DNA of 64,000 nucleotides, from positions 930,001 through 994,000 of the forward strand of contig NZ_CP107819.1 in assembly GCF_036346295.1 (NCBI RefSeq). The letters are read 5' to 3'. Position 1 is the stretch's first letter. Each line of letters begins with the position of its first letter. The DNA comes from Streptomyces sp. NBC_00536 (GTDB lineage Bacteria > Actinomycetota > Actinomycetes > Streptomycetales > Streptomycetaceae). Made by a program: the position numbers and the translations under genes. This document shows, piece after piece, positions 1-64,000 of this stretch. The notes beneath the pieces are model-generated. The model ran no database searches, was not told where the DNA came from, and saw only the letters and a program-made list of their open reading frames with translations.

Positions 1-458
1 TGCGCAGCATCGAGCCCGTGGTCGCCGCCCGCTGGGAAGCCATCGCCCGGTGCCAGGGGAGCACGCCGGTGGACTGGCTGGCGCACGAGGACCTCGTCGA
101 CGCGCGGACGCTGCGCGGGCACCTGCGGGTCGGGCGCTACGCCCGTGGGATCGGCCTCACCCGGCATCCCGGCGCCGATGCCCCGCTGATGGAGCTGCTG
201 CTCGCCTACACCCCGGTCCTGCTGTGGCCGCACACGGCGGAGGGCTTCCCCGAGGAGCGCCACGCCAGCCTCGACCAGGACTGGTGGGCCATGCCGGGCG
301 CCCTGGCGCGCGCCTACCGCGAGCGCTGGCTCGGCGAGGGCCGCGCGGACCTCGCCGACCTCCGCGCCGTCTGGGACGACGAGGACTGGCTGCGCTTCTG
401 CCGCCTCCTGTGGACGGCGGCTCCCCGTATCCGCGACCGATCCGAGGGGACCCCATGA
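1..458 (+). CDS. C-terminal part of a probable VMAP (vWA-MoxR-associated) protein, cut by window edge
   Basis: The reading frame is open from base 3 leftwards, so only the last ~151 residues are visible. They are rich in Trp, Leu and Arg with short acidic patches such as VLLWPH and AVWDDEDW. Its stop overlaps the start of a MoxR ATPase by four bases (ATGA), so the two are translationally coupled. In actinobacterial VMAP ternary systems the order is VMAP, MoxR, then a vWA/SAV_2336 protein, and the next two genes match this; the assignment rests mainly on that context plus general resemblance to VMAP C-terminal domains. The N-terminal effector or protease part lies outside the window, so the full domain make-up is unknown. 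Confidence 0.5.
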   Translation, partial: RSIEPVVAARWEAIARCQGSTPVDWLAHEDLVDARTLRGHLRVGRYARGIGLTRHPGADAPLMELLLAYTPVLLWPHTAEGFPEERHASLDQDWWAMPGALARAYRERWLGEGRADLADLRAVWDDEDWLRFCRLLWTAAPRIRDRSEGTP

Positions 459-1408
459 CCTGGGACGCGTACTACCGGGGCGACGGCGTGCCGAGGCCCG
501 CCGCCGCACTGCCCGAACCGCCACCGTGGCGGACCTTCCCCATCCCGTCGTCGGCCGAGGTGTTCCGGCCGCCGGAGGGGCTGTCCGACGCCGTGAACGC
601 GGCCCTGGCGCTGCGCCGCCCCCTGCTGATCACCGGCGGGCCGGGCACCGGGAAGTCCACGGTGATCGAGCAGGTGGCCGCGGAGCTGGCGCTGGGGCCC
701 GTACTGCGCTGGCACGTCACCTCGCGCAGCTCGCTCGCGGACGCCCTGTACCGCTACGACGCGCTCGGCCGCATCCACGCGCACCGGCTCCAGCAGGAGA
801 AGGCGCGGGCGGGCGGTGCGGCGGGCGTGGACGACATCGCCGCCTTCCTGACCCTCGGGCCCCTGGGCACGGCGCTGTTGCCGTCGCCGCGCCCCCGCGC
901 GCTGCTCGTCGACGAGATCGACAAGGCCGACCTGGACCTTCCCGGAGACCTCCTCGACGTCCTGGAACGCGGGGAGTTCCGGGTGACCGAGCTGATGCGC
1001 GAGGAGCAGGACGAGGCGTGGGTGCGGGTCTGGGAGAGCCCGGAGCGGCACCTGGTGCAGCACGGGCACGTGCAGTGCACCGAGTTCCCGTTCATCGTGA
1101 TGACGAGCAACGGCGAACAGGAGCTGCCCGCGCCCTTCTTGCGGCGCTGCGTGCGCTACACCATGCCCAAGCCGACCGCCGAGCTGATCCGTGACGTCGT
1201 ACGCGGCCACCTGTGCCTGGAGGTCGGCGAGGCGGGACCGGCGGCCGAGCTGGTGGACGACTTCGTACGGCGCGTGGCGGCGGGCGAGAGCGTGGCGATC
1301 GACCAACTGCTGGGCACCCTGCACCTCTTGGACGGTCCGGCCCGTTCCCCGGGCGCCGAGCGGGAGAAACTGATCGCCCTGCTCATGAGGGACCTCTCGG
1401 GTGCCTGA
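455..1408 (+). CDS. MoxR-type AAA+ ATPase of a VMAP conflict system
   Basis: A 317-residue AAA+ ATPase. Walker A GGPGTGKST is at residues 61-69, Walker B LLVDEID at 150-156, and a sensor-1 TSN followed by an LRRC arginine-finger region lies near 215-232. MoxR ATPases act as NTP-driven chaperone-like switches working with vWA-domain partners. The ATG overlaps the upstream stop by four bases and the downstream GTG lies eight bases inside this gene, so all three products should be made in linked amounts. This context (VMAP fragment before, vWA/TIR protein after) makes it the NTPase of the conflict system rather than a housekeeping MoxR of the respiratory or methanol type. Confidence 0.88.
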   Translation: MTWDAYYRGDGVPRPAAALPEPPPWRTFPIPSSAEVFRPPEGLSDAVNAALALRRPLLITGGPGTGKSTVIEQVAAELALGPVLRWHVTSRSSLADALYRYDALGRIHAHRLQQEKARAGGAAGVDDIAAFLTLGPLGTALLPSPRPRALLVDEIDKADLDLPGDLLDVLERGEFRVTELMREEQDEAWVRVWESPERHLVQHGHVQCTEFPFIVMTSNGEQELPAPFLRRCVRYTMPKPTAELIRDVVRGHLCLEVGEAGPAAELVDDFVRRVAAGESVAIDQLLGTLHLLDGPARSPGAEREKLIALLMRDLSGA

Positions 1409-4268
1409 GTCCCCCGCGCCGCCGCCGCGGCCCCCGGGCGAGCCGGTGCGGGCCGGGGGCGGCGGCCCGCTGGCGGCCGTCGTCCCGGCCCTGCACGGGC
1501 TCGGCCGGGAGCTGGACGGGCTCGCGATCGCCGAGCTGCTCTGGCTGGCCGCGCTGCGGCGGGAGCGGGCAACTGCCGCCGGGGACACGGGAGTCGCGGA
1601 GGGCGCGGGCTCCCCCGGCGCCGCCGATCCGCGGGAGCGGATCGGGCCGTGGCGCCCGGGCCGCGATGTGTACGGTCCGTCGGCGCCGGGCGGCGAGGCG
1701 CTCCCCGCCCGGGAGGTCTCCGTGCCCCGGGCCGCCGCGCTCCCGCGCGCCCGGGAGATCGCCCGCGCCCTGCGGCCGCTGCGCCGGGCCTGGACCGCGG
1801 GGCGCAGTACGCGCCTGGACATCGGGGCGACGGTCGCGGCGTACGCCCGCAGCGGGGAACTGCTGCCCGCGTTCCGCCCGGCCCCGGAACGCTGGTTCGA
1901 CCTGACCGTGGTCCTCGACCGGTCGCCGACCATGGCCGTGTGGGAGGACGCGGGCGCCGAGCTGGTGAAGGTGCTGGCCTCGACGGGTGCTTTCCGTACG
2001 CTGCGGGTCCGCGAGACCGGCTCCTGGGGCCCGGGCCCCGGCACGGGTGCGGGCCCGGTCCCGGGCGGCCTCGGGGGCACCGGCGCGCGGTCGGCGCGGC
2101 CGCGGCGGCTGGTGCTCGTCTTCTCGGACTGCGTGTCCGGCGCCGGGGGCGGGGGCGGGGGCGGGGGCGCGTTCTGGGACCGGCTGCACGGCTGGGCCGC
2201 GGCCACCCCCACCGTGCTGGTCAACCCGCTCCCGCCACGGATCTGGCGGCATTCCGGCCTCGACCTCCCGGCGGTGCGGGTCACCCCGCCCGGCGCGCCG
2301 GGCGCGCGCAACTCCGCGCTGCGGTTCACCGCCCACACCCTGGCGCAGCAGCTGTACCCGCCGCCGGAGGGCCTCCGGGACGCCTGGCTCCCGCTGCCCG
2401 TCGTCGGCCTGTCGCCGCGCGCCGTCTCCCGCTGGGCCCGCACCCTGATGCGCGGGGACCCGGAGGGCTGCGAGGCGGTGCTGGTGCGCGGGCCGGGCCT
2501 GCCCGGGCCCGCCCCCGCCCCCGCGGAGCCGCCCGCCGACGCCGGGCAGCTGGCCGAGGCGTTCCTGCACCGGGCGTCGACGCCCGCCGTCCGGCTCGCG
2601 GTGCTCTGCTCCTCGTACGCGCGACTGCACACCGGCCTCCTCCATGTGATCCGGCAGGAACTCGTCCCGGAGGCGACGGCGGCCGACCTGGCCGAAGTGG
2701 TCGTCGGCGGGCTGGTCTTCATCGAAACGCCGGACGGCGCAGTGGCAGACGGCGGGACCGCGGACGGCGGGCCGGTGCTGAGCTTCCGGGAGGGCGTGCG
2801 CGAGCGGCTGGCGCCGAGGCTCGGCGCGCGCGACGCGCTGCGCACCCGGGAGGCGGTGAGCCGGTTCATCGCGGGGCACGCCGGAGCCCCGGGCGGCTTC
2901 CCGGCCCTGGTCCCCGACCCGGCGGGGGCCGCGGGGATCTCCGCCGCGGCGGTGCCCTTCGCCCGGGCGTCGGACCGTACGCTCCAGGGCCTGGAAGCGG
3001 GGCCCCGACCGCGACTGGCGGCCCCGTCCGGGCAACCGCGACCGGAGCCGCCGCCCGCCGTGTCGGGCCGGGTGCGCGCTCCGGCCGACGACCGGCCCTA
3101 CTTCTTCCTCAGTTACGCCCACACGCCCCGCCTGGGCACGACCGGGCCGGACGTGAACGAGTCGGTCGAGCGCTTCTTCCGCGACCTGTGTGATGAGGTG
3201 ATGGCCCTGGCGGACCTGCCCGAGGGGGCCGCCGCGGGGTTCATGGACCGGCAGATCGGGCTCGGTGAGGGGTGGTCGGACCGGCTGGGCCACGTACTGG
3301 CCACCTGCCGGGTGTTCGTCCCGCTCTACTCGCCCCGCTACTTCGCCAGCGAGACGTGCGGCAAGGAGTGGTTCGCGTTCGCCCAGCGCTCCCTCTACGA
3401 GCGTGCACGCGGGGTCGAACCGGTCGAGGCGATCGTGCCCGCGCTCTGGGTTCTGACCCTGCCCGAACAGATGCCGCGGGTCGCCCGGCGCGTGCAGTTC
3501 GACTCCCGCCCCTTCGGGGAGGACTACACGAGCGAAGGCCTGTACGCGCTGATGAGGCTCCGGGCGTTCGCCCAGGAATACCGCCAGGCGGTCCACGCGC
3601 TGGCGACGAGGATCGTCGAAGTGGGCGAGAGCGCGCCCCTCCCTTCCCGCCGGACCGTCGACTACCTGAACGTCCCAAGCGCCTTCCGGGCCGCCACCCG
3701 GTCCGAGGAGAGCCTGCGGATCGCCGTCGTCGCGCCGACGCTGCGGAACCTGCCCGAAGGGCGCGATCCGCGCTACTACGGCGACACCCCGGACGACTGG
3801 AACCCGTACCACCCCGAATCCGCGCGGCCCCTCGCGGACGTGGCCACCGGCCTCGCCTTCCAGCTCAACGAGCAGGTGGACGTCTCCACCCTCGCCGACG
3901 AGGTCACACGGGTCGTGCGCGGCGTCGCCTCCAGTGGACCGCTGATCCTGCTCGTGGACGCCTGGGCGCTGCGGGTGCCGGAACTGCGGGCCGGGCTGGC
4001 CGCCCTGGACGCGGCCCGGGAACCGGGGACGATCGTCCTGTGCGCCCGGCACCGCCTGGACATGCAGGTCAGCCTGTACTCGCTGGAGAGCGCCTTCCCC
4101 GGACTGACGCACCGGTCGGGCGTCGCCCTCGGCCGGGCCGCCCACGGGCTGACCACCCTGGAGGCCTTCGGCGCCGCGATGCCGCGGGCCGTGGAGCACG
4201 CCTACGCCGACTACCTGGGTCAGCAGGGCGACGTCCCGCCGGGGGCGCCTCACACGCCGCGGGGCTGA
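1401..4268 (+). CDS. SAV_2336-type vWA-like / TIR / FxsC fusion protein
   Basis: A 955-residue protein starting at GTG 1401. Residues ~20-400 match the SAV_2336 N-terminal type: a helical start, then a vWA-like fold whose first metal-site motif reads DRSPT (Asp173) and a second acidic strand LVFSDC. Residues ~567-750 are a TIR-like domain, opening PYFFLSYAH with Ser571 and carrying a Glu in CGKEW (Glu656) where NAD-cleaving TIRs place the catalytic Glu. Residues ~753-955 resemble the C-terminal part of FxsC, the TIR-like protein found beside FxsA/FxsB peptide cassettes. No short FxSxx or FxLD-type precursor gene is visible here. Likely the effector or sensor arm of the VMAP/MoxR operon; NADase activity is inferred, not shown. 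Confidence 0.75.
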   Translation: MPESPAPPPRPPGEPVRAGGGGPLAAVVPALHGLGRELDGLAIAELLWLAALRRERATAAGDTGVAEGAGSPGAADPRERIGPWRPGRDVYGPSAPGGEALPAREVSVPRAAALPRAREIARALRPLRRAWTAGRSTRLDIGATVAAYARSGELLPAFRPAPERWFDLTVVLDRSPTMAVWEDAGAELVKVLASTGAFRTLRVRETGSWGPGPGTGAGPVPGGLGGTGARSARPRRLVLVFSDCVSGAGGGGGGGGAFWDRLHGWAAATPTVLVNPLPPRIWRHSGLDLPAVRVTPPGAPGARNSALRFTAHTLAQQLYPPPEGLRDAWLPLPVVGLSPRAVSRWARTLMRGDPEGCEAVLVRGPGLPGPAPAPAEPPADAGQLAEAFLHRASTPAVRLAVLCSSYARLHTGLLHVIRQELVPEATAADLAEVVVGGLVFIETPDGAVADGGTADGGPVLSFREGVRERLAPRLGARDALRTREAVSRFIAGHAGAPGGFPALVPDPAGAAGISAAAVPFARASDRTLQGLEAGPRPRLAAPSGQPRPEPPPAVSGRVRAPADDRPYFFLSYAHTPRLGTTGPDVNESVERFFRDLCDEVMALADLPEGAAAGFMDRQIGLGEGWSDRLGHVLATCRVFVPLYSPRYFASETCGKEWFAFAQRSLYERARGVEPVEAIVPALWVLTLPEQMPRVARRVQFDSRPFGEDYTSEGLYALMRLRAFAQEYRQAVHALATRIVEVGESAPLPSRRTVDYLNVPSAFRAATRSEESLRIAVVAPTLRNLPEGRDPRYYGDTPDDWNPYHPESARPLADVATGLAFQLNEQVDVSTLADEVTRVVRGVASSGPLILLVDAWALRVPELRAGLAALDAAREPGTIVLCARHRLDMQVSLYSLESAFPGLTHRSGVALGRAAHGLTTLEAFGAAMPRAVEHAYADYLGQQGDVPPGAPHTPRG
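2145..2168 (+). repeat. (GGGGGC)x4 hexamer tract inside the vWA-like domain
   Basis: Four consecutive GGGGGC units encode eight glycines within the TIR fusion gene. The tract satisfies a G-quadruplex pattern (four runs of five G with one-base loops). A gain or loss of a whole unit keeps the frame, but single-base slippage would truncate the TIR domain. Confidence 0.85.
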
Positions 4269-4329
4269 TTCCTCCGCCATGCGGAACACTGGCCCCAGAA
4301 TCGTCCGCCCACCCCACCGGGAGATGCGC

Positions 4330-5334
4330 ATGAGGATGCTGATCAACAGTCCGGAGACCGTCGTCGCCGACGCGCTGCGGGGGATGGCAGCCGCGCATCC
4401 CGAGCTGGACGTGGACGTGGAGCGGCGGATCGTCGTACGCCGGGACGTGCGCGGGGGTGGCCGGGTCGGGGTGGTGTCCGGCGGCGGGTCCGGGCACGAG
4501 CCGCTGCACGCCGGGTTCGTGGGGTACGGCATGCTGTCGGCGGCCTGCCCCGGAGAGGTGTTCACCTCGCCCGTGCCCGATCAGATGCTGCGGGCCGCGA
4601 CCGCCGTGGACAGCGGGCAGGGGGTGCTGTTCATCCTCAAGAACTACACGGGGGACGTCCTCAACTTCGAGATGGCCGCCGAACTCGCCGACGAGGACGG
4701 CATCCGGATCGAGCGGGTGCTGGTCAACGACGACGTCGCGGTCACCGACAGCCTCCACACGGCCGGACGGCGCGGCACCGGCGCCACCCTCTTCGTCGAG
4801 AAGATCGCCGGGGCGGCCGCCGAGGAAGGCGCGCCGCTGGACCGGGTCGCGGCCCTCGCCCGGCGCGTGAACGCCGCCTCCCGCAGCTTCGGGGTCGCGC
4901 TCGGCCCGTGCACCACCCCCGCCAAGGGCAGCCCCACCTTCGACCTGCCGGAGGGCGAGCTGGAACTGGGCATCGGCATCCACGGCGAGCCGGGCCGGGA
5001 GCGGCGCCCGATGATGACCGCGCGGGAGATCGCGGAGGTCGCCGTGGGGGCCGTCCTGCAGGAACTGGACGAGGTGGGTCCGGCCGACGGACCGGTCCTG
5101 GCCCTGGTCAACGGGATGGGCGCGACCCCGCTGCTGGAGCTGTACGGGTTCCACGCCGAGGTCGCGCGGGTGCTCGCGGAGCGGGGCGTTCCCGTGGCGC
5201 GCGCCCTGGTCGGGAACTACGTCACCGCGCTGGACATGGCCGGGTGTTCGGTGACCCTGTGCCGCGCCGACGACGAGCTGCTGCGGCTGTGGGACGCGCC
5301 CGTGCAGACCACCGCGCTGCGCTGGGGCCGCTGA
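4330..5334 (+). CDS. dhaK: Dihydroxyacetone kinase subunit DhaK
   Basis: A 334-residue dihydroxyacetone-binding subunit of the PEP-dependent kinase. The substrate forms a hemiaminal with a conserved His in GIHGEPG; here that is His218, the same number as in E. coli DhaK. The N-terminal GGGSGHEP loop is also present. The start at ATG 4330 is preferred over ATG 4324 and 4336 because GGGAG lies six bases upstream. It begins a dhaK-dhaL-dhaM operon; DhaK presents dihydroxyacetone and DhaL-ADP transfers the phosphate, giving dihydroxyacetone phosphate for glycolysis. The gene is full length with all key residues. Confidence 0.95.
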   Translation: MRMLINSPETVVADALRGMAAAHPELDVDVERRIVVRRDVRGGGRVGVVSGGGSGHEPLHAGFVGYGMLSAACPGEVFTSPVPDQMLRAATAVDSGQGVLFILKNYTGDVLNFEMAAELADEDGIRIERVLVNDDVAVTDSLHTAGRRGTGATLFVEKIAGAAAEEGAPLDRVAALARRVNAASRSFGVALGPCTTPAKGSPTFDLPEGELELGIGIHGEPGRERRPMMTAREIAEVAVGAVLQELDEVGPADGPVLALVNGMGATPLLELYGFHAEVARVLAERGVPVARALVGNYVTALDMAGCSVTLCRADDELLRLWDAPVQTTALRWGR

Positions 5335-5409
5335 CCAACGGGGGGTGGCCGACGGGAAGTAGGCTGGGGAGCGGGCAGGGTGACGGGTGATCAACTGCGA
5401 GGAGATCCG

Positions 5410-6054
5410 GTGCGGGACGCGGTGCGGGACGCGGAGTTCTTCGGGCGCTGGATGGCCGCCGTGGCCGTCTCGGTGGAGCGCGAGGCGGACCGGTTGACGG
5501 AGCTGGACTCGCCCATCGGCGACGCCGACCACGGGAGCAATCTGCTGCGCGGTTTCCTGGCGGTACGGGCCGCACTCGACGCCGGGGTGCCCCCGTCGCC
5601 CGGCGCCGTGCTCCAGCTGGCCGGGCGGACCCTGATCGGCGCGGTGGGCGGCGCCTCCGGCCCGCTCTACGGAACCCTGCTGCGGCGCACCGGGAAGGAA
5701 CTCGGCGACGCCCCGGAGGTCTCCGACGACGCGCTGCGCAAGGCCCTGTACGCGGGGGTGGGCGCGGTCGCCCAGCTGGGCGGGGCCGCGCCGGGCGACA
5801 AGACCATGCTGGACGCACTGGTTCCGGGGGTCGCGGCGCTGAGTACGTCGTACCGCGCGGCGGCGGAGGCGGCGCTGAACGGGGCGCTGGCGACCGTACC
5901 GCTCCAGGCCCGCAAGGGACGGGCGAGCTACCTGGGCGAGCGCAGCATCGGACACCAGGACCCGGGGGCCACCTCGGCGGCCCTGCTGCTCGGAGCGCTC
6001 GCCGACACGGCGGACAGCGCCGATGCGGCCGCTCCGGCGGAGGACGGGGAGTGA
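5410..6054 (+). CDS. dhaL: Dihydroxyacetone kinase ADP-binding subunit DhaL
   Basis: A 214-residue all-helical subunit that holds ADP and Mg as a permanent cofactor and passes phosphate from DhaM to dihydroxyacetone on DhaK. The metal-binding aspartates are visible as Asp33, Asp38 and Asp40 in the segment DSPIGDADHG, followed later by GGASGP. GTG 5410 has GAGGAG five bases upstream and is chosen over GTG 5380, which lacks a good ribosome-binding site. The stop overlaps the dhaM start, so the two are coupled. Confidence 0.93.
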   Translation: MRDAVRDAEFFGRWMAAVAVSVEREADRLTELDSPIGDADHGSNLLRGFLAVRAALDAGVPPSPGAVLQLAGRTLIGAVGGASGPLYGTLLRRTGKELGDAPEVSDDALRKALYAGVGAVAQLGGAAPGDKTMLDALVPGVAALSTSYRAAAEAALNGALATVPLQARKGRASYLGERSIGHQDPGATSAALLLGALADTADSADAAAPAEDGE

Positions 6055-6479
6055 GCGGGACCGGAAGCGTGGAGGAGGGCGCGGCGCTCGTCGGGATCGT
6101 GCTGGTCTCACACAGCGCGGCGGTCGCCCGGTCCGTGTCGGAGCTGGCGTCCGCGATGGTGGCGGGAGGTCCCGCCGCCCTGGTGGCCGTCGCGGGTGGC
6201 ACGCCCGACGGTGCGCTGGGCACGAGCGCCGAGCTGATCGTGGCGGCGGCCCGCTCGGTGGACCGGGGCGCGGGGGTGGCACTGATCGCGGACCTCGGCA
6301 GTTCGGTGCTGACCGTCAAGTCGCTCCTGCTGGACGAGGAACTGCCGCCCGGATCGCGCCTGCTCGACGCGCCGTTCCTGGAGGGCGCGGTGGCCGCGGT
6401 GGTGACCGCCTCGACCGGCGCCCCGCTGGACGCCGTGGCCCTGGCGGCGGGCGAGGCCTACGCCTACCGGAAGGTCTGA
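6051..6479 (+). CDS. dhaM: PTS-type phosphotransferase DhaM (EIIA domain only)
   Basis: A 142-residue mannose-EIIA-like domain. The phospho-accepting residue is His21 in LVSHSAAVA. It receives phosphate from HPr and hands it to ADP on DhaL. E. coli DhaM carries extra HPr and EI-like domains; this one is the EIIA domain alone, as in many Gram-positive bacteria, so it must depend on the general PTS proteins EI and HPr encoded elsewhere. GTG 6051 overlaps the dhaL stop. Confidence 0.92.
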   Translation: MSGTGSVEEGAALVGIVLVSHSAAVARSVSELASAMVAGGPAALVAVAGGTPDGALGTSAELIVAAARSVDRGAGVALIADLGSSVLTVKSLLLDEELPPGSRLLDAPFLEGAVAAVVTASTGAPLDAVALAAGEAYAYRKV

Positions 6480-6516
6480 CCGGCCCCGCCGCCCTTCCGC
6501 CCCCCGGGCCCACCGT

Positions 6517-6906
6517 TCAGCGGCCCCGCAGGTTCTCGATGTCCCGGCGTTCGCGCTTGGTCGGACGGCCCGCGCCCCGCTCGCGGATGCCGACGACGGC
6601 CGCCTCGACGGGGGTCGGCGGGGGCGGGCTGTTGTCGGTCAGGCACTCGGCCGCGACCGGTGCGCCGACCCGCTTCGTCACGGCCCGCCGGACCACGACG
6701 ATCCGCTCGCGCCCCGCGTGGAAGAGCCGCACCTCGTCGCCCGGGCCGACCGGCTGGGCCGGTTTGGCCCGCTCGCCGTTGACCTTCACGTGTCCCGCCC
6801 GGCAGGCGGCGGCCGCGAGCGAGCGGGTCTTGGTCAGCCGTACCGACCAGATCCAGCTGTCCACCCGCGCCGTTCCCGTTGCCGTTGCCGTTCCCTCATC
6901 AGCCAT
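6517..6906 (-). CDS. S4-domain RNA-binding protein (Hsp15/HslR-like)
   Basis: A 129-residue protein whose residues ~14-60 form an S4 RNA-binding fold (RVDSWIWSVRL, then ACRAGHVKVNGERAKP). In the Hsp15 family it recognises free 50S subunits with stalled nascent chains. The C-terminal tail is basic and proline-rich, ending RPTKRERRDIENLRGR. It converges with dhaM and diverges from the molybdate regulator across a ~156-base spacer. Short S4 proteins of this size are common in actinobacteria; the ribosome-rescue role is by family only. Confidence 0.85.
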   Translation of the reverse strand: MADEGTATATGTARVDSWIWSVRLTKTRSLAAAACRAGHVKVNGERAKPAQPVGPGDEVRLFHAGRERIVVVRRAVTKRVGAPVAAECLTDNSPPPPTPVEAAVVGIRERGAGRPTKRERRDIENLRGR

Positions 6907-6979
6907 GCCCCGACTCTATCCATCGGGGCTCCCGCAACCGGGGCTCCGGCCACCGGGAAATGGAATCGACTTTGGCGGA

Positions 6980-7061
6980 TGCGACAAAGGCCACGGCACC
7001 TGCCATGTACATCATCCCAATGGAATTGCAAATGCGGCAGATGTGCCCCTACCTTGTCGCA
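6980..7061. promoter_or_regulatory. Inverted repeat flanking the molybdate-regulator promoter region
   Basis: TGCGACAA at 6980-6987 and TTGTCGCA at 7054-7061 are exact inverted copies 66 bases apart, the second directly before the ATG at 7063. AATGGAAT is also repeated near 6959 and 7019. This may be an autoregulatory site for the HTH-TOBE protein, but no binding evidence exists. Confidence 0.35.
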
Positions 7062-7062
7062 C

Positions 7063-7458
7063 ATGCAGTCCTACACCATCGGCCAGGCGGCACGCCTGCT
7101 CGGCGTCAGCCCCGACACCGCCCGTCGCTGGGCCGATGCCGGCCGGGTCTCGACCCATCGGGACGAGAGCGGCCGTCGGCTCATCGACGGCCGGGCCCTC
7201 GCCGCCTTCTCCGTGGAAGTGGGCCAGGGCGCCCACACCGAGGACGGTGAGCCGTACACCTCGGCCCGCAACGCCTTCCCCGGGATCGTCACCGCCGTCA
7301 AGCTCGGCGACGTGGCCGCCCAGGTCGAGATCCAGGCGGGTCCCCACCGCCTCGTCTCCCTGCTCACCCGCGAGGCCGTCGAGGAACTGGGCCTGGAGGT
7401 CGGCATGCAGGCCACCGCCCGCGTGAAGTCGACCAGCGTCCACATAGACCGCGCCTAG
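7063..7458 (+). CDS. HTH-TOBE molybdate-responsive regulator
   Basis: A 131-residue one-component regulator. Residues 1-50 are a MerR/excisionase-type helix-turn-helix (YTIGQAARLLGVSPDTARRW); residues ~62-130 are a TOBE/Mop domain (NAFPGIVTAVKLGDVAAQVEIQ then LEVGMQATARVKSTSVHI) of the kind that binds molybdate or tungstate. It sits 136 bases before modA in the same direction, so it is the likely regulator of the uptake genes. It is a compact alternative to E. coli ModE, which has a winged HTH and two Mop domains. Proteins of this design are widespread beside actinobacterial modABC genes. Confidence 0.88.
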   Translation: MQSYTIGQAARLLGVSPDTARRWADAGRVSTHRDESGRRLIDGRALAAFSVEVGQGAHTEDGEPYTSARNAFPGIVTAVKLGDVAAQVEIQAGPHRLVSLLTREAVEELGLEVGMQATARVKSTSVHIDRA

Positions 7459-7594
7459 CCGCACCCGGTACGGACCGCCCCACCGGTCGGCCCGTACCTC
7501 CGTACCGCTCGTACGCACCACCTGTACGCCCGTCCCCACCCGCTCCGCCCGTCACCGGCGCGGGTCCTTGCCAGACCCGAGGAGCCGTATCCAC

Positions 7595-8422
7595 ATGTTC
7601 TCCACCAGCATCAACCGCCGCCGCGCGGCCGCCGCCGTCCTGGGCGCCGCCCTGCTCGTCCCGCTGACCGCCTGCGGCAAGGACGACGCGAAGAAGCCGG
7701 CCGCCGACGGCGCGAGCGCCGCCGCGTCCGCCTCCCCGTCGGCCGCCGCGCCGAAGGCCGCCAGCCTGACGGTCCTCGCCGCCTCCTCGCTCACCGACGT
7801 CTTCAAGACGGCCGGCGCCGCGTACGAGAAGGCCAACCCCGGTACGAAGATCACCTTCTCCTTCGCCGGTTCGCAGGAGCTGGCCGCCCAGGTCAAGCAG
7901 GGCGCCCCGGCCGACGCCCTGGTCACCGCCGACACCAAGACCATGGACGGGCTCAGCGCCGAGGCCAACGCGCCCAAGGTCATCGCGAAGAACCGCCTGG
8001 TCATCGCGGCGGGCAAGGGCAACCCCTTCAAGATCGGGTCCCTCAAGGACCTCGCCAACACCAAGATCAAGGTGGTCCTCGCGGCCCCCGAGGTCCCGGT
8101 CGGCCGCTACAGCAAGCAGATCCTCGACGCCCAGAAGATCGAGGTGAAGCCGGTCTCCCAGGAGCCGAACGTCCGCGCCGTGCTGAGCAAGGTCGAGCTG
8201 GGCGAAGCCGACGCCGGTCTCGTCTACAAGACGGACTCCATCAAGTCCGGGGACAAGGTCACGACCGTCGACATCCCGGACGAGCAGAACGCCGTCGCGT
8301 CCTACCCCGCCGCCTCCCTCAAGGGCTCCAAGAACGCCGAGGCCGCGGCCGCGTTCGTGGCGTGGCTGAGCACCCCCGAGGCACAGAAGATCCTGCAGGA
8401 CGCCGGTTTCCAGCAGGCGTAG
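7595..8422 (+). CDS. modA: Molybdate ABC transporter substrate-binding lipoprotein ModA
   Basis: A 275-residue lipoprotein. The signal peptide ends in lipobox LTAC with Cys27 as the lipidated residue; a charged and Ala-rich linker follows, then the periplasmic-type binding fold starting LTVLAASSLTDVFK, a hallmark of ModA whose Ser residues bind the oxyanion. The motifs TADTKTMDGL and LVYKTDS are also typical. ATG 7595 is preceded by GAGGAG ten bases upstream. It lies between the HTH-TOBE regulator and fused modBC, completing a molybdate uptake module. Confidence 0.94.
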   Translation: MFSTSINRRRAAAAVLGAALLVPLTACGKDDAKKPAADGASAAASASPSAAAPKAASLTVLAASSLTDVFKTAGAAYEKANPGTKITFSFAGSQELAAQVKQGAPADALVTADTKTMDGLSAEANAPKVIAKNRLVIAAGKGNPFKIGSLKDLANTKIKVVLAAPEVPVGRYSKQILDAQKIEVKPVSQEPNVRAVLSKVELGEADAGLVYKTDSIKSGDKVTTVDIPDEQNAVASYPAASLKGSKNAEAAAAFVAWLSTPEAQKILQDAGFQQA

Positions 8423-8430
8423 CCCACGGC

Positions 8431-8448
8431 GCCCCGCTCCGGCGGGGC
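8431..8448 (+). terminator. Short GC hairpin between modA and modBC
   Basis: GCCCCGC at 8431-8437 pairs with GCGGGGC at 8442-8448 around a TCCG loop, nine bases after the modA stop. There is no T-run. It may partly end transcription or protect the modA end of the message. Confidence 0.45.
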
Positions 8449-8576
8449 ACCACGGCGGGTTGAGGAGGAGAGGGACTGCCTGGTCCGGGGGGAACAGGCA
8501 GCCCCCTCCTCCTTTCCGGCGTCCACGTCCACCTCCACGTCCCGAGCGGGCACAAGAGCCGGAGCAGGCAGAGCAG

Positions 8577-10601
8577 ATGGCCATATCCCGAAGCCGCCGC
8601 GGCGGCCCCGCCGACCGTGACGGCACCCGTACCCCCACGGGTACGCGCGCCCGCACCGGTACCCGCACCCGGCCGCCGTTCGCCCTCGCGCTGCCCGCGC
8701 TGCTCGCCGTCGCCTTCCTGTTCCTCCCGCTCCTCGGCATCCTCGTGCGCACCCAGTGGAGCCGACTGGGCACGCACCTCACCACGCCGGGCGTGGTGGA
8801 GGCGCTCAAGCTCTCCCTCTACGTCTCGTTCTGGGCGCTCGGGCTCTCCCTCCTCCTCGGGGTGCCGCTGGCCTGGCTGCTAGCCCGGGTGCGGTTCCCC
8901 GGGAAGCCCGTCGTCCGCTCCCTCGTGCTGCTGCCGATGGTGCTCCCGCCGACCGTGGGCGGTGTCGCCCTGCTGCTCGGCTTCGGGCGGCGCGGACTGC
9001 TCGGCCCCTGGCTGGAGGGCACCTTCGGCATCACCTTCCCCTTCCACACCTCGGGCGCGGTCATCGCCGCGACCTTCGTCGCGATGCCGTTCCTGGTGAT
9101 CAGCCTGGAGGGGGCGCTCGGCGGCCTCAAGCAGAGCTACGAGGAGACCGCCTCCTCCCTCGGGGCCTCGCCGGTCCGGGTGTTCTTCACGGTCACGCTG
9201 CCCATGGTGGCCCCCGGCCTGATCGCCGGAGCCGCGCTGACCTGGGCCCGGGCCCTCGGTGAGTTCGGCGCGACGATCACCTTCGCGGGCAACCTGCCCG
9301 GCACCACCCAAACCCTCCCGCTCCAGGTCTACCTGCTGCTCCAGGACCAGCCCGAGGCGGCCACCTCGCTGTCGCTGCTGCTGCTCGCGATCGCCATGGC
9401 CGTACTGATCGGGCTGCGCGGACGGTGGACCGGAGCCCCGCTCTCCGCCGACCGTACGGAGCCCCCCGGCGCCACCGCCGACACCACCGGCCCGGGCTCC
9501 GCGACCGCTCCCGCACCCGCTCCCGACGGGCCCGGCGCAGCCCCCACCCCCTCGAAGGCCACCGATCCCTGGCCGCTGCACGCCACCGTCACCGGCTTCA
9601 ACGAACTGACCCTGGACGCGGAACCCGGCACCACCATCGCCGTCGTCGGCGAGAACGGCGCCGGCAAGACCACCCTCCTGCGCGCCCTCCTCGGCCTCAC
9701 CCCCCGCGCCCACGCCGCATTGAAGCTGGGCGACCTCGACGTCACCACCCTGCCCCCGCACAAACGCCAGGTCGCCTGGGTCCCCCAGGACGGCGCCCTC
9801 TTCCCCCACCAAACCGCCCTCGCCAACACCGCCTACGGACTGCGCGCCCGCGGAGTTCCACGCACCGAGGCCCGCGCCGAGGCACAGGCCTGGCTCGACC
9901 GGCTCGGCGTCGGCCACCTCGCCCACCGCAAGCCCGCCCAGCTCTCCGGCGGCCAGGCCCAGCGCGTCGCTCTGGCCCGCGCCCTGGCCGCCCGCCCCCG
10001 CCTGCTCCTCCTCGACGAACCCCTCGCCGCCCTCGACCAGACCACCCGCGCGCGGGTGCGGCACACCCTGCGCACCCATCTCGCCGGCTTCGGCGGGGTC
10101 TGCCTGATCGTCACCCACGACCCCGTCGAAGCCGTCTCCCTCGCCGACCGGGTCCTCGTCCTGGCCGACGGCCGCACCCTCCAGGACGCCACCCCCGCCG
10201 AAGTCACCCGCCACCCACGCTCCCCGTGGGTGGCCCGCATGCTCGGCCGCAACGCCTGGGCGGGGACCGCGTCAGCAGAGGGTCTCGCGCTGCCCGGCGG
10301 CGGTCGGCTGGTGGTCGCGGACGCCCTGCCGGACGGCGCCCCGGCGCTCGCGATCATCGCCCCCGAGGCCGTCTCGGTCCACCGGGACCGGCCCGGCGGC
10401 AGCCCCCGCAACGTGTGGCCCGGCACCGTCCGCGAGATCACCGCCGCCGGCAGCAGGCTCCGGATCCTGATCGCCTCGCCCGAGGCCCCCGACCTGGTCG
10501 CCGAGATCACCCCGCAGGCCGCCGCCGAACTGGGCCTCGCCGACGGCGCCCCCGTGTGGACCAGCGTCAAGGCGACCGAGGTCACCCTCGTGGCCCTCTG
10601 A
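8577..10601 (+). CDS. modBC: Fused molybdate permease-ATPase ModBC
   Basis: A 674-residue fusion of permease and ATPase. Residues ~35-280 form the ModB permease with about five membrane helices and the EAA loop (ETASSLGASPVRVFFTVTLP). A Pro/Ala-rich linker follows. Residues ~340-560 are the ModC ATPase with Walker A GENGAGKTT (~358), signature LSGGQ (~456) and Walker B LLLLDEP. The C-terminal ~100 residues look like a TOBE domain (WPGTVREITAAGSRLRI). Two copies would make the complete transporter. ATG 8577 is chosen because the preceding frame is Pro/Arg-rich and GGAG lies upstream. It overlaps the convergent glycosidase gene by 20 bases. Confidence 0.92.
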   Translation: MAISRSRRGGPADRDGTRTPTGTRARTGTRTRPPFALALPALLAVAFLFLPLLGILVRTQWSRLGTHLTTPGVVEALKLSLYVSFWALGLSLLLGVPLAWLLARVRFPGKPVVRSLVLLPMVLPPTVGGVALLLGFGRRGLLGPWLEGTFGITFPFHTSGAVIAATFVAMPFLVISLEGALGGLKQSYEETASSLGASPVRVFFTVTLPMVAPGLIAGAALTWARALGEFGATITFAGNLPGTTQTLPLQVYLLLQDQPEAATSLSLLLLAIAMAVLIGLRGRWTGAPLSADRTEPPGATADTTGPGSATAPAPAPDGPGAAPTPSKATDPWPLHATVTGFNELTLDAEPGTTIAVVGENGAGKTTLLRALLGLTPRAHAALKLGDLDVTTLPPHKRQVAWVPQDGALFPHQTALANTAYGLRARGVPRTEARAEAQAWLDRLGVGHLAHRKPAQLSGGQAQRVALARALAARPRLLLLDEPLAALDQTTRARVRHTLRTHLAGFGGVCLIVTHDPVEAVSLADRVLVLADGRTLQDATPAEVTRHPRSPWVARMLGRNAWAGTASAEGLALPGGGRLVVADALPDGAPALAIIAPEAVSVHRDRPGGSPRNVWPGTVREITAAGSRLRILIASPEAPDLVAEITPQAAAELGLADGAPVWTSVKATEVTLVAL

Positions 10602-13431
10602 TCCCCGCCGCCTGCCCGGCCACGGGCGCGGGAGCCACGACGGCGACGGGCGCGGGCGCGGGCCCCGGACGCGGTTCCACGGAGACCCACTCGTGCTCCC
10701 GTCCCACGCTCCCGCCCCCGCCCGCGGCGCCGTCGGTCCCCACCAGGACCCAGCCGGAGCGTCCCGCCGTCACCGACAGCACGCCCTCGGCCCGGCCCAC
10801 CCCGGTCACGGGTCCGCCGAGGGTCACCACCGCGGCGCCCTTGCCGGTGGCCCGCCGGAACTCTGCGAGCAGCCGCTCCCGCAGCGCGGCCTCCTTCCGG
10901 TCGACGGCTGACGGCCCGGCCCCGTCGTCCTGTACGACGACCAGCGCGCCGGTGGCGGCCTCCCGGCCCGCCGCGGCGATCCCCTCGCGCAGCGCCCGCA
11001 GCCGCTCCAGCCCGCCCCCGTCGAGGGTCCGGTGAGCGCCGTCGAGGCGCAGGAACCGTACGCCCCGGTGCACGGACGACGAGGGCGCGTCGCCGGAGGC
11101 GAGCACCAGCTCGGGGCGTTCGGCGCGGATCTCCTCCCGGGCCCGGCGCAGGTCCGCCGCCGACTGACCGCCGGCCAGCAGCGCGAACCGCCAGGGGCGG
11201 GCCCGTACTTCGGCGGGCGTCGCCGCGAGGGCCGGGTCACGGACCACGGGGACGGGCGGCGCCGCAGCGGCCTGCGGGCCCTGCGCGGTCAGGGTGTCCA
11301 GCACCAGCGTGCCCGGGCGCGGACCGGCGCTCGCCGAGAGCCGGTCTAGGGCGAGCGGGCGCTCGGCCAACGCCGGTACGGGCAGGGTGATCCGGCGCCA
11401 GCCCTTCCAGTCGACTACGGGCCCGCGCAGCACCACCCGCTCACCGTCCCCCTGGCGCAGCCGGGCCTCGACCCGGCCGCCGGAGCCGTCGCCCTCGACC
11501 CAGAGGGCGAGGGACCGTGCCAGGTCCGGCAGCGGTACGGGCCGCGGCGGCTCCGCGGCAGCCGCCGCAGCCCGGAGCGGGGCTGGCCGCGGCTCCCGTC
11601 CGCGCCCGGCGGTGACCGTGAGGCGCAGGCCGGTCCCGGTGTGCCCGGGGGCCGCGCTCGCGCCCGGCCCGCGCCACCGCTCCGCGTCGCTCAGGTCCGC
11701 CAGGCCCTCCTCCACCAGGCCGACCCCCACGGCGAGTTCGGTGGTCACGGCCGCGGCACCGGGCGGTGCGACCGTGGCCCGGATCCGCCCCGTGGCCCGC
11801 GGCACGAGCGCGGTCATCGTGAAGCCGCCGCGCCCGTCCTCGCCGACCCGCCAGCGCGTACGGTCGTACTCCCACCGCACGTCACGGCCCTCGACCGGGG
11901 CGGCCCGGCCCTGTGCGTCGAGACCGGTGAGCCCGAAGGCGCCCTTCTCGGCGGGGTCCGCGAGGCCGAGCCGGCGTGTGCTCGGCCGGATGCCGGTGAG
12001 CGGGCCGAGCACGTCCAGGTGGAGCGCTCCCCCGGCTTCCGCGCGGCGCGCGCGCACGGACGCGCTCCCGGGGCGCACTCCGTGGAAGACCCCGCCGGAA
12101 TCCACCCGGCCGGATCCGCCCGGGTCCACCGACCACTGGGGGCCGTCCGCGGCGGAGCCGGGAGCCACCGGGCCGAGGGTGGCGTCGTAGCCGGTGGCGG
12201 TGAGAGCACGGGTCAGGCCCGGGAAGACCCCGGTGGCGCCGCCTAGTGCTTCGACGCGGTAACCGACGGCACGGCCGGAGCCGGTGGGGACGGTGAGCAC
12301 CAGCCCGTTGGCGACCTTGCGCGGGCTCCCGTCGGACGGGGAGTTCTCCAGGTCGAGGGCGGTGGTCCCGCTGCGTCCGGCGAGCAGGGTGGTGGAACCG
12401 CCGCCGTCGAGGTTGAGGGCGTCGTGCGCCCCGAGGCCGTGCATCAGCCGCCCGAGCCCGGTGAGGGTGAGGCCTCCGCTGTCGCGCCGGCGGCCGTCGA
12501 CGGTGACGACGCGGAGCGCGCGGCCGTCCCGGGAGAGGCCCACCGCGGTGCGCGGGGCCGCGGTGTCGTTCGGTTCGCCCTCGTGGTCCTGCGGTACTCC
12601 GGCCACCACCAGGGCCGCGCGCCCGCCGAGGGCGGACACCAGGGGCGCACCGCCGTCGCCGCCCCGGAGCCGCGCCGAGAGGGACACCGGGTCCCCCGAG
12701 CGCAGGGCCGCGACCCGGGCCGCCGCCCGGCCCCGGCCGACCAGCACGGTGACGCCGGGTGCGGGCGGTGTGCCACGCGCGGGCGAACGTACCGCCGTGA
12801 CCCGCCCGTCCCGTACGTCGGCTTCGGCGGCCGGGCCCGGTCCGGGGGCCGGGAGGGGGCCCCAGGTCCAGTCGGCGGTGTAGGCGAAGTACCCCTCGGC
12901 GGGCGGCCGGGCGGTGTTGTACCCGGCGAGCGGGCGGGGACCGCCGGGCAGGGTGACGCTGCCGTCGAGCCCGAGGGTCAGTACCCGGCCCGCGCCGTCG
13001 GCGCCGAAGCCGACGGCGGCTCCCGCGCCCGGGGCGGGAGCGTGCAGCAGGCGGCCGCCGCGGACGCCGGGCCCGAGGGGGGCGCCCGTGGCCCCGATGT
13101 CGAAGAAGTCCCCGTTGACGGCCGCGGCCACCCGGCGGCCCGGGCCCGCGGGGTGGCGGGCCGCGGCGTCGGCGACGGTCGCCGGGCCGTCCCCGCCCAG
13201 GTACTCGGCCCGTACGCCGGGGGCGCCCAGGTCGACGGCGAGTTCGTCGACGCGCAGCCAGCGGTCGCGCTCCAGGCGGTCGTAGGACTCGAGCCGGATG
13301 CCGGGGGCGAGCGGGCGACTGGTCCGGGCGGTCTCGGTGCCGTCATCGGCATCGGCGGCCGCGGTGGGGGCGGGGCCCAGCAGAACGGCCGTGGCGAGAA
13401 GGAGCGTCAGCAGCGGGCGGTGTGTGGACAC
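10582..13431 (-). CDS. Secreted phosphodiester glycosidase with degenerate C-terminal phosphoesterase-like region
   Basis: A 949-residue exported protein: signal peptide at 1-25, then a phosphodiester glycosidase (NAGPA-like) domain to ~385 with NGDFF at 106-110 and NLDGGGS at 340-346, motifs of the family that removes GlcNAc from phosphodiesters. The middle (~390-720) holds Ig-like or lectin-like beta regions. The end (~750-920) resembles a metallophosphoesterase fold (FALLAGGQSAADL, LVLASGDAPS) but its metal ligands look lost. The start is GTG with a weak ribosome-binding site. The substrate is unknown; wall teichoic or capsule-like phosphodiesters are possible. Confidence 0.8.
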   Translation of the reverse strand: MSTHRPLLTLLLATAVLLGPAPTAAADADDGTETARTSRPLAPGIRLESYDRLERDRWLRVDELAVDLGAPGVRAEYLGGDGPATVADAAARHPAGPGRRVAAAVNGDFFDIGATGAPLGPGVRGGRLLHAPAPGAGAAVGFGADGAGRVLTLGLDGSVTLPGGPRPLAGYNTARPPAEGYFAYTADWTWGPLPAPGPGPAAEADVRDGRVTAVRSPARGTPPAPGVTVLVGRGRAAARVAALRSGDPVSLSARLRGGDGGAPLVSALGGRAALVVAGVPQDHEGEPNDTAAPRTAVGLSRDGRALRVVTVDGRRRDSGGLTLTGLGRLMHGLGAHDALNLDGGGSTTLLAGRSGTTALDLENSPSDGSPRKVANGLVLTVPTGSGRAVGYRVEALGGATGVFPGLTRALTATGYDATLGPVAPGSAADGPQWSVDPGGSGRVDSGGVFHGVRPGSASVRARRAEAGGALHLDVLGPLTGIRPSTRRLGLADPAEKGAFGLTGLDAQGRAAPVEGRDVRWEYDRTRWRVGEDGRGGFTMTALVPRATGRIRATVAPPGAAAVTTELAVGVGLVEEGLADLSDAERWRGPGASAAPGHTGTGLRLTVTAGRGREPRPAPLRAAAAAAEPPRPVPLPDLARSLALWVEGDGSGGRVEARLRQGDGERVVLRGPVVDWKGWRRITLPVPALAERPLALDRLSASAGPRPGTLVLDTLTAQGPQAAAAPPVPVVRDPALAATPAEVRARPWRFALLAGGQSAADLRRAREEIRAERPELVLASGDAPSSSVHRGVRFLRLDGAHRTLDGGGLERLRALREGIAAAGREAATGALVVVQDDGAGPSAVDRKEAALRERLLAEFRRATGKGAAVVTLGGPVTGVGRAEGVLSVTAGRSGWVLVGTDGAAGGGGSVGREHEWVSVEPRPGPAPAPVAVVAPAPVAGQAAGIRGPRG

Positions 13432-13576
13432 CTTGGCAGGATGAGCCGGTCAACGGGGAAACAAGCAGATAAAACCACCGCTACTCGGCCGGTTCAGCCA
13501 TTCGCCGTCCCCAGTCCGTCACCTGCCGTCGAAACCCTTGGACAGGAGTCGATCTCTGGCATATGTTCGCGCAGGT

Positions 13577-13598
13577 CCCGCCCTCGGCGGGTTTCTTT
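13577..13598 (+). terminator. Intrinsic terminator-like hairpin with T-run in the leader of a DUF4328 gene
   Basis: CCCGCC (13577-13582) pairs with GGCGGG (13586-13591) around CTC, followed at once by TTTCTTT. It reads as a rho-independent terminator on the plus strand, yet the upstream gene runs on the minus strand, so the only plus-strand RNA it could end is the leader of the DUF4328 gene starting at 13635. This suggests attenuation or a short leader RNA. Confidence 0.6.
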
Positions 13599-13611
13599 AT
13601 ATGCATCACAT

Positions 13612-13637
13612 GTACCCGTGGGGGGTCCTTCTTCATG
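13612..13637 (+). repeat. Leader repeat copy 1 before the first DUF4328 gene
   Basis: The block GTACCCGTGGGGGGTC, then a pyrimidine tract and CTTCATG, recurs almost unchanged at 14292-14318 before the second DUF4328 gene. The match includes the start codon and the region where the ribosome-binding site should be, so the leader was copied with the gene. Confidence 0.85.
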
Positions 13638-14270
13638 TCCTACGACGCCACCAGTCCGCCCGTACCCGCACCCGTCTCCTGGGCCCTGCGCTCGCCGAGC
13701 GGCCTGGCCACCGCTCTCACGGTCCTGCTCGCCGTGGCGGGCGCGGTCGACCTCGCGGCAGGCCTGATCGGCTTCGGCACGGAGGACGGCGCGGGGGCCG
13801 GTTTCGGCGCCGATGACCCGCTGACCCGGGAAACGCTGCTGCTCGGCTCCGTCGCACTCGTCCAGCTCGCGCTCCTGGTGGCCACCGGAGTCGTCTTCAT
13901 CATCTGGTTCCACCGGGTGCGGGTGAACGGCGGGGCGTTCCGGCCCGACCTCTTCAGCCAGGGGCCCGGGTGGGCCATCGGGGCCTGGTTCGTGCCGTTC
14001 CTGAATCTCGTCCGCCCGTTCCGGATCGCCAAGGAGATCTGGGCGGCCAGCGTCCAGGCCGGGCCCGACGGCTCCGCCCGCGCCCTCTCCGTCACGCCCA
14101 TCACCCTGTGGTGGATGACCTTCGTGGGCTCGAACCTGGTCAGCCGCGGCAGCGCGTCCGCGGGCGACCTGCTGTCGGCCGTTTCCGCCGTGTTCGCCGT
14201 CCTCTTCGTCCGCAAGCTGACGGCGCTGCAGGTCACGAAGGCGACGCAGGGACCGTACGCCGCGTCCTGA
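13635..14270 (+). CDS. DUF4328 family membrane protein (copy A)
   Basis: A 211-residue membrane protein with about four helices: one near 20-40, one near 78-98 leading into IIWFHRVRVN, one near 120-140 (WAIGAWFVPFLNLVRPF) and one at the end. The motifs WFHRVRVN, PFRIAKEIW and the closing LTALQVTKATQGP define DUF4328. Function is unknown. It is followed by a paralogue 45 bases after its stop, with the same leader block, so the pair arose by tandem duplication. The family is common in Streptomyces, often in multiple copies. Confidence 0.85.
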   Translation: MSYDATSPPVPAPVSWALRSPSGLATALTVLLAVAGAVDLAAGLIGFGTEDGAGAGFGADDPLTRETLLLGSVALVQLALLVATGVVFIIWFHRVRVNGGAFRPDLFSQGPGWAIGAWFVPFLNLVRPFRIAKEIWAASVQAGPDGSARALSVTPITLWWMTFVGSNLVSRGSASAGDLLSAVSAVFAVLFVRKLTALQVTKATQGPYAAS

Positions 14271-14291
14271 GCCCGGCCTTCATCGTCATCC

Positions 14292-14318
14292 GTACCCGTG
14301 GGGGGTCTTTTCTTCATG
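14292..14318 (+). repeat. Leader repeat copy 2 before the second DUF4328 gene
   Basis: Same block as at 13612-13637, one base longer in the pyrimidine tract. The terminator-like hairpin found before copy 1 is absent here. Confidence 0.85.
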
Positions 14319-15038
14319 TCATCCGTCAATCCAACCGCGCCGCCCGAGTCGTCCGAGTCATCCGCGCCGTCCGCTTCTCCTTCCGGCCCGCCCGCGGGCC
14401 TGGCGACCGCGCTGACCGTGCTCCTCGCACTGGCCACGCTGGCCGGTCTGGCCGGCCTCTTCGCCGACTACCGGGCCTACGAGGCGGTCAGCGCCTTCAT
14501 CGACGGCGGTGCGACGCAGGCGACGCTGGAGGGGTTCGCCTCCGCCGACCGGCTCGGCAGCGTGACGGCGAGCGCCCAGGCGTTCGTGGAACTGCCCACC
14601 GCCGTCGTCTTCCTCGTCTGGTTCCACCGGGTCCGGGTCAACGCCGCGGTGTTCGCCCCCGACGGCTTCGCCCGGGGCACCCGCTGGGCGGTGGGCTGCT
14701 GGTTCATCCCGATCGGTCAGCTGTGGCTGCCGTTCAAAACGGCCACGGAGATCTGGGGAGCCAGTGCGCAGGCGGCGCCCGACGGTTCGTGGCGGCGCGT
14801 CTCCTACGGCCCCGTCCTGGCCTGGTGGGCCACCTGGACCGGCTCCAAGCTCCTCTCCTTCGCCGCGAACCGGCTCGCCGGGTCCGACTCGGTGACCGGC
14901 CTGCGCACCTCCGCGACGGTCTCGCTCACCGCCGACCTGCTGTTCCTCGCCTCGGGCGTGCTGGCCGTCCGGTTCGTCCGGACACTGACCGCGATGCAGC
15001 ACGCGAAGGCCACGCAGGGGCCGAACGCCCTGGTCTGA
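14316..15038 (+). CDS. DUF4328 family membrane protein (copy B)
   Basis: A 240-residue paralogue of the preceding gene. It shares VVFLVWFHRVRVNAAVF, WAVGCWFIPIGQLWLPFKTATEIWGAS and the ending LTAMQHAKATQGP, with a longer Ser/Pro-rich N-terminus. The two proteins have clearly diverged, so the duplication is not recent, yet the leader DNA is nearly identical, which implies selection on the leader. It converges with the SpoIIE phosphatase, leaving only seven bases between stops. Confidence 0.85.
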   Translation: MSSVNPTAPPESSESSAPSASPSGPPAGLATALTVLLALATLAGLAGLFADYRAYEAVSAFIDGGATQATLEGFASADRLGSVTASAQAFVELPTAVVFLVWFHRVRVNAAVFAPDGFARGTRWAVGCWFIPIGQLWLPFKTATEIWGASAQAAPDGSWRRVSYGPVLAWWATWTGSKLLSFAANRLAGSDSVTGLRTSATVSLTADLLFLASGVLAVRFVRTLTAMQHAKATQGPNALV

Positions 15039-15045
15039 CCGCCGC

Positions 15046-17172
15046 TCACACAGGCGCGTCGGGGGCCGGGGCGGCGGGGGTCGGGTCGGCGGGAGCCGTG
15101 ACGGCGGCGGAGACGGAAACGACGGGCAGGGCGAATTCGCACCAGACGCATTTGCCCGCGCCCTTCGGCTCGACCCCCCACTCGTCGGCCAGCCGGTCCA
15201 CGAGCATCAGCCCGCGGCCCGACACCGCCCAGTCGCCCGCCTCGCGGCGCCGGGGCAGGGCGCTGGAGGAGTCCTCGACCTCGATCCTGATCCGGCCCTC
15301 GACCGTGAGCCGCAGGTTCACCTGGCCGCCCCCGTCGGTGTGCACCAGGGCATTGGTCATCAGCTCGTCGGCGGCCAGCTCGATCTCGTCCGCCAGGTCC
15401 CGGGCACCCCAGGCCGCCACGGCGGCCCTGATCAGGTGCCGGGCCAGCGTCGGGCCCTCCGCGTCCCCCGGCTCCAGCCGCTGCCGCAGCGGACCGCCGC
15501 CGCGCGGGGCGGGGGTGCCCCGGCGGCGCAGCAGGAGCAGGGCCATGTCGTCGCCCGTACCGGAGTCACCGACCAGATCGCACAGCGTGTCGGCCAGTTC
15601 CTCCACCTCGACCGGGCCGCCGCGCACCGCTTCCATGAACTCCCGCATCCCGCTGTCCGTGTCCGCTCCCGGCCGCTCGATCAGCCCGTCCGTGAAGAGC
15701 AGCAGAGTGTCCCCGGGATGCAGCTCCATCGTGGTGACCGGGTACCCGGAGCCCGCCCCGGACCGGTCGCGCGGCGGCAGGCCCAGCGGCAGGCCGCCGG
15801 CCGCGGACACCCGGTGGCAGCTGCCGTCCCCGCGCCGCACGACCGGGTCGAGGTGCCCGGCCCGGACGATCTGCAGCATGCCGCTGTTCAGGTCGATCTC
15901 CGCGTACGTACAGGTCGCGAAGCGTTCCGTCTCCAGCTCGCGCAGGAACGTGGAGGCCCGCGCCATCGCGGTGCCCGGGGTGTGTCCTTCCGCGATGTAC
16001 GCGCGCAGGACGATCCGCAGCTGCCCCATGACCGCGGCCGCGTCCGTGTCGTGTCCCTCGACGTCGCCGATCATCACGCCGACCCGGCCCTCGCCGAGCG
16101 GGATCACGTCGTACCAGTCCCCGCCGATGTCCCGTCCCATCCGGGCCGCCCGGTAGCGCACGGCGATCAGCGCGCCCGGCACCTCGGGGATGCTGCGGGG
16201 CAGCATGGCCCGCTGGAGGCCCTCGGCGAGGTCGTGTTCCTGTTCGAAGAGGATGGCCCGCTGGAGGCTCTGCGCGATGCCGCTGCCGAGGGCGACCAGC
16301 AGGTTGCTCTCCTCGGCGGTGAAATCGCCCTCCCGCGCGTACAGCAGCCCGATCGTGCCGATCGGGCGGCCCTGGGCGATCAGCGGGAGGTAGACCCCGC
16401 TGCGCACGGAGAGCGGCTCGATGTACCGCCAGAGCAGCGGGTAGCGGCGCTGGAACTCGTCGCGGGAGGTGACGTACACCGGTTGCAGCGTGCGTACGGC
16501 CTCGCTCATCGGGAGGTCGGCGTCGAGCCGCGTGTATTCGATCTCGGGGACGTACGTGCCCAGCTGCCCCTCCGCCACCAGGTGGACCCGGCCCCCGTCC
16601 ACCACCCCGAGCATCACGCTGACCGCGCCCAGGTGACCGAGCGCGGCGGGGTCCTTGAGGATGTCGGTGACGTCGTTGACGGTGCGGGCGTGGGCCAGGA
16701 TGGCGGTGGTCCGTTCCACCACCCCCGTCAGCCGCCGACTCCCCTCGTCCCGCTCGCTCCGGGCCCCGGGCTCGCCGGGATCGAGGTCCGCGTCCCGGAC
16801 GATCCCGATGATCCGGTACGGGCGCCCCGTGGGGTCGCGCAGGATGTGGCCCTGGATGTGGGTCCAGCTGAAGGAGCCGTCACGGCGGCGGATCCGGAAG
16901 TAGGCGCCGTAGTGGCTGCGCCCGTCCTTGAGCGCCTGGGCGACCCGCGCGTCCAGCCGGGCCTCCTCACCGGGCGGGATCCGAACGCGGAGCCCGCCGG
17001 GGGTCCCTTCGAACTCCTCCGGGCGCAGTTCGAAGACCTTGAGAGCGGTCGGGTCCAGATGCATCTGCCCGCTGTCGAGGTCCCAGTCGAAGGTGCCCAT
17101 CCGGTTGAGCGCGAGGCTCAGGTCCGGGCGGGCAGGCCAGTCGACCGCGAGGGATTCGTCCCTTTCGGCCAT
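15046..17172 (-). CDS. PAS-GAF-SpoIIE (PP2C) phosphatase with C-terminal HATPase domain
   Basis: A 708-residue cytoplasmic signalling protein. A PAS domain lies at ~18-125 (DWDLDSGQMHLDPTALKVF, then RRDGSFSWTHIQGHILRDPTGRPYRIIGIVRD), a GAF domain at ~150-310, and a SpoIIE/PP2C phosphatase at ~335-550 with metal-binding segments MGRDIGGDWYDV and GDVEGHD. The last ~130 residues are a GHKL anti-sigma-like ATPase with N-box ELAADELMTNALVHT. Such proteins dephosphorylate anti-anti-sigma factors and can also bind sigma factors, linking a sensed signal to alternative sigma activity. The partner is not in the immediate neighbourhood. Confidence 0.92.
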   Translation of the reverse strand: MAERDESLAVDWPARPDLSLALNRMGTFDWDLDSGQMHLDPTALKVFELRPEEFEGTPGGLRVRIPPGEEARLDARVAQALKDGRSHYGAYFRIRRRDGSFSWTHIQGHILRDPTGRPYRIIGIVRDADLDPGEPGARSERDEGSRRLTGVVERTTAILAHARTVNDVTDILKDPAALGHLGAVSVMLGVVDGGRVHLVAEGQLGTYVPEIEYTRLDADLPMSEAVRTLQPVYVTSRDEFQRRYPLLWRYIEPLSVRSGVYLPLIAQGRPIGTIGLLYAREGDFTAEESNLLVALGSGIAQSLQRAILFEQEHDLAEGLQRAMLPRSIPEVPGALIAVRYRAARMGRDIGGDWYDVIPLGEGRVGVMIGDVEGHDTDAAAVMGQLRIVLRAYIAEGHTPGTAMARASTFLRELETERFATCTYAEIDLNSGMLQIVRAGHLDPVVRRGDGSCHRVSAAGGLPLGLPPRDRSGAGSGYPVTTMELHPGDTLLLFTDGLIERPGADTDSGMREFMEAVRGGPVEVEELADTLCDLVGDSGTGDDMALLLLRRRGTPAPRGGGPLRQRLEPGDAEGPTLARHLIRAAVAAWGARDLADEIELAADELMTNALVHTDGGGQVNLRLTVEGRIRIEVEDSSSALPRRREAGDWAVSGRGLMLVDRLADEWGVEPKGAGKCVWCEFALPVVSVSAAVTAPADPTPAAPAPDAPV

Positions 17173-17249
17173 GCAGCCAGGGTCTCACCCATCGGCCCGG
17201 CGCGCGGCGGCAAGGACCGCCGCGCACCGGGCCGGTCACCCAGCGTGAC

Positions 17250-17609
17250 TCAGCAGTTCCCGCCGTTCACGGCGTCGATGCGGCCGCCGAAGTCGCCGAG
17301 GTAACTGCGCCGCCAGTCACCACTGCGGACCTGGCGGGTCGCCTTCGGCTGCCAGTCGATGAAACAGGCGTCCACATTGGCCACGAAGGAGCCCACGTGG
17401 TCGTGGAACTGCGGGGGCATGTCCCGGTACCCGCTGCGCGGCGACCACTCCCAGCTCTGCCCGCCGTAGTCCGCGGCCGTGTAGAAGCAGACCGACCCGG
17501 AGGGGCACGGAGCCGCCGCGGCGGGCGCGGCGGCCGCCGAGGTCGGGGAGAGCAGGGGCAGGGCGGCGAGGGCGAGCGCGGCGCAGGCGCGCGTCAGACT
17601 GGTGATCAT
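17250..17609 (-). CDS. Secreted peptidase-inhibitor I36-type protein
   Basis: A 119-residue exported protein with a signal peptide cleaved after the Ala-rich run near residue 28. The mature part CPSGSVCFYTAADYGGQSWEW and the cysteines at the end fit the peptidase inhibitor I36 / beta-gamma-crystallin-like family common in Streptomyces. Four cysteines could form two disulfides. It may inhibit extracellular metalloproteases; this is by family only. Confidence 0.8.
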   Translation of the reverse strand: MITSLTRACAALALAALPLLSPTSAAAAPAAAAPCPSGSVCFYTAADYGGQSWEWSPRSGYRDMPPQFHDHVGSFVANVDACFIDWQPKATRQVRSGDWRRSYLGDFGGRIDAVNGGNC

Positions 17610-17740
17610 GCCAAGGGTTCTAGCGGAACCGTCCGCTCCACAGCGAGCCGCGACCCCACGGACTCACCCTCGCGGGTGCCCGCGTTCACCGGAGAAACGA
17701 CTCGGCGGCGGCCCCGAGTTGACGGCGCCCGGCAGACGAC

Positions 17741-17776
17741 CCGGCAGACGGCGCCCGGCTCCGCCGGGTCTGCCGG
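17741..17776 (-). terminator. GC hairpin downstream of the secreted peptidase gene
   Basis: CCGGCAGAC at 17741-17749 pairs with GTCTGCCGG at 17768-17776, within 60 bases after the stop (minus strand) of the 17796-19388 gene. Further CCGGCAGACG copies nearby allow alternative pairings. There is no T-run. Confidence 0.45.
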
Positions 17777-17795
17777 ACTGCCGCCGGGCCTGCCG

Positions 17796-19388
17796 TCAGC
17801 GGGTCCCGGACCCCTCCGGGTCGGGGGCGGGCGGCGGGTTCTCGCAGGTCACGTCCGCCGCGGGCAGCCGGCCCGTGGACAGGTACGCGTCGACGGTTAT
17901 GTTGACGCAGGCCGTGGGGTTGGAGAGGTACGCACCGTGCCCCTCGGCACCCCGGGCCAGCACCATCCGCGAGCCGATGAGGGCCCGGTGCATTCCCTCA
18001 CCGCTGGCGAGCGGGGTCATCGGATCCCACTCGTTCTGCACGGTCAGCACGGCGGCCCGGGTCTTCATCGGCGTCGCGGCTTCGAGCGGCCGCTGCCAGA
18101 AGGCGCACGGCTTGATGTTGGACGCGAAGTCCCCGTACAACGGGTGCTGCGCCTTGTCCCGCTCCGCGTCCCGCGCGTACTGCGCGGGATCGCGCGGCCA
18201 GTTGTCCGTGTCCCCGCACACCACGGCCCAGTGCGCGGCGTCGGCGTTGTCACTGGGGACATCCACCTCGGTGGCCCCCGGAGCGGATGAGGGAGCGGGC
18301 TCGTCGGCGCGCGGCCCGGCGCCCCGGACGGTCCCGAGCGGCGCCTTCGCGGCCGGTTCGCCCCCGCCCGCCGGCTGCGGCGCCTTGTCGGCCGAGGCCT
18401 TCATCCCCCTGATGACCACCGAGGCCGCCCGGGGCGAGAAGTAGAGCGACGGGTCGGACCTGATCGAGTCACCTGTGACCTTCTCCCCCTGGTGGAGGAA
18501 CGGCTCCCGGTCGGCCCGGGCCACCAGGGCCCAGAAGGTGGCGGACACCGCCTCGGGCGTCGCGCCGAGCCCGTAGGTCTCCGAGCGCTCCGCCGCCCAC
18601 CGGGTCCACCGCGCGAAGGCGGGCTCGGCCCCGGTGCTCCACACCTGCATCATGCCGCGCCAGACGCGCTCCGGGTCCACACCACTGTCCAGGACGAACC
18701 GGTCGGTTCGCTGCGGGAACATCTGGGAGTACACCGCGCCGAGGTACGTCCCGTACGAGTAGCCCAGGTACGAGATCGTCCGCTCCCCCAGCACCGTGCG
18801 GATGACGTCCATGTCGCGCGCCGTGTTGCGGGTGGTGATGTACGGGATCACATCGCCGGACTTCTCACGGCACTTGTCGGCGACTCCGCGCGCCCAGGCC
18901 ACGTCCGCGGCGAAGGTCTCAGGCCGGTACGCCCCGCCGTCGCCCTTTTCCTCTGGCTTCAGCCCACCGCAGCCGATCGGGCTGCTCTCGCCGACTCCGC
19001 GCGGGTCGAAGCCGATGAGGTCGTAGCGGTCCCGGACGTCCTTGGCCATCTCCGCGTTCGCACGCATCGGCCGGAAGAGCCCGGGGGTCCCGGGGCCGCC
19101 CGGGTTGAGGAGCAGCACACCGCGCCGCTTGGCCGGGTTCTCGCTCTTCATACGGGATATCGCGAGGTCGAGCTTGCGTCCCTCGGGCCGCTGGTAGTCG
19201 AGCGGCACCTTGAGGGTCGCGCATTCGTACGCCGCTGGCCTGTCGGGGCTGCAGCGGTGCCACGCCGGTTTCTGGCGCAGGTACTCGGGAGTCTGAGCGG
19301 CGGATGCCGGGGTCGCGCCCAGCCCTGGCAACGCGGTGGCCATGAGGCCGACCGTGGCGAGCAGCGGTGCGAGGCGTTTCGTGCGCAT
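17796..19388 (-). CDS. Secreted alpha/beta hydrolase, tripeptidyl-aminopeptidase-like
   Basis: A 530-residue exported hydrolase with a signal peptide ending near Ala31. The alpha/beta-hydrolase core shows oxyanion segment NPGGPGTPG (95-103), nucleophile Ser211 in GYSYGT, acid Asp455 in NEWDPMTP and His484 in EGHGAY. A TAP-like C-terminal region begins with AVVCGDTDNWPRDP. This is the arrangement of the Streptomyces tripeptidyl aminopeptidase and SlpD/SlpE family, which removes N-terminal tripeptides from secreted proteins. A Pro/Ala/Gly-rich insertion around residues 335-370 is longer than usual. Confidence 0.9.
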   Translation of the reverse strand: MRTKRLAPLLATVGLMATALPGLGATPASAAQTPEYLRQKPAWHRCSPDRPAAYECATLKVPLDYQRPEGRKLDLAISRMKSENPAKRRGVLLLNPGGPGTPGLFRPMRANAEMAKDVRDRYDLIGFDPRGVGESSPIGCGGLKPEEKGDGGAYRPETFAADVAWARGVADKCREKSGDVIPYITTRNTARDMDVIRTVLGERTISYLGYSYGTYLGAVYSQMFPQRTDRFVLDSGVDPERVWRGMMQVWSTGAEPAFARWTRWAAERSETYGLGATPEAVSATFWALVARADREPFLHQGEKVTGDSIRSDPSLYFSPRAASVVIRGMKASADKAPQPAGGGEPAAKAPLGTVRGAGPRADEPAPSSAPGATEVDVPSDNADAAHWAVVCGDTDNWPRDPAQYARDAERDKAQHPLYGDFASNIKPCAFWQRPLEAATPMKTRAAVLTVQNEWDPMTPLASGEGMHRALIGSRMVLARGAEGHGAYLSNPTACVNITVDAYLSTGRLPAADVTCENPPPAPDPEGSGTR

Positions 19389-19504
19389 GATGCCGTTCCC
19401 TCTTCCGGTGAATTCCCTTGCGCCTCCACTGTGTTGGATGGGCGAACCTGGGCGAATCCCCCGGAAGAGCCGACCTCACGTCCCTCTCGCGTACCACGCG
19501 CTAT

Positions 19505-19520
19505 CCAGCCAGTTGGCTGG
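19505..19520. promoter_or_regulatory. Perfect 16-base dyad upstream of the secreted peptidase
   Basis: CCAGCCA-GT-TGGCTGG lies about 117 bases before the start of the peptidase gene at 19388, in a 236-base spacer with no gene. The two-base centre is too tight for a stable hairpin, so a protein-binding operator is more likely. Confidence 0.5.
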
Positions 19521-19624
19521 TATTCGCCCCCATCCCCTCCGCCTCCCCAGGCCGTCGGGGGCGAACCCGTGCGTCCGCCCGTAGTCCCCTCCCCCTCAGG
19601 TACGACGGATCAGGGAAGGACGGC

Positions 19625-20218
19625 CTAGCGGCAACGGCGCACGTAGTAGGCCCAGATCAGGCTGGTCAGGAGGGGTCCCCACAGGACGAACAGCCCGCTC
19701 ACCACGTGGGCCAGCAGGGCCCACGCCGCGTTCTCCGTCTCGGGCCCGGCGCGTCCGGCGATCCGGAACACGGTCATCACCCAGTCGACCAGCAGGAGGT
19801 TCGCGCCCAGGGCCACGACCGAGGCGGGCACCAGCACCTCGACGGGCCGCAGCCGTCGGCCGCCGAAGAACGGGACCCGGTCCGGCAGCACCTCGCCCCA
19901 CCCGCGGACCAGCCCGAAACACAGGAACGCGGCGAGTTCCGACAGACAACTCAGCGCGAGCACATAGGGGATGGTGATCCAGAGCGGGGGCTGCACGGCC
20001 TCTCCCATGACGAAGCCCATGGTGAACCCGAAGCCGAAGGGCAGCCGCCACAGGCACACGGGAAGCATCAGCAGCGGTATGGCACCGGCGACGCGCTCGG
20101 CCCAGCGCGGCACCGGCCGTTCCGTGGGACGAGCCGGGTGCCGGGGACCCCGGGATGGCCAAAATCGCCGTGCTGGGCGGAGTGGTCGGAGACGCCGCGT
20201 CGGGAGTGAACTGGTCAT
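19625..20218 (-). CDS. Small integral membrane protein of unknown function
   Basis: A 197-residue protein with an Arg/Pro-rich N-terminus of ~45 residues and about four hydrophobic segments: LLMLPVCLWRLPFGFGFTMG, WITIPYVLALSCLSELAAFL, ALGANLLLVDWVMTVF and VVSGLFVLWGPLLTSLIWAY. It ends VRRCR. I do not recognise a family with confidence. ATG 20218 is preferred over 20302 because the terminator hairpin of the upstream gene occupies 20266-20301. Confidence 0.65.
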   Translation of the reverse strand: MTSSLPTRRLRPLRPARRFWPSRGPRHPARPTERPVPRWAERVAGAIPLLMLPVCLWRLPFGFGFTMGFVMGEAVQPPLWITIPYVLALSCLSELAAFLCFGLVRGWGEVLPDRVPFFGGRRLRPVEVLVPASVVALGANLLLVDWVMTVFRIAGRAGPETENAAWALLAHVVSGLFVLWGPLLTSLIWAYYVRRCR

Positions 20219-20265
20219 GCCCACAGCCTCGCCAGGGCCGGGGCGCGGGACGTCGCCCGCAAGAC

Positions 20266-20301
20266 TGGACCGGCCTCCCCCGGACGGGGGAGGCCGGTCC
20301 A
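20266..20301 (-). terminator. Perfect 16-bp terminator stem
   Basis: The arms at 20266-20281 and 20286-20301 are exact reverse complements around the loop GGAC. It lies 33 bases downstream of the stop (20334) of the DUF6777 gene on the minus strand and before the next minus-strand gene. There is no T-run, as is usual for Streptomyces terminators. Confidence 0.85.
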
Positions 20302-20333
20302 ACCTCTGTGCTGGGTGCGCTCCTTCCGCCGCG

Positions 20334-22211
20334 CTACCCGGTGGATCCTCCGTTCTCGCCGCCGCCTCCCTGCGTCGGGAGCGGCTGGGCCGGTGCTGAC
20401 GGCTCCGGCCGTACGGGCGGCGGGGTCGGCCGAGGCGGCGGGGCCGGCTGGGAAGCCACCGGCGGAACGGTCGGTGCCGGGGGCAGCTCAGCGGCCGGGG
20501 AGGTCACCCGCGGCACGGGCTCCGGCGCGGTCGGCCGCGCCGGAGGCGTTGGTTCCACCGGGGTCACCGTCACCGTCGCCGGGGGCTCCGAAGAACGCCT
20601 CACGGAATGGGTGGGGGACGGGGTCGGCAAGGGGGACAGGGACCGGGCGGCCGACCTGGACGGGGACGGAGACGGAGACGGAGACGGAGACGGAGACGGC
20701 GCCACCGACGGGGACCGCGACACGGACGGGGAAGGCGAGCGGGATTCGCTCGGGGACACGGACGCCGAGGCAGACCGCTCGCGGGACGGCGACGCCGAAA
20801 CCGATCCGGACGGGGACGGCGACGCCGAACCCGACACGGAGGGTGACTCGGACGCCGACCGGGACGACGCGGATGCCGAGGTCGAATCGGACGGCGACAC
20901 CGAGGCCGAAGACGAAGCCGACTCCGAAGACGAGGCCGAAGACGAAGCCGAGGGCGACTCCGAAGACGAGGCCGAGGTCGACGGGGACTCCGAAGGCGAC
21001 ACCAGCGGTGACCTCGACGGCGAGGTGGAAGGCGACGTCGATTCCGAGGGCGACACGGACGGCGACACCGACGGCGAGGTCGAAGGCGACGTCGACCGGG
21101 ACACCGAGGAGGACACCGACGGGGACGGGGACACCGGCTCCTTCGGGATCACCGGCGGCGGCACCGGCCTGTCGTGCCGCGGCCTGTCACCGCGGTCCCG
21201 CTCGTACCAGTGCCGGTTCTGGTGGTCGTAGATCACGAACTTGTTGATGATCGTCACGGACGGCGCGATGACCACCACGTTCGCCGGGTGGTACGTGGCC
21301 CACGGCTGCCCGTACCGCTTCGGTTCGGCCTGCAGCGCCACCGGCGGCCCCAGCGGGTTCCCGCAGGCGCACCGCACCCGCGGCACACCGCGGTCGTCCA
21401 CGAGGACGGCCGTCCCCGCCTGGAGGACCGCCTGGTAGCTGGTCACGCTGCCGTTCCGGTAGCCGTGGTTGGTGACCCTGGTGTCCGAGCGCAACTGCAC
21501 GGGTGTGAGCGAGCGCAGGAAGTCGGGGACGGCGCCGGGCTGGATCCCGGCGCCCGAGGCGAAGGCGCTGTTCCTGGCCGGATCGGCCGACAGCACCCTG
21601 ATCTGCTTCTCCACGTCGCAGCTGGCGACGTCCTTCGTGCCGCCGTACAGGCCGGGGGCCGAGCCGCTGACGCTACGGGTGACCGTCGCGCCGCCCTGCG
21701 TGGGACCCGTGGGACCCGTGGGACCCGTGGGTCTGGTGGGTTCGGTGGGACCCGTGGGGGCGACCGTCCGCGTCTTGTCCGGGACCGGGACGGGCGGCGT
21801 CACCGTGTGCGTCGGCTGGATCTCCTGCGCCGTGGTTTCCGCGGCCGTCGACTCCGTGAACGGGTCGGGCCCCTGCGCGGAGGTGGTCTGGAGGAAGACC
21901 TCCCCCTGGTTGCCGGAGGGGCCGGAGGGCCGGGTGAGGACCACCGCGAGCGTGATGGCGGCCGCGACCGCGACGAACGCGGTGACGAGCCGGGGTACGG
22001 ACCGCCACCAATGTGGCTGAGGGGGAGGCGGCCCGGCGGATCCGGGCGGCCCGGCCCCGGGAGGTGCGCCGGGCGGGGGCGGGGGCGGTGGGCCCTGGCG
22101 CCCTCCCGACAACGGACCGGAGGGGGGACCTGACGGCGCCCCGGAGGGAGATCCCGAAGGAGGTCCAGTGGGGCGCTCGGACGGCGACTGGCCGGAAGGT
22201 TGCGTGGTCAC
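20334..22211 (-). CDS. DUF6777 protein with long Ser/Pro-rich tail
   Basis: A 625-residue membrane-anchored protein. A Pro/Gly/Ser-rich N-terminal ~70 residues is followed by one membrane helix (VTAFVAVAAAITLAVVL), then the DUF6777 globular domain opening EVFLQTTSAQGPDPFTES and including CDVEKQIRVLSADP. Before that domain sits a collagen-like (GPT)n stretch. The final ~240 residues are almost only Ser, Pro, Ala and Thr, then Pro-rich to the end, suggesting an extended, possibly O-mannosylated wall-spanning tail. GTG 22211 is preferred to ATG 22289 because AGAAGAG lies upstream and the preceding codons are AT-rich. Function is unknown. Confidence 0.75.
   Translation of the reverse strand: MTTQPSGQSPSERPTGPPSGSPSGAPSGPPSGPLSGGRQGPPPPPPPGAPPGAGPPGSAGPPPPQPHWWRSVPRLVTAFVAVAAAITLAVVLTRPSGPSGNQGEVFLQTTSAQGPDPFTESTAAETTAQEIQPTHTVTPPVPVPDKTRTVAPTGPTEPTRPTGPTGPTGPTQGGATVTRSVSGSAPGLYGGTKDVASCDVEKQIRVLSADPARNSAFASGAGIQPGAVPDFLRSLTPVQLRSDTRVTNHGYRNGSVTSYQAVLQAGTAVLVDDRGVPRVRCACGNPLGPPVALQAEPKRYGQPWATYHPANVVVIAPSVTIINKFVIYDHQNRHWYERDRGDRPRHDRPVPPPVIPKEPVSPSPSVSSSVSRSTSPSTSPSVSPSVSPSESTSPSTSPSRSPLVSPSESPSTSASSSESPSASSSASSSESASSSASVSPSDSTSASASSRSASESPSVSGSASPSPSGSVSASPSRERSASASVSPSESRSPSPSVSRSPSVAPSPSPSPSPSPSPSRSAARSLSPLPTPSPTHSVRRSSEPPATVTVTPVEPTPPARPTAPEPVPRVTSPAAELPPAPTVPPVASQPAPPPRPTPPPVRPEPSAPAQPLPTQGGGGENGGSTG
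20665..20700. repeat. GACGGA hexamer repeat coding for Ser-Pro units
   Basis: Five perfect GACGGA units (20665-20694) plus a sixth imperfect one encode alternating Ser-Pro on the minus strand in the tail of the DUF6777 protein. This part is prone to length variation. Confidence 0.85.
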
Positions 22212-22358
22212 GGGCTCTTCTTCCCAGACGGAGGAGTTCCGGTACCCATATGGATGTTCCGCATTTCCACGGAAATCTCCGGATTTCATGTGCTCCTGCC
22301 GACCATTGTGTGCGCCGTTCAGGTGGTGCCCGCAAGCCGAGGGTGCCTACCGTTGCGT

Positions 22359-23618
22359 GTGAGCCGTACATCTCGGGGCCCCGAGCGGGTGTGGCGGGAC
22401 GCGCTGGTCGCGGTCCTGGCCGGGTTCGTCGCGATGACCGTGGTCGCGGCGGCGGGCCTGGCCTGTGCGGGCGCCGACGGCCTGCCGGGCGGGGCCTTCC
22501 CGCACGTGGTGGCCGCCGTGGTCGTGATGGCGGCGGGCGGAACGGTGGACGTGACGGGCGGGGCCGGGTTCCTCGCGGACGCCCAGGCCGGGCTCTCGGT
22601 CATGCCGCTGTCCGTGAGTCTGGCCGGGGCACTGACCGCCGCCTTCTGCTTCCTGCGCCCCCTGCGCCACCACGCGGTGGCCCGGCCCCGTGAACTCCTG
22701 CTCCGCGCGGCCCCCTTGGTGCTGCTCTGGCTGCTCGCGCTCACGGCCTTCGCCCTCTACGCCCGGCACACCTTCGGCCTCTCCACCGGAGGTTCACCGA
22801 TCGGCGAGATCAGTGAACTCCTGGACTCCACACCGACGGTGGGCTTCGAGGCCGCGCTGCCCGCCACGCTGTTCTTCGGACTCCTGTGGATCCTGGGCCT
22901 GTTGCTGATCTCGTTGCTGGTGTCGCGGCGCGCGCCGCTGCCGGCCCGGCTGGTCCGCTTCCACGAGGCGGTGCGTCCGGCCGCGTTCGCCGTCGTCGCA
23001 CTGCTGCTGTCGTACGCCGTGCTCGGCGTCGTCATCGGCCTGGTCGTCGCCGCGACCCGGGGCCATGCCCGGGAGACCCTGGCGGTGGTCCTCCTCGGGC
23101 TGCCGAACCTCGCCTGGCCCGCCCTCACCCTGGGTCTCGGCGGAGCCTGGCAGGGCCATGTGGAAGGGCCCTTCGGGCTGCCGATGCCCCATGTCCTGGA
23201 CCAGGTGCTCCGCACCCCCGACCTGTCCACCGTGGACGTGGGCTCGCTGGCCCGGCAGGACGCCAGGGCCTGGTGGCTGGTGGCCGTGGCGGCGGTACTG
23301 CTGCTGGGTGCGGGCTTCCTGATGGCCGCGCGGTCCTCGGCGCGGGTACGCCCCTGGCAGCACGCCCTGCACCTGGGCGTCGCCCTGGCCCTGGGGACCC
23401 TCGTGGTCTGCCTCCTGGCGGGCGTGGAGGCCCGGTTCGGCCTGTCCCTGCTCGGCATCGGAGACGAGGACGGCCTCGGCGGGAAGGTACGGCTGCTCCC
23501 CGTGCTCTGGCGTACGGTCCCCCTCGCCCTGCTGTGCGGCGCGGTCGCCGGTTTCCTCGGCGCCCTCCTGGCCGCCCCGGTCCGCCGCCGCCGAACCACC
23601 CAGAGCCCGCCTTCTTGA
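22359..23618 (+). CDS. Streptophobe family membrane protein
   Basis: A 419-residue polytopic membrane protein with roughly ten hydrophobic segments. The N-terminal pattern (VWRDALVAVLAGFVAMTVVAA, then PHVVAAVVVMAAGGTVDVTG) and HHAVARPRELLLRAAPLV fit the streptophobe family of Streptomyces, whose function is unknown. GTG 22359 is chosen because upstream codons are AT-rich and read as promoter. It diverges from the DUF6777 gene across ~147 bases. The stop codon lies inside the first copy of a tandem repeat, so the C-terminus RRTTQSPPS may be a repeat-altered end. Confidence 0.8.
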   Translation: MSRTSRGPERVWRDALVAVLAGFVAMTVVAAAGLACAGADGLPGGAFPHVVAAVVVMAAGGTVDVTGGAGFLADAQAGLSVMPLSVSLAGALTAAFCFLRPLRHHAVARPRELLLRAAPLVLLWLLALTAFALYARHTFGLSTGGSPIGEISELLDSTPTVGFEAALPATLFFGLLWILGLLLISLLVSRRAPLPARLVRFHEAVRPAAFAVVALLLSYAVLGVVIGLVVAATRGHARETLAVVLLGLPNLAWPALTLGLGGAWQGHVEGPFGLPMPHVLDQVLRTPDLSTVDVGSLARQDARAWWLVAVAAVLLLGAGFLMAARSSARVRPWQHALHLGVALALGTLVVCLLAGVEARFGLSLLGIGDEDGLGGKVRLLPVLWRTVPLALLCGAVAGFLGALLAAPVRRRRTTQSPPS

Positions 23619-23665
23619 GGCAGAGCCCGCCTTCTTGAGGTTGAGGCAGAGCCGCCTTCTTGAGG
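23601..23665. repeat. Three-copy 20-base tandem repeat over the streptophobe stop codon
   Basis: CAGAGCCCGCCTTCTTGAGG occurs at 23601-23620 and 23621-23640, and with one deleted base at 23647-23665 after a TTGAGG spacer. The TGA at 23616-23618 in copy 1 ends the streptophobe gene. The kinase gene ends at 23679 on the other strand. Confidence 0.9.
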
Positions 23666-23678
23666 CGATCCGCCCCCG

Positions 23679-24767
23679 TCAGACACCCCCGCCCGGTTCG
23701 GCCCGTCGCCGGAAGACCGGCAGGGCCCAGGCGGGCGGGGGCGGGGGCGGGGCCGAGGGTGACGGCGGGAGGGTCGGGACGCGGCGGGCGGCGGACGCGC
23801 CGGCGCCCGCGCTCCGCAGGGCCGCGGTGAAGGACAGGCAGCTCGGCCAGCGGTCCTCCGGGGACTTCGCCAGGGCCCGCGCGAGTACGTCGTCCACGGC
23901 GGGCGGGAGTTCCGGGCGCAGGGAGGACGGCGGGGGCGGGGGATCGTACTGGTGGGCCCAGAGCAGGGCCATGTCGTCGTCGCGCTGGAAGGGCGGACCG
24001 CCGGTCAGCATCTCGTGGACCACGCAGCCCAGGCTGTACACGTCGCAGCGGCCGTCCACCGGTTTGCCGGAGATCTGTTCGGGGGCGACGTAGTCGAGGG
24101 TGCCGACGAACTGGCCGACGCTGGTGAAACCCGTCAGCGACAGGGATTTCTTCGTCAGGCCGAAGTCCGTCAGGTAGACGTGCTCGGGGTGCTCGCTGTC
24201 CGTGCCGCCCGCGACCAGGATGTTGCCGGGTTTGACGTCGCGGTGGACCAGGTCGTGCGCGTGGGCGGCGTCCAGGGCCGAGGCGACCTGGCCCGCGATG
24301 CGCGCGACCGCCTCCACCGGGAGCGGGCCGGTGCGGTCCAGCATGGCCCGCAGGTCCTGCCCGGGGACGTAGCGCATGGCGATGTACAGCAGCCCGTCCG
24401 TCTCGCCCGCCTCGAAGACGGGCACGATGTGCGGGTGGTCGATGGCCGCCGCGACCTTCGATTCGTGGGCGAAGCGGGCCCGGAAGGTGTCGTTGCGGGC
24501 GAGTTCGGGGGCCAGCAGTTTGAGTGCGACCGTGCGGTCCAGGCGCAGGTCGAGGGCGCGGTAGACCACCGCCATGCCGCCGCGGCCGAGTTCGTCCACG
24601 ACCTGGTAGCCCGCGATCCGTTTGCCCCGGAGGTCGGAGGGCCGCCCCCGGACCGGCTCCGCGTCGGCTGCGGGGACGGCGGCCGAGACGGCCGCGGGCC
24701 CCTCGTCGGGGCCCTCGTCGGCGCCGCTTCCCCCCGGTCCGTCGCCCGGTCCGCCCCCGGCGGTCAT
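23679..24767 (-). CDS. Cytoplasmic Ser/Thr protein kinase
   Basis: A 362-residue Hanks-type kinase. The glycine loop GRGGMA is at 61-66, the ATP-anchoring Lys at 83, the catalytic HRD at 175-177 within HRDVKPGN, and DFG at 201-203. A Pro-rich tail (~335-362) follows, but no membrane helix, unlike PknB-type receptors. Its start overlaps the stop of the preceding gene by four bases (24764-24767). It is third in a coupled set with an FHA-domain ABC exporter, so phosphothreonine on that exporter or its partner is a likely signal in a kinase-FHA switch. Confidence 0.93.
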   Translation of the reverse strand: MTAGGGPGDGPGGSGADEGPDEGPAAVSAAVPAADAEPVRGRPSDLRGKRIAGYQVVDELGRGGMAVVYRALDLRLDRTVALKLLAPELARNDTFRARFAHESKVAAAIDHPHIVPVFEAGETDGLLYIAMRYVPGQDLRAMLDRTGPLPVEAVARIAGQVASALDAAHAHDLVHRDVKPGNILVAGGTDSEHPEHVYLTDFGLTKKSLSLTGFTSVGQFVGTLDYVAPEQISGKPVDGRCDVYSLGCVVHEMLTGGPPFQRDDDMALLWAHQYDPPPPPSSLRPELPPAVDDVLARALAKSPEDRWPSCLSFTAALRSAGAGASAARRVPTLPPSPSAPPPPPPAWALPVFRRRAEPGGGV

Positions 24768-25459
24768 CGCGCCTCCGGTTCCTGGTCAGGGTCCTGGTCG
24801 GGCAGGCCCACGAGCCTGGTCGGCGCGTGGGACGCGGGTCCGCCGTCCGGCGTCCCGGGGTCCCGTACGGCCGCCGTCTCCCCGGCCCGCTGCGACCCGG
24901 CCCCCCGCGACCCGGCCTCTGGACCGCCGCCCGGCGCGCCCGCCCCGCTGCCGGGGCGGGCGCCGGGGGCGGCCGGGACGGCGTACGTCGTCAGCCGCGT
25001 CCCGTCGCAGTACATCCAGCGCCCGTCGCTCTCGTCGTAGACCCAGGCGGCCTCGCCGTCCAGGACCACCCCGGCGCGCAGCCCGCGGGTCCCGCGCCGG
25101 AACGATTCGGTGTCCGCGCGCCCGGCGGCGAGGTCCTCCACGGCGCGCCGGTAGCGTTCCAGGGCGTCGCCCGAGCGTGCCAGCAGCCCGCGCGGATCCT
25201 CCGTACGGGTCAGCGGGCGTCCGGCGGTGGGCGGCGGCTGCGGGACCGCCACCAGGAGCCGCCCGTCCACCCAGGCGGACCAGCCGTTGGAACAGAGGAC
25301 CTCCCCCCATTCCCCCCGCCGGGACAGCAGTTGTACGGGGAGGAACGCATCCAGCGGGGTGGTGGCCAGCGAGAGGTCCGGGGCCTCCCAGGCGGGCAGC
25401 CCCTCCTGCGGAACGATGTGGGTCGGCTTGAAGTCCGCGACGTGTACCGGGCTGGTCAT
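24764..25459 (-). CDS. Unknown protein linking FHA-ABC exporter and kinase
   Basis: A 231-residue soluble protein. Residues ~10-155 look globular (WEAPDLSLATTPLDAFLPVQ, EVLCSNGWSAWVDGRLLVAVP, then WVYDESDGRWMYCDGTRLTTY); the last ~75 residues are Gly/Ala/Pro-rich and probably disordered. No catalytic motif is recognised. It begins five bases after the ABC gene stop and shares ATGA with the kinase, so it should work with both, perhaps as a kinase substrate or adaptor. Confidence 0.75.
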   Translation of the reverse strand: MTSPVHVADFKPTHIVPQEGLPAWEAPDLSLATTPLDAFLPVQLLSRRGEWGEVLCSNGWSAWVDGRLLVAVPQPPPTAGRPLTRTEDPRGLLARSGDALERYRRAVEDLAAGRADTESFRRGTRGLRAGVVLDGEAAWVYDESDGRWMYCDGTRLTTYAVPAAPGARPGSGAGAPGGGPEAGSRGAGSQRAGETAAVRDPGTPDGGPASHAPTRLVGLPDQDPDQEPEAR

Positions 25460-25464
25460 GGCGG

Positions 25465-27876
25465 CTACTTCCGCATGATGGCCGGCTCGTGGTGGCGCAG
25501 CACCCGGGCCACCAGCACGCCGAACAGGAGGGACAGGCAGGCCAGCATCCCCACTTCGAGGAGCCACACGCGGGCCTCGTGACGGAACAGCGGGTCCTGG
25601 GTGATCTTGGTGGGCATGATGGCGCGGAGGTCGATGGTGGCCGACATCGCGCCCATGGACCATCGCGCCGGCACGAACCAGGACAGCTGTTCGATGACCG
25701 GGACCCCGGTGAGTTTCAGCAGGGAGCCGCAGAAGACGACCTGGACGATGGTGAGCAGGACCAGCAGCGGCATGGTGACCTCCTCCTTGCTCACCAGGGC
25801 GGAGATCAGCAGTCCGAGCATCATGGCGGTGACGGACAGGAGGGCGACGACGAGGGTGATCTCGATCAGCGGCGGCATGAAGACGCCCTTGCCGCCCGGG
25901 GCGTTGGTTTTGACTCCTGCGAGGCCGACCAAGGTGAGGACCACGGCCTGCGCGACGGTGATCGCGCCGAGGACCACCACCTTGGACATCACGTAGGCCG
26001 ACCGGGACAGGCCCACGGCGCGCTCGCGCTGGTAGATGACGCGTTCCTTGACGAGTTCGCGCACCGCGTTGGCCGCCCCGGTCAGCACCCCGCCCACGCA
26101 CAGGATGAACAGGGCGTTCAGCGCCGTCTCGACCGTGAGGACGCTGCCGGCCAGTGCGCGGGTCATCGCGCCCATGACGAACGGCAGCGCGACCATGATG
26201 ATCAGGAAGGTGCGGTCGGCGCTGAGCACGGCGGCGTACCGGCGGATCAGAGTGGAGAGCTGGGAGCCCCAGCTCTGGGCCTTGGGCGGCGGCTTGGGCA
26301 CGGCGTCGGCGGCCCGTTCGGTCTGCCCCGCGAGCGGGAGCCGGCCGGCGGCGCCTTCGACGTAGCGGCGCTGCTGCGGTGAGGCCCGGTGCTCCCCGGC
26401 CCAGTCGCGGTCGCGTTCGTTCTCGAAGGCTTCGAAGGCCTCGGGCCACTGTTCGAAGCCGAAGAATCCCAGCGCCTCGTCGGGCGGGCCGTAGTAGGCG
26501 ATGCGCCCGCCGGGCGCGAGGACCAGGAGGCGGTCGCAGACGGCCAGGTTGAGCACGCTGTGGGTGACGACGATGACCGTGCGGCCGTCGTCGGCGAGAC
26601 CGCGCAGCATGTGCATCACCGAGCGGTCCATCCCCGGGTCGAGCCCTGAGGTGGGCTCGTCCAGGAAGAGCAGGGAGGGCTTGGTCAGCAGTTCCAGGGC
26701 GACGGAGACCCGTTTGCGCTGGCCGCCGGAGAGGCTGTGGATGGGCTGGTCCGCGCGCTGCTGGAGGCCGAGTTCGCCGATCACCTCGTCGACGCGGGCC
26801 TCGCGTTCGGCCTTGGCGGTGTCCTGCGGGAAGCGCAGCTCGGCCGCGTAGGCGAGGGCGCGGCGGACGGTGAGCTGCGCGTGCAGGATGTCGTCCTGCG
26901 GGACGAGGCCGATGCGGCTGCGCAGTTCGGCGTAGTCGCGGTAGAGGTCGCGGCCGTCGTAGAGGACGGTGCCGTGGTCGGCGGGGCGCAGGCCGGTCAG
27001 CGCGCCGAGGAGGGTGGACTTTCCGGCGCCGCTGGGGCCCACCACCGCGAGCAGGGAGGTGGCGCCGACGGGGAAGGAGACGTGGTCGAGGAGGGTCTTG
27101 CGGCCGTGGTCGACGGCGACGCCGAGGTCCTGGACGTCGAGGGAGACCTCGCCGGTGTCGACGTACTCCTGGAGCTGGTTGCCGATGAGGCAGAAGGCGG
27201 TGTGCCCGATGCCGACGATGTCGCCTTCCGCGATGGCCGCGGCCCGGGCCACGCGGGCACCGTTGAGGTAGGTGCCGTTGTGGCTGCCGAGGTCGGCGAT
27301 CTCGTAGCCGCCGTCCGGGCGCGACCGCAGTTCGGCGTGGCGCCGCGAGACCACGAGGTCGTCGAGGACGAGGTCGTTGCCGGGGTCGCGGCCGATGGCC
27401 AGGACGGTGCGGGGCACGCCCTCGGCGTGGGCCGGGAGCGCGCGGACGGAGGTGGGGCGGTGGAAGGTGCCGGTGAAGGCCGGGTTCGTGACGGAGGAGG
27501 GGCGCGCGGCGGGGGCGGGGCGTCCGGGCGGGGCGGGCGGGACGGGCGGAGGCGGGGCGGGCGCGGCGAAGACGGCGCGGGGGCCGTCGGCCGAGTGGCC
27601 GAAGCGCAGTTCGCTGCCGGGGCCCACGCTCCACTCCTGGACGCGGTGGCCGTCGGCCCAGGTGCCGTTCGTACTGCCTTCGTCCTCGACGGTCCAGTGG
27701 TCGCCCTCGGGGCGCAGCACCGCGTGGTGCCAGGAGACGCGGGCGTCTTCGAGGCAGATCTCGCAGTCGGGGTCGCGGCCGACGTGGTAGGTCCGGCCGG
27801 GGGTCATCACCGTGGCGCCCCTGTCGGTTTCCATGACCAGTTCGGGGGCGGTCGGCACACCGTGGCGCTGGACCAT
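25465..27876 (-). CDS. FHA-FHA-ABCG-type exporter
   Basis: An 803-residue fusion. FHA 1 (~25-85, VGRDPDCEICL ... STNGTW) and FHA 2 (~150-225, IGRDPGNDLVL, SRRHAEL, SHNGTYLNG) both keep the phosphothreonine-binding pattern. An ABC ATPase follows with Walker A GPSGAGKST, signature LSGGQRKR and Walker B LLFLDEP, then an ABC-2 permease of about six helices (~545-800). It resembles the mycobacterial FHA-ABC protein Rv1747, which is controlled by the kinase PknF. With a kinase gene in the same operon, phospho-controlled export is likely. ATG 27876 is chosen; ATG 27921 would add 15 residues. Confidence 0.9.
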   Translation of the reverse strand: MVQRHGVPTAPELVMETDRGATVMTPGRTYHVGRDPDCEICLEDARVSWHHAVLRPEGDHWTVEDEGSTNGTWADGHRVQEWSVGPGSELRFGHSADGPRAVFAAPAPPPPVPPAPPGRPAPAARPSSVTNPAFTGTFHRPTSVRALPAHAEGVPRTVLAIGRDPGNDLVLDDLVVSRRHAELRSRPDGGYEIADLGSHNGTYLNGARVARAAAIAEGDIVGIGHTAFCLIGNQLQEYVDTGEVSLDVQDLGVAVDHGRKTLLDHVSFPVGATSLLAVVGPSGAGKSTLLGALTGLRPADHGTVLYDGRDLYRDYAELRSRIGLVPQDDILHAQLTVRRALAYAAELRFPQDTAKAEREARVDEVIGELGLQQRADQPIHSLSGGQRKRVSVALELLTKPSLLFLDEPTSGLDPGMDRSVMHMLRGLADDGRTVIVVTHSVLNLAVCDRLLVLAPGGRIAYYGPPDEALGFFGFEQWPEAFEAFENERDRDWAGEHRASPQQRRYVEGAAGRLPLAGQTERAADAVPKPPPKAQSWGSQLSTLIRRYAAVLSADRTFLIIMVALPFVMGAMTRALAGSVLTVETALNALFILCVGGVLTGAANAVRELVKERVIYQRERAVGLSRSAYVMSKVVVLGAITVAQAVVLTLVGLAGVKTNAPGGKGVFMPPLIEITLVVALLSVTAMMLGLLISALVSKEEVTMPLLVLLTIVQVVFCGSLLKLTGVPVIEQLSWFVPARWSMGAMSATIDLRAIMPTKITQDPLFRHEARVWLLEVGMLACLSLLFGVLVARVLRHHEPAIMRK

Positions 27877-27964
27877 GAGCTGATTTTCCCACGGCGCGGC
27901 CGATCGGGCCCGTTCGGCCACTCGTTGGCATCGCCGCAGGTCAGAGCGGTCTTATGGGTAATGA

Positions 27965-27979
27965 CAACGGTCCCCGTTG
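27965..27979. promoter_or_regulatory. Inverted repeat, possible Zur-type box upstream of the CDF exporter
   Basis: CAACGG-TCC-CCGTTG lies in the divergent 206-base spacer, about 104 bases before the exporter start. In S. coelicolor the zinc exporter ZitB is reported to be activated by Zur bound upstream; the resemblance to an actinobacterial Zur site is loose. Confidence 0.35.
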
Positions 27980-28029
27980 CAGCCTTTGCCGTTCCTCGCC
28001 GGGTGCGCTTCACTTCACGCGTCGGATCC

Positions 28030-28062
28030 GAACAGACCGAACAGACCACGACCGAACAGACC
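28030..28062 (+). repeat. GAACAGACC direct repeats in the CDF leader
   Basis: GAACAGACC occurs at 28030-28038, 28039-28047 and 28054-28062, ending 20 bases before the ATG at 28083. The first two are head to tail. They are likely in the 5' untranslated leader or at the promoter. Confidence 0.8.
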
Positions 28063-28082
28063 ACACAGACGGGGGACCAGCG

Positions 28083-29105
28083 ATGAGTGCGCACGACCAC
28101 GCACACGACCACGGGCCGGGCGGGACCGGCGGGCACGCCGGGCATACGCACGGGGTCGTGGAGAACGCCGACCGCCGCTGGCTGGCGATCGCGCTCGGCC
28201 TGATCGGCGCGTTCATGGCGGTCGAGGTCGTCATCGGTGTCCTGGCCTCCTCGCTGGCCCTGATCTCCGACGCCGCGCACATGCTGACCGACGCGGTCTC
28301 GATCGTGCTGGCGCTGATAGCCATGCGGCTGGCCGCCCGGCCCGCGCGCGGCGGGTTCACCTACGGGCTCAAGCGCGCGGAGATCCTTTCCGCCCAGGCC
28401 AACGGGCTCACCCTGCTGCTGCTGGCGCTCTGGCTGGCGTACGAGGCGGTACGGCGGCTGCTGGACCCGCCCGCGGTGCAGGGCGGGCTGGTCCTGGTCA
28501 CCGCGCTGGCGGGGATCGTCGTCAATGTCGTCTGCGCCTGGTGCATCTCCAAGGCCAACCGGTCCTCGCTGGCGGTCGAGGGGGCGTACCAGCACATCCT
28601 CAACGACCTGTTCGCCTTCATCGGGACGGCCGTGGCCGGTCTGATCGTGCTCACCACCGGCTTCGTGCAGGCGGACGCGATCGCCACGCTGATCGTGGTG
28701 GTGCTGATGGTCAAGGCGGGCTACGGGCTGGTCCGCGAGTCCGGCCGGATCTTCCTGGAAGCCGCGCCCGCCCATGTGGACCCGGACGCGGTCGGCGACC
28801 GGCTGGTCGCCCACGGGCCGGTGACCGAGGTGCACGACCTGCACATCTGGACGATCACCTCCGGACAGGCGGCGCTCTCGGCGCACGTCCTGGTGGAACC
28901 GGCGGGCGACTGCCACGCCGTACGCCGTGACCTGGAGAAGTTGCTGCGGACGGAGTACGGGATCACCCACACGACCCTCCAGGTGGACCACGTGCAGGAC
29001 ACCCTGCTGTCGGTGGGCCGACCGGGCGAGCAGCCGCAGGATCCGGACGGGCACTGCGCGGACGCCCACGGCCCGGTGCACCGCGAGGGTCCGCACGATC
29101 ACTGA
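28083..29105 (+). CDS. Cation diffusion facilitator (zinc exporter, ZitB-like)
   Basis: A 340-residue CDF transporter with six membrane helices and His-rich ends (HDHAHDHGP at the start, HGPVHREGPHDH at the end). The transport-site motifs are SDAAHMLTD in helix 2 and HILND in helix 5 (HxxxD pairs), typical of zinc/proton antiporters. The C-terminal ~90 residues form the cytoplasmic metal-binding domain (VHDLHIWTITSGQAALSAHVLV). It exports Zn2+ and perhaps Co2+ or Cd2+. The direct repeats and the palindrome in its leader may mediate metal-dependent control. Confidence 0.92.
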   Translation: MSAHDHAHDHGPGGTGGHAGHTHGVVENADRRWLAIALGLIGAFMAVEVVIGVLASSLALISDAAHMLTDAVSIVLALIAMRLAARPARGGFTYGLKRAEILSAQANGLTLLLLALWLAYEAVRRLLDPPAVQGGLVLVTALAGIVVNVVCAWCISKANRSSLAVEGAYQHILNDLFAFIGTAVAGLIVLTTGFVQADAIATLIVVVLMVKAGYGLVRESGRIFLEAAPAHVDPDAVGDRLVAHGPVTEVHDLHIWTITSGQAALSAHVLVEPAGDCHAVRRDLEKLLRTEYGITHTTLQVDHVQDTLLSVGRPGEQPQDPDGHCADAHGPVHREGPHDH

Positions 29106-29160
29106 CACCGCCGGTGCCGACCAGCACTGAGCGGTGCCCGCGCGGGGCATGAATGGGTCC

Positions 29161-29673
29161 ATGACGCAGAAGCGCAGCGCAGGCCTGTTCCTGTTCCGCC
29201 GGGCCACCGGAGGCGGTGGCGGAGGCGACGGTGGCGGTGGCGGAGGCGGTGACTCCGCGATCGAGGTGCTGCTCGGCCACATGGGCGGGCCGTTGTGGGA
29301 ACGGCGTGACGCCGGGTCCTGGTCGATCCCCAAGGGCGAGTACCTGCCGGACGAACCGGCGCGGGACGCGGCCCGCCGGGAGTTCACGGAGGAGATCGGG
29401 CTGCCGCCGCCGGAGGGCGCGTACCTCCCGCTGGGCGAGGTCCGTCAGGCGAGCGGGAAGCTCGTGACGGTCTGGGCGGTCGAGGCGGACCTCGACCCCG
29501 CGCTGATGCGACCCGGGACCTTCACGATGGAGTGGCCGCCGGGGTCGGGGCGGACGGAGGAGTTCCCGGAACTGGACCGGGTGGCCTGGTTCGCCCCCGC
29601 GTCGGCGCGCGGCAGCATGGTCGTGTCCCAAGTCCCTTTCCTGGAACGGCTATTGATGCTATTGAACGATTGA
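29161..29673 (+). CDS. Nudix hydrolase with poly-Gly insertion
   Basis: A 170-residue Nudix protein. The box G-x5-E-x7-REFTEEIG is intact in the segment starting GEYLPDE. Its N-terminal half and the tail (GTFTMEWPPGSGRTEEFPELDRVAWF) resemble NTP-pyrophosphohydrolase-type Nudix proteins. Residues ~17-31 are a glycine/aspartate run (six then seven glycines) inserted between the first strand FLFRR and EVLLGH, where most relatives have a short loop. The DNA is a GGCGGT/GGCGGA repeat prone to slippage. Substrate unknown. Confidence 0.85.
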   Translation: MTQKRSAGLFLFRRATGGGGGGDGGGGGGGDSAIEVLLGHMGGPLWERRDAGSWSIPKGEYLPDEPARDAARREFTEEIGLPPPEGAYLPLGEVRQASGKLVTVWAVEADLDPALMRPGTFTMEWPPGSGRTEEFPELDRVAWFAPASARGSMVVSQVPFLERLLMLLND

Positions 29674-29721
29674 CTCGACCTTGACTTGCCAGCGGGCCCG
29701 ACTGCGTGGACATTACAATTC

Positions 29722-30975
29722 ATGACGAGCGTCGTGCTGGTGGGAACCCTGGACACCAAGGGTGTCGAGTACGGCTGGTTGCGCGAGCGGATCGCGCGCA
29801 CCGGCGTCGAGGTGGTCCTGGTCGACACAGGAATCATGGGCGATCCCCGGGTGCCCGCCGACATACCGCGAGAAGCGGTGGCCCGGGCGGCGGGAACGGA
29901 ACTGACGGAACTGCGCGCGGCCGCCGACCGGGGCGCGGCCGTGACCACGATGGCCCGGGGCGCCGAGGTGACCCTCTTACGCCTGCACGCCGAGGGACGG
30001 CTCGACGGCGTGCTGGCGATAGGCGGCAGCGGGGGCACCTCGATCGCCACCCGGGCGATGCGGGCCCTGCCCCTCGGGGTGCCGAAGCTGATGGTGTCCT
30101 CGATGGCGTCCGGTGACGTGGCACCGTACGTCGGATCGTCGGACATCACGATGATGTACAGCGTGGTGGACATCGCGGGGATCAACAGCGTCTCCGCGCC
30201 CGTCCTGGCGAATGCCGCCGAGGCCATCGCCGGGATGGCCAAGGGCTTCGCGCGCGCCTCCCGCGAGACCCGCCCGGCCCGGCTCGGGACGGGCGGGCGG
30301 CCGCTGATCGCGGCCAGCATGGCCGGAGTGACCACCCCCGGGGTGGACTCGGCGCGCGAGCGGCTGACCGAACTCGGCTACGAGGTGCTCGTGTTCCACA
30401 CCAGCGGCGCGGGCGGCCGCACCCTGGAGACCCTGGCCGGTCAGGGCCTCTTCGCGGGCGTGCTCGACCTCACCCTCAGCGAACTCGCCGACGACCTGTG
30501 CGGCGGCATCCTGACGGCCGGGCCCGACCGGCTCAGCGCGGCCGGGCGGGCCGGGATCCCGCAGGTGGTGAGCCTGGGCGCGCTGGACATGGTCAAGTTC
30601 GGGCCGCTGGAGAGCCTGCCCGAGCACGCCCGCTACCGGCGGGTCCGCGTGCACAATCCCTCGATCACGGTGATCCGCACGACCCAGGCCGAATGCGCCG
30701 AGCTGGGCCGCCGGGTCGCGGCCAAACTCCGGGTGGCGACCGGGCCCACCGCCGTGTGCCTGCCGCTGCGCGGGCTGTCCACCCTGGGGGCGCCCGGGGG
30801 CCCGTACCACGATCCGGGGGCCGACCGGGCGCTGTTCTCGGCGCTGCGCGAGGGGCTTCGGGGCAGTGCCGCCCGGCTCTACGACTACGACACCCACATC
30901 AACGACCCGGCCTTCGGACGGGCGGCGGCCGACCGGCTGCACGACATGATCGGGGTCCGGCAGGCGGCTGCCTGA
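29722..30975 (+). CDS. Tm-1-like (UPF0261) ATP-binding protein
   Basis: A 417-residue two-domain protein of the UPF0261/Tm-1-like family. The N-terminal half opens VVLVGTLDTKGVEYGWLRERI and includes IGGSGGTSIATRAMRALPLGVPKLMVSSMASGDV, typical of the ATP-binding Tm-1 domain; the C-terminal half (ASMAGVTTPGVDSARERL) resembles a TIM-barrel-like part. Plant Tm-1 blocks tobamovirus replication; bacterial relatives have unknown roles, and some sit beside TIM-barrel enzymes. ATG 29722 follows an AT-rich promoter-like stretch. Confidence 0.88.
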   Translation: MTSVVLVGTLDTKGVEYGWLRERIARTGVEVVLVDTGIMGDPRVPADIPREAVARAAGTELTELRAAADRGAAVTTMARGAEVTLLRLHAEGRLDGVLAIGGSGGTSIATRAMRALPLGVPKLMVSSMASGDVAPYVGSSDITMMYSVVDIAGINSVSAPVLANAAEAIAGMAKGFARASRETRPARLGTGGRPLIAASMAGVTTPGVDSARERLTELGYEVLVFHTSGAGGRTLETLAGQGLFAGVLDLTLSELADDLCGGILTAGPDRLSAAGRAGIPQVVSLGALDMVKFGPLESLPEHARYRRVRVHNPSITVIRTTQAECAELGRRVAAKLRVATGPTAVCLPLRGLSTLGAPGGPYHDPGADRALFSALREGLRGSAARLYDYDTHINDPAFGRAAADRLHDMIGVRQAAA

Positions 30976-31047
30976 ACCAGGCCCTCGCGGCCGACGGACA
31001 CTGGCTGATTGGCGCTGGCCGAGAACCAGTGGGTGAGACACGTTTCC

Positions 31048-31062
31048 GGCCGGGAACCGGCC
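31048..31062. terminator. GC dyad after the Tm-1-like gene
   Basis: GGCCGG-GAA-CCGGCC lies 73 bases after the stop of the Tm-1-like gene and 79 before the next ATG. It could be a short terminator or an operator for the kinase gene. Confidence 0.35.
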
Positions 31063-31140
31063 ACGGCACAATCCACGTCCACAGCAGTTGGGTCCAGGAG
31101 AGGGTCCAGGACGCGGCGACGCCATGGCAGGGGGCGAACG

Positions 31141-32757
31141 ATGAACACGTGGACGGTCCCCGGTTACACGGAGAGCAGGGAACTCGGCGCGGGCGGCAGC
31201 GGCCGCGTGGTGCTCGCCGTGCACGACGCGACGGGCACGGCGGTCGCCGTCAAGTACCTCGCCGACCGGCTGCGCCGCGACCCGGCCTTCGTCCGGGAGT
31301 TCCGGGCCGAGGCCCGGCTGCTGGGCGGGCTGCACTCGCCGTACGTGGTGGGGCTGTACGAGTACGTGGAGGCGCCCGGTGGCGCCGCCATCGTCATGGA
31401 ACTGGTGGACGGGATCTCGCTGCGCGCCGTCCTCAAGCGCTCGGGCGCCACCGACGCCGAAGCGGCGCTGGTGGTGCTCAAGGGATCCCTGCTGGGGCTG
31501 GCCGAGGCGCACCGCGCCGGGGTCGTGCACCGCGACTACAAGCCGGAGAACGTCCTGGTCGCCCAGGACGGTTCGTCCAAGCTGGTGGACTTCGGGATCG
31601 CGGCGGGGCGCGGCGCCCGGCCCGGGGTGGCGGGCACTCCCGCCTACATGGCCCCGGAGCAGTGGCAGGGCGAGCCCGCCTCCCCCGCGGCCGACGTGTA
31701 CGCGGCGACGGCGACCTTCTTCGAGTGCCTGACCGGGCACAAGCCCTTCGCCGGGGAGAACTTCGCCGAGCTGGCCGTCCAGCACATCGAGGCACCGGTG
31801 CCCGAGTCCGAGGCACCGGAGCCGGTCCGTCCGCTGATCCGGCGGGGATTGGCGAAGCAGCCGGAGCAGCGCCCGGAGAACGCGGACGCCTTCGTCGTGG
31901 AGCTGGAGGGCGTGGCCCGCGCGGCGTACGGGCCCGACTGGGAGGAGCGCGGGCAGCGCAAGCTGGCGGCGCTCGCCGCGCTGCTGCCGCTGCTGTTCCC
32001 TTCGGCGGGAGCCCCGGCCTCCGGGACCACGGCGCTGGCCACGACCGTGCTTCCGCCGCCGCCCCCGCCGCCGCCCTCCTGGCGGCCGGGCAGGCGCGGC
32101 TGGATCGCGGCGGGGACCGCGCTGGTGCTGGGCACCGTGCTGGTGTTCACGGCCGAGGCGATCGGGGCCTCCCCGGGGGCGAGTTCGGCGGTGAGCGCCT
32201 TCGCGACGACCAGCGCGGGACCGCCCGGATCCGCCTCGCCCGCGGCGGGCCCCTCGCCGTCGGCCTCGGCCTCGCCGTCCCCTTCGGCGTCCGTCTCGCC
32301 CTCCGCGTCCGTCTCACCGAGCCCGAGCCCGAGTACGGGTACGAGCGCGAGCCCGAGTGCGTCGGTGCCCCCGACGACGACCCCGCCGACCCCGACGCCC
32401 CCGCCGTCCAAGACCCCGTCCCCGAAGCCGACCGTGGCCGTCGACTCCCTGTCGGTCGCGCTGCGCGCCGGGACGAGCGCCGGGCAGGCGACGGTGTCCC
32501 TCAAGGTCACCGGCGGCGAGGCGACCGTGGTGCTGGAGTGGTTCCTGGGCGACTCCGAGGGCGACCTCCGGGTGGCGGACGGTTCGAGTTCCGTCACGAC
32601 CCAGGGCGGTGCGGTGCCCCCGCAGACGCACGCCTTCACCCGGGGCCGCGGCTGCTACCTGAGCGTGCGCGTCACCACCGTGCCGGCCGCGGGGAACAAG
32701 TCGGCGACCGCCACCCAGTACATCCCGAGGTGCCAGGTGCAGCAGGTGCCGCGATGA
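31141..32757 (+). CDS. Receptor-type Ser/Thr kinase with extracytoplasmic sensor domain
   Basis: A 538-residue Hanks-type kinase. The Gly loop GAGGSGRV is at 16-23, Lys38 anchors ATP, the catalytic loop is HRDYKPEN (130-137) with Tyr in place of the usual Leu/Val, and Asp150 is in DFG. One membrane helix (~320-340) follows a proline run. Outside the membrane a Ser/Pro/Thr linker (~345-435) leads to a ~100-residue beta-rich domain ending in paired cysteines (RGRGCYL ... YIPRCQ). The next gene overlaps by four bases and encodes a membrane protein with a similar outer domain, so the pair may sense together. Confidence 0.92.
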   Translation: MNTWTVPGYTESRELGAGGSGRVVLAVHDATGTAVAVKYLADRLRRDPAFVREFRAEARLLGGLHSPYVVGLYEYVEAPGGAAIVMELVDGISLRAVLKRSGATDAEAALVVLKGSLLGLAEAHRAGVVHRDYKPENVLVAQDGSSKLVDFGIAAGRGARPGVAGTPAYMAPEQWQGEPASPAADVYAATATFFECLTGHKPFAGENFAELAVQHIEAPVPESEAPEPVRPLIRRGLAKQPEQRPENADAFVVELEGVARAAYGPDWEERGQRKLAALAALLPLLFPSAGAPASGTTALATTVLPPPPPPPPSWRPGRRGWIAAGTALVLGTVLVFTAEAIGASPGASSAVSAFATTSAGPPGSASPAAGPSPSASASPSPSASVSPSASVSPSPSPSTGTSASPSASVPPTTTPPTPTPPPSKTPSPKPTVAVDSLSVALRAGTSAGQATVSLKVTGGEATVVLEWFLGDSEGDLRVADGSSSVTTQGGAVPPQTHAFTRGRGCYLSVRVTTVPAAGNKSATATQYIPRCQVQQVPR

Positions 32758-33410
32758 ACGGTCCCCGCGTCCCCGCACCCGCCCCCGATGGCGACGACTA
32801 CAGCGCGACCGTGCTCGGCAGCCACTGGATCAGCGGCCCGCCGGAGCACCCCGACGGCCTCGCGCCGACCCGGCGCTTCGACGGCCCCGAGGCCGTGCCC
32901 GACCGGGTCGAGGGTTCCGTCCTGCGCTTCGGGCCCGGGGTGACGGCCGCGCTGGCCGCGCCCTTCCCGGTGACCGCCGGGCCGCCCGACGCGCCGGCCC
33001 GGCGCCGCCGCCGGGGCGCGGGGCTGCGCCGCTACACGCTCGCGGTGGTGGTGCTGGCGGCCGTGCTCGCATACCTGGGCTGGCAGCGGTACGGGCCCGC
33101 CGTGGCGGTGCGGGACGTCAGCGTGAGCACCGACGCGCGGGGTCCGGCGTGCGACTCGGCCGCCGATGTGGTGGCCCTCGTACGGACCGACGGGCGCCCG
33201 GGAACGATCACCTACCGGTGGGTCCGCAGCGACGGCAGCCGCTCGGACCGGCTGACCGAGCGGGTGCCGCGCGGGCAGCGGGAGGCGCGGCTGCACCTGC
33301 TGTGGACCTTCCACGGCACGGGCAGCTATCCGGCGCGGGCCGAGGTGCAGATCGAGGAACCGGGGCGGCACACGGCGGCCGTGGACTTCGGCTACCGCTG
33401 TCCCGGGTAG
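32754..33410 (+). CDS. Single-pass membrane partner of the receptor kinase
   Basis: A 218-residue protein: a cytoplasmic N-terminus of ~95 residues, a basic patch RRRRRGAGLRR, one membrane helix (~100-115) and a ~100-residue outer domain (VRDVSVSTDARGPACDSAAD ... YRWVRSDGS ... FGYRCPG). Its outer domain parallels that of the upstream kinase: a valine-rich first strand, a W-containing second strand, and a Tyr-x(n)-Cys ending. The ATGA overlap means coupled translation. It may be a co-receptor, decoy or substrate. The cytoplasmic part has Thr-rich sites (GLAPTRRFDG) that the kinase could phosphorylate. Confidence 0.78.
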   Translation: MNGPRVPAPAPDGDDYSATVLGSHWISGPPEHPDGLAPTRRFDGPEAVPDRVEGSVLRFGPGVTAALAAPFPVTAGPPDAPARRRRRGAGLRRYTLAVVVLAAVLAYLGWQRYGPAVAVRDVSVSTDARGPACDSAADVVALVRTDGRPGTITYRWVRSDGSRSDRLTERVPRGQREARLHLLWTFHGTGSYPARAEVQIEEPGRHTAAVDFGYRCPG

Positions 33411-33624
33411 CGGCAGCGGCGGCGGAGGCCGCCGCTCCCTCCTTCGGCCCATGCGGCCGTGGCCGTCCGGCCGAAGCCCCCGGCGAGGGTCCGCTGGTTG
33501 ACTCGTGGGTGTTGACGGAAGGCGCTCAGGACGCCTTCCCGGCACCCTGCGTGTCACGTTCCAGCCGGCGAACACCCCAACCGGAACGTGGCCGTCCCGC
33601 ACGGATGCCACGTCCGCGCGGGGA

Positions 33625-33658
33625 GGCCCGCAGCCGCTTTGGGGAGTGGCTGCGGGCC
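33625..33658. terminator. Bidirectional GC terminator hairpin
   Basis: GGCCCGCAGCC (33625-33635) pairs with GGCTGCGGGCC (33648-33658) around a 12-base loop that can extend the stem by two more pairs. It lies in the 282-base gap between convergent genes ending at 33410 and 33693, so it can serve both. Confidence 0.75.
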
Positions 33659-33692
33659 GCTTCGTTGCGCGGGGCACCATCCGCGTCGCCGG

Positions 33693-34982
33693 TCAGAACC
33701 GGGCGTGCGCCGTGATGTCCGCCTCGAACTGGCCGGTCAGCGCCGGGGTCACGGTCGGCCGGCACTGGGCCACGGCCGCCAGGTAGTCCTCGGTGCTCGC
33801 GCCCGGCGGCGCGGCCAGTGCCCCGCGGATCCCGGCCCCCTCCAGGTCCCGCTCGAAGGACACCTGCGCCGCGATCCGCGCCGCGTGCTCGATGTCCGCG
33901 GGCGTGAACAGCTCGCTCGCCCCGACCAGCGCCGTCACGTCGACGTCCGCGCGCCCCGCCGTGTAGCGGGCCCAGATCGCGGCGCGCGCCCCGGCGTCCG
34001 GGGTTCCGATGGGGATGAGGTAGTCGAAGCGGCCGGGCCGCAGGAAGGCCGGGTCCAGCGAGCGGATCGAGTTGGTCGCGCAGACCAGCAGCCGCTCCCC
34101 GCCCTCCCGGAAGCCGGGTATCAGCTTGAGCAGCTCGTTGGTGACCCCGTGGATCCCGCCGGGCTGCGCGGGCTCGGTGCGCACGGGCGCGATCTCCTCG
34201 ACCTCGTCGATGAAGACCAGGACCCGTTCCAGTTCGGCGATCCGGGTGAAGGCCCCGCGCAGGGCGGTGGCCAGATTGCCCTCGTCGGCGAGCCGGGACG
34301 GCAGGAGTTCCACGAAGGGCCAGCCGAGACGGGAGGCGATCGCACGGGCGAAGGTGGTCTTACCGGTGCCGGGCGGCCCGAACAGGGTGATGGCGCGCGG
34401 CGGCCGCACCCCATGCTGCGCGGCCCGTTCGGGTTCGGCGAGCGGCAGGACCACGCGCCGCTCGATGAGGTCCTTCTCCGTCTCCATGCCCGCGACCGCG
34501 TCCCACAGGTCGGCGGGCAGGAAGCGGCCCCCGAGTTCGTCGAGGAGCCCGGCCGCCGGTCCGTGCAGGGGCTCGGTCTTCTCGAAGTAGGCGACGGCGG
34601 GCTGGCGCGTGTACCCGGCGTTGAGGAGCCCCTCGCCGAGCAGGTCCTCCTCGGGCAGGACGTAGGCGATCCGGCCGACCCGGGCCGCGATCAGCCGCCG
34701 CTCCAGCTCGACCAGCAGGGCGCTGGCCAGGCCCCGGCCGCGCCAGCCCGCGGAGATCGCGATCCGCATCACCCAGGCCCGCTCCCCCGCGACACAGGCC
34801 AGGGCCGCGCCGATCGGGACGCCCTGGTGGACGGCGACCACGGCGGGCTGGCGCCCGGTGAGGGCGCTGATGCACTCGGCGAGGGAGAAGACGGACTCCT
34901 GGCCCAGTTCGGCGGTGGTGTCGATCAGGTGGACGACCGCCGCGAGATCGCTCTCGCGGTAGTCGTGGATGAGCCAGTTCAC
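33693..34982 (-). CDS. GNAT acetyltransferase - AAA+ ATPase fusion
   Basis: A 429-residue fusion. Residues ~1-145 form a GNAT domain, with acetyl-CoA-binding segment ISAGWRGRGLASALL. Residues ~165-425 form an FtsH/p97-type AAA+ domain with Walker A GPPGTGKTT, Walker B VLVFIDEVEEI and an LRPGRFDYLI arginine-finger segment. GNAT-AAA+ proteins like this are found across Streptomyces; their substrate is unknown. The start is GTG with GAGGGG about nine bases upstream. The protein diverges from a glycosyltransferase gene. Confidence 0.88.
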   Translation of the reverse strand: MNWLIHDYRESDLAAVVHLIDTTAELGQESVFSLAECISALTGRQPAVVAVHQGVPIGAALACVAGERAWVMRIAISAGWRGRGLASALLVELERRLIAARVGRIAYVLPEEDLLGEGLLNAGYTRQPAVAYFEKTEPLHGPAAGLLDELGGRFLPADLWDAVAGMETEKDLIERRVVLPLAEPERAAQHGVRPPRAITLFGPPGTGKTTFARAIASRLGWPFVELLPSRLADEGNLATALRGAFTRIAELERVLVFIDEVEEIAPVRTEPAQPGGIHGVTNELLKLIPGFREGGERLLVCATNSIRSLDPAFLRPGRFDYLIPIGTPDAGARAAIWARYTAGRADVDVTALVGASELFTPADIEHAARIAAQVSFERDLEGAGIRGALAAPPGASTEDYLAAVAQCRPTVTPALTGQFEADITAHARF

Positions 34983-35155
34983 CGGGTGCCGCCCCTCGTA
35001 CGTACTGCTCCTGCGTACTCCTTGCGGCGAGGCTAGGGGCCGGGGCCGCGGGCGATCACGTACCGCGGTGCACAACAAGCGGTCGGGAACCCTCCGCCAC
35101 GTCCATAGACTGGATGTTTGCGCCCGAAACAGCCGACCGAGGACCCAGCACTCTC

Positions 35156-36682
35156 ATGAACCCCGGCACATCCGGCATATCCTGCAAGTCCCGTATATCC
35201 CACAGGCTCCGAACGTCCGCGCACGGGCGCCGCGCCGCGGTGTGGCCGGTACCCGTCCTGTGGACGCTGGGGCTCGGCCTGTGGGGGCTCTCCCGGCAGG
35301 ACAGCGTCTGGCGCGACGAGGCGGCGACCTGGCAGGTGGCCCGGCGCTCGACCGGTGAGATCTGGCACATGCTCGGCAATGTCGACGCCGTGCACGGGCT
35401 GTACTACCTGCTGATGCACGGCCTCTTCGAGGTCTTCGGGCCGGGCACGGCCACCCTGCGGCTGCCCTCGGTGCTGGCCGGGGCGGCCGCGGCGGGCTGT
35501 GTGGCGGTCATCGCGCGGCGGCTGACCCCGGGGCGGGCCGGATTCTGGGCCGGGACCGGCGGCGGCATGGCCCTCGGGCTGCTGCCGGCGGTGCAGTTCC
35601 AGCTCCAGGAGGGCCGGCCGTACGCCCTCGTGCTGGCCGGGGCCGGGCTCTCCACGCTGTTGCTGGTGCGGCGGCTGGCGGCCCCGCCGGTCGAGCGGCG
35701 TACGTGGCCGCGCTGGACGGCGTACGGGCTGACCGTGCTGGTGTGCGCGCTGCTGAACTGGCTGTCGCTGCTGGTGCTGCCCGCCCACGCGGCCACCCTG
35801 TGGTGGGTACGGGCCCGGCGCGGGCTCCTCGGCCGGTGGGCCCTGGCCTCGGCGGGGGCGGTGCTGGGGGCGCTGCCGCTGATCCTGTTCAGCCGGACCC
35901 AGTCCGGTCAGGTCTCCTGGATACCGCCGCTGACCTGGCCCATGCTGACCGGGCCCGCGATCCTGCTGGCCATCGGCGGCGTCGGCGCGCTGCTGGACCG
36001 GCCGCGCGCCGGGCGGCTGTCGGTGGCCGCCGTCGGGCTGCCGCTGCTCGTGGTGCCCTTCGCGGCGCTGGCCGGGCTGTCACTGGTCCAGCCGCTGTTC
36101 CTCGACCGGTACGTGCTCTTCTCGATGCTGGGGCTGGCGCTGCTGATCGGCGCCGCCCTGGGCGCGGGCGTACGGGCCACCGCGCGCCGGTCACCACGGG
36201 CGGCCGCGCTGCTCGTCCCGGTGGCGGTCACGGCGGCGCTGCTGGCGATGCTGCCGATGGAGCTGGCCAGGCGGGCCCCGGCCAGCCGGGTGGACGACGT
36301 GCTCGCGGTGGCGGACGAGGTGGCCCGGCTGGGGGGCGCCGGGGACGCGGTGCTCTTCGTACCGGCCGCGCGCCGGGACACGGCGCTCGTCTCGCCCGGG
36401 AGCTTCGCGGGTCTGGCCGACATCGCGCTCGCGCAGTCCCCGGCGGCGTCCGGCACGCTCAAGGGCGTCGAGGAGGAGGACCCGGCCCGGCTGCGCGCCG
36501 CGATGCTCGCGCACCGGCGGATCCTGCTGGTCACGGACGCGGCGAAGGTGGCGAAGCCCTCGGGCGCGCAGCGCGACCGGGTGAAGGCCGCGGTGCTGGG
36601 GGAGCGCTTCGTGGCGGTGGCCGACCGGCAGGTGCGGGGGCGCCGGGTGACGGTGTACGAACAGGTGCCTGACGGTCGTTAG
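35156..36682 (+). CDS. GT-C membrane glycosyltransferase (mannosyltransferase-like)
   Basis: A 508-residue polytopic membrane protein with ~10-12 helices. The first extracytoplasmic loop has the acidic pair RDEAATW expected of polyprenyl-phosphate-sugar-dependent GT-C enzymes (ArnT/PMT-like). A soluble C-terminal region (~390-508) begins RVDDVLAVADEV. Such enzymes transfer mannose or arabinose from polyprenyl phosphate to wall or secreted proteins. The start at ATG 35156 is preferred to 35114 because GAGGA lies 12 bases upstream. Acceptor unknown. Confidence 0.8.
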   Translation: MNPGTSGISCKSRISHRLRTSAHGRRAAVWPVPVLWTLGLGLWGLSRQDSVWRDEAATWQVARRSTGEIWHMLGNVDAVHGLYYLLMHGLFEVFGPGTATLRLPSVLAGAAAAGCVAVIARRLTPGRAGFWAGTGGGMALGLLPAVQFQLQEGRPYALVLAGAGLSTLLLVRRLAAPPVERRTWPRWTAYGLTVLVCALLNWLSLLVLPAHAATLWWVRARRGLLGRWALASAGAVLGALPLILFSRTQSGQVSWIPPLTWPMLTGPAILLAIGGVGALLDRPRAGRLSVAAVGLPLLVVPFAALAGLSLVQPLFLDRYVLFSMLGLALLIGAALGAGVRATARRSPRAAALLVPVAVTAALLAMLPMELARRAPASRVDDVLAVADEVARLGGAGDAVLFVPAARRDTALVSPGSFAGLADIALAQSPAASGTLKGVEEEDPARLRAAMLAHRRILLVTDAAKVAKPSGAQRDRVKAAVLGERFVAVADRQVRGRRVTVYEQVPDGR

Positions 36683-36709
36683 GGCGTACGGGTTCCCTCC
36701 GCCGGGTCA

Positions 36710-36739
36710 CGAATTCACAGCGGATTCTTATGGAATTCG
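36710..36739. promoter_or_regulatory. Inverted repeat upstream of the secreted protease
   Basis: CGAATTC at 36710-36716 and GAATTCG at 36733-36739 are mirror arms 16 bases apart, in an AT-rich stretch 38-67 bases before the ATG at 36777. The AT content stands out from the surroundings, consistent with a promoter and operator. Confidence 0.45.
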
Positions 36740-36776
36740 AGGCTCCGGGCAAAGGTTCGCGCTACACGCTCTACGC

Positions 36777-37583
36777 ATGATCCAGCGCATCTTCCCCCGA
36801 CAGGCCCACCGCGCCCGCCGCGCAGCCCGTGTCGTGCTGGCGCTCGCCGCGACGTCCGCCCTGCTCACGGTGGGCATTCCGGACGCCTCGGCCACGCCCC
36901 GGCTGGGGGTGACCGTCCTGGCTCCGACGGACGGTTCGGCGCAGCGGGTCGGCGCCCTCTTCGCGGGCGGACTCGACGGCGGGCACTACTGCACCGCCTC
37001 CGTGGTCCGCAGCGACGGCCACGACGTGATCGCGACCGCCGCGCACTGCCTGGGCGAGGTGCAGGACGCCGTGTTCGTGCCCGGCTACCGGGACGGCTCC
37101 GCGCCGTACGGGGTGTGGAAGCTCACCGGTCAGTACGTCGATCCGAGCTGGCAGAGCGCGCAGGACCCGGACGCGGACATCTCCTTCGCGACGGTCGCCC
37201 CGCTGGACGGCCGCCAGATCGAGGACGTCGTCGGCGGCTTCCCGGTGATCGCCGAGCAGCCCGACGACGTGACGGTGACGATCGTCGGGTACCCGGCGGG
37301 CGAGGAGACCCCGCTGCTCTGCTCCAACGACACCACGATGCTGAGCGGCACCCAGCGGCGGATCGGCTGCCCGGACCTGACCGGCGGCACCAGCGGCAGC
37401 CCCTGGCTGGCGGACGGTGCGCTGGTGGGCGTACTGGGCGGCTACGAGCAAGGCGGCGACGTCCCGGAGATCTCCTACAGCGCGGTCATGGGCGACAGCG
37501 CGCAGGAGCTGTACCGCGAGGCGGCGGGCCGCTCGGCGGACCAGGGGGTCCACCACTGGACCCGGGACACCTGGTGGTTCTGA
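36777..37583 (+). CDS. Secreted trypsin-like serine protease
   Basis: A 268-residue exported S1-type protease with an Arg-rich signal peptide (RRAARVVLALAATSALL) cleaved near Ala39. The triad is visible: His90 in ATAAHC, Asp134 in DPDADISFA and Ser208 in GGTSGSPW. Two cysteine pairs are near 72/91 and 182/198. The short N-terminus after the signal peptide suggests there is no long propeptide of the kind found in S2A alpha-lytic relatives. It probably acts outside the cell. It converges with a Nudix gene. Confidence 0.9.
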   Translation: MIQRIFPRQAHRARRAARVVLALAATSALLTVGIPDASATPRLGVTVLAPTDGSAQRVGALFAGGLDGGHYCTASVVRSDGHDVIATAAHCLGEVQDAVFVPGYRDGSAPYGVWKLTGQYVDPSWQSAQDPDADISFATVAPLDGRQIEDVVGGFPVIAEQPDDVTVTIVGYPAGEETPLLCSNDTTMLSGTQRRIGCPDLTGGTSGSPWLADGALVGVLGGYEQGGDVPEISYSAVMGDSAQELYREAAGRSADQGVHHWTRDTWWF

Positions 37584-37616
37584 CCCGCCCGGCCACCTGA
37601 CCCGCCCCGGGTGCCC

Positions 37617-38132
37617 TCAGGCCGTTTCGGTGTCTTCGGACGGGAAGGCCGACGCCTCGTCGGGGATCTCGAACCAGGCCCGCTCCTCGTCGGACAGGGC
37701 CCGGTGGATGCGGTCGAGGGCGAAGGGTTCCAGCGGCGGCAGCGCGTCGATGGTGAACCAGGCCACCTCCAGCGACTCCGCGTCGTTCACCCGGGCCTCG
37801 CCGCCGGTCGCGCGGCAGCGGAAGGTGATGTCGGTGAACTGGCACTCGTCCCCGTTGGGATAGACCATCGGCGACAGCTGCTGGACCAGGACGACCCGCT
37901 CCGGTACGCACCGCACCGCCGTCTCCTCGTACACCTCGCGGACCGCGGTCAGCGCGGGCTGCTCCCCCGGCTCGCAGATGCCGCCGATGACGGACCAGTT
38001 CCCGGTGTCGGTGCGCCGCCCGAGCAGCACCCGCCCGAGATCGTCGATGACGATGGCGGTCACACCGGGCAGCAGGAGCAGCCGGTGCCCGGCGTGTTCG
38101 CGGATCCTGCGGATGAACTCGGGGGTACTCAT
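37617..38132 (-). CDS. Nudix hydrolase (downstream of lnt)
   Basis: A 171-residue Nudix protein with box segment GICEPGE ... REVYEETAV fully matching G-x5-E-x7-REUxEE. The opening GVTAIVIDDLGRVLLGRRTDTGNWSVIGG resembles the ADP-ribose/NADH-type Nudix family. It starts nine bases after the lnt stop, so the genes are cotranscribed; a link to lipoprotein acylation is not obvious. Confidence 0.9.
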   Translation of the reverse strand: MSTPEFIRRIREHAGHRLLLLPGVTAIVIDDLGRVLLGRRTDTGNWSVIGGICEPGEQPALTAVREVYEETAVRCVPERVVLVQQLSPMVYPNGDECQFTDITFRCRATGGEARVNDAESLEVAWFTIDALPPLEPFALDRIHRALSDEERAWFEIPDEASAFPSEDTETA

Positions 38133-38141
38133 CCCCCGACC

Positions 38142-39752
38142 CTACGACGCGTCGCGCCGCGCCTTGATCCGGCGCAGCAGGACCCAGCCGAAACCGCCCG
38201 CCGCGATCGCGAGCAGGACGTACTCCGGCAGCGGGCCGAAGCGGGTGGCGGGGGTCTGCGAAGAGCGCAGCGGGATGGTGGCGACCAGCGCGTCCGCGGT
38301 GAACATCTTCGTCTGCTGGACGACCTTGCCGTCGGGGCGGATCACGGCGCTGACGCCGCTGGTGACGGGGACGAGGACGGTCCGGCTGTGCTCGACGGCC
38401 CGGACCCGGTCCATGGCGAGCTGCTGGTAGGTCATCTCGCTGCGCCCGAAGGTGGCGTTGTTGCTGGGTACGGCGATGACCTGGGCGCCCGCCTGGACGG
38501 TGGAGCGCACGGCGTCGTCGAAGGCGGCCTCGAAGCAGGTGACCATGCCGACCCCGCTGCCCGCCATGTCGAAGACGCCCGGCTCCTTGCCGGGGCCGAA
38601 GTCGCGCCGGACGCGGTCCACGTCGGAGCTGAAGATCCGTACGAAGGAGCGCATCGGCATGCGTTCGCCGAAAGGCTGGATCTTGCGCTTGTCGTAGGTG
38701 GAGGTGGGGCCCTTGACCGGGTCCCAGAGGATCATGGTGTTGCGCAGCGGGCCGGTCTCCGGGGCCAGCACCGAGCCGATGGCCACGGGCACCCCGATGG
38801 CCTTGACCGCGTTGTCGATCACCGCGTAGGCGTCGGCCTCCGCGAAGGGGTCGAGGTCGGAGGAGTTCTCCGGCCAGACCACGAAGTCGGGCTTCGGCAC
38901 CCGGCCCGCCCGGACGTCGGCGGCGAGCTGGAGCGTGCGCTTGGCGTGGTTGTCGAGGACCGCGCGGCGCTGGGAGTTGAAATCGAGCCCTATGGTCGGG
39001 ACGTTGCCCTGGATGACGGCGGCCACGGCGGTGCCGTCCTCGGCCGCGTCGGAGACCAGCGGTTTCGCGGCGAGGGCCAGGGCGAGCGGTACGACGACGC
39101 TCAGCGCGGCGACGGACGCGGTGATGGCGGCCCCGGAAGCCTTCGGGCGGTGCCGGGCGATGCGCAGGGCCTCGTACAGCCCGAATCCGCACAGGGCCAC
39201 GGCGAAGCCGACCAGCGGGGTGCCGCCGAGGGCCGCGAGGGGCAGGAAGAACCCGTCGGCCTGCCCGAAGGCGATCTTGCCCCAGGGGAAACCGCCGAAC
39301 GGGATGCGGGCCCGGACCGCCTCGCCCGCGACCCAGACCGCGGCGGCCCACAGGGGCCATCCGGGGAGCCGCCGGACCAGAGTGATCCCGAGCCCGGTGA
39401 GCCCGACGAACAGCGCCTCCAGCACCGCGAGGGCCAGCCACGGGACCGGGCCGACCTCCTCCCCGGTCCAGTGGAGCAGCGGCAGCATGAACCCGAGCCC
39501 GGCAAGCAGCCCGTACCCGAATCCGGCGCGCGCCCGACGGACCTGGAGGCACCAGCCGAGCAGGGCGAAGGCGAAGGGGGCCAGCCACCACAGGGGCCGG
39601 GGCGGGAAGCTCAGGTACAGGAGCACCCCGGCGGCCACCGAGCCGCCGGCCCGCAGCAGCCAGGCGATCCGGCGCGCCCGTGGGGACACCTGGTCCCCGG
39701 AGGACTCGACGGGGGGTTCGTTCTCGACCGCACGGGTGGCGCTGCTGCTCAT
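38142..39752 (-). CDS. lnt: Apolipoprotein N-acyltransferase
   Basis: A 536-residue membrane enzyme that adds a third acyl chain to the N-terminal Cys of lipoproteins. About seven N-terminal helices precede a nitrilase-like domain from ~240, with catalytic Glu295 in VVWPENS, Lys355 in the KRKIQPFGE segment and Cys406 in VTCFEAAF, so all three catalytic residues are present. A helix near 505-525 anchors the end. Streptomyces often carry two lnt copies; many neighbour a Ppm mannosyltransferase, which is not found here, so this may be the second copy. Confidence 0.93.
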   Translation of the reverse strand: MSSSATRAVENEPPVESSGDQVSPRARRIAWLLRAGGSVAAGVLLYLSFPPRPLWWLAPFAFALLGWCLQVRRARAGFGYGLLAGLGFMLPLLHWTGEEVGPVPWLALAVLEALFVGLTGLGITLVRRLPGWPLWAAAVWVAGEAVRARIPFGGFPWGKIAFGQADGFFLPLAALGGTPLVGFAVALCGFGLYEALRIARHRPKASGAAITASVAALSVVVPLALALAAKPLVSDAAEDGTAVAAVIQGNVPTIGLDFNSQRRAVLDNHAKRTLQLAADVRAGRVPKPDFVVWPENSSDLDPFAEADAYAVIDNAVKAIGVPVAIGSVLAPETGPLRNTMILWDPVKGPTSTYDKRKIQPFGERMPMRSFVRIFSSDVDRVRRDFGPGKEPGVFDMAGSGVGMVTCFEAAFDDAVRSTVQAGAQVIAVPSNNATFGRSEMTYQQLAMDRVRAVEHSRTVLVPVTSGVSAVIRPDGKVVQQTKMFTADALVATIPLRSSQTPATRFGPLPEYVLLAIAAGGFGWVLLRRIKARRDAS

Positions 39753-39834
39753 CTGGCGGAGTGTACGTCGCCCGGCTGAGCGGGAGCCCGCGAGGGCGCG
39801 CGGGGCAGCGGGCGGGGACCTGGCCCGAGGCCGC

Positions 39835-40350
39835 TCAGCGCGTGAGGGCGCGCAGGTGCGTACGGATGACCCGGACCGCGTTCTCCGCGTCGTCGACCGT
39901 GACGGTGAAGAGCTTGCCGTCCCCGAGCCGCAGTTCGACGCCCTCGCCGCGCCGGACGACGACGGCCGTGCCCTTGTCGGGCCGCCAGCGGTAGCCCCAG
40001 CCGCCCCACTGCTGCGGGGTGATCCGGGGCACGAACTCGGCCGCGGTCACCTCGGAGAGCCGGATCCGGCGGCGCGGCAGCCCTATGTGGCCGCAGCGCA
40101 CGTCCATGTTCTCGGAGTCGACGGTGACGGCGACGTGGACGAAGGCGAGGGTGCCGTAGAGGATCAGCAGCCCGACCGCGAGACAGCCGACCACCGACAT
40201 CACCAGCGGGATGATCCCGGCGGTCCACGCGGAGTCGACGGCGAGTTCGATGCCGAGCGCCAGGCAGGCCGCGCCGGCGGCGGCGATCAGCCACTGCACG
40301 CGGTTGGAGGCCCGGCCGGTCCAGAGCGGGCCCGGAGGGTGGTCCGTCAT
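39835..40350 (-). CDS. Two-helix membrane protein with PH-like domain
   Basis: A 171-residue protein with two membrane helices (~18-40 and ~46-70) and a C-terminal ~100-residue PH-like beta domain: VTVDSENMDVRCGHIGLPRRRIRLSEV, AVVVRRGEGVELRLGDGKLF, then VTVDDAENAVRVIRTHL. This bPH arrangement is common in actinobacteria and of unknown role. ATG 40350 is chosen. It lies 82 bases before lnt, in the same direction. Confidence 0.75.
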   Translation of the reverse strand: MTDHPPGPLWTGRASNRVQWLIAAAGAACLALGIELAVDSAWTAGIIPLVMSVVGCLAVGLLILYGTLAFVHVAVTVDSENMDVRCGHIGLPRRRIRLSEVTAAEFVPRITPQQWGGWGYRWRPDKGTAVVVRRGEGVELRLGDGKLFTVTVDDAENAVRVIRTHLRALTR

Positions 40351-40591
40351 GTGTAGCAGCGTACTCACGTTCCGCACGCGCGCCACCGCCTCTCGGCCCT
40401 TTGGCGGACGACCGGTCCGCGTACGGCGTCTGTCCGCCCCCGCACCGGGCAAACGTGCGGCTCACCCCGGCAGCGGCCGGATCAGCGCGGCGCGCAGGGC
40501 CGGGCGCCGGGCGGTGGGAACGGGGCCCCGGGGAAGGTCGCGTACCAGTTGGTGCGGCCAGGCGCGGAGCCGGTAGTGCCACATCTGCGGT

Positions 40592-40605
40592 ACCACAGGT
40601 GTGGT
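40592..40605. promoter_or_regulatory. Inverted repeat, probable TetR operator
   Basis: ACCACA-GG-TGTGGT lies 13 bases before the GTG start of the TetR gene at 40618. Its position over the likely promoter or leader suggests autoregulation of the TetR-ADP-ribosylglycohydrolase operon. Confidence 0.6.
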
Positions 40606-40617
40606 TAAGCTGTCACG

Positions 40618-41220
40618 GTGAATCAGGACCGGAGAGACCTGCTGCGGGACGCGGCGATCGACGTGCTGGCGGAGGCGGGCGGGCGCGGGCTGACGCACCG
40701 GGCCGTCGACGCGGTCGCGGGGGTGCCGCTCGGCACGGCCAAGAACTACTTCCCGACCCGGGACGCGCTGCTGCGGGCCGTGGCCGAGCGGTGCCTGGAG
40801 CGGTACCGCGAGCTGGCGGACGCCCTGGCGGGGGCGGGGCCCGGGCCCACCGACCGGGCCGGGCTGGCCGCACTGTTCGCCGGGCTGCTGCGCGATGCGG
40901 CGGGCCCCGGACGCCCGCGCGTGCTCGCGTACCTGGAACTGCGGACCGAGGCCGCCCGGCGGCCCTGGCTGGCGGCGCTGCTGGACCCGATCGCCACTGC
41001 CGACTTCGCGGCCCACGCCGCGTTGCTGCGCACGGCGGGGCTGCCCGCGACGGCGGAGCGGGCCCGGGCGCTCACGCTCGCCCTGCACGGGGCGGTCCCG
41101 CAGCTACTGGCGGGCGCGCCGCAGACGCTGACCGCCGCCGGGCTGGACGACCTGGACGGTTTCGCCCGGGGCGTGCTGGACGCCGTATGCCCGCCCGCGC
41201 GGACGGAACCCACCCCGTGA
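40618..41220 (+). CDS. TetR-family regulator
   Basis: A 200-residue regulator with an N-terminal HTH: LLRDAAIDVLAEAGGRGLTHRAVDAVAGVPLGTAKNYFPTRDALL, ending in the YF-x(3)-DALL element of the family. The ligand-binding half is Ala/Leu-rich with no recognisable ligand motif. Its stop overlaps the start of an ADP-ribosylglycohydrolase gene (GTGA), so it should control that enzyme along with itself. A dyad lies just upstream. Confidence 0.9.
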   Translation: MNQDRRDLLRDAAIDVLAEAGGRGLTHRAVDAVAGVPLGTAKNYFPTRDALLRAVAERCLERYRELADALAGAGPGPTDRAGLAALFAGLLRDAAGPGRPRVLAYLELRTEAARRPWLAALLDPIATADFAAHAALLRTAGLPATAERARALTLALHGAVPQLLAGAPQTLTAAGLDDLDGFARGVLDAVCPPARTEPTP

Positions 41221-42170
41221 GCGCGACGCCCCGCACCGACCGGGCGGTGGGTGCGGTCCTCGGCTCGGCGGTCGGGGACGCGTTGGGAGCGCCTTTCGAG
41301 TTCGGGCCCGAGGGCGCGTTCTCGGCACGCTTCCCGACGCCCGGCGGGGGCGGGGAGATGTGCGGAGGCGGCGGCTGGGATCCGGGCGAGGCGACCGATG
41401 ACACCCAGATGGCCGTCCTCGTCGGCGAATCGCTGCTGGAGCACGGCGGGCTCCAACTGCCCGACGTCTTCGGCCGGTTCCAGCGGTGGGCGGCGGGCGA
41501 ACCGAAGGACATCGGACTGCAGACGGAGGACGTGCTGACCAACGGCGAGCCCTGGGATCTCGCCGCTGCGCTGCACTTCCAGATCAACGCCCGGGCCGCG
41601 GGCAATGGTTCCCTGATGCGGGCCTCGACCTCCGCGGTGTACTTCGCCCGGGCCGGACGGAGCGCCACGATGGACGCCGCCCGGCGGATCGCGGGGCTCA
41701 CGCACGGCGACGGGGCGGCCTGGGAGGGCACGGCGGTGCTGCACGAGCTGGTGCGGACCGCCCTGGCGGGCGCCGATCCGCTCGCGGCCCTCCCAGGGGT
41801 GCTCGCCGAGGTGGCCCCGGCCCACCGGGAGCGTTACGCCCGGGTCCTCGCACCCGACTGGTACCCCGGCCTGGCCACTGAGTTCAACGGAGCGGTGTGG
41901 CCGTGTCTGGGGACGGCGGTGTGGGCGTTGCGGACGACCGGCGGGTTCGAGGAGGCGCTACGGGCGGCCGTGGACGTCGGCGGGGACACGGACACGGTGG
42001 CCGCGGTGACGGGGATCCTGGCGGGCGCGGTCCACGGGGCCGGGGCGATCCCCGAGCGGTGGACCGGCCCGCTGCACGTACCGCTGCCCGGATACGGCGG
42101 CCGGGTGCTGGACGCCCGCGCGCTGCGGGACCTCGCGACGGCGCTCGCCGCCGGGCCGCCCGCGGCCTAG
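41217..42170 (+). CDS. ADP-ribosylglycohydrolase family protein
   Basis: A 317-residue protein of the ADP-ribosyl-hydrolase (DraG/ARH) fold. The metal-binding motifs are visible: GDALGAPFEF near the start, EATDDTQM near 58-65 and VDVGGDTDTVAAVTG near 257. These bind two Mg2+ for cleaving ADP-ribose from proteins, DNA or small molecules. It is translationally coupled to the TetR regulator. The target of the demodification is not evident from the neighbours; no ADP-ribosyltransferase gene is seen in this window. Confidence 0.9.
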   Translation: MSATPRTDRAVGAVLGSAVGDALGAPFEFGPEGAFSARFPTPGGGGEMCGGGGWDPGEATDDTQMAVLVGESLLEHGGLQLPDVFGRFQRWAAGEPKDIGLQTEDVLTNGEPWDLAAALHFQINARAAGNGSLMRASTSAVYFARAGRSATMDAARRIAGLTHGDGAAWEGTAVLHELVRTALAGADPLAALPGVLAEVAPAHRERYARVLAPDWYPGLATEFNGAVWPCLGTAVWALRTTGGFEEALRAAVDVGGDTDTVAAVTGILAGAVHGAGAIPERWTGPLHVPLPGYGGRVLDARALRDLATALAAGPPAA

Positions 42171-42190
42171 CGCTGTGGCCGCACGCCCGG

Positions 42191-42229
42191 CCCGCGTCGG
42201 CGGCCCGCGTCGGCGACCCGCGTCAGCGG
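42191..42229. repeat. Three 13-base repeats between convergent genes
   Basis: CCCGCGTCGGCG recurs at 42191, 42204 and, with one change, 42217. The third copy covers the racemase stop codon on the minus strand. Confidence 0.75.
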
Positions 42230-43023
42230 CCGGCGGGCGCGTCCTGGGCCGCCGCTGCGAGCAGTCGCCCTTCCGCGTACCCGAGGGCGGCGGCGGGGAG
42301 ATCCCCGGGGCGGCCGCTGTGCAGCACCGTCAGGGTGCCGGTGCGCGGCAGGCCCGGCTCGGGGCGGGCGCCGATGCGGCGCAGCGCCTGCGCGGCGACG
42401 GGCTCGGCCGAGCCGTGGTAGACGAGTGCGGCGCCGCCGGTGCGGGCGGCGAGCGCGGCCCGGATGGGGGCCTCGACGAGTTCGTAGTGCGTGCAGCCGA
42501 GGACCACGTCGGTGACGTCCGGCGGGGTCAGCGCGGCGGCCGCGGCGACGGCCCGTACGACGGCCTCCTCGTCCCCGTGCTCGACCGCGTCGGCCAGTCC
42601 GGGGCAGGGCACCTCGGTGACCCGGACGCCCGCGGCGAAGTCGCGGATCAGGCCTCGCTGGTAGGGGCTGCCGGTGGTGGCCGGGGTGGCCCAGATGGCG
42701 ACCTTGCCGCCGCGGGCCGCGGCGGGCTTGATCGCGGGGACCGTGCCGACGACGGGAATGCCGGGCTCCAGCGCCGCCCGCAGGGTGGGCAGGGAGTGCA
42801 CGGAGGCGGTGTTGCAGGCGACGATCAGCGCACGTGGGCGCAGCTCGGCCGCGGCGCGCGCGACCTCCAGCGCCCGGCCGGTGAGGTCGGCGGGGGTACG
42901 GGGACCCCAGGGCATGCCGTCGGGGTCGGAGGAGAGGACCAGGTCGGCGTCCGGCCGCAGCCGTCGCATCGCGGCGGCCGCCGCGAGGAGGCCGATGCCG
43001 GAGTCCATGAGCGCGATCTTCAC
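42223..43023 (-). CDS. Aspartate/glutamate racemase family protein (MurI-like)
   Basis: A 266-residue two-domain racemase. The opening DSGIGLL replaces the usual DSG-[VI]-GGL, but the two catalytic cysteines are in place in VACNTAS and GCTHYE. It may be a glutamate racemase or a broader Asp/Glu racemase. A paralogue elsewhere would be expected to supply D-Glu for peptidoglycan. The start is GTG with AAGGTGA upstream. It diverges from the HpnB-like glycosyltransferase. Confidence 0.82.
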   Translation of the reverse strand: MKIALMDSGIGLLAAAAAMRRLRPDADLVLSSDPDGMPWGPRTPADLTGRALEVARAAAELRPRALIVACNTASVHSLPTLRAALEPGIPVVGTVPAIKPAAARGGKVAIWATPATTGSPYQRGLIRDFAAGVRVTEVPCPGLADAVEHGDEEAVVRAVAAAAALTPPDVTDVVLGCTHYELVEAPIRAALAARTGGAALVYHGSAEPVAAQALRRIGARPEPGLPRTGTLTVLHSGRPGDLPAAALGYAEGRLLAAAAQDAPAGR

Positions 43024-43197
43024 TTGGTCACCTTAATCGACCCCCGCCCCCGGCCCACCCGCCACGCCCCCTTTCCGGACGCCGGAGCCCGTGCGCCGGG
43101 CGCCGTGGGCCACGTCCCGGGCCCCGGGCCGGCCCCGGGCCGCGGCGGACCGGCGTCGGTGCGCGACAGGCGCGGCGACTTTCGGCACACTGCGGGG

Positions 43198-44370
43198 ATG
43201 GGCCCCCTCGGCATCGCCGCCTGCGCATCGCTCGCCGTCTGGCTCTGGCTCACCTTCGGCCAGGGCATGTTCTGGCGGACCGACGTCCGCCTGCCGCCGC
43301 GCACCCCGCCCGCCCGGTGGCCCTCCGTGGCCGTCGTCGTGCCCGCCCGGGACGAGGCGGGGGTGCTGCCGCTGAGCCTGCCGTCGCTGCTCGCGCAGGA
43401 CTACCCCGGCGAGGCCGAGGTGTTCCTCGTCGACGACGGGAGCACCGACGGTACGGGCGCGCTCGCGCTGGCCCTCGCCCGCGAGCACCCCGGGCTGCCG
43501 CTCACCGTCTGCTCCCCCGGCGAGCCCGGGGCCGGGTGGACGGGCAAGCTGTGGGCGGTGCGCCACGGGATCGGCCTGGCCCGCGGCGCGCCGGCCGGGG
43601 CGCCGGAGTACCTGCTGCTCACCGACGCGGACATCGCGCACGAGCCCGACAGCCTGCGCGAGCTGGTCTCGGCCGCGGTCTCGGCGGACCTCGACCTGGT
43701 GTCGCTGATGGCGCGGCTGCGGGTCGTCAGCTTCTGGGAGCGTCTGGTCGTACCGGCCTTCGTCTACTTCTTCGCCCAGCTGTACCCCTTCCGCTGGATC
43801 AACCGCCCGGCGGGGCGGACCGCCGCCGCGGCGGGCGGGTGCGTGCTGCTGCGCACGGAGGCGGCCGTACGGGCGGGCGTACCGGAGTCGATCCGCCAGG
43901 CGGTGATCGACGACGTGTCCCTCGCCCGCGCCGTGCGGCGCAGCGGTGGCCGGATCTGGCTGGGGCTGGCGGAGCGGGTGGACAGCGTACGCCCGTACTC
44001 GGGGCTCGGGGACCTGTGGCGGATGGTCTCGCGCAGCGCCTACGCGCAGCTGCGCCACCAGCCCCTGCTGCTGGCCGGGACGGTGGCGGGGCTGGCGCTC
44101 GTGTACCTCGCGCCCCCGGTGACCTGCTGCGCGGGTCTGCTGACGGGGCGGCCCGTGGCGGCGTGGGCGGGCGCCGCGGCCTGGCTGCTGATGGCCGGTA
44201 CGTATCTGCCGATGCTGCGCTACTACCGGCAGTCGGCGGTGCTCGCTCCGCTTCTGCCGCTGACGGCCCTGCTCTACCTGCTGATGACGGTCGACTCGGC
44301 CGTCCAGCACTACCGCGGGCGCGGCGCCGCGTGGAAGGGCCGCACCTATGCCCGCCCCAGCGACGCCTGA
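43198..44370 (+). CDS. HpnB-like glycosyltransferase
   Basis: A 390-residue GT2 enzyme: one N-terminal membrane helix, then a GT-A domain with VVVPARDEAGVLPLSLPSLLAQDYP, VDDGSTDGT and LLLTDADIAHEPD, and two or three C-terminal helices. The length and the middle motif FFAQLYPFRWINRP match hopanoid-associated HpnB. No other hopanoid gene is nearby, so the acceptor is uncertain. It begins at ATG 43198 after a GC-rich 174-base spacer. Confidence 0.85.
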   Translation: MGPLGIAACASLAVWLWLTFGQGMFWRTDVRLPPRTPPARWPSVAVVVPARDEAGVLPLSLPSLLAQDYPGEAEVFLVDDGSTDGTGALALALAREHPGLPLTVCSPGEPGAGWTGKLWAVRHGIGLARGAPAGAPEYLLLTDADIAHEPDSLRELVSAAVSADLDLVSLMARLRVVSFWERLVVPAFVYFFAQLYPFRWINRPAGRTAAAAGGCVLLRTEAAVRAGVPESIRQAVIDDVSLARAVRRSGGRIWLGLAERVDSVRPYSGLGDLWRMVSRSAYAQLRHQPLLLAGTVAGLALVYLAPPVTCCAGLLTGRPVAAWAGAAAWLLMAGTYLPMLRYYRQSAVLAPLLPLTALLYLLMTVDSAVQHYRGRGAAWKGRTYARPSDA

Positions 44371-44408
44371 AACGCGCCCGGCCCTGGCCTGAACCCGCGT
44401 CATCCGAG

Positions 44409-44424
44409 GTCACAGCGATGTGAC
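44409..44424. promoter_or_regulatory. Inverted repeat GTCACA-N4-TGTGAC
   Basis: A perfect 6-bp dyad with centre GCGA, 38 bases after the HpnB-like gene and 184 before the DUF6643 start. Its layout resembles a CRP-like operator with the arms reversed. It begins a run of three symmetrical elements. Confidence 0.5.
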
Positions 44425-44451
44425 GCGGTTTCACCCGACTCCCCGTCAGGA

Positions 44452-44497
44452 GTGCACGAGTACGAACAAGCTGGGGTGGAAGCGACGAATCGTGCAC
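44452..44497. promoter_or_regulatory. Inverted repeat GTGCACGA / TCGTGCAC
   Basis: Exact 8-base arms at 44452-44459 and 44490-44497 are separated by 30 bases. The gap is too wide for a single dimer on one face but would suit a looped or paired operator, or an RNA stem. Confidence 0.4.
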
Positions 44498-44520
44498 GTG
44501 AACGTCAAGTGAAAGCTGGG

Positions 44521-44550
44521 GCGCTGACCTGCGAAGATGCAGGTCAGCGC
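44521..44550 (+). ncRNA. Perfect 12-bp stem-loop upstream of DUF6643 (leader or small-RNA element)
   Basis: Arms GCGCTGACCTGC (44521-44532) and GCAGGTCAGCGC (44539-44550) enclose GAAGAT. No T-run follows, and the next gene starts 57 bases downstream. It could be the terminator of the HpnB-like gene, a leader structure, or the end of a small RNA that begins in the preceding 150 bases. Confidence 0.5.
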
Positions 44551-44607
44551 GGTGTTGACGGGCCCTCGCTATGGACCCCGTGAAGTCGTGGGCTTAACTT
44601 ATGTGCC

Positions 44608-45144
44608 ATGACCTCCCCCCGCTCCACTTATGGCGGCGGTTACTACTCCGCGCCCTCCTTCACGGACACCCCCATCTACGACTCGCTCGTCGCCGAACGC
44701 GGCACCCCCCAGATCGCGCCCATCCGGGTACCGGCCGCCTATGACTCCATGGGCGGCGGCTACCAGGGGCACAACGCCCCCCAGGGCAACAACGGCGGCT
44801 ACTCGGGCGGTTACCTGCCCGCGCTGCCGTCGGCCCTGCCCGCCCTGCCCGCGGCCCCCTCGCCGCAGCAGCCCGCCTACGGCTACCCGTACCAGCAGCA
44901 GGGCGCTCCGCAGCCCATGCCGCTGCACCACGCGCCCGCGCCGTACATCCCGCAGCAGCAGCCCGGCGCCCGCAGCGGGTACGCGCCGCAGCAGCAGCCC
45001 CGGCCGGTCGCCACGGCTTCCGGTTACGAGGCCATGCGCCCGGCCGCACCGCGGCCGATGCAGGCGGCGGCGCCGGTTCCGTCCGGCATGCCCTCCGGGT
45101 ACGAGGACCAGTACGGCCGCCCGTACCAGGGGCGCGGATACTGA
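44608..45144 (+). CDS. DUF6643 family Pro/Gln/Tyr-rich protein
   Basis: A 178-residue protein that opens MTSPRSTYGGGYYSAPSFTDTP and continues YDSLVAERGTPQIAPIRVP, a signature of the Streptomyces DUF6643 family. The rest is Pro, Gln, Tyr, Gly and Ala with repeated QQQPG/YGYPY elements, no helix or signal peptide. It is probably disordered; such tyrosine-rich sequences can form condensates or surface layers, but that is speculative. The start has a structured upstream region and no close gene in the same operon. Confidence 0.85.
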   Translation: MTSPRSTYGGGYYSAPSFTDTPIYDSLVAERGTPQIAPIRVPAAYDSMGGGYQGHNAPQGNNGGYSGGYLPALPSALPALPAAPSPQQPAYGYPYQQQGAPQPMPLHHAPAPYIPQQQPGARSGYAPQQQPRPVATASGYEAMRPAAPRPMQAAAPVPSGMPSGYEDQYGRPYQGRGY

Positions 45145-45204
45145 GGGCGCCCGCGGCGGATACCCGCTGGTAAGCCTCCGGGGGCGGCTGGAATGATGGC
45201 CCCC

Positions 45205-46029
45205 ATGACCTCCTTGCGCGTCCAGGCGCTCCACGTCCATCCCGTCAAATCGGTAGCGGGGACCTCTCCTGATGAGGTGGCCGTGGAGCCCTGGGGTCTT
45301 TCCGGAGACCGGCGCTGGGCGGTGATCGACACCGAGGGCAATGTCATCACCCAACGCCAGCAGCCGCGCCTGGCGTTGGCCGCGGCCCGCCCGCTGGGGA
45401 GCGGCGGGGTCGCGCTGTCGGCTCCCGGACTGGCGACGACGGTGGTGGAACCGCCCGCGCCGGGGCCGCTGGAGCCCGTCGTGCTGTTCGGGAAGAAGAT
45501 CGACACCGTCGTCGCGGACGGGGCCGGGCACGCCTGGTTCAGCGAGTACCTCGGCTTCCCGGCCCGGCTGGTGCACCTCGACGACCCGGCCGTACGGCGG
45601 CCCGTGGACCCGGACCACGCACTGCCGGGCGAGACGGTGAGCCTCGCCGACGGATACCCGCTGCTGGTGGCCACCCTCGCGTCGCTGGACGCGCTCAACG
45701 ACCTGATCGCCCAGGGCGATCACCCGGATGAGGGCCCGCTCCCGATGAATCGTTTCCGCCCCAATGTGGTGGTGTCCGGGGCAGCGGCCTGGGCCGAGGA
45801 CGGGTGGCAGCGCATCGAGATCGGGGACGCGGTCTTCCGCGGGGTCCGCGAGTGCGGCCGGTGCGTGATCACCACCACCGACCAGCTGACGGCCGAGCGC
45901 GGCAAGGAACCGCTCAAGACCCTGGCCCGGCACCGGCGGATCGGGAAGTCGCTGGCCTTCGGACGGCTGCTGGTGCCCGTCCGCACCGGGACGGTCCGGG
46001 TCGGCGACGAGGTCCGGATCCTCGACTGA
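45205..46029 (+). CDS. MOSC-domain molybdenum-cofactor-related protein
   Basis: A 274-residue protein: an N-terminal beta-barrel part opening LRVQALHVHPVKSVAGTS, then a MOSC domain with the conserved Cys in CGRCVITTTDQLT. It resembles YcbX/mARC-like proteins that hold the molybdenum cofactor and reduce N-hydroxylated compounds. Its presence fits the molybdate transport module earlier in the window, though 35 kb away. ATG 45205 is preferred; ATG 45193 would add four residues. Confidence 0.88.
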   Translation: MTSLRVQALHVHPVKSVAGTSPDEVAVEPWGLSGDRRWAVIDTEGNVITQRQQPRLALAAARPLGSGGVALSAPGLATTVVEPPAPGPLEPVVLFGKKIDTVVADGAGHAWFSEYLGFPARLVHLDDPAVRRPVDPDHALPGETVSLADGYPLLVATLASLDALNDLIAQGDHPDEGPLPMNRFRPNVVVSGAAAWAEDGWQRIEIGDAVFRGVRECGRCVITTTDQLTAERGKEPLKTLARHRRIGKSLAFGRLLVPVRTGTVRVGDEVRILD

Positions 46030-46355
46030 CCGCCCGCACGAGCGGCACACGCGAGGCACACGCGAGCGGCACACCAGGCGGGCCCGAGCCTCCGGAACGA
46101 GGCTGGGCCGACCCGCCCGGAGGGGACCGGGCCGGCCCGGCCGGATCCGGACTGACACCTTCGGGCGGCTCCCGGCGGGATCGGGAACCGAGCGGCCCCG
46201 CGGTGCCGTTGTGCCGAATGGGACGCGTGCCCACCCGTCGTCCGGCTGACCACCGGATCGGGTGACACACGTCTCGCGAGTCCCGGAATGCGCGTCCACG
46301 GGACATGGGCGAGGCTTGGACGCGCAGGCAGACGGAGGCAAGGGGGTGCCCGACC
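46030..46355. other. 326-base intergenic region with terminator and repeats
   Basis: No supported gene. It begins with imperfect repeats of GCGGCACACGCGAG, contains the terminator hairpin at 46081-46109, and then a GC-rich run with GGCCGG/CCGGCC self-complementarity before the promoter region of the next gene. Confidence 0.7.
46081..46109 (+). terminator. Terminator hairpin after the MOSC gene
   Basis: GGCCC-G-AGCCTC (46081-46092) pairs with GAGGCTGGGCC (46099-46109), with one bulged G and loop CGGAAC. It starts 52 bases after the MOSC stop. Confidence 0.7.
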
Positions 46356-46967
46356 GTGTGGACGGCAATGGGAGTCTGGCGTTGGCGGCGCAATCCGCTG
46401 CGCCGGCCGACGGATCTGATCGAGGCGTGGGTGGCGTTCGCCGCCCTCGTGTGTGTGCTGGTGGTGGTTCCGGCCGTCGGCTGGACGGCCGGACTGCGGG
46501 TGGACGTGACCTTGCAGCGCGCCGTGCGCGAACAGCGGCAGGACCGGTATCTGATCCCCGCGGTCGTGGTCCGGCCCGCCGCTGATTCCCTCGGCGGGGC
46601 GTCCGCCGACCCCGCCGCGCAGCGGCAGTCACCGCAGCGGACCCAGATCGTCGCCGCGTGGACCGCGCCCGACGGCACCAGTCACCAGGGGACCGTCCCG
46701 GCCGCGCAGGAACCACCGCACCCGGGCGATCGGTTCCGGATATGGACCGACACCCAGGGCCGGGTCGTGGGGCGTCCGCTGGACCCCTCCACGGCCGCCG
46801 TGCACGCCGGGCTGGCGGGCCTGGCCGCCGCGATCGGCGCGGCCGCGCTGGTGGAAACGCTCCGGCGCATGGTCGTACGCCGCCTCATGCATCGGCGGTA
46901 CACGCGGCTGGACAGGGCCTGGGCGGCGGCCGGACCCGACTGGGGCCGGGCGGGCGCGGGCAGCTGA
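46356..46967 (+). CDS. Rv1733c-like two-helix membrane protein
   Basis: A 203-residue protein with the motif WRWRRNPLRRPTDLIEAW near the start, then helix VAFAALVCVLVVVPAVGWTAG, an extracytoplasmic region of ~85 residues (IVAAWTAPDGTSHQGTVP), and a second helix with a basic tail. This is the layout of Rv1733c-type proteins of mycobacteria and Streptomyces, which have no known activity. The GTG start has AGGGGG nine bases upstream. A similar WRWRRNPLRR opening defines many Streptomyces copies. Confidence 0.85.
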   Translation: MWTAMGVWRWRRNPLRRPTDLIEAWVAFAALVCVLVVVPAVGWTAGLRVDVTLQRAVREQRQDRYLIPAVVVRPAADSLGGASADPAAQRQSPQRTQIVAAWTAPDGTSHQGTVPAAQEPPHPGDRFRIWTDTQGRVVGRPLDPSTAAVHAGLAGLAAAIGAAALVETLRRMVVRRLMHRRYTRLDRAWAAAGPDWGRAGAGS

Positions 46968-47096
46968 CCTGGCAACTCACCGGGCCCGCGCGCGCTACGG
47001 TGGACCGGCCGGTGCGGACACGGTCGCGAACGCGGGCCGTCCACGGCCGGTTCAGTCGCTTCGGCACGAGCACGAGGGTGGGGGCACGGCAGCACG

Positions 47097-49604
47097 ATGG
47101 CACAGGGCACGGTCCAGGTGACGCACGGCGGGCCTTCTCGATGGCGGCGCCGCTCCGGTGAGTATCCGACGCTGACCGCCGCGCTCGCCGCCGCGGGTGA
47201 CGGCGACGTCCTGTCCATCGCCCCCGGCACCTACCGCGAGAACCTGGTGCTGCACCATGCCGTCACCCTGCGCGGGCCCGAGGGCGGTCTGGGGTCGGTG
47301 CGCATCGCCCCGCCCGACGGGGTGGCGCTGACCGTCCGGGCCTCGGCGATCGTCCAGGATCTGCACCTGGAGGGGCAGGACCGGGCCGCGCCCGCGCTGC
47401 TCGTCGAGGACGGCGCCCCGGAACTGACCGACCTGCGGGTGAGCACCCGGTCCGCGGCCGGCATCGAAGTGCGCGGCGGGGCCCGGCCGGTGGTGCGCCG
47501 GTGCACCGTCGAGAACCCGACGGGCGTCGGCATCTCCGTGATCGACGGCGGCGGCGGGGTGTTCGAGGAGTGCGAGGTGGTGGCCGCCGGGCAGACCGGC
47601 GTCTCGGTGCGCGGCGGCGGCCATCCCCGTCTGGAGCGCTGCCGGATCCACCACAGCACCGGCGCGGGCATCGGCGTCACCGGCGAGGGCTCGGGCCTGG
47701 ACGCGCTGGGCTGCGAGGTGTACGAGATCAAGGGCACCGGCGTGCAGATCGCCGCCCGGGCCACGGCGCGGCTCACCGACTGCTCGGTGCACCGCACCTC
47801 GGCGGACGGGGTCACCCTGGACACCGACGCCGTGCTGACCCTCGCGGGCTGCGACATCCACGACATCCCCGAGAACGCGGTGGACCTGCGCTCCCGTTCG
47901 GTGCTGACGCTGAGCCGCACCACCGTGCGCCGGTTCGGGCGCAACGGCCTGTCGGTGTGGGATCCGGGGACCCGGGTGGACGCCGACTCCTGCGAGATCC
48001 ATGACAGTACGGGCGACTATCCGGCGGTCTGGATCAGCGACGGGGCGAGCGCTTCCCTCGACTCGTGCCGGGTACACGACGTGCCGGACGCGCTCTTCGT
48101 GCTGGACCGGGGCTCGCGCGCCGATGTGGTCGACAGCGATCTGTCCCAGGTGCGCAACACCGCCGTGTCGGTCAGCGACGGCGCCACCGCGCAGCTCGAC
48201 GACTGCCGGATCCGGGAGGCGGCGACCGGGGCCTGGTTCCGCGACCACGGGAGCGGCGGCACCCTGGCCAACTGCACCATCGACTCGGTGCAGACGGGCG
48301 TGATCGTCACCAAGGGCGCCGATCCCGCGCTGGAGCGGTGCACCGTCAGTTCCGCCACCGAGGCCGGGTTCTACGTGTCGGCGGGCGGCCGGGGCACCTT
48401 CCACGCCTGCCGGGTGAGCGGCAGCTCGGGCTTCGGCTTCCACGTCCTCGACGGCTGCCGGACCTCGCTGACCCGCTGCCACACCGAGCGGTGCGCGCGC
48501 GGGGGCTACGAGTTCGCCGAGGACGGCCCTCTCGCCGAGGGCTGCACGAGCGACGAGGCCGGTGTGCGCGCCGGGGTCCTGGGCACGGCGTCCTCGGCGA
48601 GCGGCGGCGCGGGAGCCGGGGCCGGCGCGGGCGCGCGGGGCGGCGTACCGGCGGCGACAACGACCACGGCGGCAGCGGCGGTTGCGGCGGGCGCGGGGGC
48701 CGCGGGGGCTCGCGCGGCCCACCCGGAGGCCGCGGTTCCGGGCCAGCGGGCCGGGGACGGCGAGGGCCAGCCCGACGCCGCGGGCCGCGGTTCCGGTGAG
48801 GTGCTCGGGCAGCTCGACGCCCTCGTGGGCCTGGACAGCGTCAAGCGCGAGGTCCGCGCCCTGACCGACATGATCGAGGTGGGCCGCCGGCGCCAGCGGG
48901 CGGGCCTCAAGGCCGCCTCCGTGCGCCGCCACCTGGTCTTCACCGGCTCCCCCGGCACGGGCAAGACCACCGTCGCCCGGCTGTACGGGGAGATCCTGGC
49001 CTCGCTCGGCGTGCTGGAGCGCGGCCACCTGGTCGAGGTGTCCCGGGTGGACCTGGTCGGCGAGCACATCGGTTCCACTGCGATCCGTACCCAGGAGGCC
49101 TTCGACCGGGCCCGGGGCGGGGTGCTCTTCATCGACGAGGCGTATGCGCTGGCCCCGGAGGACTCGGGCCGGGACTTCGGGCGCGAGGCGATCGACACCC
49201 TGGTGAAGCTGATGGAGGACCACCGGGAGGCGGTGGTGGTCATCGTCGCCGGGTACACGGCGGAGATGGACCGCTTCCTGACCGTCAACCCCGGGGTGGC
49301 CTCGCGGTTCTCCCGGACCATCACCTTCGGGGACTACGGCCCGGGAGAGCTGCTGCGGATCGTGGAACAGCAGGCGGAGGAGCACGAGTACCGCCTCGGA
49401 GAGGGCACGACCGAGGCCCTGCTGGCGTATTTCACGGAGCTGCCGAAGGGCCCGGCCTTCGGCAACGGCCGCACCGCCCGCCAGACCTTCGAGTCGATGG
49501 TCGAGCGGCACGCGGGGCGGGTGGCCCAGCTGGCCGAACCGACCACGGACGACCTCACCCTGCTGTTCGCGGCGGACCTTCCGCTGCTGTCGGCTCCTTG
49601 CTGA
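47097..49604 (+). CDS. Right-handed beta-helix repeat / CbxX-type AAA+ fusion
   Basis: An 835-residue fusion. Residues ~20-475 form ~20 turns of a right-handed parallel beta-helix with repeating short motifs such as GVGISVIDGGGGVFEECEV and CEVYEIKGTGVQI. An Ala/Gly-rich linker (~490-570) leads to an EccA/CbxX-type AAA+ domain with Walker A GSPGTGKTT (~617), Walker B VLFIDEAYAL (~677) and an ASRFSRTITF segment. No signal peptide is seen, so it is cytoplasmic. Beta-helix domains bind polysaccharide or protein surfaces; coupling one to a CbxX-type motor suggests remodelling of a bound target. The gene overlaps the convergent hydrolase by 50 bases. Confidence 0.9.
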   Translation: MAQGTVQVTHGGPSRWRRRSGEYPTLTAALAAAGDGDVLSIAPGTYRENLVLHHAVTLRGPEGGLGSVRIAPPDGVALTVRASAIVQDLHLEGQDRAAPALLVEDGAPELTDLRVSTRSAAGIEVRGGARPVVRRCTVENPTGVGISVIDGGGGVFEECEVVAAGQTGVSVRGGGHPRLERCRIHHSTGAGIGVTGEGSGLDALGCEVYEIKGTGVQIAARATARLTDCSVHRTSADGVTLDTDAVLTLAGCDIHDIPENAVDLRSRSVLTLSRTTVRRFGRNGLSVWDPGTRVDADSCEIHDSTGDYPAVWISDGASASLDSCRVHDVPDALFVLDRGSRADVVDSDLSQVRNTAVSVSDGATAQLDDCRIREAATGAWFRDHGSGGTLANCTIDSVQTGVIVTKGADPALERCTVSSATEAGFYVSAGGRGTFHACRVSGSSGFGFHVLDGCRTSLTRCHTERCARGGYEFAEDGPLAEGCTSDEAGVRAGVLGTASSASGGAGAGAGAGARGGVPAATTTTAAAAVAAGAGAAGARAAHPEAAVPGQRAGDGEGQPDAAGRGSGEVLGQLDALVGLDSVKREVRALTDMIEVGRRRQRAGLKAASVRRHLVFTGSPGTGKTTVARLYGEILASLGVLERGHLVEVSRVDLVGEHIGSTAIRTQEAFDRARGGVLFIDEAYALAPEDSGRDFGREAIDTLVKLMEDHREAVVVIVAGYTAEMDRFLTVNPGVASRFSRTITFGDYGPGELLRIVEQQAEEHEYRLGEGTTEALLAYFTELPKGPAFGNGRTARQTFESMVERHAGRVAQLAEPTTDDLTLLFAADLPLLSAPC

Positions 49605-52161
49605 ACCCCTGGCCCGGTAGGTCCGCGAGGGCCAGCCGGGCCAGCAGGGCGGCACGTTCGGCGGCGAAGGCCGGGTCCGCCTGGTAGTCGGAGTGGCCGA
49701 GGACCGGTGCGGGCAGCGGGTGCAGGGCGGTACGTCCGTACGCGACCGGGTCGGCCAGCGGCCCCCGGTCCACGTCCCGTCCGGCGCGGTCCACGTCCCG
49801 TCCGCCCCCGTCCGTGGCCCGCTCCCCCGCCGCCAGGACCGGGCCACCGATCGGGTCGGTGGCGCGCCAGAGGTTGCGCCAGCACTCCACCTCGCGGTGC
49901 AGGGCGGTGAGCGGGCCGGGCCCGAAGTAGGCGGGGAACCAGCGCCCGTAGAGCCTGGCCAGCGGTGAGCCGTAGGTCAGCAGCGCGACCCGGCGGCGGA
50001 CCTGCGGCGGCAGCTGCCAGACGGCGGCGGCCGCGAGCACACTGCCCTGGGAGTGACCGGAGATGACCAGTCGGCCGCCGGTCCGGTCGGTCCAGGTGGT
50101 CATCCGCCAGGTCAGGTCGGGCACGGCGCGCTCGGCGTAGCAGGGCGGGGCGAAGGGGTGCGCCGCGCGGGGCCAGAAGGTGCCCACGTCCCAGAGGATG
50201 CCGATGGTCCGGCGGGCGGAGGGGTCCTTGTAGGCGCGACGGCCCAGGGTGACGAAGAGGACGAACCCGAAGCCGACCAGCCAGGATCCGGCGTCCTGCG
50301 CGCCCCGGGCGGCGCTCTCCAGGACGGGTGTGGCGTGCCGGGCGGCCTCGCCCGGGACCTGCCCGCTGAGCCAGGCCCCGGCGACGGCGCCCGCGCCGAG
50401 GAGCAGCGTGACGGTGGAAACCGCGCCGACGAACCAGGGCGCCGAGTCGGTGAGCGCGGCGGCGGCCCGGGCGCCCGCGATGTGGCGGCTGCGCGCCCGG
50501 TCGGGCCGGGCCCCGGGGTACTCGGCGGCGATGGTCGCGGCCATCGCGCGCCGGGCGCGGGCGCCGCGCACCCCGAACCAGCAGGCGGCCAGCAGCAGCA
50601 CGAGGAGCAGCGGCGGCAGTACGGCGGCCTGCCAGGACAGCAGCACGGGCGGCCCGGCCATCGGGCCCGCCGCCGGCCCCGCCACCGGGTCGGCCAGCCG
50701 GCCGGCCAGCGCCGCGGCCCCCGCCGGGGCGCTCCCCGCCGCGCCCGCCGCACCTGTCCCGCCCGCCACGCCCGCCGCGCCCGCGCCGTCCGCGGTCCCC
50801 GTACCGGTGCCGGTCCCGCCGGTGGCCCCCAGCCAGTCGCCCACCCATTGCGCGACCCCGCCGGACATCACCCCGCCGAGCGCGCACCCGAGCATCGCCA
50901 CGGCGGGGCCGCCGAGCCCGCGCAGGGCGCCTCCGGTGCCCCGGCGGTGCAGGTGCGCGGCGACCGCCGACAGGACCAGCACACAGCCGCCCTGGGCCAG
51001 CGCGAGCGCCCCGAAGACGAAGTCCCCCGGGAGCCGCCCGGCAGAGGTCCAGCCCGGCCGGGACCAGCAGGCGTAGCAGAGCACGGCGGCCAGCAGGGCC
51101 AGCGCGCAGCCCGGCAGCAGGGTGACCACGGCGCGGTCGAGCCGGTGGTCGGCCCGGGATTCGGTGCGCCCGCGTCGGCAGACCACCCAGAGCACGACGA
51201 CGCCCCCGGCCACGAGCAGGACCTGCGCGGTCCGCCCGGGCGCGGCGGGCAGCGCGCCCGCGGCCGCGTCGTGGCGCAGGGTCGGGACGGCGACGGCCGC
51301 CGCCACCGTGAGCAGCCCGGCGGCGGTGTGGGCGGCGCGCAGCCGGGCCACGAGCCGTCGTCCGTACCAGAATCCGGGGCGGCCGAGCGCGGGGGCGCCG
51401 CCCTCCACGCCGTCCTCGGCCTCGTCCGGCTCGGGTGCGGCCGGGGGCGGCGGCTGGGATTCGTAGGCGCTCCACGTACGGTTCGAGAGGTACCACAGGA
51501 GCCAGGTCAGTCCGGCCGGGACCAGCGCGCCCAGGGCCAGGCGCCGTCCGGGCTGCGACCACCAGCCGCCGTGCCCGGGCGAGAGGAACGCGAGCCAGGA
51601 GCGGGACGCGGCGCACCGCGCCGAGCCCGCGCACTGCCAGGCGAACAGGTCCAGGGAGACCTCGCAGGCGGCGGCGATCAGCAGCACGGTGAGGCTCAGC
51701 GCGACGATCCGTACGAGCACCCCGTACGCCCGCACCGCGCGGACGGCCCCAACGGGCGCGGGCGGCCGGGCCCAGTGGGCGAGGTTGGCCACCATGAACG
51801 GCAGGAGCAGCAGCCACAGCGCGCGGGCCCCGTTCCCGGAGGTGAGCCGGGACCAGCAGTAGACCTCGGGCACCGGGCGGCCGGTGTGGCGCTCGGGGTG
51901 GGCCTCGGCGTCCGCGTCGTCGGTGCGCCGGAAGACGGCGGCGGTGGAGTCCCCGGTGACGCGGACGGTGCGCGGATCGCCGAGGAGTTCCCCGGGGGCG
52001 GCGCCCGCGACCCCGTGGACCAGCAGTTCGAGCGCGAGCGGCGGCGCGGCGGCCGACTCGGGCGCGGGGACCGGGATGGGGACGGTGGTGGCGGGGACGG
52101 ATGCGGACGCGGGGACGGGCGGGGCGGCGGGGCGGGGACGGGGCGTGGGGATGTCCGGCAC
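49555..52161 (-). CDS. Large polytopic membrane protein with alpha/beta-hydrolase (GHSQG) motif
   Basis: An 868-residue protein. Near the N-terminus LELLVHGVAGAAPGELLGD and near residue ~780 LVISGHSQGSVLAAAAVWQLP form the oxyanion-side and nucleophile segments of an alpha/beta hydrolase. Between them lie about ten membrane helices with disordered Gly/Ala-rich loops. The hydrolase part is therefore split by membrane helices, an unusual layout that recurs in Streptomyces as an uncharacterised family. GTG 52161 is preferred over ATG 52260 because GGAGG lies five bases upstream and the extra residues are low-complexity. Confidence 0.75.
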   Translation of the reverse strand: MPDIPTPRPRPAAPPVPASASVPATTVPIPVPAPESAAAPPLALELLVHGVAGAAPGELLGDPRTVRVTGDSTAAVFRRTDDADAEAHPERHTGRPVPEVYCWSRLTSGNGARALWLLLLPFMVANLAHWARPPAPVGAVRAVRAYGVLVRIVALSLTVLLIAAACEVSLDLFAWQCAGSARCAASRSWLAFLSPGHGGWWSQPGRRLALGALVPAGLTWLLWYLSNRTWSAYESQPPPPAAPEPDEAEDGVEGGAPALGRPGFWYGRRLVARLRAAHTAAGLLTVAAAVAVPTLRHDAAAGALPAAPGRTAQVLLVAGGVVVLWVVCRRGRTESRADHRLDRAVVTLLPGCALALLAAVLCYACWSRPGWTSAGRLPGDFVFGALALAQGGCVLVLSAVAAHLHRRGTGGALRGLGGPAVAMLGCALGGVMSGGVAQWVGDWLGATGGTGTGTGTADGAGAAGVAGGTGAAGAAGSAPAGAAALAGRLADPVAGPAAGPMAGPPVLLSWQAAVLPPLLLVLLLAACWFGVRGARARRAMAATIAAEYPGARPDRARSRHIAGARAAAALTDSAPWFVGAVSTVTLLLGAGAVAGAWLSGQVPGEAARHATPVLESAARGAQDAGSWLVGFGFVLFVTLGRRAYKDPSARRTIGILWDVGTFWPRAAHPFAPPCYAERAVPDLTWRMTTWTDRTGGRLVISGHSQGSVLAAAAVWQLPPQVRRRVALLTYGSPLARLYGRWFPAYFGPGPLTALHREVECWRNLWRATDPIGGPVLAAGERATDGGGRDVDRAGRDVDRGPLADPVAYGRTALHPLPAPVLGHSDYQADPAFAAERAALLARLALADLPGQGFSKEPTAAEGPPRTAG

Positions 52162-52324
52162 GGTGGCCTCCACTCTCGGGGCGGCAGCGGCCCCGGTCAC
52201 CCCGCCAGCATCCCGCGCGCGGGGCGCGCTGCCCAGCACCCGGACGGCTGACGCAGACATCTGACGATGAGACAGATATGGTGACGCGCACGAGCGTTCC
52301 CCTCACCACCTTGGGAGTTCCGTC

Positions 52325-52816
52325 ATGGCTCGACGACTGCGCCCCGTGGGGCTGGACTTCACCGAAACCGCCCCGATACGCCTGGTGTTCACGGCCGAGG
52401 TGGCCGCCGCACCGGAGTCGGTGTACCGGGCACTGGCGGAGGACGTGACGGGCTGGCCGTCCTGGTTCAGGGCGGTGTCCCTCGCGCGGCCGACGCACGG
52501 CGGGGCGGGGCGGGAGATCAAGCTGATGGGCGGGGTGCGCTTCCAGGAGACGATCATGGCGGCGGACGCGGAGCGCCGGTACGCCTACCGGGTCGACCGG
52601 ACCAACGTCCCCGGTGTGCGGGCCCTGTTGGAGGAGTGGCTGCTGACCGCGTCCGGCTCCGGCACCCGGGTCCAGTGGACCTTCGCGGCGGACGGCTCCA
52701 CCCCGTTCCGGCTAGGGCTGACCGCCGCCCGGCCCGGGCTGGGGCACTCGTTCCGCACGGCGGTCCGGACCCTGGACGCCCGGCTGGCCGCGGCGGAGCG
52801 GTCCGCGGGGAAGTAA
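52325..52816 (+). CDS. SRPBCC-family protein
   Basis: A 163-residue START-like protein. It shows the pattern FTAEVAAAPESVYRALAEDVTGWPSWF, then a beta sheet and a C-terminal helix (GHSFRTAVRTLDARLAA). This fold makes a hydrophobic cavity and includes polyketide cyclases and coenzyme-binding proteins. No catalytic residues can be assigned. It diverges from the large membrane hydrolase across 163 bases. Confidence 0.85.
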   Translation: MARRLRPVGLDFTETAPIRLVFTAEVAAAPESVYRALAEDVTGWPSWFRAVSLARPTHGGAGREIKLMGGVRFQETIMAADAERRYAYRVDRTNVPGVRALLEEWLLTASGSGTRVQWTFAADGSTPFRLGLTAARPGLGHSFRTAVRTLDARLAAAERSAGK

Positions 52817-52868
52817 GCCCCCAGGAGGTGCGTGCGGGTGAGTGGGGGTCCGTACGCCCCGGCGGGCT

Positions 52869-53588
52869 TCAGGTCGTCGGGTGCCGGGCGACCAGGTCGC
52901 CGTATCCGCCCGCCTCCCACACCCGGATCCGGAAGTCCCGCAGGTTCAGGGAGGGGCCGCGGTCCTCGCCGGTGCGGCCGAAGTACACGCCCGCACACCG
53001 GGCGCAGAACCACCCCTCGGACCAGAGTCGTTCGGCGGCGGTCCGGCCCGCGGCGGTCCGCCTGCGGTGGGCGGTCTCGACGCGGAGCATGGCGCAGAAC
53101 AGCGCCACGGCCGCCAGGATCGCGATCCCGGAGATCCAGGCGAGGTACGCCATGGGCAGTTCGGTCACGAACCGCCGGTCGCCGCCGTCCTGTTCGACCC
53201 ACCAGCCGCCGGACTCGCGCCCGAACCAGCCGCCCGCGATCGCGCCCCACACGAACGTGCCGATCGAGACGAGGACGAGGGTGGCTCCCCAGCATCCGAC
53301 GGAACCGGTGTCCGGTTCCTTCGGCGCCGGGGCGAGGGCGTTGGCCAGCGCCGAATTCGCCTCGCGGACGGACGTCCTGCGGTTGTTGTCCTCGTCGCTC
53401 CACTCGTCGCGGATGGTGGACTTGGCGGCGAGGTAGGCGGCGGGGACCGCCGTCACCTGGTCCTCGCGTCCGCACCGCGGGCAGCACAGCGTCCCGGGCG
53501 CCGCGCCGCCGTGGCCGCCATGGCCGTCGCTCGTACCCGCCGTACCGTCCGTACCCGCCATGGCTCCCCCGGGGCTCGGCGTGATCAT
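52869..53588 (-). CDS. Zinc-ribbon membrane protein of unknown function
   Basis: A 239-residue protein with a CPRCGRED zinc-ribbon half near residue 36 and a second WFCARCAGVYF at ~195, giving four cysteines that could form one ribbon. Two membrane helices lie between (LVLVSIGTFVWGAIAGGWF and MAYLAWISGIAILAAVALFC). No catalytic motif. The start is uncertain: ATG 53588 and ATG 53561 are both possible. It precedes a long gap-free stretch of minus-strand genes. Confidence 0.7.
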   Translation of the reverse strand: MITPSPGGAMAGTDGTAGTSDGHGGHGGAAPGTLCCPRCGREDQVTAVPAAYLAAKSTIRDEWSDEDNNRRTSVREANSALANALAPAPKEPDTGSVGCWGATLVLVSIGTFVWGAIAGGWFGRESGGWWVEQDGGDRRFVTELPMAYLAWISGIAILAAVALFCAMLRVETAHRRRTAAGRTAAERLWSEGWFCARCAGVYFGRTGEDRGPSLNLRDFRIRVWEAGGYGDLVARHPTT

Positions 53589-53655
53589 GCGTCCGCCCAG
53601 CCTAGCCAGCGAATCCGCCACCGCCCAGAGTCCGTTCGTCCCGGTCCCGCCCCGG

Positions 53656-54783
53656 TCAGGCCACGGGTTCGTACCAGCTGCCCGAGGCCAGCAGGGTCTC
53701 GATGGTCTTGGTGTAGGGGGCCAGGTCGAGGCCCTGCGCGGCCACCCACTCGTCCGAGTAGTACTTGTCGAGGTAGCGGTCGCCCGGGTCGCACAGCAGG
53801 GTCACGACGCTGCCCGTGCGGCCTTCCGTCACCATCTCCGCGATGATCTTCAGGGCGCTCCACAGGCCGGTGCCGGTCGAGCCGCCCGCCTTGCGGCCGA
53901 TGGCCCGTTCCAGCGCGCGGCAGGCCGCGACGCTCGCCGCGTCCGGCACCTTCATCATCCGGTCGATCGCGCCGGGCACGAAGCTCGGCTCCATGCGCGG
54001 GCGGCCGATGCCCTCGATGCGCGAGCCGCAGTCGCTGCTCGCGTCCGGGTCGTGGTGCGTCCAGCCGTCGAAGAAGCAGGAGTTCTCGGGGTCCGGGACG
54101 CAGATGCGGGTGTCGTGCTGCATGTAGTGCACGTAGCGGGCGATGGTCGCGGAGGTGCCGCCGGTGCCCGCGGTGGCCACGATCCAGGCGGGCTCGGGGT
54201 ACCGCTCCAGGCGCAGCTGCTGGTAAATCGATTCTGCGATGTTGTTGTTGCCCCGCCAGTCGGTGGCGCGCTCGGCATAAGTGAACTGGTCCATGTAGTG
54301 GCCGCCGGTCTGCGCCGCCAGGACCGCCGACTCCTCGTACATCTTCATCGAGTCGTCGACGAAGTGGCATTCACCGCCGTGGAATTCGATCAGCCGGCAC
54401 TTCTCCGGGCTGGTCGTGCGCGGCATCACGGCGATGAACGGGACCCCGATCAGCTTGGCGAAGTACGCCTCGGAGACGGCGGTGGAGCCGGAGGAGGCCT
54501 CGATCACCGGGCGGCCGGGCCGGATCCAGCCGTTGCACAGCGCGTAGAGGAACAGCGACCGGGCGAGGCGGTGCTTGAGCGAGCCGGTCGGGTGGGTGGA
54601 CTCGTCCTTGAGGTAGAGGTCGATGCCCCACTCCTCCGGGAGCGGGAACCGCAGCAGGTGCGTGTCGGCGGAGCGGTTGGCGTCCGCCTGGACCTTGCGG
54701 ACGGCTTCTTTCAGCCAGGCCCGGTAGTCGGCGTCGCTGCGGTCGATGTCGACGGTGGTGACCGTCTTACCGGTGGTGCTCAT
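53656..54783 (-). CDS. PLP-dependent cysteine synthase-family protein (Cds1-like)
   Basis: A 375-residue fold-type II PLP enzyme. The Schiff-base Lys is Lys70 in PTGSLKHR, with the substrate loop [13 protein letters not shown] and the phosphate-binding [12 protein letters not shown]. The overall pattern matches the actinobacterial Cds1-type group, in which the M. tuberculosis member desulfurates L-cysteine to H2S, pyruvate and ammonia. GAGGAG lies eight bases before ATG 54783. It diverges from an anti-sigma-like ATPase gene. Confidence 0.85.
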
Positions 54784-54988
54784 GCGCCTTGCTCCTCTGT
54801 GCGTGCTGTTTCCGTCTCCCCCCTGCTTTCGCAATGTACCCCCCTCACCTGCGCAAACAGTCACTTTGGGGTTCCATGCGAATGCCTTTTGGTTGCCTTC
54901 GGTTGCATGGCGGCGCACGGTGGGTGACTCTGGTGGGGCGTCACAGAGGGTGCAGCACCCGTAACACTCATGTCGGGGAGTCGCAGCC

Positions 54989-55534
54989 GTGATCAGTCAT
55001 CCACGCAGGCACTGCGTCGTCGCACTGCAGGCCCTGCCACCGCGGATCGGCCAGGTCCGCCGCATCGTTTCAGCACAATTGCGCCACTGGCAGCTCGACC
55101 CGCTCATAGACCGGGCTGCGCTCGGCGTGACGGAACTGCTCAGCAACGTCCACCGCCACGCGCAGCCGGACAAGGCGTGCCGGGTCGAGATCGAGCTGCG
55201 GCTCGGCAGACTCACGGTCTCGGTCCACGACAACGACCCCAGACTGCCCGTGGCCAGGGACGCGGACCCGCTGGAGACCTGTGGGCGCGGACTCGCGCTC
55301 ATAGCGGCGGTCAGCGAGTCCTGGGGCGCCCGGCCGCAGCCGGACAGCCGGGGCAAGGTGGTCTGGTTCTCGCTCCGCGCGGCGCCGGCGCCCGCCGCGC
55401 CCGCGCACCCGGTCCGGATCCGCCCCGAGCCGCCCGCCGAGCCGCTCGCGGACCCGCTCGCGCGCCCGGTGGTCCCGGTGGTCCCGGTGGCGGAACCCGC
55501 GCGGGTGGGCGCCCTCGGTCCCGTACCGGGATGA
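54989..55534 (+). CDS. Anti-sigma-factor-like ATP-binding protein
   Basis: A 181-residue HATPase_c protein of the RsbW/SpoIIAB-like type frequent in Streptomyces. The N-box is [15 protein letters not shown], with VHDNDPRLP and [17 protein letters not shown] as the G1/G2 regions. The C-terminal ~55 residues are Pro/Ala-rich. It could hold a sigma factor or act on a SpoIIE-type phosphatase partner; such a phosphatase is encoded at 15046-17172, but there is no evidence they pair. The start is GTG after an AT-rich spacer. Confidence 0.82.
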
Positions 55535-55564
55535 GCGCCCCGCCGGGGTGGGCCGGTGGCCGGA

Positions 55565-56890
55565 TCAGGCCGCCGCCCCCAGGGCGCCGAGCGGATCGTC
55601 CAGGACGGGCTGCCACGCCAGCTCGGCCGCGCCGACCAGGCTGTTGTGGTCCAGGGTGCACGGCAGGATCGGTACGCCGCCGCTGCGGCCCCAGAGGCTG
55701 CGGTCCGCGACCACCGCGCGCAGCCGCTCCGGGTCCGCCTGCAGCAGCTCGCGGTGCAGCCCGCCCAGGATGATCCGGTCCGGGTTGAGGATGTTCACCA
55801 GCCCGGCCAGCCCGAGCCCGAGCCGGTCGATCAGTTCCTCCGCGGCCGCCCGTACCGAGGGGTCGGCGTACTCCGCGCGCAGCAGGTCACGGGCCTGCTG
55901 GAGCAGCGAGACCTCGGGGCCCGGGATGCGGCCCGCCGCCGTCAGGAAGGCCAGCGGGTCCGCTTCCACGTCCAGGCAGCCGCGGCTGCCGCAGTGGCAG
56001 GCCCGGCCCTCCGGGTTCACCGTGAGGTGGCCGACCTCCAGGGCCAGGCCCGAACTCCCGCTGTGCAGACGCCCGTCCAGGACCAGCGCGCCGCCGACGC
56101 CGCGGTGGCCGGTGGCCACGCAGAGCAGGTGCTGGGCGCTGCGCCCGGCGCCGTGGCGGTGCTCGGCCAGGGCGGCGAGGTTGACGTCGTTGCCGGTCAG
56201 GGCGGGGCCCTCGATCCCGGCCGCGCGGACGCACCGCGCGAAGATGGACCGTACCGGCGCACCGGCGGGCCAGGCCAGGTGCAGCGGGTTGAGCGCCGTG
56301 CCGTCCGGTTCCGCGACCGCCGAGGGCACGGCGAGGCCCGCGCCCACACACCGGCGGCCGCTCCCGGCGAGCAGCGCGGCGCCCGCTTCGACGACCGCGC
56401 CCAGCACCTGGGCCGGGTCCGCGGACACCTTCACCTTGCCGGGGGTGGTGGCCACGATGCGCCCGCCGAGGCCGACGAGCGCGGCCCGGAAACCGTCGGG
56501 GTGGACCTGGGCGGCCAGGACGACCGGGCCGTTCTCGTCCACCGACAGCCGGTGCGAGGGACGGCCCTGGGTGCCGCCCGCGCCGCCGGGGCGGGAATCG
56601 ACGCGGATCAGGCCGAGTGCCTCCAGCTCGGCCGCGACGGCCCCGGCGGTGGCACGGGTCACTCCCAGCTCGGCCGTGAGGACCGCGCGGGTCGGCGCCC
56701 GCCCCGTGTGCACCAGCTCCAGCGCCGGACCGAGCGCGCCGCGGCCCCGCTCCAGCCGGGTCCGCGTGGCCGCCGTGGCCGCGTCCCCCCGCACGTCCGC
56801 AGGCATGTCCGCGGTCGCTCCCGCGGTCGCTCCCGTGGTCACGTCCGTGGTCACGTCGGCGGCCCGCCGCGGGGTCGTGTTGCCGTTCAT
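55565..56890 (-). CDS. ROK-family transcriptional regulator or sugar kinase
   Basis: A 441-residue ROK protein. The N-terminal winged HTH (RAPTRAVLTAELGVTRATAGAVAAELEALGLI) marks it as a repressor type. The ROK core has LAVPSAVAEPDGTALNP and the zinc site CHCGSRGCLDVEA. An N-terminal tail with VTTDVTTGATAGATAD repeats is unusually long. Its sugar effector is not apparent. It is followed on the same strand by the AlkB-like gene's upstream region, so the two lie head to tail. Confidence 0.9.
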   Translation of the reverse strand: MNGNTTPRRAADVTTDVTTGATAGATADMPADVRGDAATAATRTRLERGRGALGPALELVHTGRAPTRAVLTAELGVTRATAGAVAAELEALGLIRVDSRPGGAGGTQGRPSHRLSVDENGPVVLAAQVHPDGFRAALVGLGGRIVATTPGKVKVSADPAQVLGAVVEAGAALLAGSGRRCVGAGLAVPSAVAEPDGTALNPLHLAWPAGAPVRSIFARCVRAAGIEGPALTGNDVNLAALAEHRHGAGRSAQHLLCVATGHRGVGGALVLDGRLHSGSSGLALEVGHLTVNPEGRACHCGSRGCLDVEADPLAFLTAAGRIPGPEVSLLQQARDLLRAEYADPSVRAAAEELIDRLGLGLAGLVNILNPDRIILGGLHRELLQADPERLRAVVADRSLWGRSGGVPILPCTLDHNSLVGAAELAWQPVLDDPLGALGAAA

Positions 56891-56932
56891 GACAGCGATC
56901 CTCGCATGATCGGCAGGTCAAGGGCGCCGCCC

Positions 56933-57619
56933 TCAGCCGAGCCCGCCGACGCGCAGGGTGATGTTCAGCCGCCCGGTCAGGCCCAGGAAGGGCGGAGCCG
57001 TCCCCGGGAGGACCTTGGGCACCGAATGAAAGGCCCTTCGGGCCGGACCGCCGAAGACGAACAGGTCGCCGCTGCGCAGCTCCACGTCCCGGTACGGGCG
57101 GCCGCGCGAGGCGGTGTTGCCGAAGCGGAAGACGCAGCTGTCACCGAGGCTGAGCGAGACCACCGGCGCCGGGGAGCGTTCCTCCGCGTCGCGGTGCATG
57201 CCCATGCGGGCGTCGGCGCCGTAGAAGTTGATCAGCGCGATGTCGTACGCCGCCGGGCCGCCCGGCACCGCGGGCTCCACCGCGGCCGCGGCCACGGCCT
57301 CCCGGCCCAGCTCCGCGAGCCACCCGGGCATCGGCTTGACCGGCGCCCCGTCCCCGTCGACCACGGTGCGGGCGTAGCCGTACGGGTACCAGTGCAGCCC
57401 CAGGCAGACCTGCCGCGCGGTCATCGCGCCGCCGCCCGGGGTGTGGACCGTGCGCAGCCCGGCGGGCGGGCGGGCCCAGTCGCGGCAGGCGGCCAGCAGG
57501 GCGAGCTGGCGCTCCGGGCCGAGCCAGTCCGGCACGTGGACCGCGCCGGGCGCGATCTCGGTCCGCTCGCGCGGGAAGAGTTCCGGGGCCGGTCCGGAAG
57601 GGGGGAGTGGCCGCTCCAT
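56933..57619 (-). CDS. AlkB-like 2-oxoglutarate/Fe(II) dioxygenase
   Basis: A 228-residue AlkB-type DNA/RNA dealkylase. Iron ligands His142, Asp144 (MHRDAEE) and His198 (AFHSV) and the 2-oxoglutarate-binding Arg217 and Arg223 (LTGRLNITLR) are present. It would oxidatively remove methyl groups from N1-methyladenine or N3-methylcytosine in nucleic acid. Its ATG (57617-57619) is separated by 36 bases from the divergent start of the mycothiol-dependent isomerase-like gene. Confidence 0.92.
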   Translation of the reverse strand: MERPLPPSGPAPELFPRERTEIAPGAVHVPDWLGPERQLALLAACRDWARPPAGLRTVHTPGGGAMTARQVCLGLHWYPYGYARTVVDGDGAPVKPMPGWLAELGREAVAAAAVEPAVPGGPAAYDIALINFYGADARMGMHRDAEERSPAPVVSLSLGDSCVFRFGNTASRGRPYRDVELRSGDLFVFGGPARRAFHSVPKVLPGTAPPFLGLTGRLNITLRVGGLG

Positions 57620-57655
57620 GTCCCCATTGTCGGTGCCCGCTGGCAGACTCGCCGC

Positions 57656-58396
57656 ATGGAGATCATCGAGTACGTGAAGACACTTGACCTCGAAGGCCGG
57701 TTGCTGGCCGACGCGGCCGAACAGGCGGGCCCCGACGCCCTGGTGCCGTCCTGTCCCGAGTGGCGGGTGGCCGACCTGCTGCGGCACACGGGGGCGGTCC
57801 ACCGGTGGGCGGCAGGATTCGTCGCGGGCGCCCTGGCCGAGCCCGGGCCCTTCCCCGAGGCTCCGGAGCTGACCGGCGCCCCGCTGCTGGCCTGGTTCCG
57901 CGAGGGGCACGCGGCTTTGGTGCGGACGCTGACCGACGCTCCGGCCGATGTGCGGTGCTGGACCTTCCTGCCGACGGACCCGCCCTCCCCGCTGGCCTTC
58001 TGGGCGCGCCGCCAGGCGCACGAGACCGCGGTGCACCGGATGGACGCGCAGGGCGCGCTCGGCGTCGCGTTCTCCCCGGTGGAGGCGGAGTTCGCGGCCG
58101 ACGGGGTGGACGAGGTGCTCACCGGTTTCCACGCGCGGCCGAAGAGCCGGGTCCGCACGCCCGAGCCGCGGGTGCTGCGGCTGCGCGCCTGCGACACCGG
58201 CGGGGCCTGGACCGTACACCTGTCGGCCGATCCCGCCCGCACGGTCCGGGGCGAGGCGGGTCCGGCGGACTGCGAGGTGACGGGCACGGCGGCGTGGCTG
58301 TACACGGCACTGTGGAACCGCACCCCGCTGGACGGCGCCGGGGTGAGCGGTGACGCGTCACTGGCCCGGCTGTGGCGGGAGACGGCGGGGATCTGA
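57656..58396 (+). CDS. Maleylpyruvate isomerase-family mycothiol-dependent protein
   Basis: A 246-residue protein of the DinB/MDMPI-like type. The four-helix region carries metal ligands: VPSCPEWRVADLLRHTGAVHRW (His near 43 and 48) and ARRQAHETAVHRMDAQ (His near 122). The C-terminal ~90 residues form the second domain (WTVHLSADPARTVRGEAG). Family members use mycothiol for isomerisation or detoxification in actinobacteria. The exact substrate is unknown. It starts with ATG 57656 close to the divergent dioxygenase. Confidence 0.88.
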   Translation: MEIIEYVKTLDLEGRLLADAAEQAGPDALVPSCPEWRVADLLRHTGAVHRWAAGFVAGALAEPGPFPEAPELTGAPLLAWFREGHAALVRTLTDAPADVRCWTFLPTDPPSPLAFWARRQAHETAVHRMDAQGALGVAFSPVEAEFAADGVDEVLTGFHARPKSRVRTPEPRVLRLRACDTGGAWTVHLSADPARTVRGEAGPADCEVTGTAAWLYTALWNRTPLDGAGVSGDASLARLWRETAGI

Positions 58397-58448
58397 GGGC
58401 GCGGGGGCCGGCGGCGCAGGGAGGGGCGTCGGCGGCCGCGGGGATCCG

Positions 58449-58652
58449 TCAGACACCACCTAGCCGCTCGCGGGCGGTGACGCCGCGCTGCTCGACGGGG
58501 AGCACTCCGGTGGCGGCGGCCAGCCCGTAGGGCGGCATGTCCCCGTAGATCGACTCGTACGAACCGGCCGGGACGATGTAGGTCTCGTGCCACAGCCCCA
58601 CGTGCTGCCGGGAGCCGCGCTCGAACCGGTTGATCAGGGCCCAGGCCACCCG
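58449..58652 (-). pseudogene. C-terminal remnant of a DUF4188 gene
   Basis: On the minus strand the last ~63 residues before the stop read VGLWHETYIVPAGSYESIYGDMPPYGLA, a close match to the end of DUF4188 proteins, which are normally ~150 residues. The N-terminal ~80 residues are missing; the frame upstream runs into the operator region of the divergent MerR gene. A deletion seems to have removed the start of the gene and joined the promoter region to the tail. The remnant could still be translated from ATG 58724 as a 91-residue product. DUF4188 genes often sit beside a MerR regulator, so the pair was probably once intact. Confidence 0.75.
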
Positions 58653-58661
58653 TCCCGCATT

Positions 58662-58704
58662 GGATAGCTCAACTATCCCCTTGGATGGGATAGTTACACT
58701 ATTC
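58662..58704. promoter_or_regulatory. Two GGATAG-N5-CTATYC dyads (probable MerR operators)
   Basis: GGATAG-CTCAA-CTATCC at 58662-58678 and GGATAG-TTACA-CTATTC at 58688-58704 repeat with centres 26 bases apart, between the DUF4188 remnant and the MerR gene. They are AT-rich islands in very GC-rich DNA. Confidence 0.75.
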
Positions 58705-58753
58705 AATGACGCCCACAAGCCCATTCCGGGGAAGCCCGGGGGAAGGACGGCCG

Positions 58754-59401
58754 ATGCGCCTCGCGGACCTGAGCGAGCAGAGCCAGGTCTCGCTCGCGAC
58801 CATCAAGTACTACCTGCGCGAGGGCCTGTTGGCGCCGGGGCGCCGGATCAATGCCACGCAGGCCGAGTACGACGATTCGCACCTGCGGCGGCTGCGGCTG
58901 GTGCGGGCGATGATCCAGGTCGGGCGGATGCCCGTGGCCACCGTGCGCGAGGTGCTGGCGCGGGTCGACGACGGGTCGCTCGGCCGGACCCTCCGCCTCG
59001 GCGCCGCGCTCTGGGCCCTGCCCCGGGCGGCCGAGCCCGAGCCGGACGACCCGGACGTGGCCGCGGCCCGCACGGAGGTCGACCGGATGCTCACGGGGCT
59101 CGGCTGGAGCGACACGGCGGAGATCGGCTGGCTCTCGCCCGTCTACCGGGAGCTGGTCGCCTCGGTGGCCTCGCTGAACCGCCTCGGCTACCCGCTCGAC
59201 GCGGCGGACCTCACGCCGTACGCCCTCCAGATGGAACAGACGGCGATCCACGACCTCGACCGGATGGAACGGCTGGACGGCGCCATGGAACAGGTGGAGT
59301 CCGCGGTGGCGTCGGCCGTCCTGTTCGAACCGGTCCTGCTGGGCCTGCGCCGCCTGGCCCAGGAGCAGCAGGCCGCGCGCCGCTTCGGGCTGGCGGACTG
59401 A
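58754..59401 (+). CDS. MerR-family transcriptional regulator
   Basis: A 215-residue regulator. The N-terminal MerR HTH starts RLADLSEQSQVSLATIKYYLREGLLAPGRR with the following wing and helices to ~75. The C-terminal part (~80-215) is a helical domain without a cysteine-rich metal site, so the effector is probably an organic compound. Start ATG 58754 has GGAAGGA six bases upstream; the longer frame from 58706 would run through the operator. Two dyads lie directly upstream. Confidence 0.88.
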   Translation: MRLADLSEQSQVSLATIKYYLREGLLAPGRRINATQAEYDDSHLRRLRLVRAMIQVGRMPVATVREVLARVDDGSLGRTLRLGAALWALPRAAEPEPDDPDVAAARTEVDRMLTGLGWSDTAEIGWLSPVYRELVASVASLNRLGYPLDAADLTPYALQMEQTAIHDLDRMERLDGAMEQVESAVASAVLFEPVLLGLRRLAQEQQAARRFGLAD

Positions 59402-59457
59402 ACCGGGGCGCCCTGAACCGGCGGAGACCGGACCGGCGGGCCCGGGCCGGCGGCCCG

Positions 59458-60441
59458 TCAGCCGAGGGTGGCCGCGTAGGTGGTCTGGGGGCGGAATTCC
59501 CAGTCCGGGGTGGCGTTCCAGGGGTTGGGCATGGCCGTGCTGGTCGCGTAGGCGTAGCCCGCGCCGCGGGTGAAGGCCGTGCTCAGGGTCGTGCGCATCG
59601 CCGCGGCGTCCGGGACGTCGTGGACCAGGTGCCAGAAGGCGGTTCCGCTCGGGTCGAGTTCGGCGCCCGCCCGGTAGCCCGTCCGCTCGCTGAAGACGTT
59701 GCCGCCGAGCCAGCCGCTGCCGCGGTAGGCGGCGTAGGTGTCCTCGAAGGTCACGAAGATGTCGGCGGTGCGGTGGCCCGGTTCGAGGTAGCAGTCGGCG
59801 ATGGCCGTGCCGGGGTTGTCGACCACCAGGTCGGGGGCGGCCGGGTCGACGGCCTGCATCGCGTCCTGGACGTAGCGGTGGTAGTCGGCGTAGAGGTCGC
59901 GCGTCGCGTTCGCCGGGCCGCAGTCGCGGCTGACGACGTCGAAGAAGATGCCGTCGACATGGAGGCGGCGGTCCGCCGTCTTGAGGTAGTGGTCCACGGA
60001 GGCCTTGACCTCGGCCGGGGGCCGGTTGCCGTGGTCGGTGTGGACGTAGCCGAGCACCCTGGTCCGCTCGCCGTTGGCCGTGGTCCCGCCACGTAAGACA
60101 TCGGCCCGGGCCTGCCAGGGGGCATCGAAGGGGGCGTCGCCGTTGCCGGGGTTGAGGACGACCACGGCGGCGGCCGGGCCGGTGGCGGTCAGCTCGTCCA
60201 GCATCGGATCGTCCGCCCAGACGTACGCCGGGACCGCGATGTCCAGGCCCCGCACCCCGGGTATCCGGGCCCGGACCGGCTCGCTCGGCCCGGGGGCGGG
60301 TGCGGGCCCGGACGTCGGCGGGGCCTGCCGCGACGCGGCCGCGGAGCCCGGGGCGGAGGAGGGGAGCGCCGGCGCGGGCGCGGCGAGGACGGCGACCGTC
60401 AGGACGGCGTAGAGAGCCCTCGATGCGCGAGTCGTGGCCAT
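59458..60441 (-). CDS. Secreted spherulation-specific family 4 protein
   Basis: A 327-residue exported protein with signal peptide 1-~25 and a Pro/Ala/Ser-rich linker. The catalytic-like domain begins at GLDIAVPAYVW and includes VVVLNPGNGD, RVLGYVHTDHG and VDGIFFDVVSRD, the pattern of spherulin-4 and GH114-like polygalactosaminidases. A conserved Asp pair (DGIFFD) could be catalytic. It may degrade an aminosugar polymer outside the cell. Confidence 0.85.
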   Translation of the reverse strand: MATTRASRALYAVLTVAVLAAPAPALPSSAPGSAAASRQAPPTSGPAPAPGPSEPVRARIPGVRGLDIAVPAYVWADDPMLDELTATGPAAAVVVLNPGNGDAPFDAPWQARADVLRGGTTANGERTRVLGYVHTDHGNRPPAEVKASVDHYLKTADRRLHVDGIFFDVVSRDCGPANATRDLYADYHRYVQDAMQAVDPAAPDLVVDNPGTAIADCYLEPGHRTADIFVTFEDTYAAYRGSGWLGGNVFSERTGYRAGAELDPSGTAFWHLVHDVPDAAAMRTTLSTAFTRGAGYAYATSTAMPNPWNATPDWEFRPQTTYAATLG

Positions 60442-60604
60442 GATTTCTTCCTCCGGCAGGCGTCTGGGCGACTGGGCACCGACGCGAGGAAGACTAGACG
60501 CGCCGGGGGCCGGGGGTGGCGGAACCGGTTCGCTTCGTGTGAGGAACAGACAAGCGACCTGTCACCTCGTCATCTCATCTTCCCGGACGGCCGTCACATC
60601 GCCC

Positions 60605-61306
60605 TTACGGCGCGGGCGGCACCGGCAGCCCCACCTCGTACGCGAGCCGCCCCGCGGCGTGCTCGAAGAACAACTCCCGCTCCTCGACCACCCGGTGGAA
60701 CTGGCCGAACAGCTCGAAGGAGATCAGGCCCACCAGCTGCGCCCAGGCGACGACCAGTGCGGGCGCGGCCTCGGCCGGCAGCCCGGGGGCGAAGTCCGCG
60801 GCCATCCGCTCCGCCTCGGGGCGCAGCACCGGCGCGACCGGGGGCAGGGCCAGGCCGGGCCCCTCATAGGCGGCACGGACGATCGCGATGAGGGCGTTGC
60901 CGACGCGGGAGGCGGGGACGACGGTGGATTCGGGAGCGGCGTAACCGGGGACGGGCGACCCGTAGATCAGCGCGTACTCGTGCGGGTGCGCGAGGGCCCA
61001 GGTGCGGACCGCCCGGCAGACCGCGAGCCAGCGCTCGCGGGGCGGGGCGGTGGCGGTACGGGCGTGCGCGGCCTCGGCGGCGGCGCCGAGGCTGTCGTAG
61101 GCGTCCACGATGAGCGCGGTGAGCAGGTCGTCACGGCTGGGGAAGTAGCGGTACAGGGCCGAGGAGACCATGCCCAGCTCGCGGGCGACGGCGCGCAGCG
61201 AGAGCTTGGCGGCCCCCTCGGCGGCCAGCCGGCGGCGCGCCTCGTCCTTGATGGCGGCGGTGATCTCGGTACGGGCGCGTTCCCTGGCCCCTCGCACGGT
61301 GCTCAT
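60605..61306 (-). CDS. TetR-family regulator (divergent from DUF385 gene)
   Basis: A 233-residue regulator with HTH LSLRAVARELGMVSSALYRYFPSRDDLLTALI. The ligand domain shows TWALAHPHEYALIYGSPVPGYAAP, common in Streptomyces TetR proteins of the WHG-containing type. It is divergent from a DUF385-type nitroreductase across a 153-base spacer with two near-identical palindromes (61366-61382 and 61418-61434), so it most likely represses both. The stop is TAA, rare in this window. Confidence 0.92.
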   Translation of the reverse strand: MSTVRGARERARTEITAAIKDEARRRLAAEGAAKLSLRAVARELGMVSSALYRYFPSRDDLLTALIVDAYDSLGAAAEAAHARTATAPPRERWLAVCRAVRTWALAHPHEYALIYGSPVPGYAAPESTVVPASRVGNALIAIVRAAYEGPGLALPPVAPVLRPEAERMAADFAPGLPAEAAPALVVAWAQLVGLISFELFGQFHRVVEERELFFEHAAGRLAYEVGLPVPPAP

Positions 61307-61365
61307 GGGGATCAGTGTGGCACGAGGGTGGAGCACCGCCCAAGAATGAGATCGTCGATCCATTT

Positions 61366-61434
61366 CGAGAGCACTGCTCTTGCATTGGCGCAGCGATCCA
61401 TGGACACTGATCTCAAGCGAGAGCACCGCTCTCG
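61366..61434. promoter_or_regulatory. Two 17-base palindromic TetR operators
   Basis: CGAGAGC-ACT-GCTCTTG (61366-61382) and CGAGAGC-ACC-GCTCTCG (61418-61434) have centres 52 bases apart, about five helical turns. The second is perfect and ends 25 bases before the DUF385 start at 61460. Confidence 0.85.
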
Positions 61435-61459
61435 AAAATGAAGTCTCCCGGAGGTCACC

Positions 61460-61954
61460 ATGAGCACGCCCGCCCCCGTGCCCGCGTCCGCGTCCGCCGC
61501 CACCCCCGCCCCGTACTACCGGAAGGGCGGCGCCTTCGGCATCCGCTTCAACGCCCTGTTCGGCAGGCTGGCCCGGCTGGGCATCAGCCTCGCCGGAACC
61601 GCCGAGATGTCCGTCCGTGGCCGGACCTCCGGCCGGATGCAGCGCATCCCGGTCAACCCCTACACCGACCACGGCGCCCAGTACCTGGTGTCCGCCCGCG
61701 GCCACTCCCAGTGGGTGCGCAACATGCGGGCCGCGGGCGGTGGCGAACTCCGCCTGGGCCGCAAGGTCCGCACCTTCACCGCGGTCGAGCTGACCGACCC
61801 CGCCGAGAAGGCCGTCGTCCTGCGCGGCTACCTCGTCAAGTGGGGCTGGGAGGTCAACCGGTTCTTCCAGGGCGTGACCGCACGGTCCTCCGAGGAGGAA
61901 CTGCGCGCGGCCGCCGCGGACCACCCCGTCTTCCGCATCACGGTGTCGGACTGA
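61460..61954 (+). CDS. Nitroreductase/quinone reductase-like (DUF385, F420-binding) protein
   Basis: A 164-residue split-barrel flavin/F420-type protein of the DUF385 (Ddn-like) family. The N-terminal ~20 residues are Ala/Pro-rich. The core carries TSGRMQRIPVNPYTDHGAQYLV, then VRNMRAAGGGELRLGRKVRTFTAVEL. Members use F420H2 to reduce quinones or nitroimidazoles. It is under a divergent TetR with two operators, so it probably responds to a toxic or redox-active compound. GGAGG is present upstream of ATG 61460. Confidence 0.88.
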   Translation: MSTPAPVPASASAATPAPYYRKGGAFGIRFNALFGRLARLGISLAGTAEMSVRGRTSGRMQRIPVNPYTDHGAQYLVSARGHSQWVRNMRAAGGGELRLGRKVRTFTAVELTDPAEKAVVLRGYLVKWGWEVNRFFQGVTARSSEEELRAAAADHPVFRITVSD

Positions 61955-61992
61955 CGGAGTGCTGGGCCGACGGGGTTGAACCTGCTCCGGGG

Positions 61993-63360
61993 TTAAACCT
62001 GCTCCCGCCCCTGCCCCTGCCCGCGGTCCAGCGCGTGCAGCGCCTTCCGGGCCAGCGGGTACGTACGCACCAGGTCGGCCAGGTTCGTCGAGCCGCGGGT
62101 GATCCGGGCGAACGCCCGCCAGGCCGGCCCGAACCCGATGAGCGCGGTGTGCAGCACACCCGGCCGTGCCACGAACACGCCCAGCATCCGCTTGCCGACG
62201 CCCATCTCCACGCCGAGCCCGGCCTTGACGGCGAAGGCGTAGTTGAGGGCCTGGCGCCGCGCGTCCACCGCGTCCGGCGCCTCGGAGATCTTCACGGCCC
62301 ACTCCCCCGCGAGCCGTCCGGAGCGCAGCGCGAAGGAGATGCCCTCGCGGGTCCACGGTTCCAGCAGCCCGGCCGCGTCGCCCGCGACCAGCACCCGGCC
62401 GCGCGAGAGCGGCGAATGCGGCGTGCGGCAGCGGGTCAGGTGCCCGGAGGAGACGGAGGCTTCGAAACCGGCCAGCCCCAGCCGGGCGATGAAGTCCTCC
62501 AGGTAGCGCTTGGTCGCCGCGCCCTCGCCCTTCGCCGAGATCACTCCGACGGTGAGGGTGTCGCCCTTGGGGAAGACCCAGCCGTAACTGCCGGGCAGGG
62601 GGCCCCAGTCGATCAGGACCCGGCCCTTCCAGTCCTCGGCCACGGTCGGCGGGACCGGGATCTCCGCTTCCAGGCCCAGGTCGACCTGGTCCATCTCGAC
62701 CCCGACGTGGGCACCGATCCGGCTCGCGCTGCCGTCCGCGCCGATGACGGCGCGGCCCAGGACGGTCTCCCCGTCCGCCAGCACCACGGCGACCGTGCGC
62801 CGGTCGGGCACCGCCGGACCGTGCTGCTCGACGCGCGAGACGGCTGTGCCGGTGCGTACGGTCGCGCCCGCCTTCTCGGCCTCGGCGACCAGCCCGGCGT
62901 CGAACCCGGCGCGGTTGACGAGGCCGAACAGCATGGTCTTGGAGCGGCGGGTCCGGGTCAGTCTGCCGTTGAGGGAGAAGGTGACCGCGTGGATGCGGTC
63001 CTCCAGCGGCAGCACGAAGCCCGGCGGCAGCGCGTCCCGCGAGGGCCCGATGATCCCGCCGCCGCAGGTCTTGTAGCGGGGCAGTTCGGCCTTCTCCAGC
63101 AGCAGCACCCGTCGCCCGGCGGCGGCCGCGGCGTGCGCGGCCGAGGCTCCGGCCGGTCCGGCGCCGACCACGATCACGTCCCAGACGTCGTCCGGTACCT
63201 GCGCCCCGTCGGTCACCTGCGGCCCGTCGGTCACCTCCGCCACTTCGCCCGCCCCCTGCGCGTCCTGCCCTGCGTCGCCCGCGTCGCCCGCGCTGCCCGC
63301 ATTGCCTGCGTCGCCCGCGCCGCCTTCATTGCCCGCGCCGTGTACGTCGTCGCTGCTCAC
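61993..63360 (-). CDS. Geranylgeranyl reductase-family FAD-dependent oxidoreductase
   Basis: A 455-residue flavoprotein. The Rossmann motif is VVGAGPAGASAAHAAAAAGR at ~64-83, with the second FAD element VLVAGDAAGLLEPWTREGISFALRSG. The middle LNGRLTRTRRSKTM is typical of geranylgeranyl reductases, which reduce isoprenoid double bonds. The first ~55 residues are an unusual Gly/Ala/Asp-rich stretch (AGDAGNAGSAGDAGDAG), probably disordered; the true start might be a later codon. The start is GTG. It could modify menaquinone or another isoprenoid chain. Confidence 0.88.
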   Translation of the reverse strand: MSSDDVHGAGNEGGAGDAGNAGSAGDAGDAGQDAQGAGEVAEVTDGPQVTDGAQVPDDVWDVIVVGAGPAGASAAHAAAAAGRRVLLLEKAELPRYKTCGGGIIGPSRDALPPGFVLPLEDRIHAVTFSLNGRLTRTRRSKTMLFGLVNRAGFDAGLVAEAEKAGATVRTGTAVSRVEQHGPAVPDRRTVAVVLADGETVLGRAVIGADGSASRIGAHVGVEMDQVDLGLEAEIPVPPTVAEDWKGRVLIDWGPLPGSYGWVFPKGDTLTVGVISAKGEGAATKRYLEDFIARLGLAGFEASVSSGHLTRCRTPHSPLSRGRVLVAGDAAGLLEPWTREGISFALRSGRLAGEWAVKISEAPDAVDARRQALNYAFAVKAGLGVEMGVGKRMLGVFVARPGVLHTALIGFGPAWRAFARITRGSTNLADLVRTYPLARKALHALDRGQGQGREQV

Positions 63361-63483
63361 GATGTGCTGCTGCTCCTGATCACGCGTTGGTCCCGTTGGT
63401 CCCGACGGTCCCGGGGTCCCGATGCCGGGGAAATCCTACGGCGCGAGTCCGGCTCACCCCGCTGTGGGAGGATCGGACCGTCA

Positions 63484-63502
63484 TACGCCGTAATCCGGCG
63501 TA
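63484..63502. promoter_or_regulatory. Perfect dyad upstream of the M20 peptidase
   Basis: TACGCCG-TAATC-CGGCGTA lies 64-82 bases before the ATG at 63567, within the 206-base spacer between divergent genes. It may be an operator for the M20 gene or its divergent neighbour. Confidence 0.55.
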
Positions 63503-63566
63503 CGCACGCATGCCCGTATCCCCGCCCGTACGCACAACAAACGTCGCACCCAAAAGGAGCGTGCCC

Positions 63567-64000
63567 ATGTCGACCGATCCGATCGTCGAGACCGTCGCCT
63601 CGCTGATGCCCCGCGCCAAGCAGGAGCTTGCCGAGCTGGTGGCCTTCCAGTCGGTTGCGGACTGGGCGCAGTTCCCCAAGAGCGAGAGCGAGGGCGCCGC
63701 GAACTGGGTGGCCGACGCGCTGCGCGCCGAGGGCTTCCAGGACGTGGCGCTGCTCGACACCCCGGACGGCACCCAGTCGGTGTACGGCTTCCTGCCCGGT
63801 CCGGCGGACGCCCCCACCGTTCTGCTCTACGCCCACTACGACGTCCAGCCGCCGCTCGACGACGCGGCCTGGATCTCCCCCGCCTTCGAGCTGACCGAGC
63901 GCGACGGCCGCTGGTACGGGCGCGGCTCGGCCGACTGCAAGGGCGGGTTCATCATGCACCTGCTGGCGCTGCGCGCGCTCAAGGCCAACGGCGGGGTCCC
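63567..64000 (+). CDS. M20-family dipeptidase/deacylase (N-terminal part)
   Basis: At least 144 residues are visible before the window ends. ATG 63567 follows AAAGGAG at a spacing of seven bases. The metal site is taking shape in LLYAHYDVQPP and WYGRGSADCKGG, as in M20 dipeptidases (CNDP-like or ArgE/DapE). These use two Zn2+ to hydrolyse small peptides or N-acyl amino acids. The C-terminal dimerisation and second-metal part lie beyond the window. Confidence 0.9.
   Translation, partial: MSTDPIVETVASLMPRAKQELAELVAFQSVADWAQFPKSESEGAANWVADALRAEGFQDVALLDTPDGTQSVYGFLPGPADAPTVLLYAHYDVQPPLDDAAWISPAFELTERDGRWYGRGSADCKGGFIMHLLALRALKANGGV

Follow-up and report, generated by a model that had tools for sequence, protein, structure and literature searches.

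Background

VMAP ternary conflict systems, among them a caspase subtype, have been described by Kaur, Burroughs, Iyer and Aravind (eLife 2020, PMC7159879). According to the parts of that paper drawn on here, the inactive effectors linked to vWA proteins comprise caspase, trypsin, cyclase, kinase and MinD/ParA domains, while the TIR domains of vWA proteins were derived from TIRs fused to AP-ATPases. In the literature searched, VMAP systems are known from predictions, and no role has been described for FxsC, the module found in the operon discussed below.

Organization of the operon

The window analyzed here, i.e., the whole stretch of 64,000 nucleotides from the soil bacterium Streptomyces sp. 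NBC_00536, opens with the end of a VMAP gene (3-458), a MoxR gene (455-1408) and a gene for a vWA-TIR-FxsC fusion (1401-4268), in exact agreement with the three overlapping genes, with overlaps of 4 and 8 bases, reported in a first-pass annotation. The leftward extension which that annotation called for recovered the full VMAP gene, with a clear VMAP-M2 match (197 bits, E 4e-58), preceded by a hydrolase gene. The full operon lies on the + strand within genome positions C1:918001-936000 (locus L009), in the order hydrolase, VMAP, MoxR and vWA-TIR-FxsC, with successive overlaps of 4, 4 and 8 bases; the GTG start of the VMAP gene (C1:928386) overlaps the hydrolase stop by 4 bases. The features are as follows, in window positions unless the genome is named.

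Genome C1:927382-928389, + strand: alpha/beta-hydrolase gene, 335 aa
Genome C1:928386-930458 (3' end at window 1..458), + strand: VMAP gene, 690 aa, with caspase-like, VMAP-M2 and VMAP-C-like end parts
455..1408, + strand: MoxR-type AAA+ ATPase, 317 aa, Walker A GGPGTGKS, Walker B VDEID
1401..4268, + strand: vWA (SAV_2336)-TIR-FxsC fusion, 955 aa
1668..2885, + strand: SAV_2336_NTERM/vWA region, residues 90-495, profile match
2997..3095, + strand: variable linker, residues 533-565, for the most part of low model confidence
3096..3629, + strand: FxsC N-terminal TIR domain, residues 566-743
3366..3368, + strand: codon for Glu656, which is predicted to be catalytic and is the same in all 66 aligned sequences
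3714..4253, + strand: FxsC C-terminal domain, residues 772-951, alpha/beta fold

The gene after the operon, from about position 4324 of the window, encodes the dihydroxyacetone kinase DhaK (Dak1, E 1e-125). A tblastn comparison of 12 TIR-FxsC loci, hand-picked from a larger set, found the hydrolase, VMAP and vWA genes in all 12 and MoxR in 11 (missing at L165), while the upstream 691-aa and GAF-PucR genes and DhaK were found in the flanks of none of the 12; the operon unit therefore consists of these four genes. The system at L165 (genome G209), in which MoxR has no match and the vWA part has diverged, has possibly decayed, yet the DNA of its FxsC module still matches the cassette copy at 87% identity.

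The order VMAP, MoxR, vWA on a single strand is that of VMAP ternary systems, and the TIR-FxsC effector lies C-terminal to the vWA component, as expected of the vWA protein in such systems. A VMAP-M domain is present in all 37 aligned VMAPs, and the caspase_w_EACC1 profile matches the VMAP protein with E 4.9e-10 and 39 bits, a score which does not reach its cut-off of 140. For PF20028 (VMAP-C), the window's own VMAP gave no match at E 0.1, and among the 37 aligned VMAPs one matches (P0153 by listing, 46% identical over 97%); the predicted structure of the VMAP C-terminus has a mixed alpha/beta fold. A neighbouring alpha/beta-hydrolase gene occurs in all 40 caspase loci, the Pfam scores of the window's own hydrolase being slightly below cut-off. 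The MoxR protein carries PPWRTF as its version of the N-terminal motif PsWRxa, found in 34 of 40 homologues, and the motif WxhapG was matched solely in a form that we loosened ourselves (39/40 homologues). PADLOC returned no specific model for the operon. The caspase domain and the hydrolase gene, both outside the view of the first-pass annotation, probably carry the switch.

Related arrangements were observed elsewhere. At L193 and L194 (G088 and G138), a VMAP-like caspase domain lies beside a hydrolase, and matches to VMAP, MoxR and vWA are absent from the 11.5 kb covered; the caspase-hydrolase pair may function on its own. At L124 (G049, 4061-9977), the VMAP combines caspase, EAD2-like (below cut-off) and VMAP-C parts and adjoins a vWA-TIR protein; the TIR of the latter is FxsC-like, but the FxsC C-terminal domain found no match in it. 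The single proteins P0113 and P0115, which match the vWA query and, by listing, also PF19956 (EAD2), PF19916 (which we take to be VMAP-M0) and PF20028 (VMAP-C), are possible vWA-VMAP fusions. A caspase-VMAP relative of equal score lies near both chromosome ends of G049 (C1:11321 and 10663808) on opposite strands, probably in terminal inverted repeats.

The TIR-FxsC module

The fusion protein scores over cut-off with SAV_2336_NTERM (308 bits), FxsC_Nterm (214 bits) and FxsC_Cterm (143 bits), thus bearing out the TIR/FxsC homology proposed for residues 567-955, with the TIR_2 profile (E 2.7e-5, 25 bits) falling below its cut-off of 28. None of the 66 aligned sequences departs from Glu656 or from Ser571-Tyr572-Ala573, whereas their linkers range from 9 to 109 residues; the linkers showed no enrichment of arginine (11.7% against 10.5% overall) and no conserved cleavage site. 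The best fold matches of the TIR model are the TIRs of SPARTA and AbTir, which are NADases; Foldseek alone gave no PDB match at E <= 0.001, its best hit being a plant TIR (2.6e-3).

The module of the window belongs to the diverged set, being 50% identical to the cassette FxsC protein of its own genome and 56% identical to the module of F-2580, the cores of the two systems being 77% identical. The window's cartridge has thus been retained long enough for drift, with its active-site residues intact.

Association with Fxs cassettes

Among 90 standalone FxsC loci (87 distinct), a relative of FxsB was found in 85, of FxsT in 86 and of both in 82, in line with the expectation that FxsC proteins are normally tied to Fxs cassettes. 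Seven of the eight loci without both relatives lie at contig ends, and the eighth is L255. The genome of the window has its own Fxs cassette at C1:1.84 Mb, with FxsBH, FxsC and FxsT followed by SLATT. Around the operon, no relatives of FxsB or FxsT and no match to FxsA were found in 18 kb; elsewhere in this genome, FxsA was matched at 5.51 Mb and, with a score below cut-off, at 1.84 Mb. The same genome holds a second VMAP system (L010, C1:5498001-5512000, 4295-13081) with trypsin-VMAP-C, MoxR and vWA, the last with a weak TPR match, followed by a 79-aa ORF ending in FDSGVD (FxSxx type) and a radical-SAM gene. A third SAV_2336/vWA protein of this genome is encoded at C1:1392023-1393453 (L272), in an open frame of 1483 aa.

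History of the module

A quick tree of VMAP, MoxR and vWA from 41 loci united nine TIR-FxsC systems, including that of the window, in one core clade (SH-aLRT support 100, with L165 on a long branch), and placed further TIR-FxsC systems in three other positions. The interpretation given in the first-pass annotation is supported in part: its VMAP-MoxR-vWA triad and the fusion with FxsC hold, but the fusion is common rather than singular. In a tree of the module itself, built from 67 rows of which 15 are labelled as fused, nine changes between fused and standalone forms are required, at least seven of them forced by well supported branches, and a larger quick tree of 81 rows requires ten, at least eight of them forced; both gave long-branch warnings, chiefly for fused rows. 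The history of the module departs from that of its operon. Two groupings, both chosen after seeing the trees, were rejected: the nine core-clade modules as one group (AU p 1.05e-28), and a pairing of the modules of sk2.1 and rh34, whose cores are sisters (p 0.007).

When 16 fused copies were compared with 119 standalone copies, the copy of the same genome was the most similar in five of the 16 genomes (G209, sk2.1, fuscichromogenes, rh34 and G379) and within the top nine in 12, the remaining ranks being 20 (G129), 71 (the window's genome), 80 (G098) and 96 (F-2580) of 118-119. The lead was wide in sk2.1 (93.1 vs 88.0%), fuscichromogenes (90.5 vs 76.0%) and G379 (95.6 vs 90.3%), and below 0.5 points in G209 and rh34. 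In a permutation of genome labels, which ignores species relatedness, the observed sum of log ranks was reached in 0 of 20,000 runs. The longest runs of identical bases shared with the own cassette were those of G379 (262), sk2.1 (143) and fuscichromogenes (108), each exceeding the run with every other genome's copy; a foreign copy gave the longer run in 11 of the 16 genomes, and rh34 was equal.

The pair sk2.1 and rh34 bears on kinship as an explanation, since their cores are alike (83% identical, with cassettes at 85%) while their fused modules are 68% identical and each is closer to its own cassette (88% in sk2.1, 77% in rh34). Along the fusion DNA of the two, the vWA part after the first steps is 67-95% identical per 60-base step and the linker 51-61%. 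The sk2.1 module is 77-100% identical to its own cassette DNA, mostly at or above 88% and falling in the C-terminal tail, and that of rh34 is a patchwork of 65-100% identity to the rh34 cassette copy. The patchwork of rh34 speaks for gene conversion; in G379 and in the separate core lineages, new capture of a cassette module is the likelier course. In G379, a trypsin-type VMAP system with Trypco1 (L253, 3078-9757) bears a vWA-TIR-FxsC fusion whose DNA is 95.6% identical to that of the resident cassette FxsC; this is an independent and probably recent capture. From sequence comparison, we conclude that related bacteria have repeatedly exchanged the fused module with the cassette of the same genome. 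The proposed Fxs link thus runs deeper than first supposed, although the window's own genome shows no recent exchange.

Proposed function and alternatives

We give a probability of about 0.6 to the reading, taken as a whole, that the four genes of the operon make up a VMAP ternary conflict system of the caspase type, in which TIR-FxsC is an exchangeable effector from Fxs cassettes, acting in suicide-type defence. The gene content and order, domain identities, conserved active-site residues, effector swapping and repeated exchange with the resident cassette are observed; sensing, proteolytic triggering, NAD cleavage, the defence role and a shared partner we infer. The middle and C-terminal parts of VMAP, together with the MoxR-vWA chaperone pair, would keep the system off as long as no invader, probably a phage, has been sensed. 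On sensing, the caspase-like peptidase and the hydrolase would act, the TIR domain would be freed or clustered, NAD would be broken down, and the infected hyphal compartment would be stopped or killed. On this reading TIR-FxsC is a cartridge from Fxs peptide cassettes, which many relatives have repeatedly copied anew from the cassette that they carry, and the fused and the cassette FxsC may for this reason need the same partner or ligand. That FxsC from the resident cassette has repeatedly replaced the vWA effector links both loci and makes this shared-partner idea testable: were FxsC to bind the FxSxx peptide or FxsT, module swaps between genomes should break function. A tentative extension, which we regard as doubtful, is that the Fxs cassette and the vWA-fused TIR are the two halves of a single immune circuit, in which a modified FxSxx peptide (or FxsT) binds FxsC, the fused copy must match its own cassette, and gene conversion or repeated capture keeps the effector tuned to a self-made peptide signal.

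The strongest rival, to which we give somewhat less than even odds, is that the exchange is functionally meaningless and reflects chance recombination of similar stretches, any TIR being sufficient. Similar DNA would suffice for this, fused and same-genome copies being 66-96% identical, and the lineage of the window has managed without recent exchange. Against it stands co-occurrence, which is confounded by kinship and partly reflects the need for a donor. In a draw of 392 genomes, seemingly that of the VMAP presence count minus the window's own genome, 12 genomes, among them the trypsin-type G379, had a fused copy, and 11 of these, all but G022, also had a standalone FxsC. Among genomes with a VMAP system that carries a different effector, the figure was 11 of 24 (Fisher p 0.011; 10/24 and p 0.005 without one weak match), and among all other genomes it was 123 of 380 (p 4.8e-5), all three p values ignoring kinship and negatives being genomes absent from the 135 listed. 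ISL-98 (L047), outside this draw, has a fused copy and no standalone FxsC.

That TIR-FxsC is a scaffold or decoy rather than an NADase is unlikely in our estimation, given that Glu656 and Ser571-Tyr572-Ala573 are unchanged in 66 of 66 sequences, although modules of relatives are as low as 45% identical, and that the best fold matches are the TIRs of NADases; the sub-threshold TIR_2 score and the many inactive vWA-fused enzymes reported in the cited parts of Kaur et al. (PMC7159879) would fit it. Less probable still is a role in hyphal development or stress signalling. The near confinement of VMAP systems to multicellular bacteria (694/716 organisms in the same parts of PMC7159879) speaks for it, as does the fact that the FxSxx peptide may be a self-signal, and no phage test was found in the literature searched. 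The patchy presence (at least 38 of 392 genomes) and the swapping of effectors in related systems, which include a NaeI-type restriction enzyme and helicases, fit conflict better. That the operon encodes no more than a MoxR-vWA chaperone which inserts metals or cofactors, as described for pairs such as NorQ/NorD in the portion of PMC9976466 cited, is very improbable in view of the VMAP, caspase and TIR parts and of the three tested flanking genes, none of which is kept in relatives.

Comparison with known systems

With the caspase-subtype VMAP systems, as presented in the cited parts of Kaur et al. (PMC7159879), the operon shares the order VMAP, MoxR, vWA, the caspase on VMAP, the adjoining alpha/beta-hydrolase, a variable C-terminal vWA effector with TIR among the effectors, and occurrence in actinobacteria. 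It differs in that FxsC is not named in those parts as a fused module, and in that its TIR, unlike the AP-ATPase-derived TIRs given there, is the FxsC of Fxs cassettes, exchanged with the resident cassette. The Fxs (FxSxx-COOH) cassette with FxsB, FxsC and FxsT has the same module of TIR and FxsC C-terminal domain; here FxsC is joined to vWA, and neighbouring FxsA, FxsB and FxsT were not found in 18 kb. SPARTA and other TIR NADase defence systems share the predicted TIR fold and the conserved Glu, whereas the trigger differs, the four genes encoding neither an Argonaute nor a STAND ATPase. In the literature searched, no description was found of an effector made of an Fxs module and exchanged with the resident cassette. 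The type of system is thus already known, and the exchange of its effector with the same-genome cassette is the added feature: a modular effector that keeps pace with another locus and not with the operon to which it belongs.
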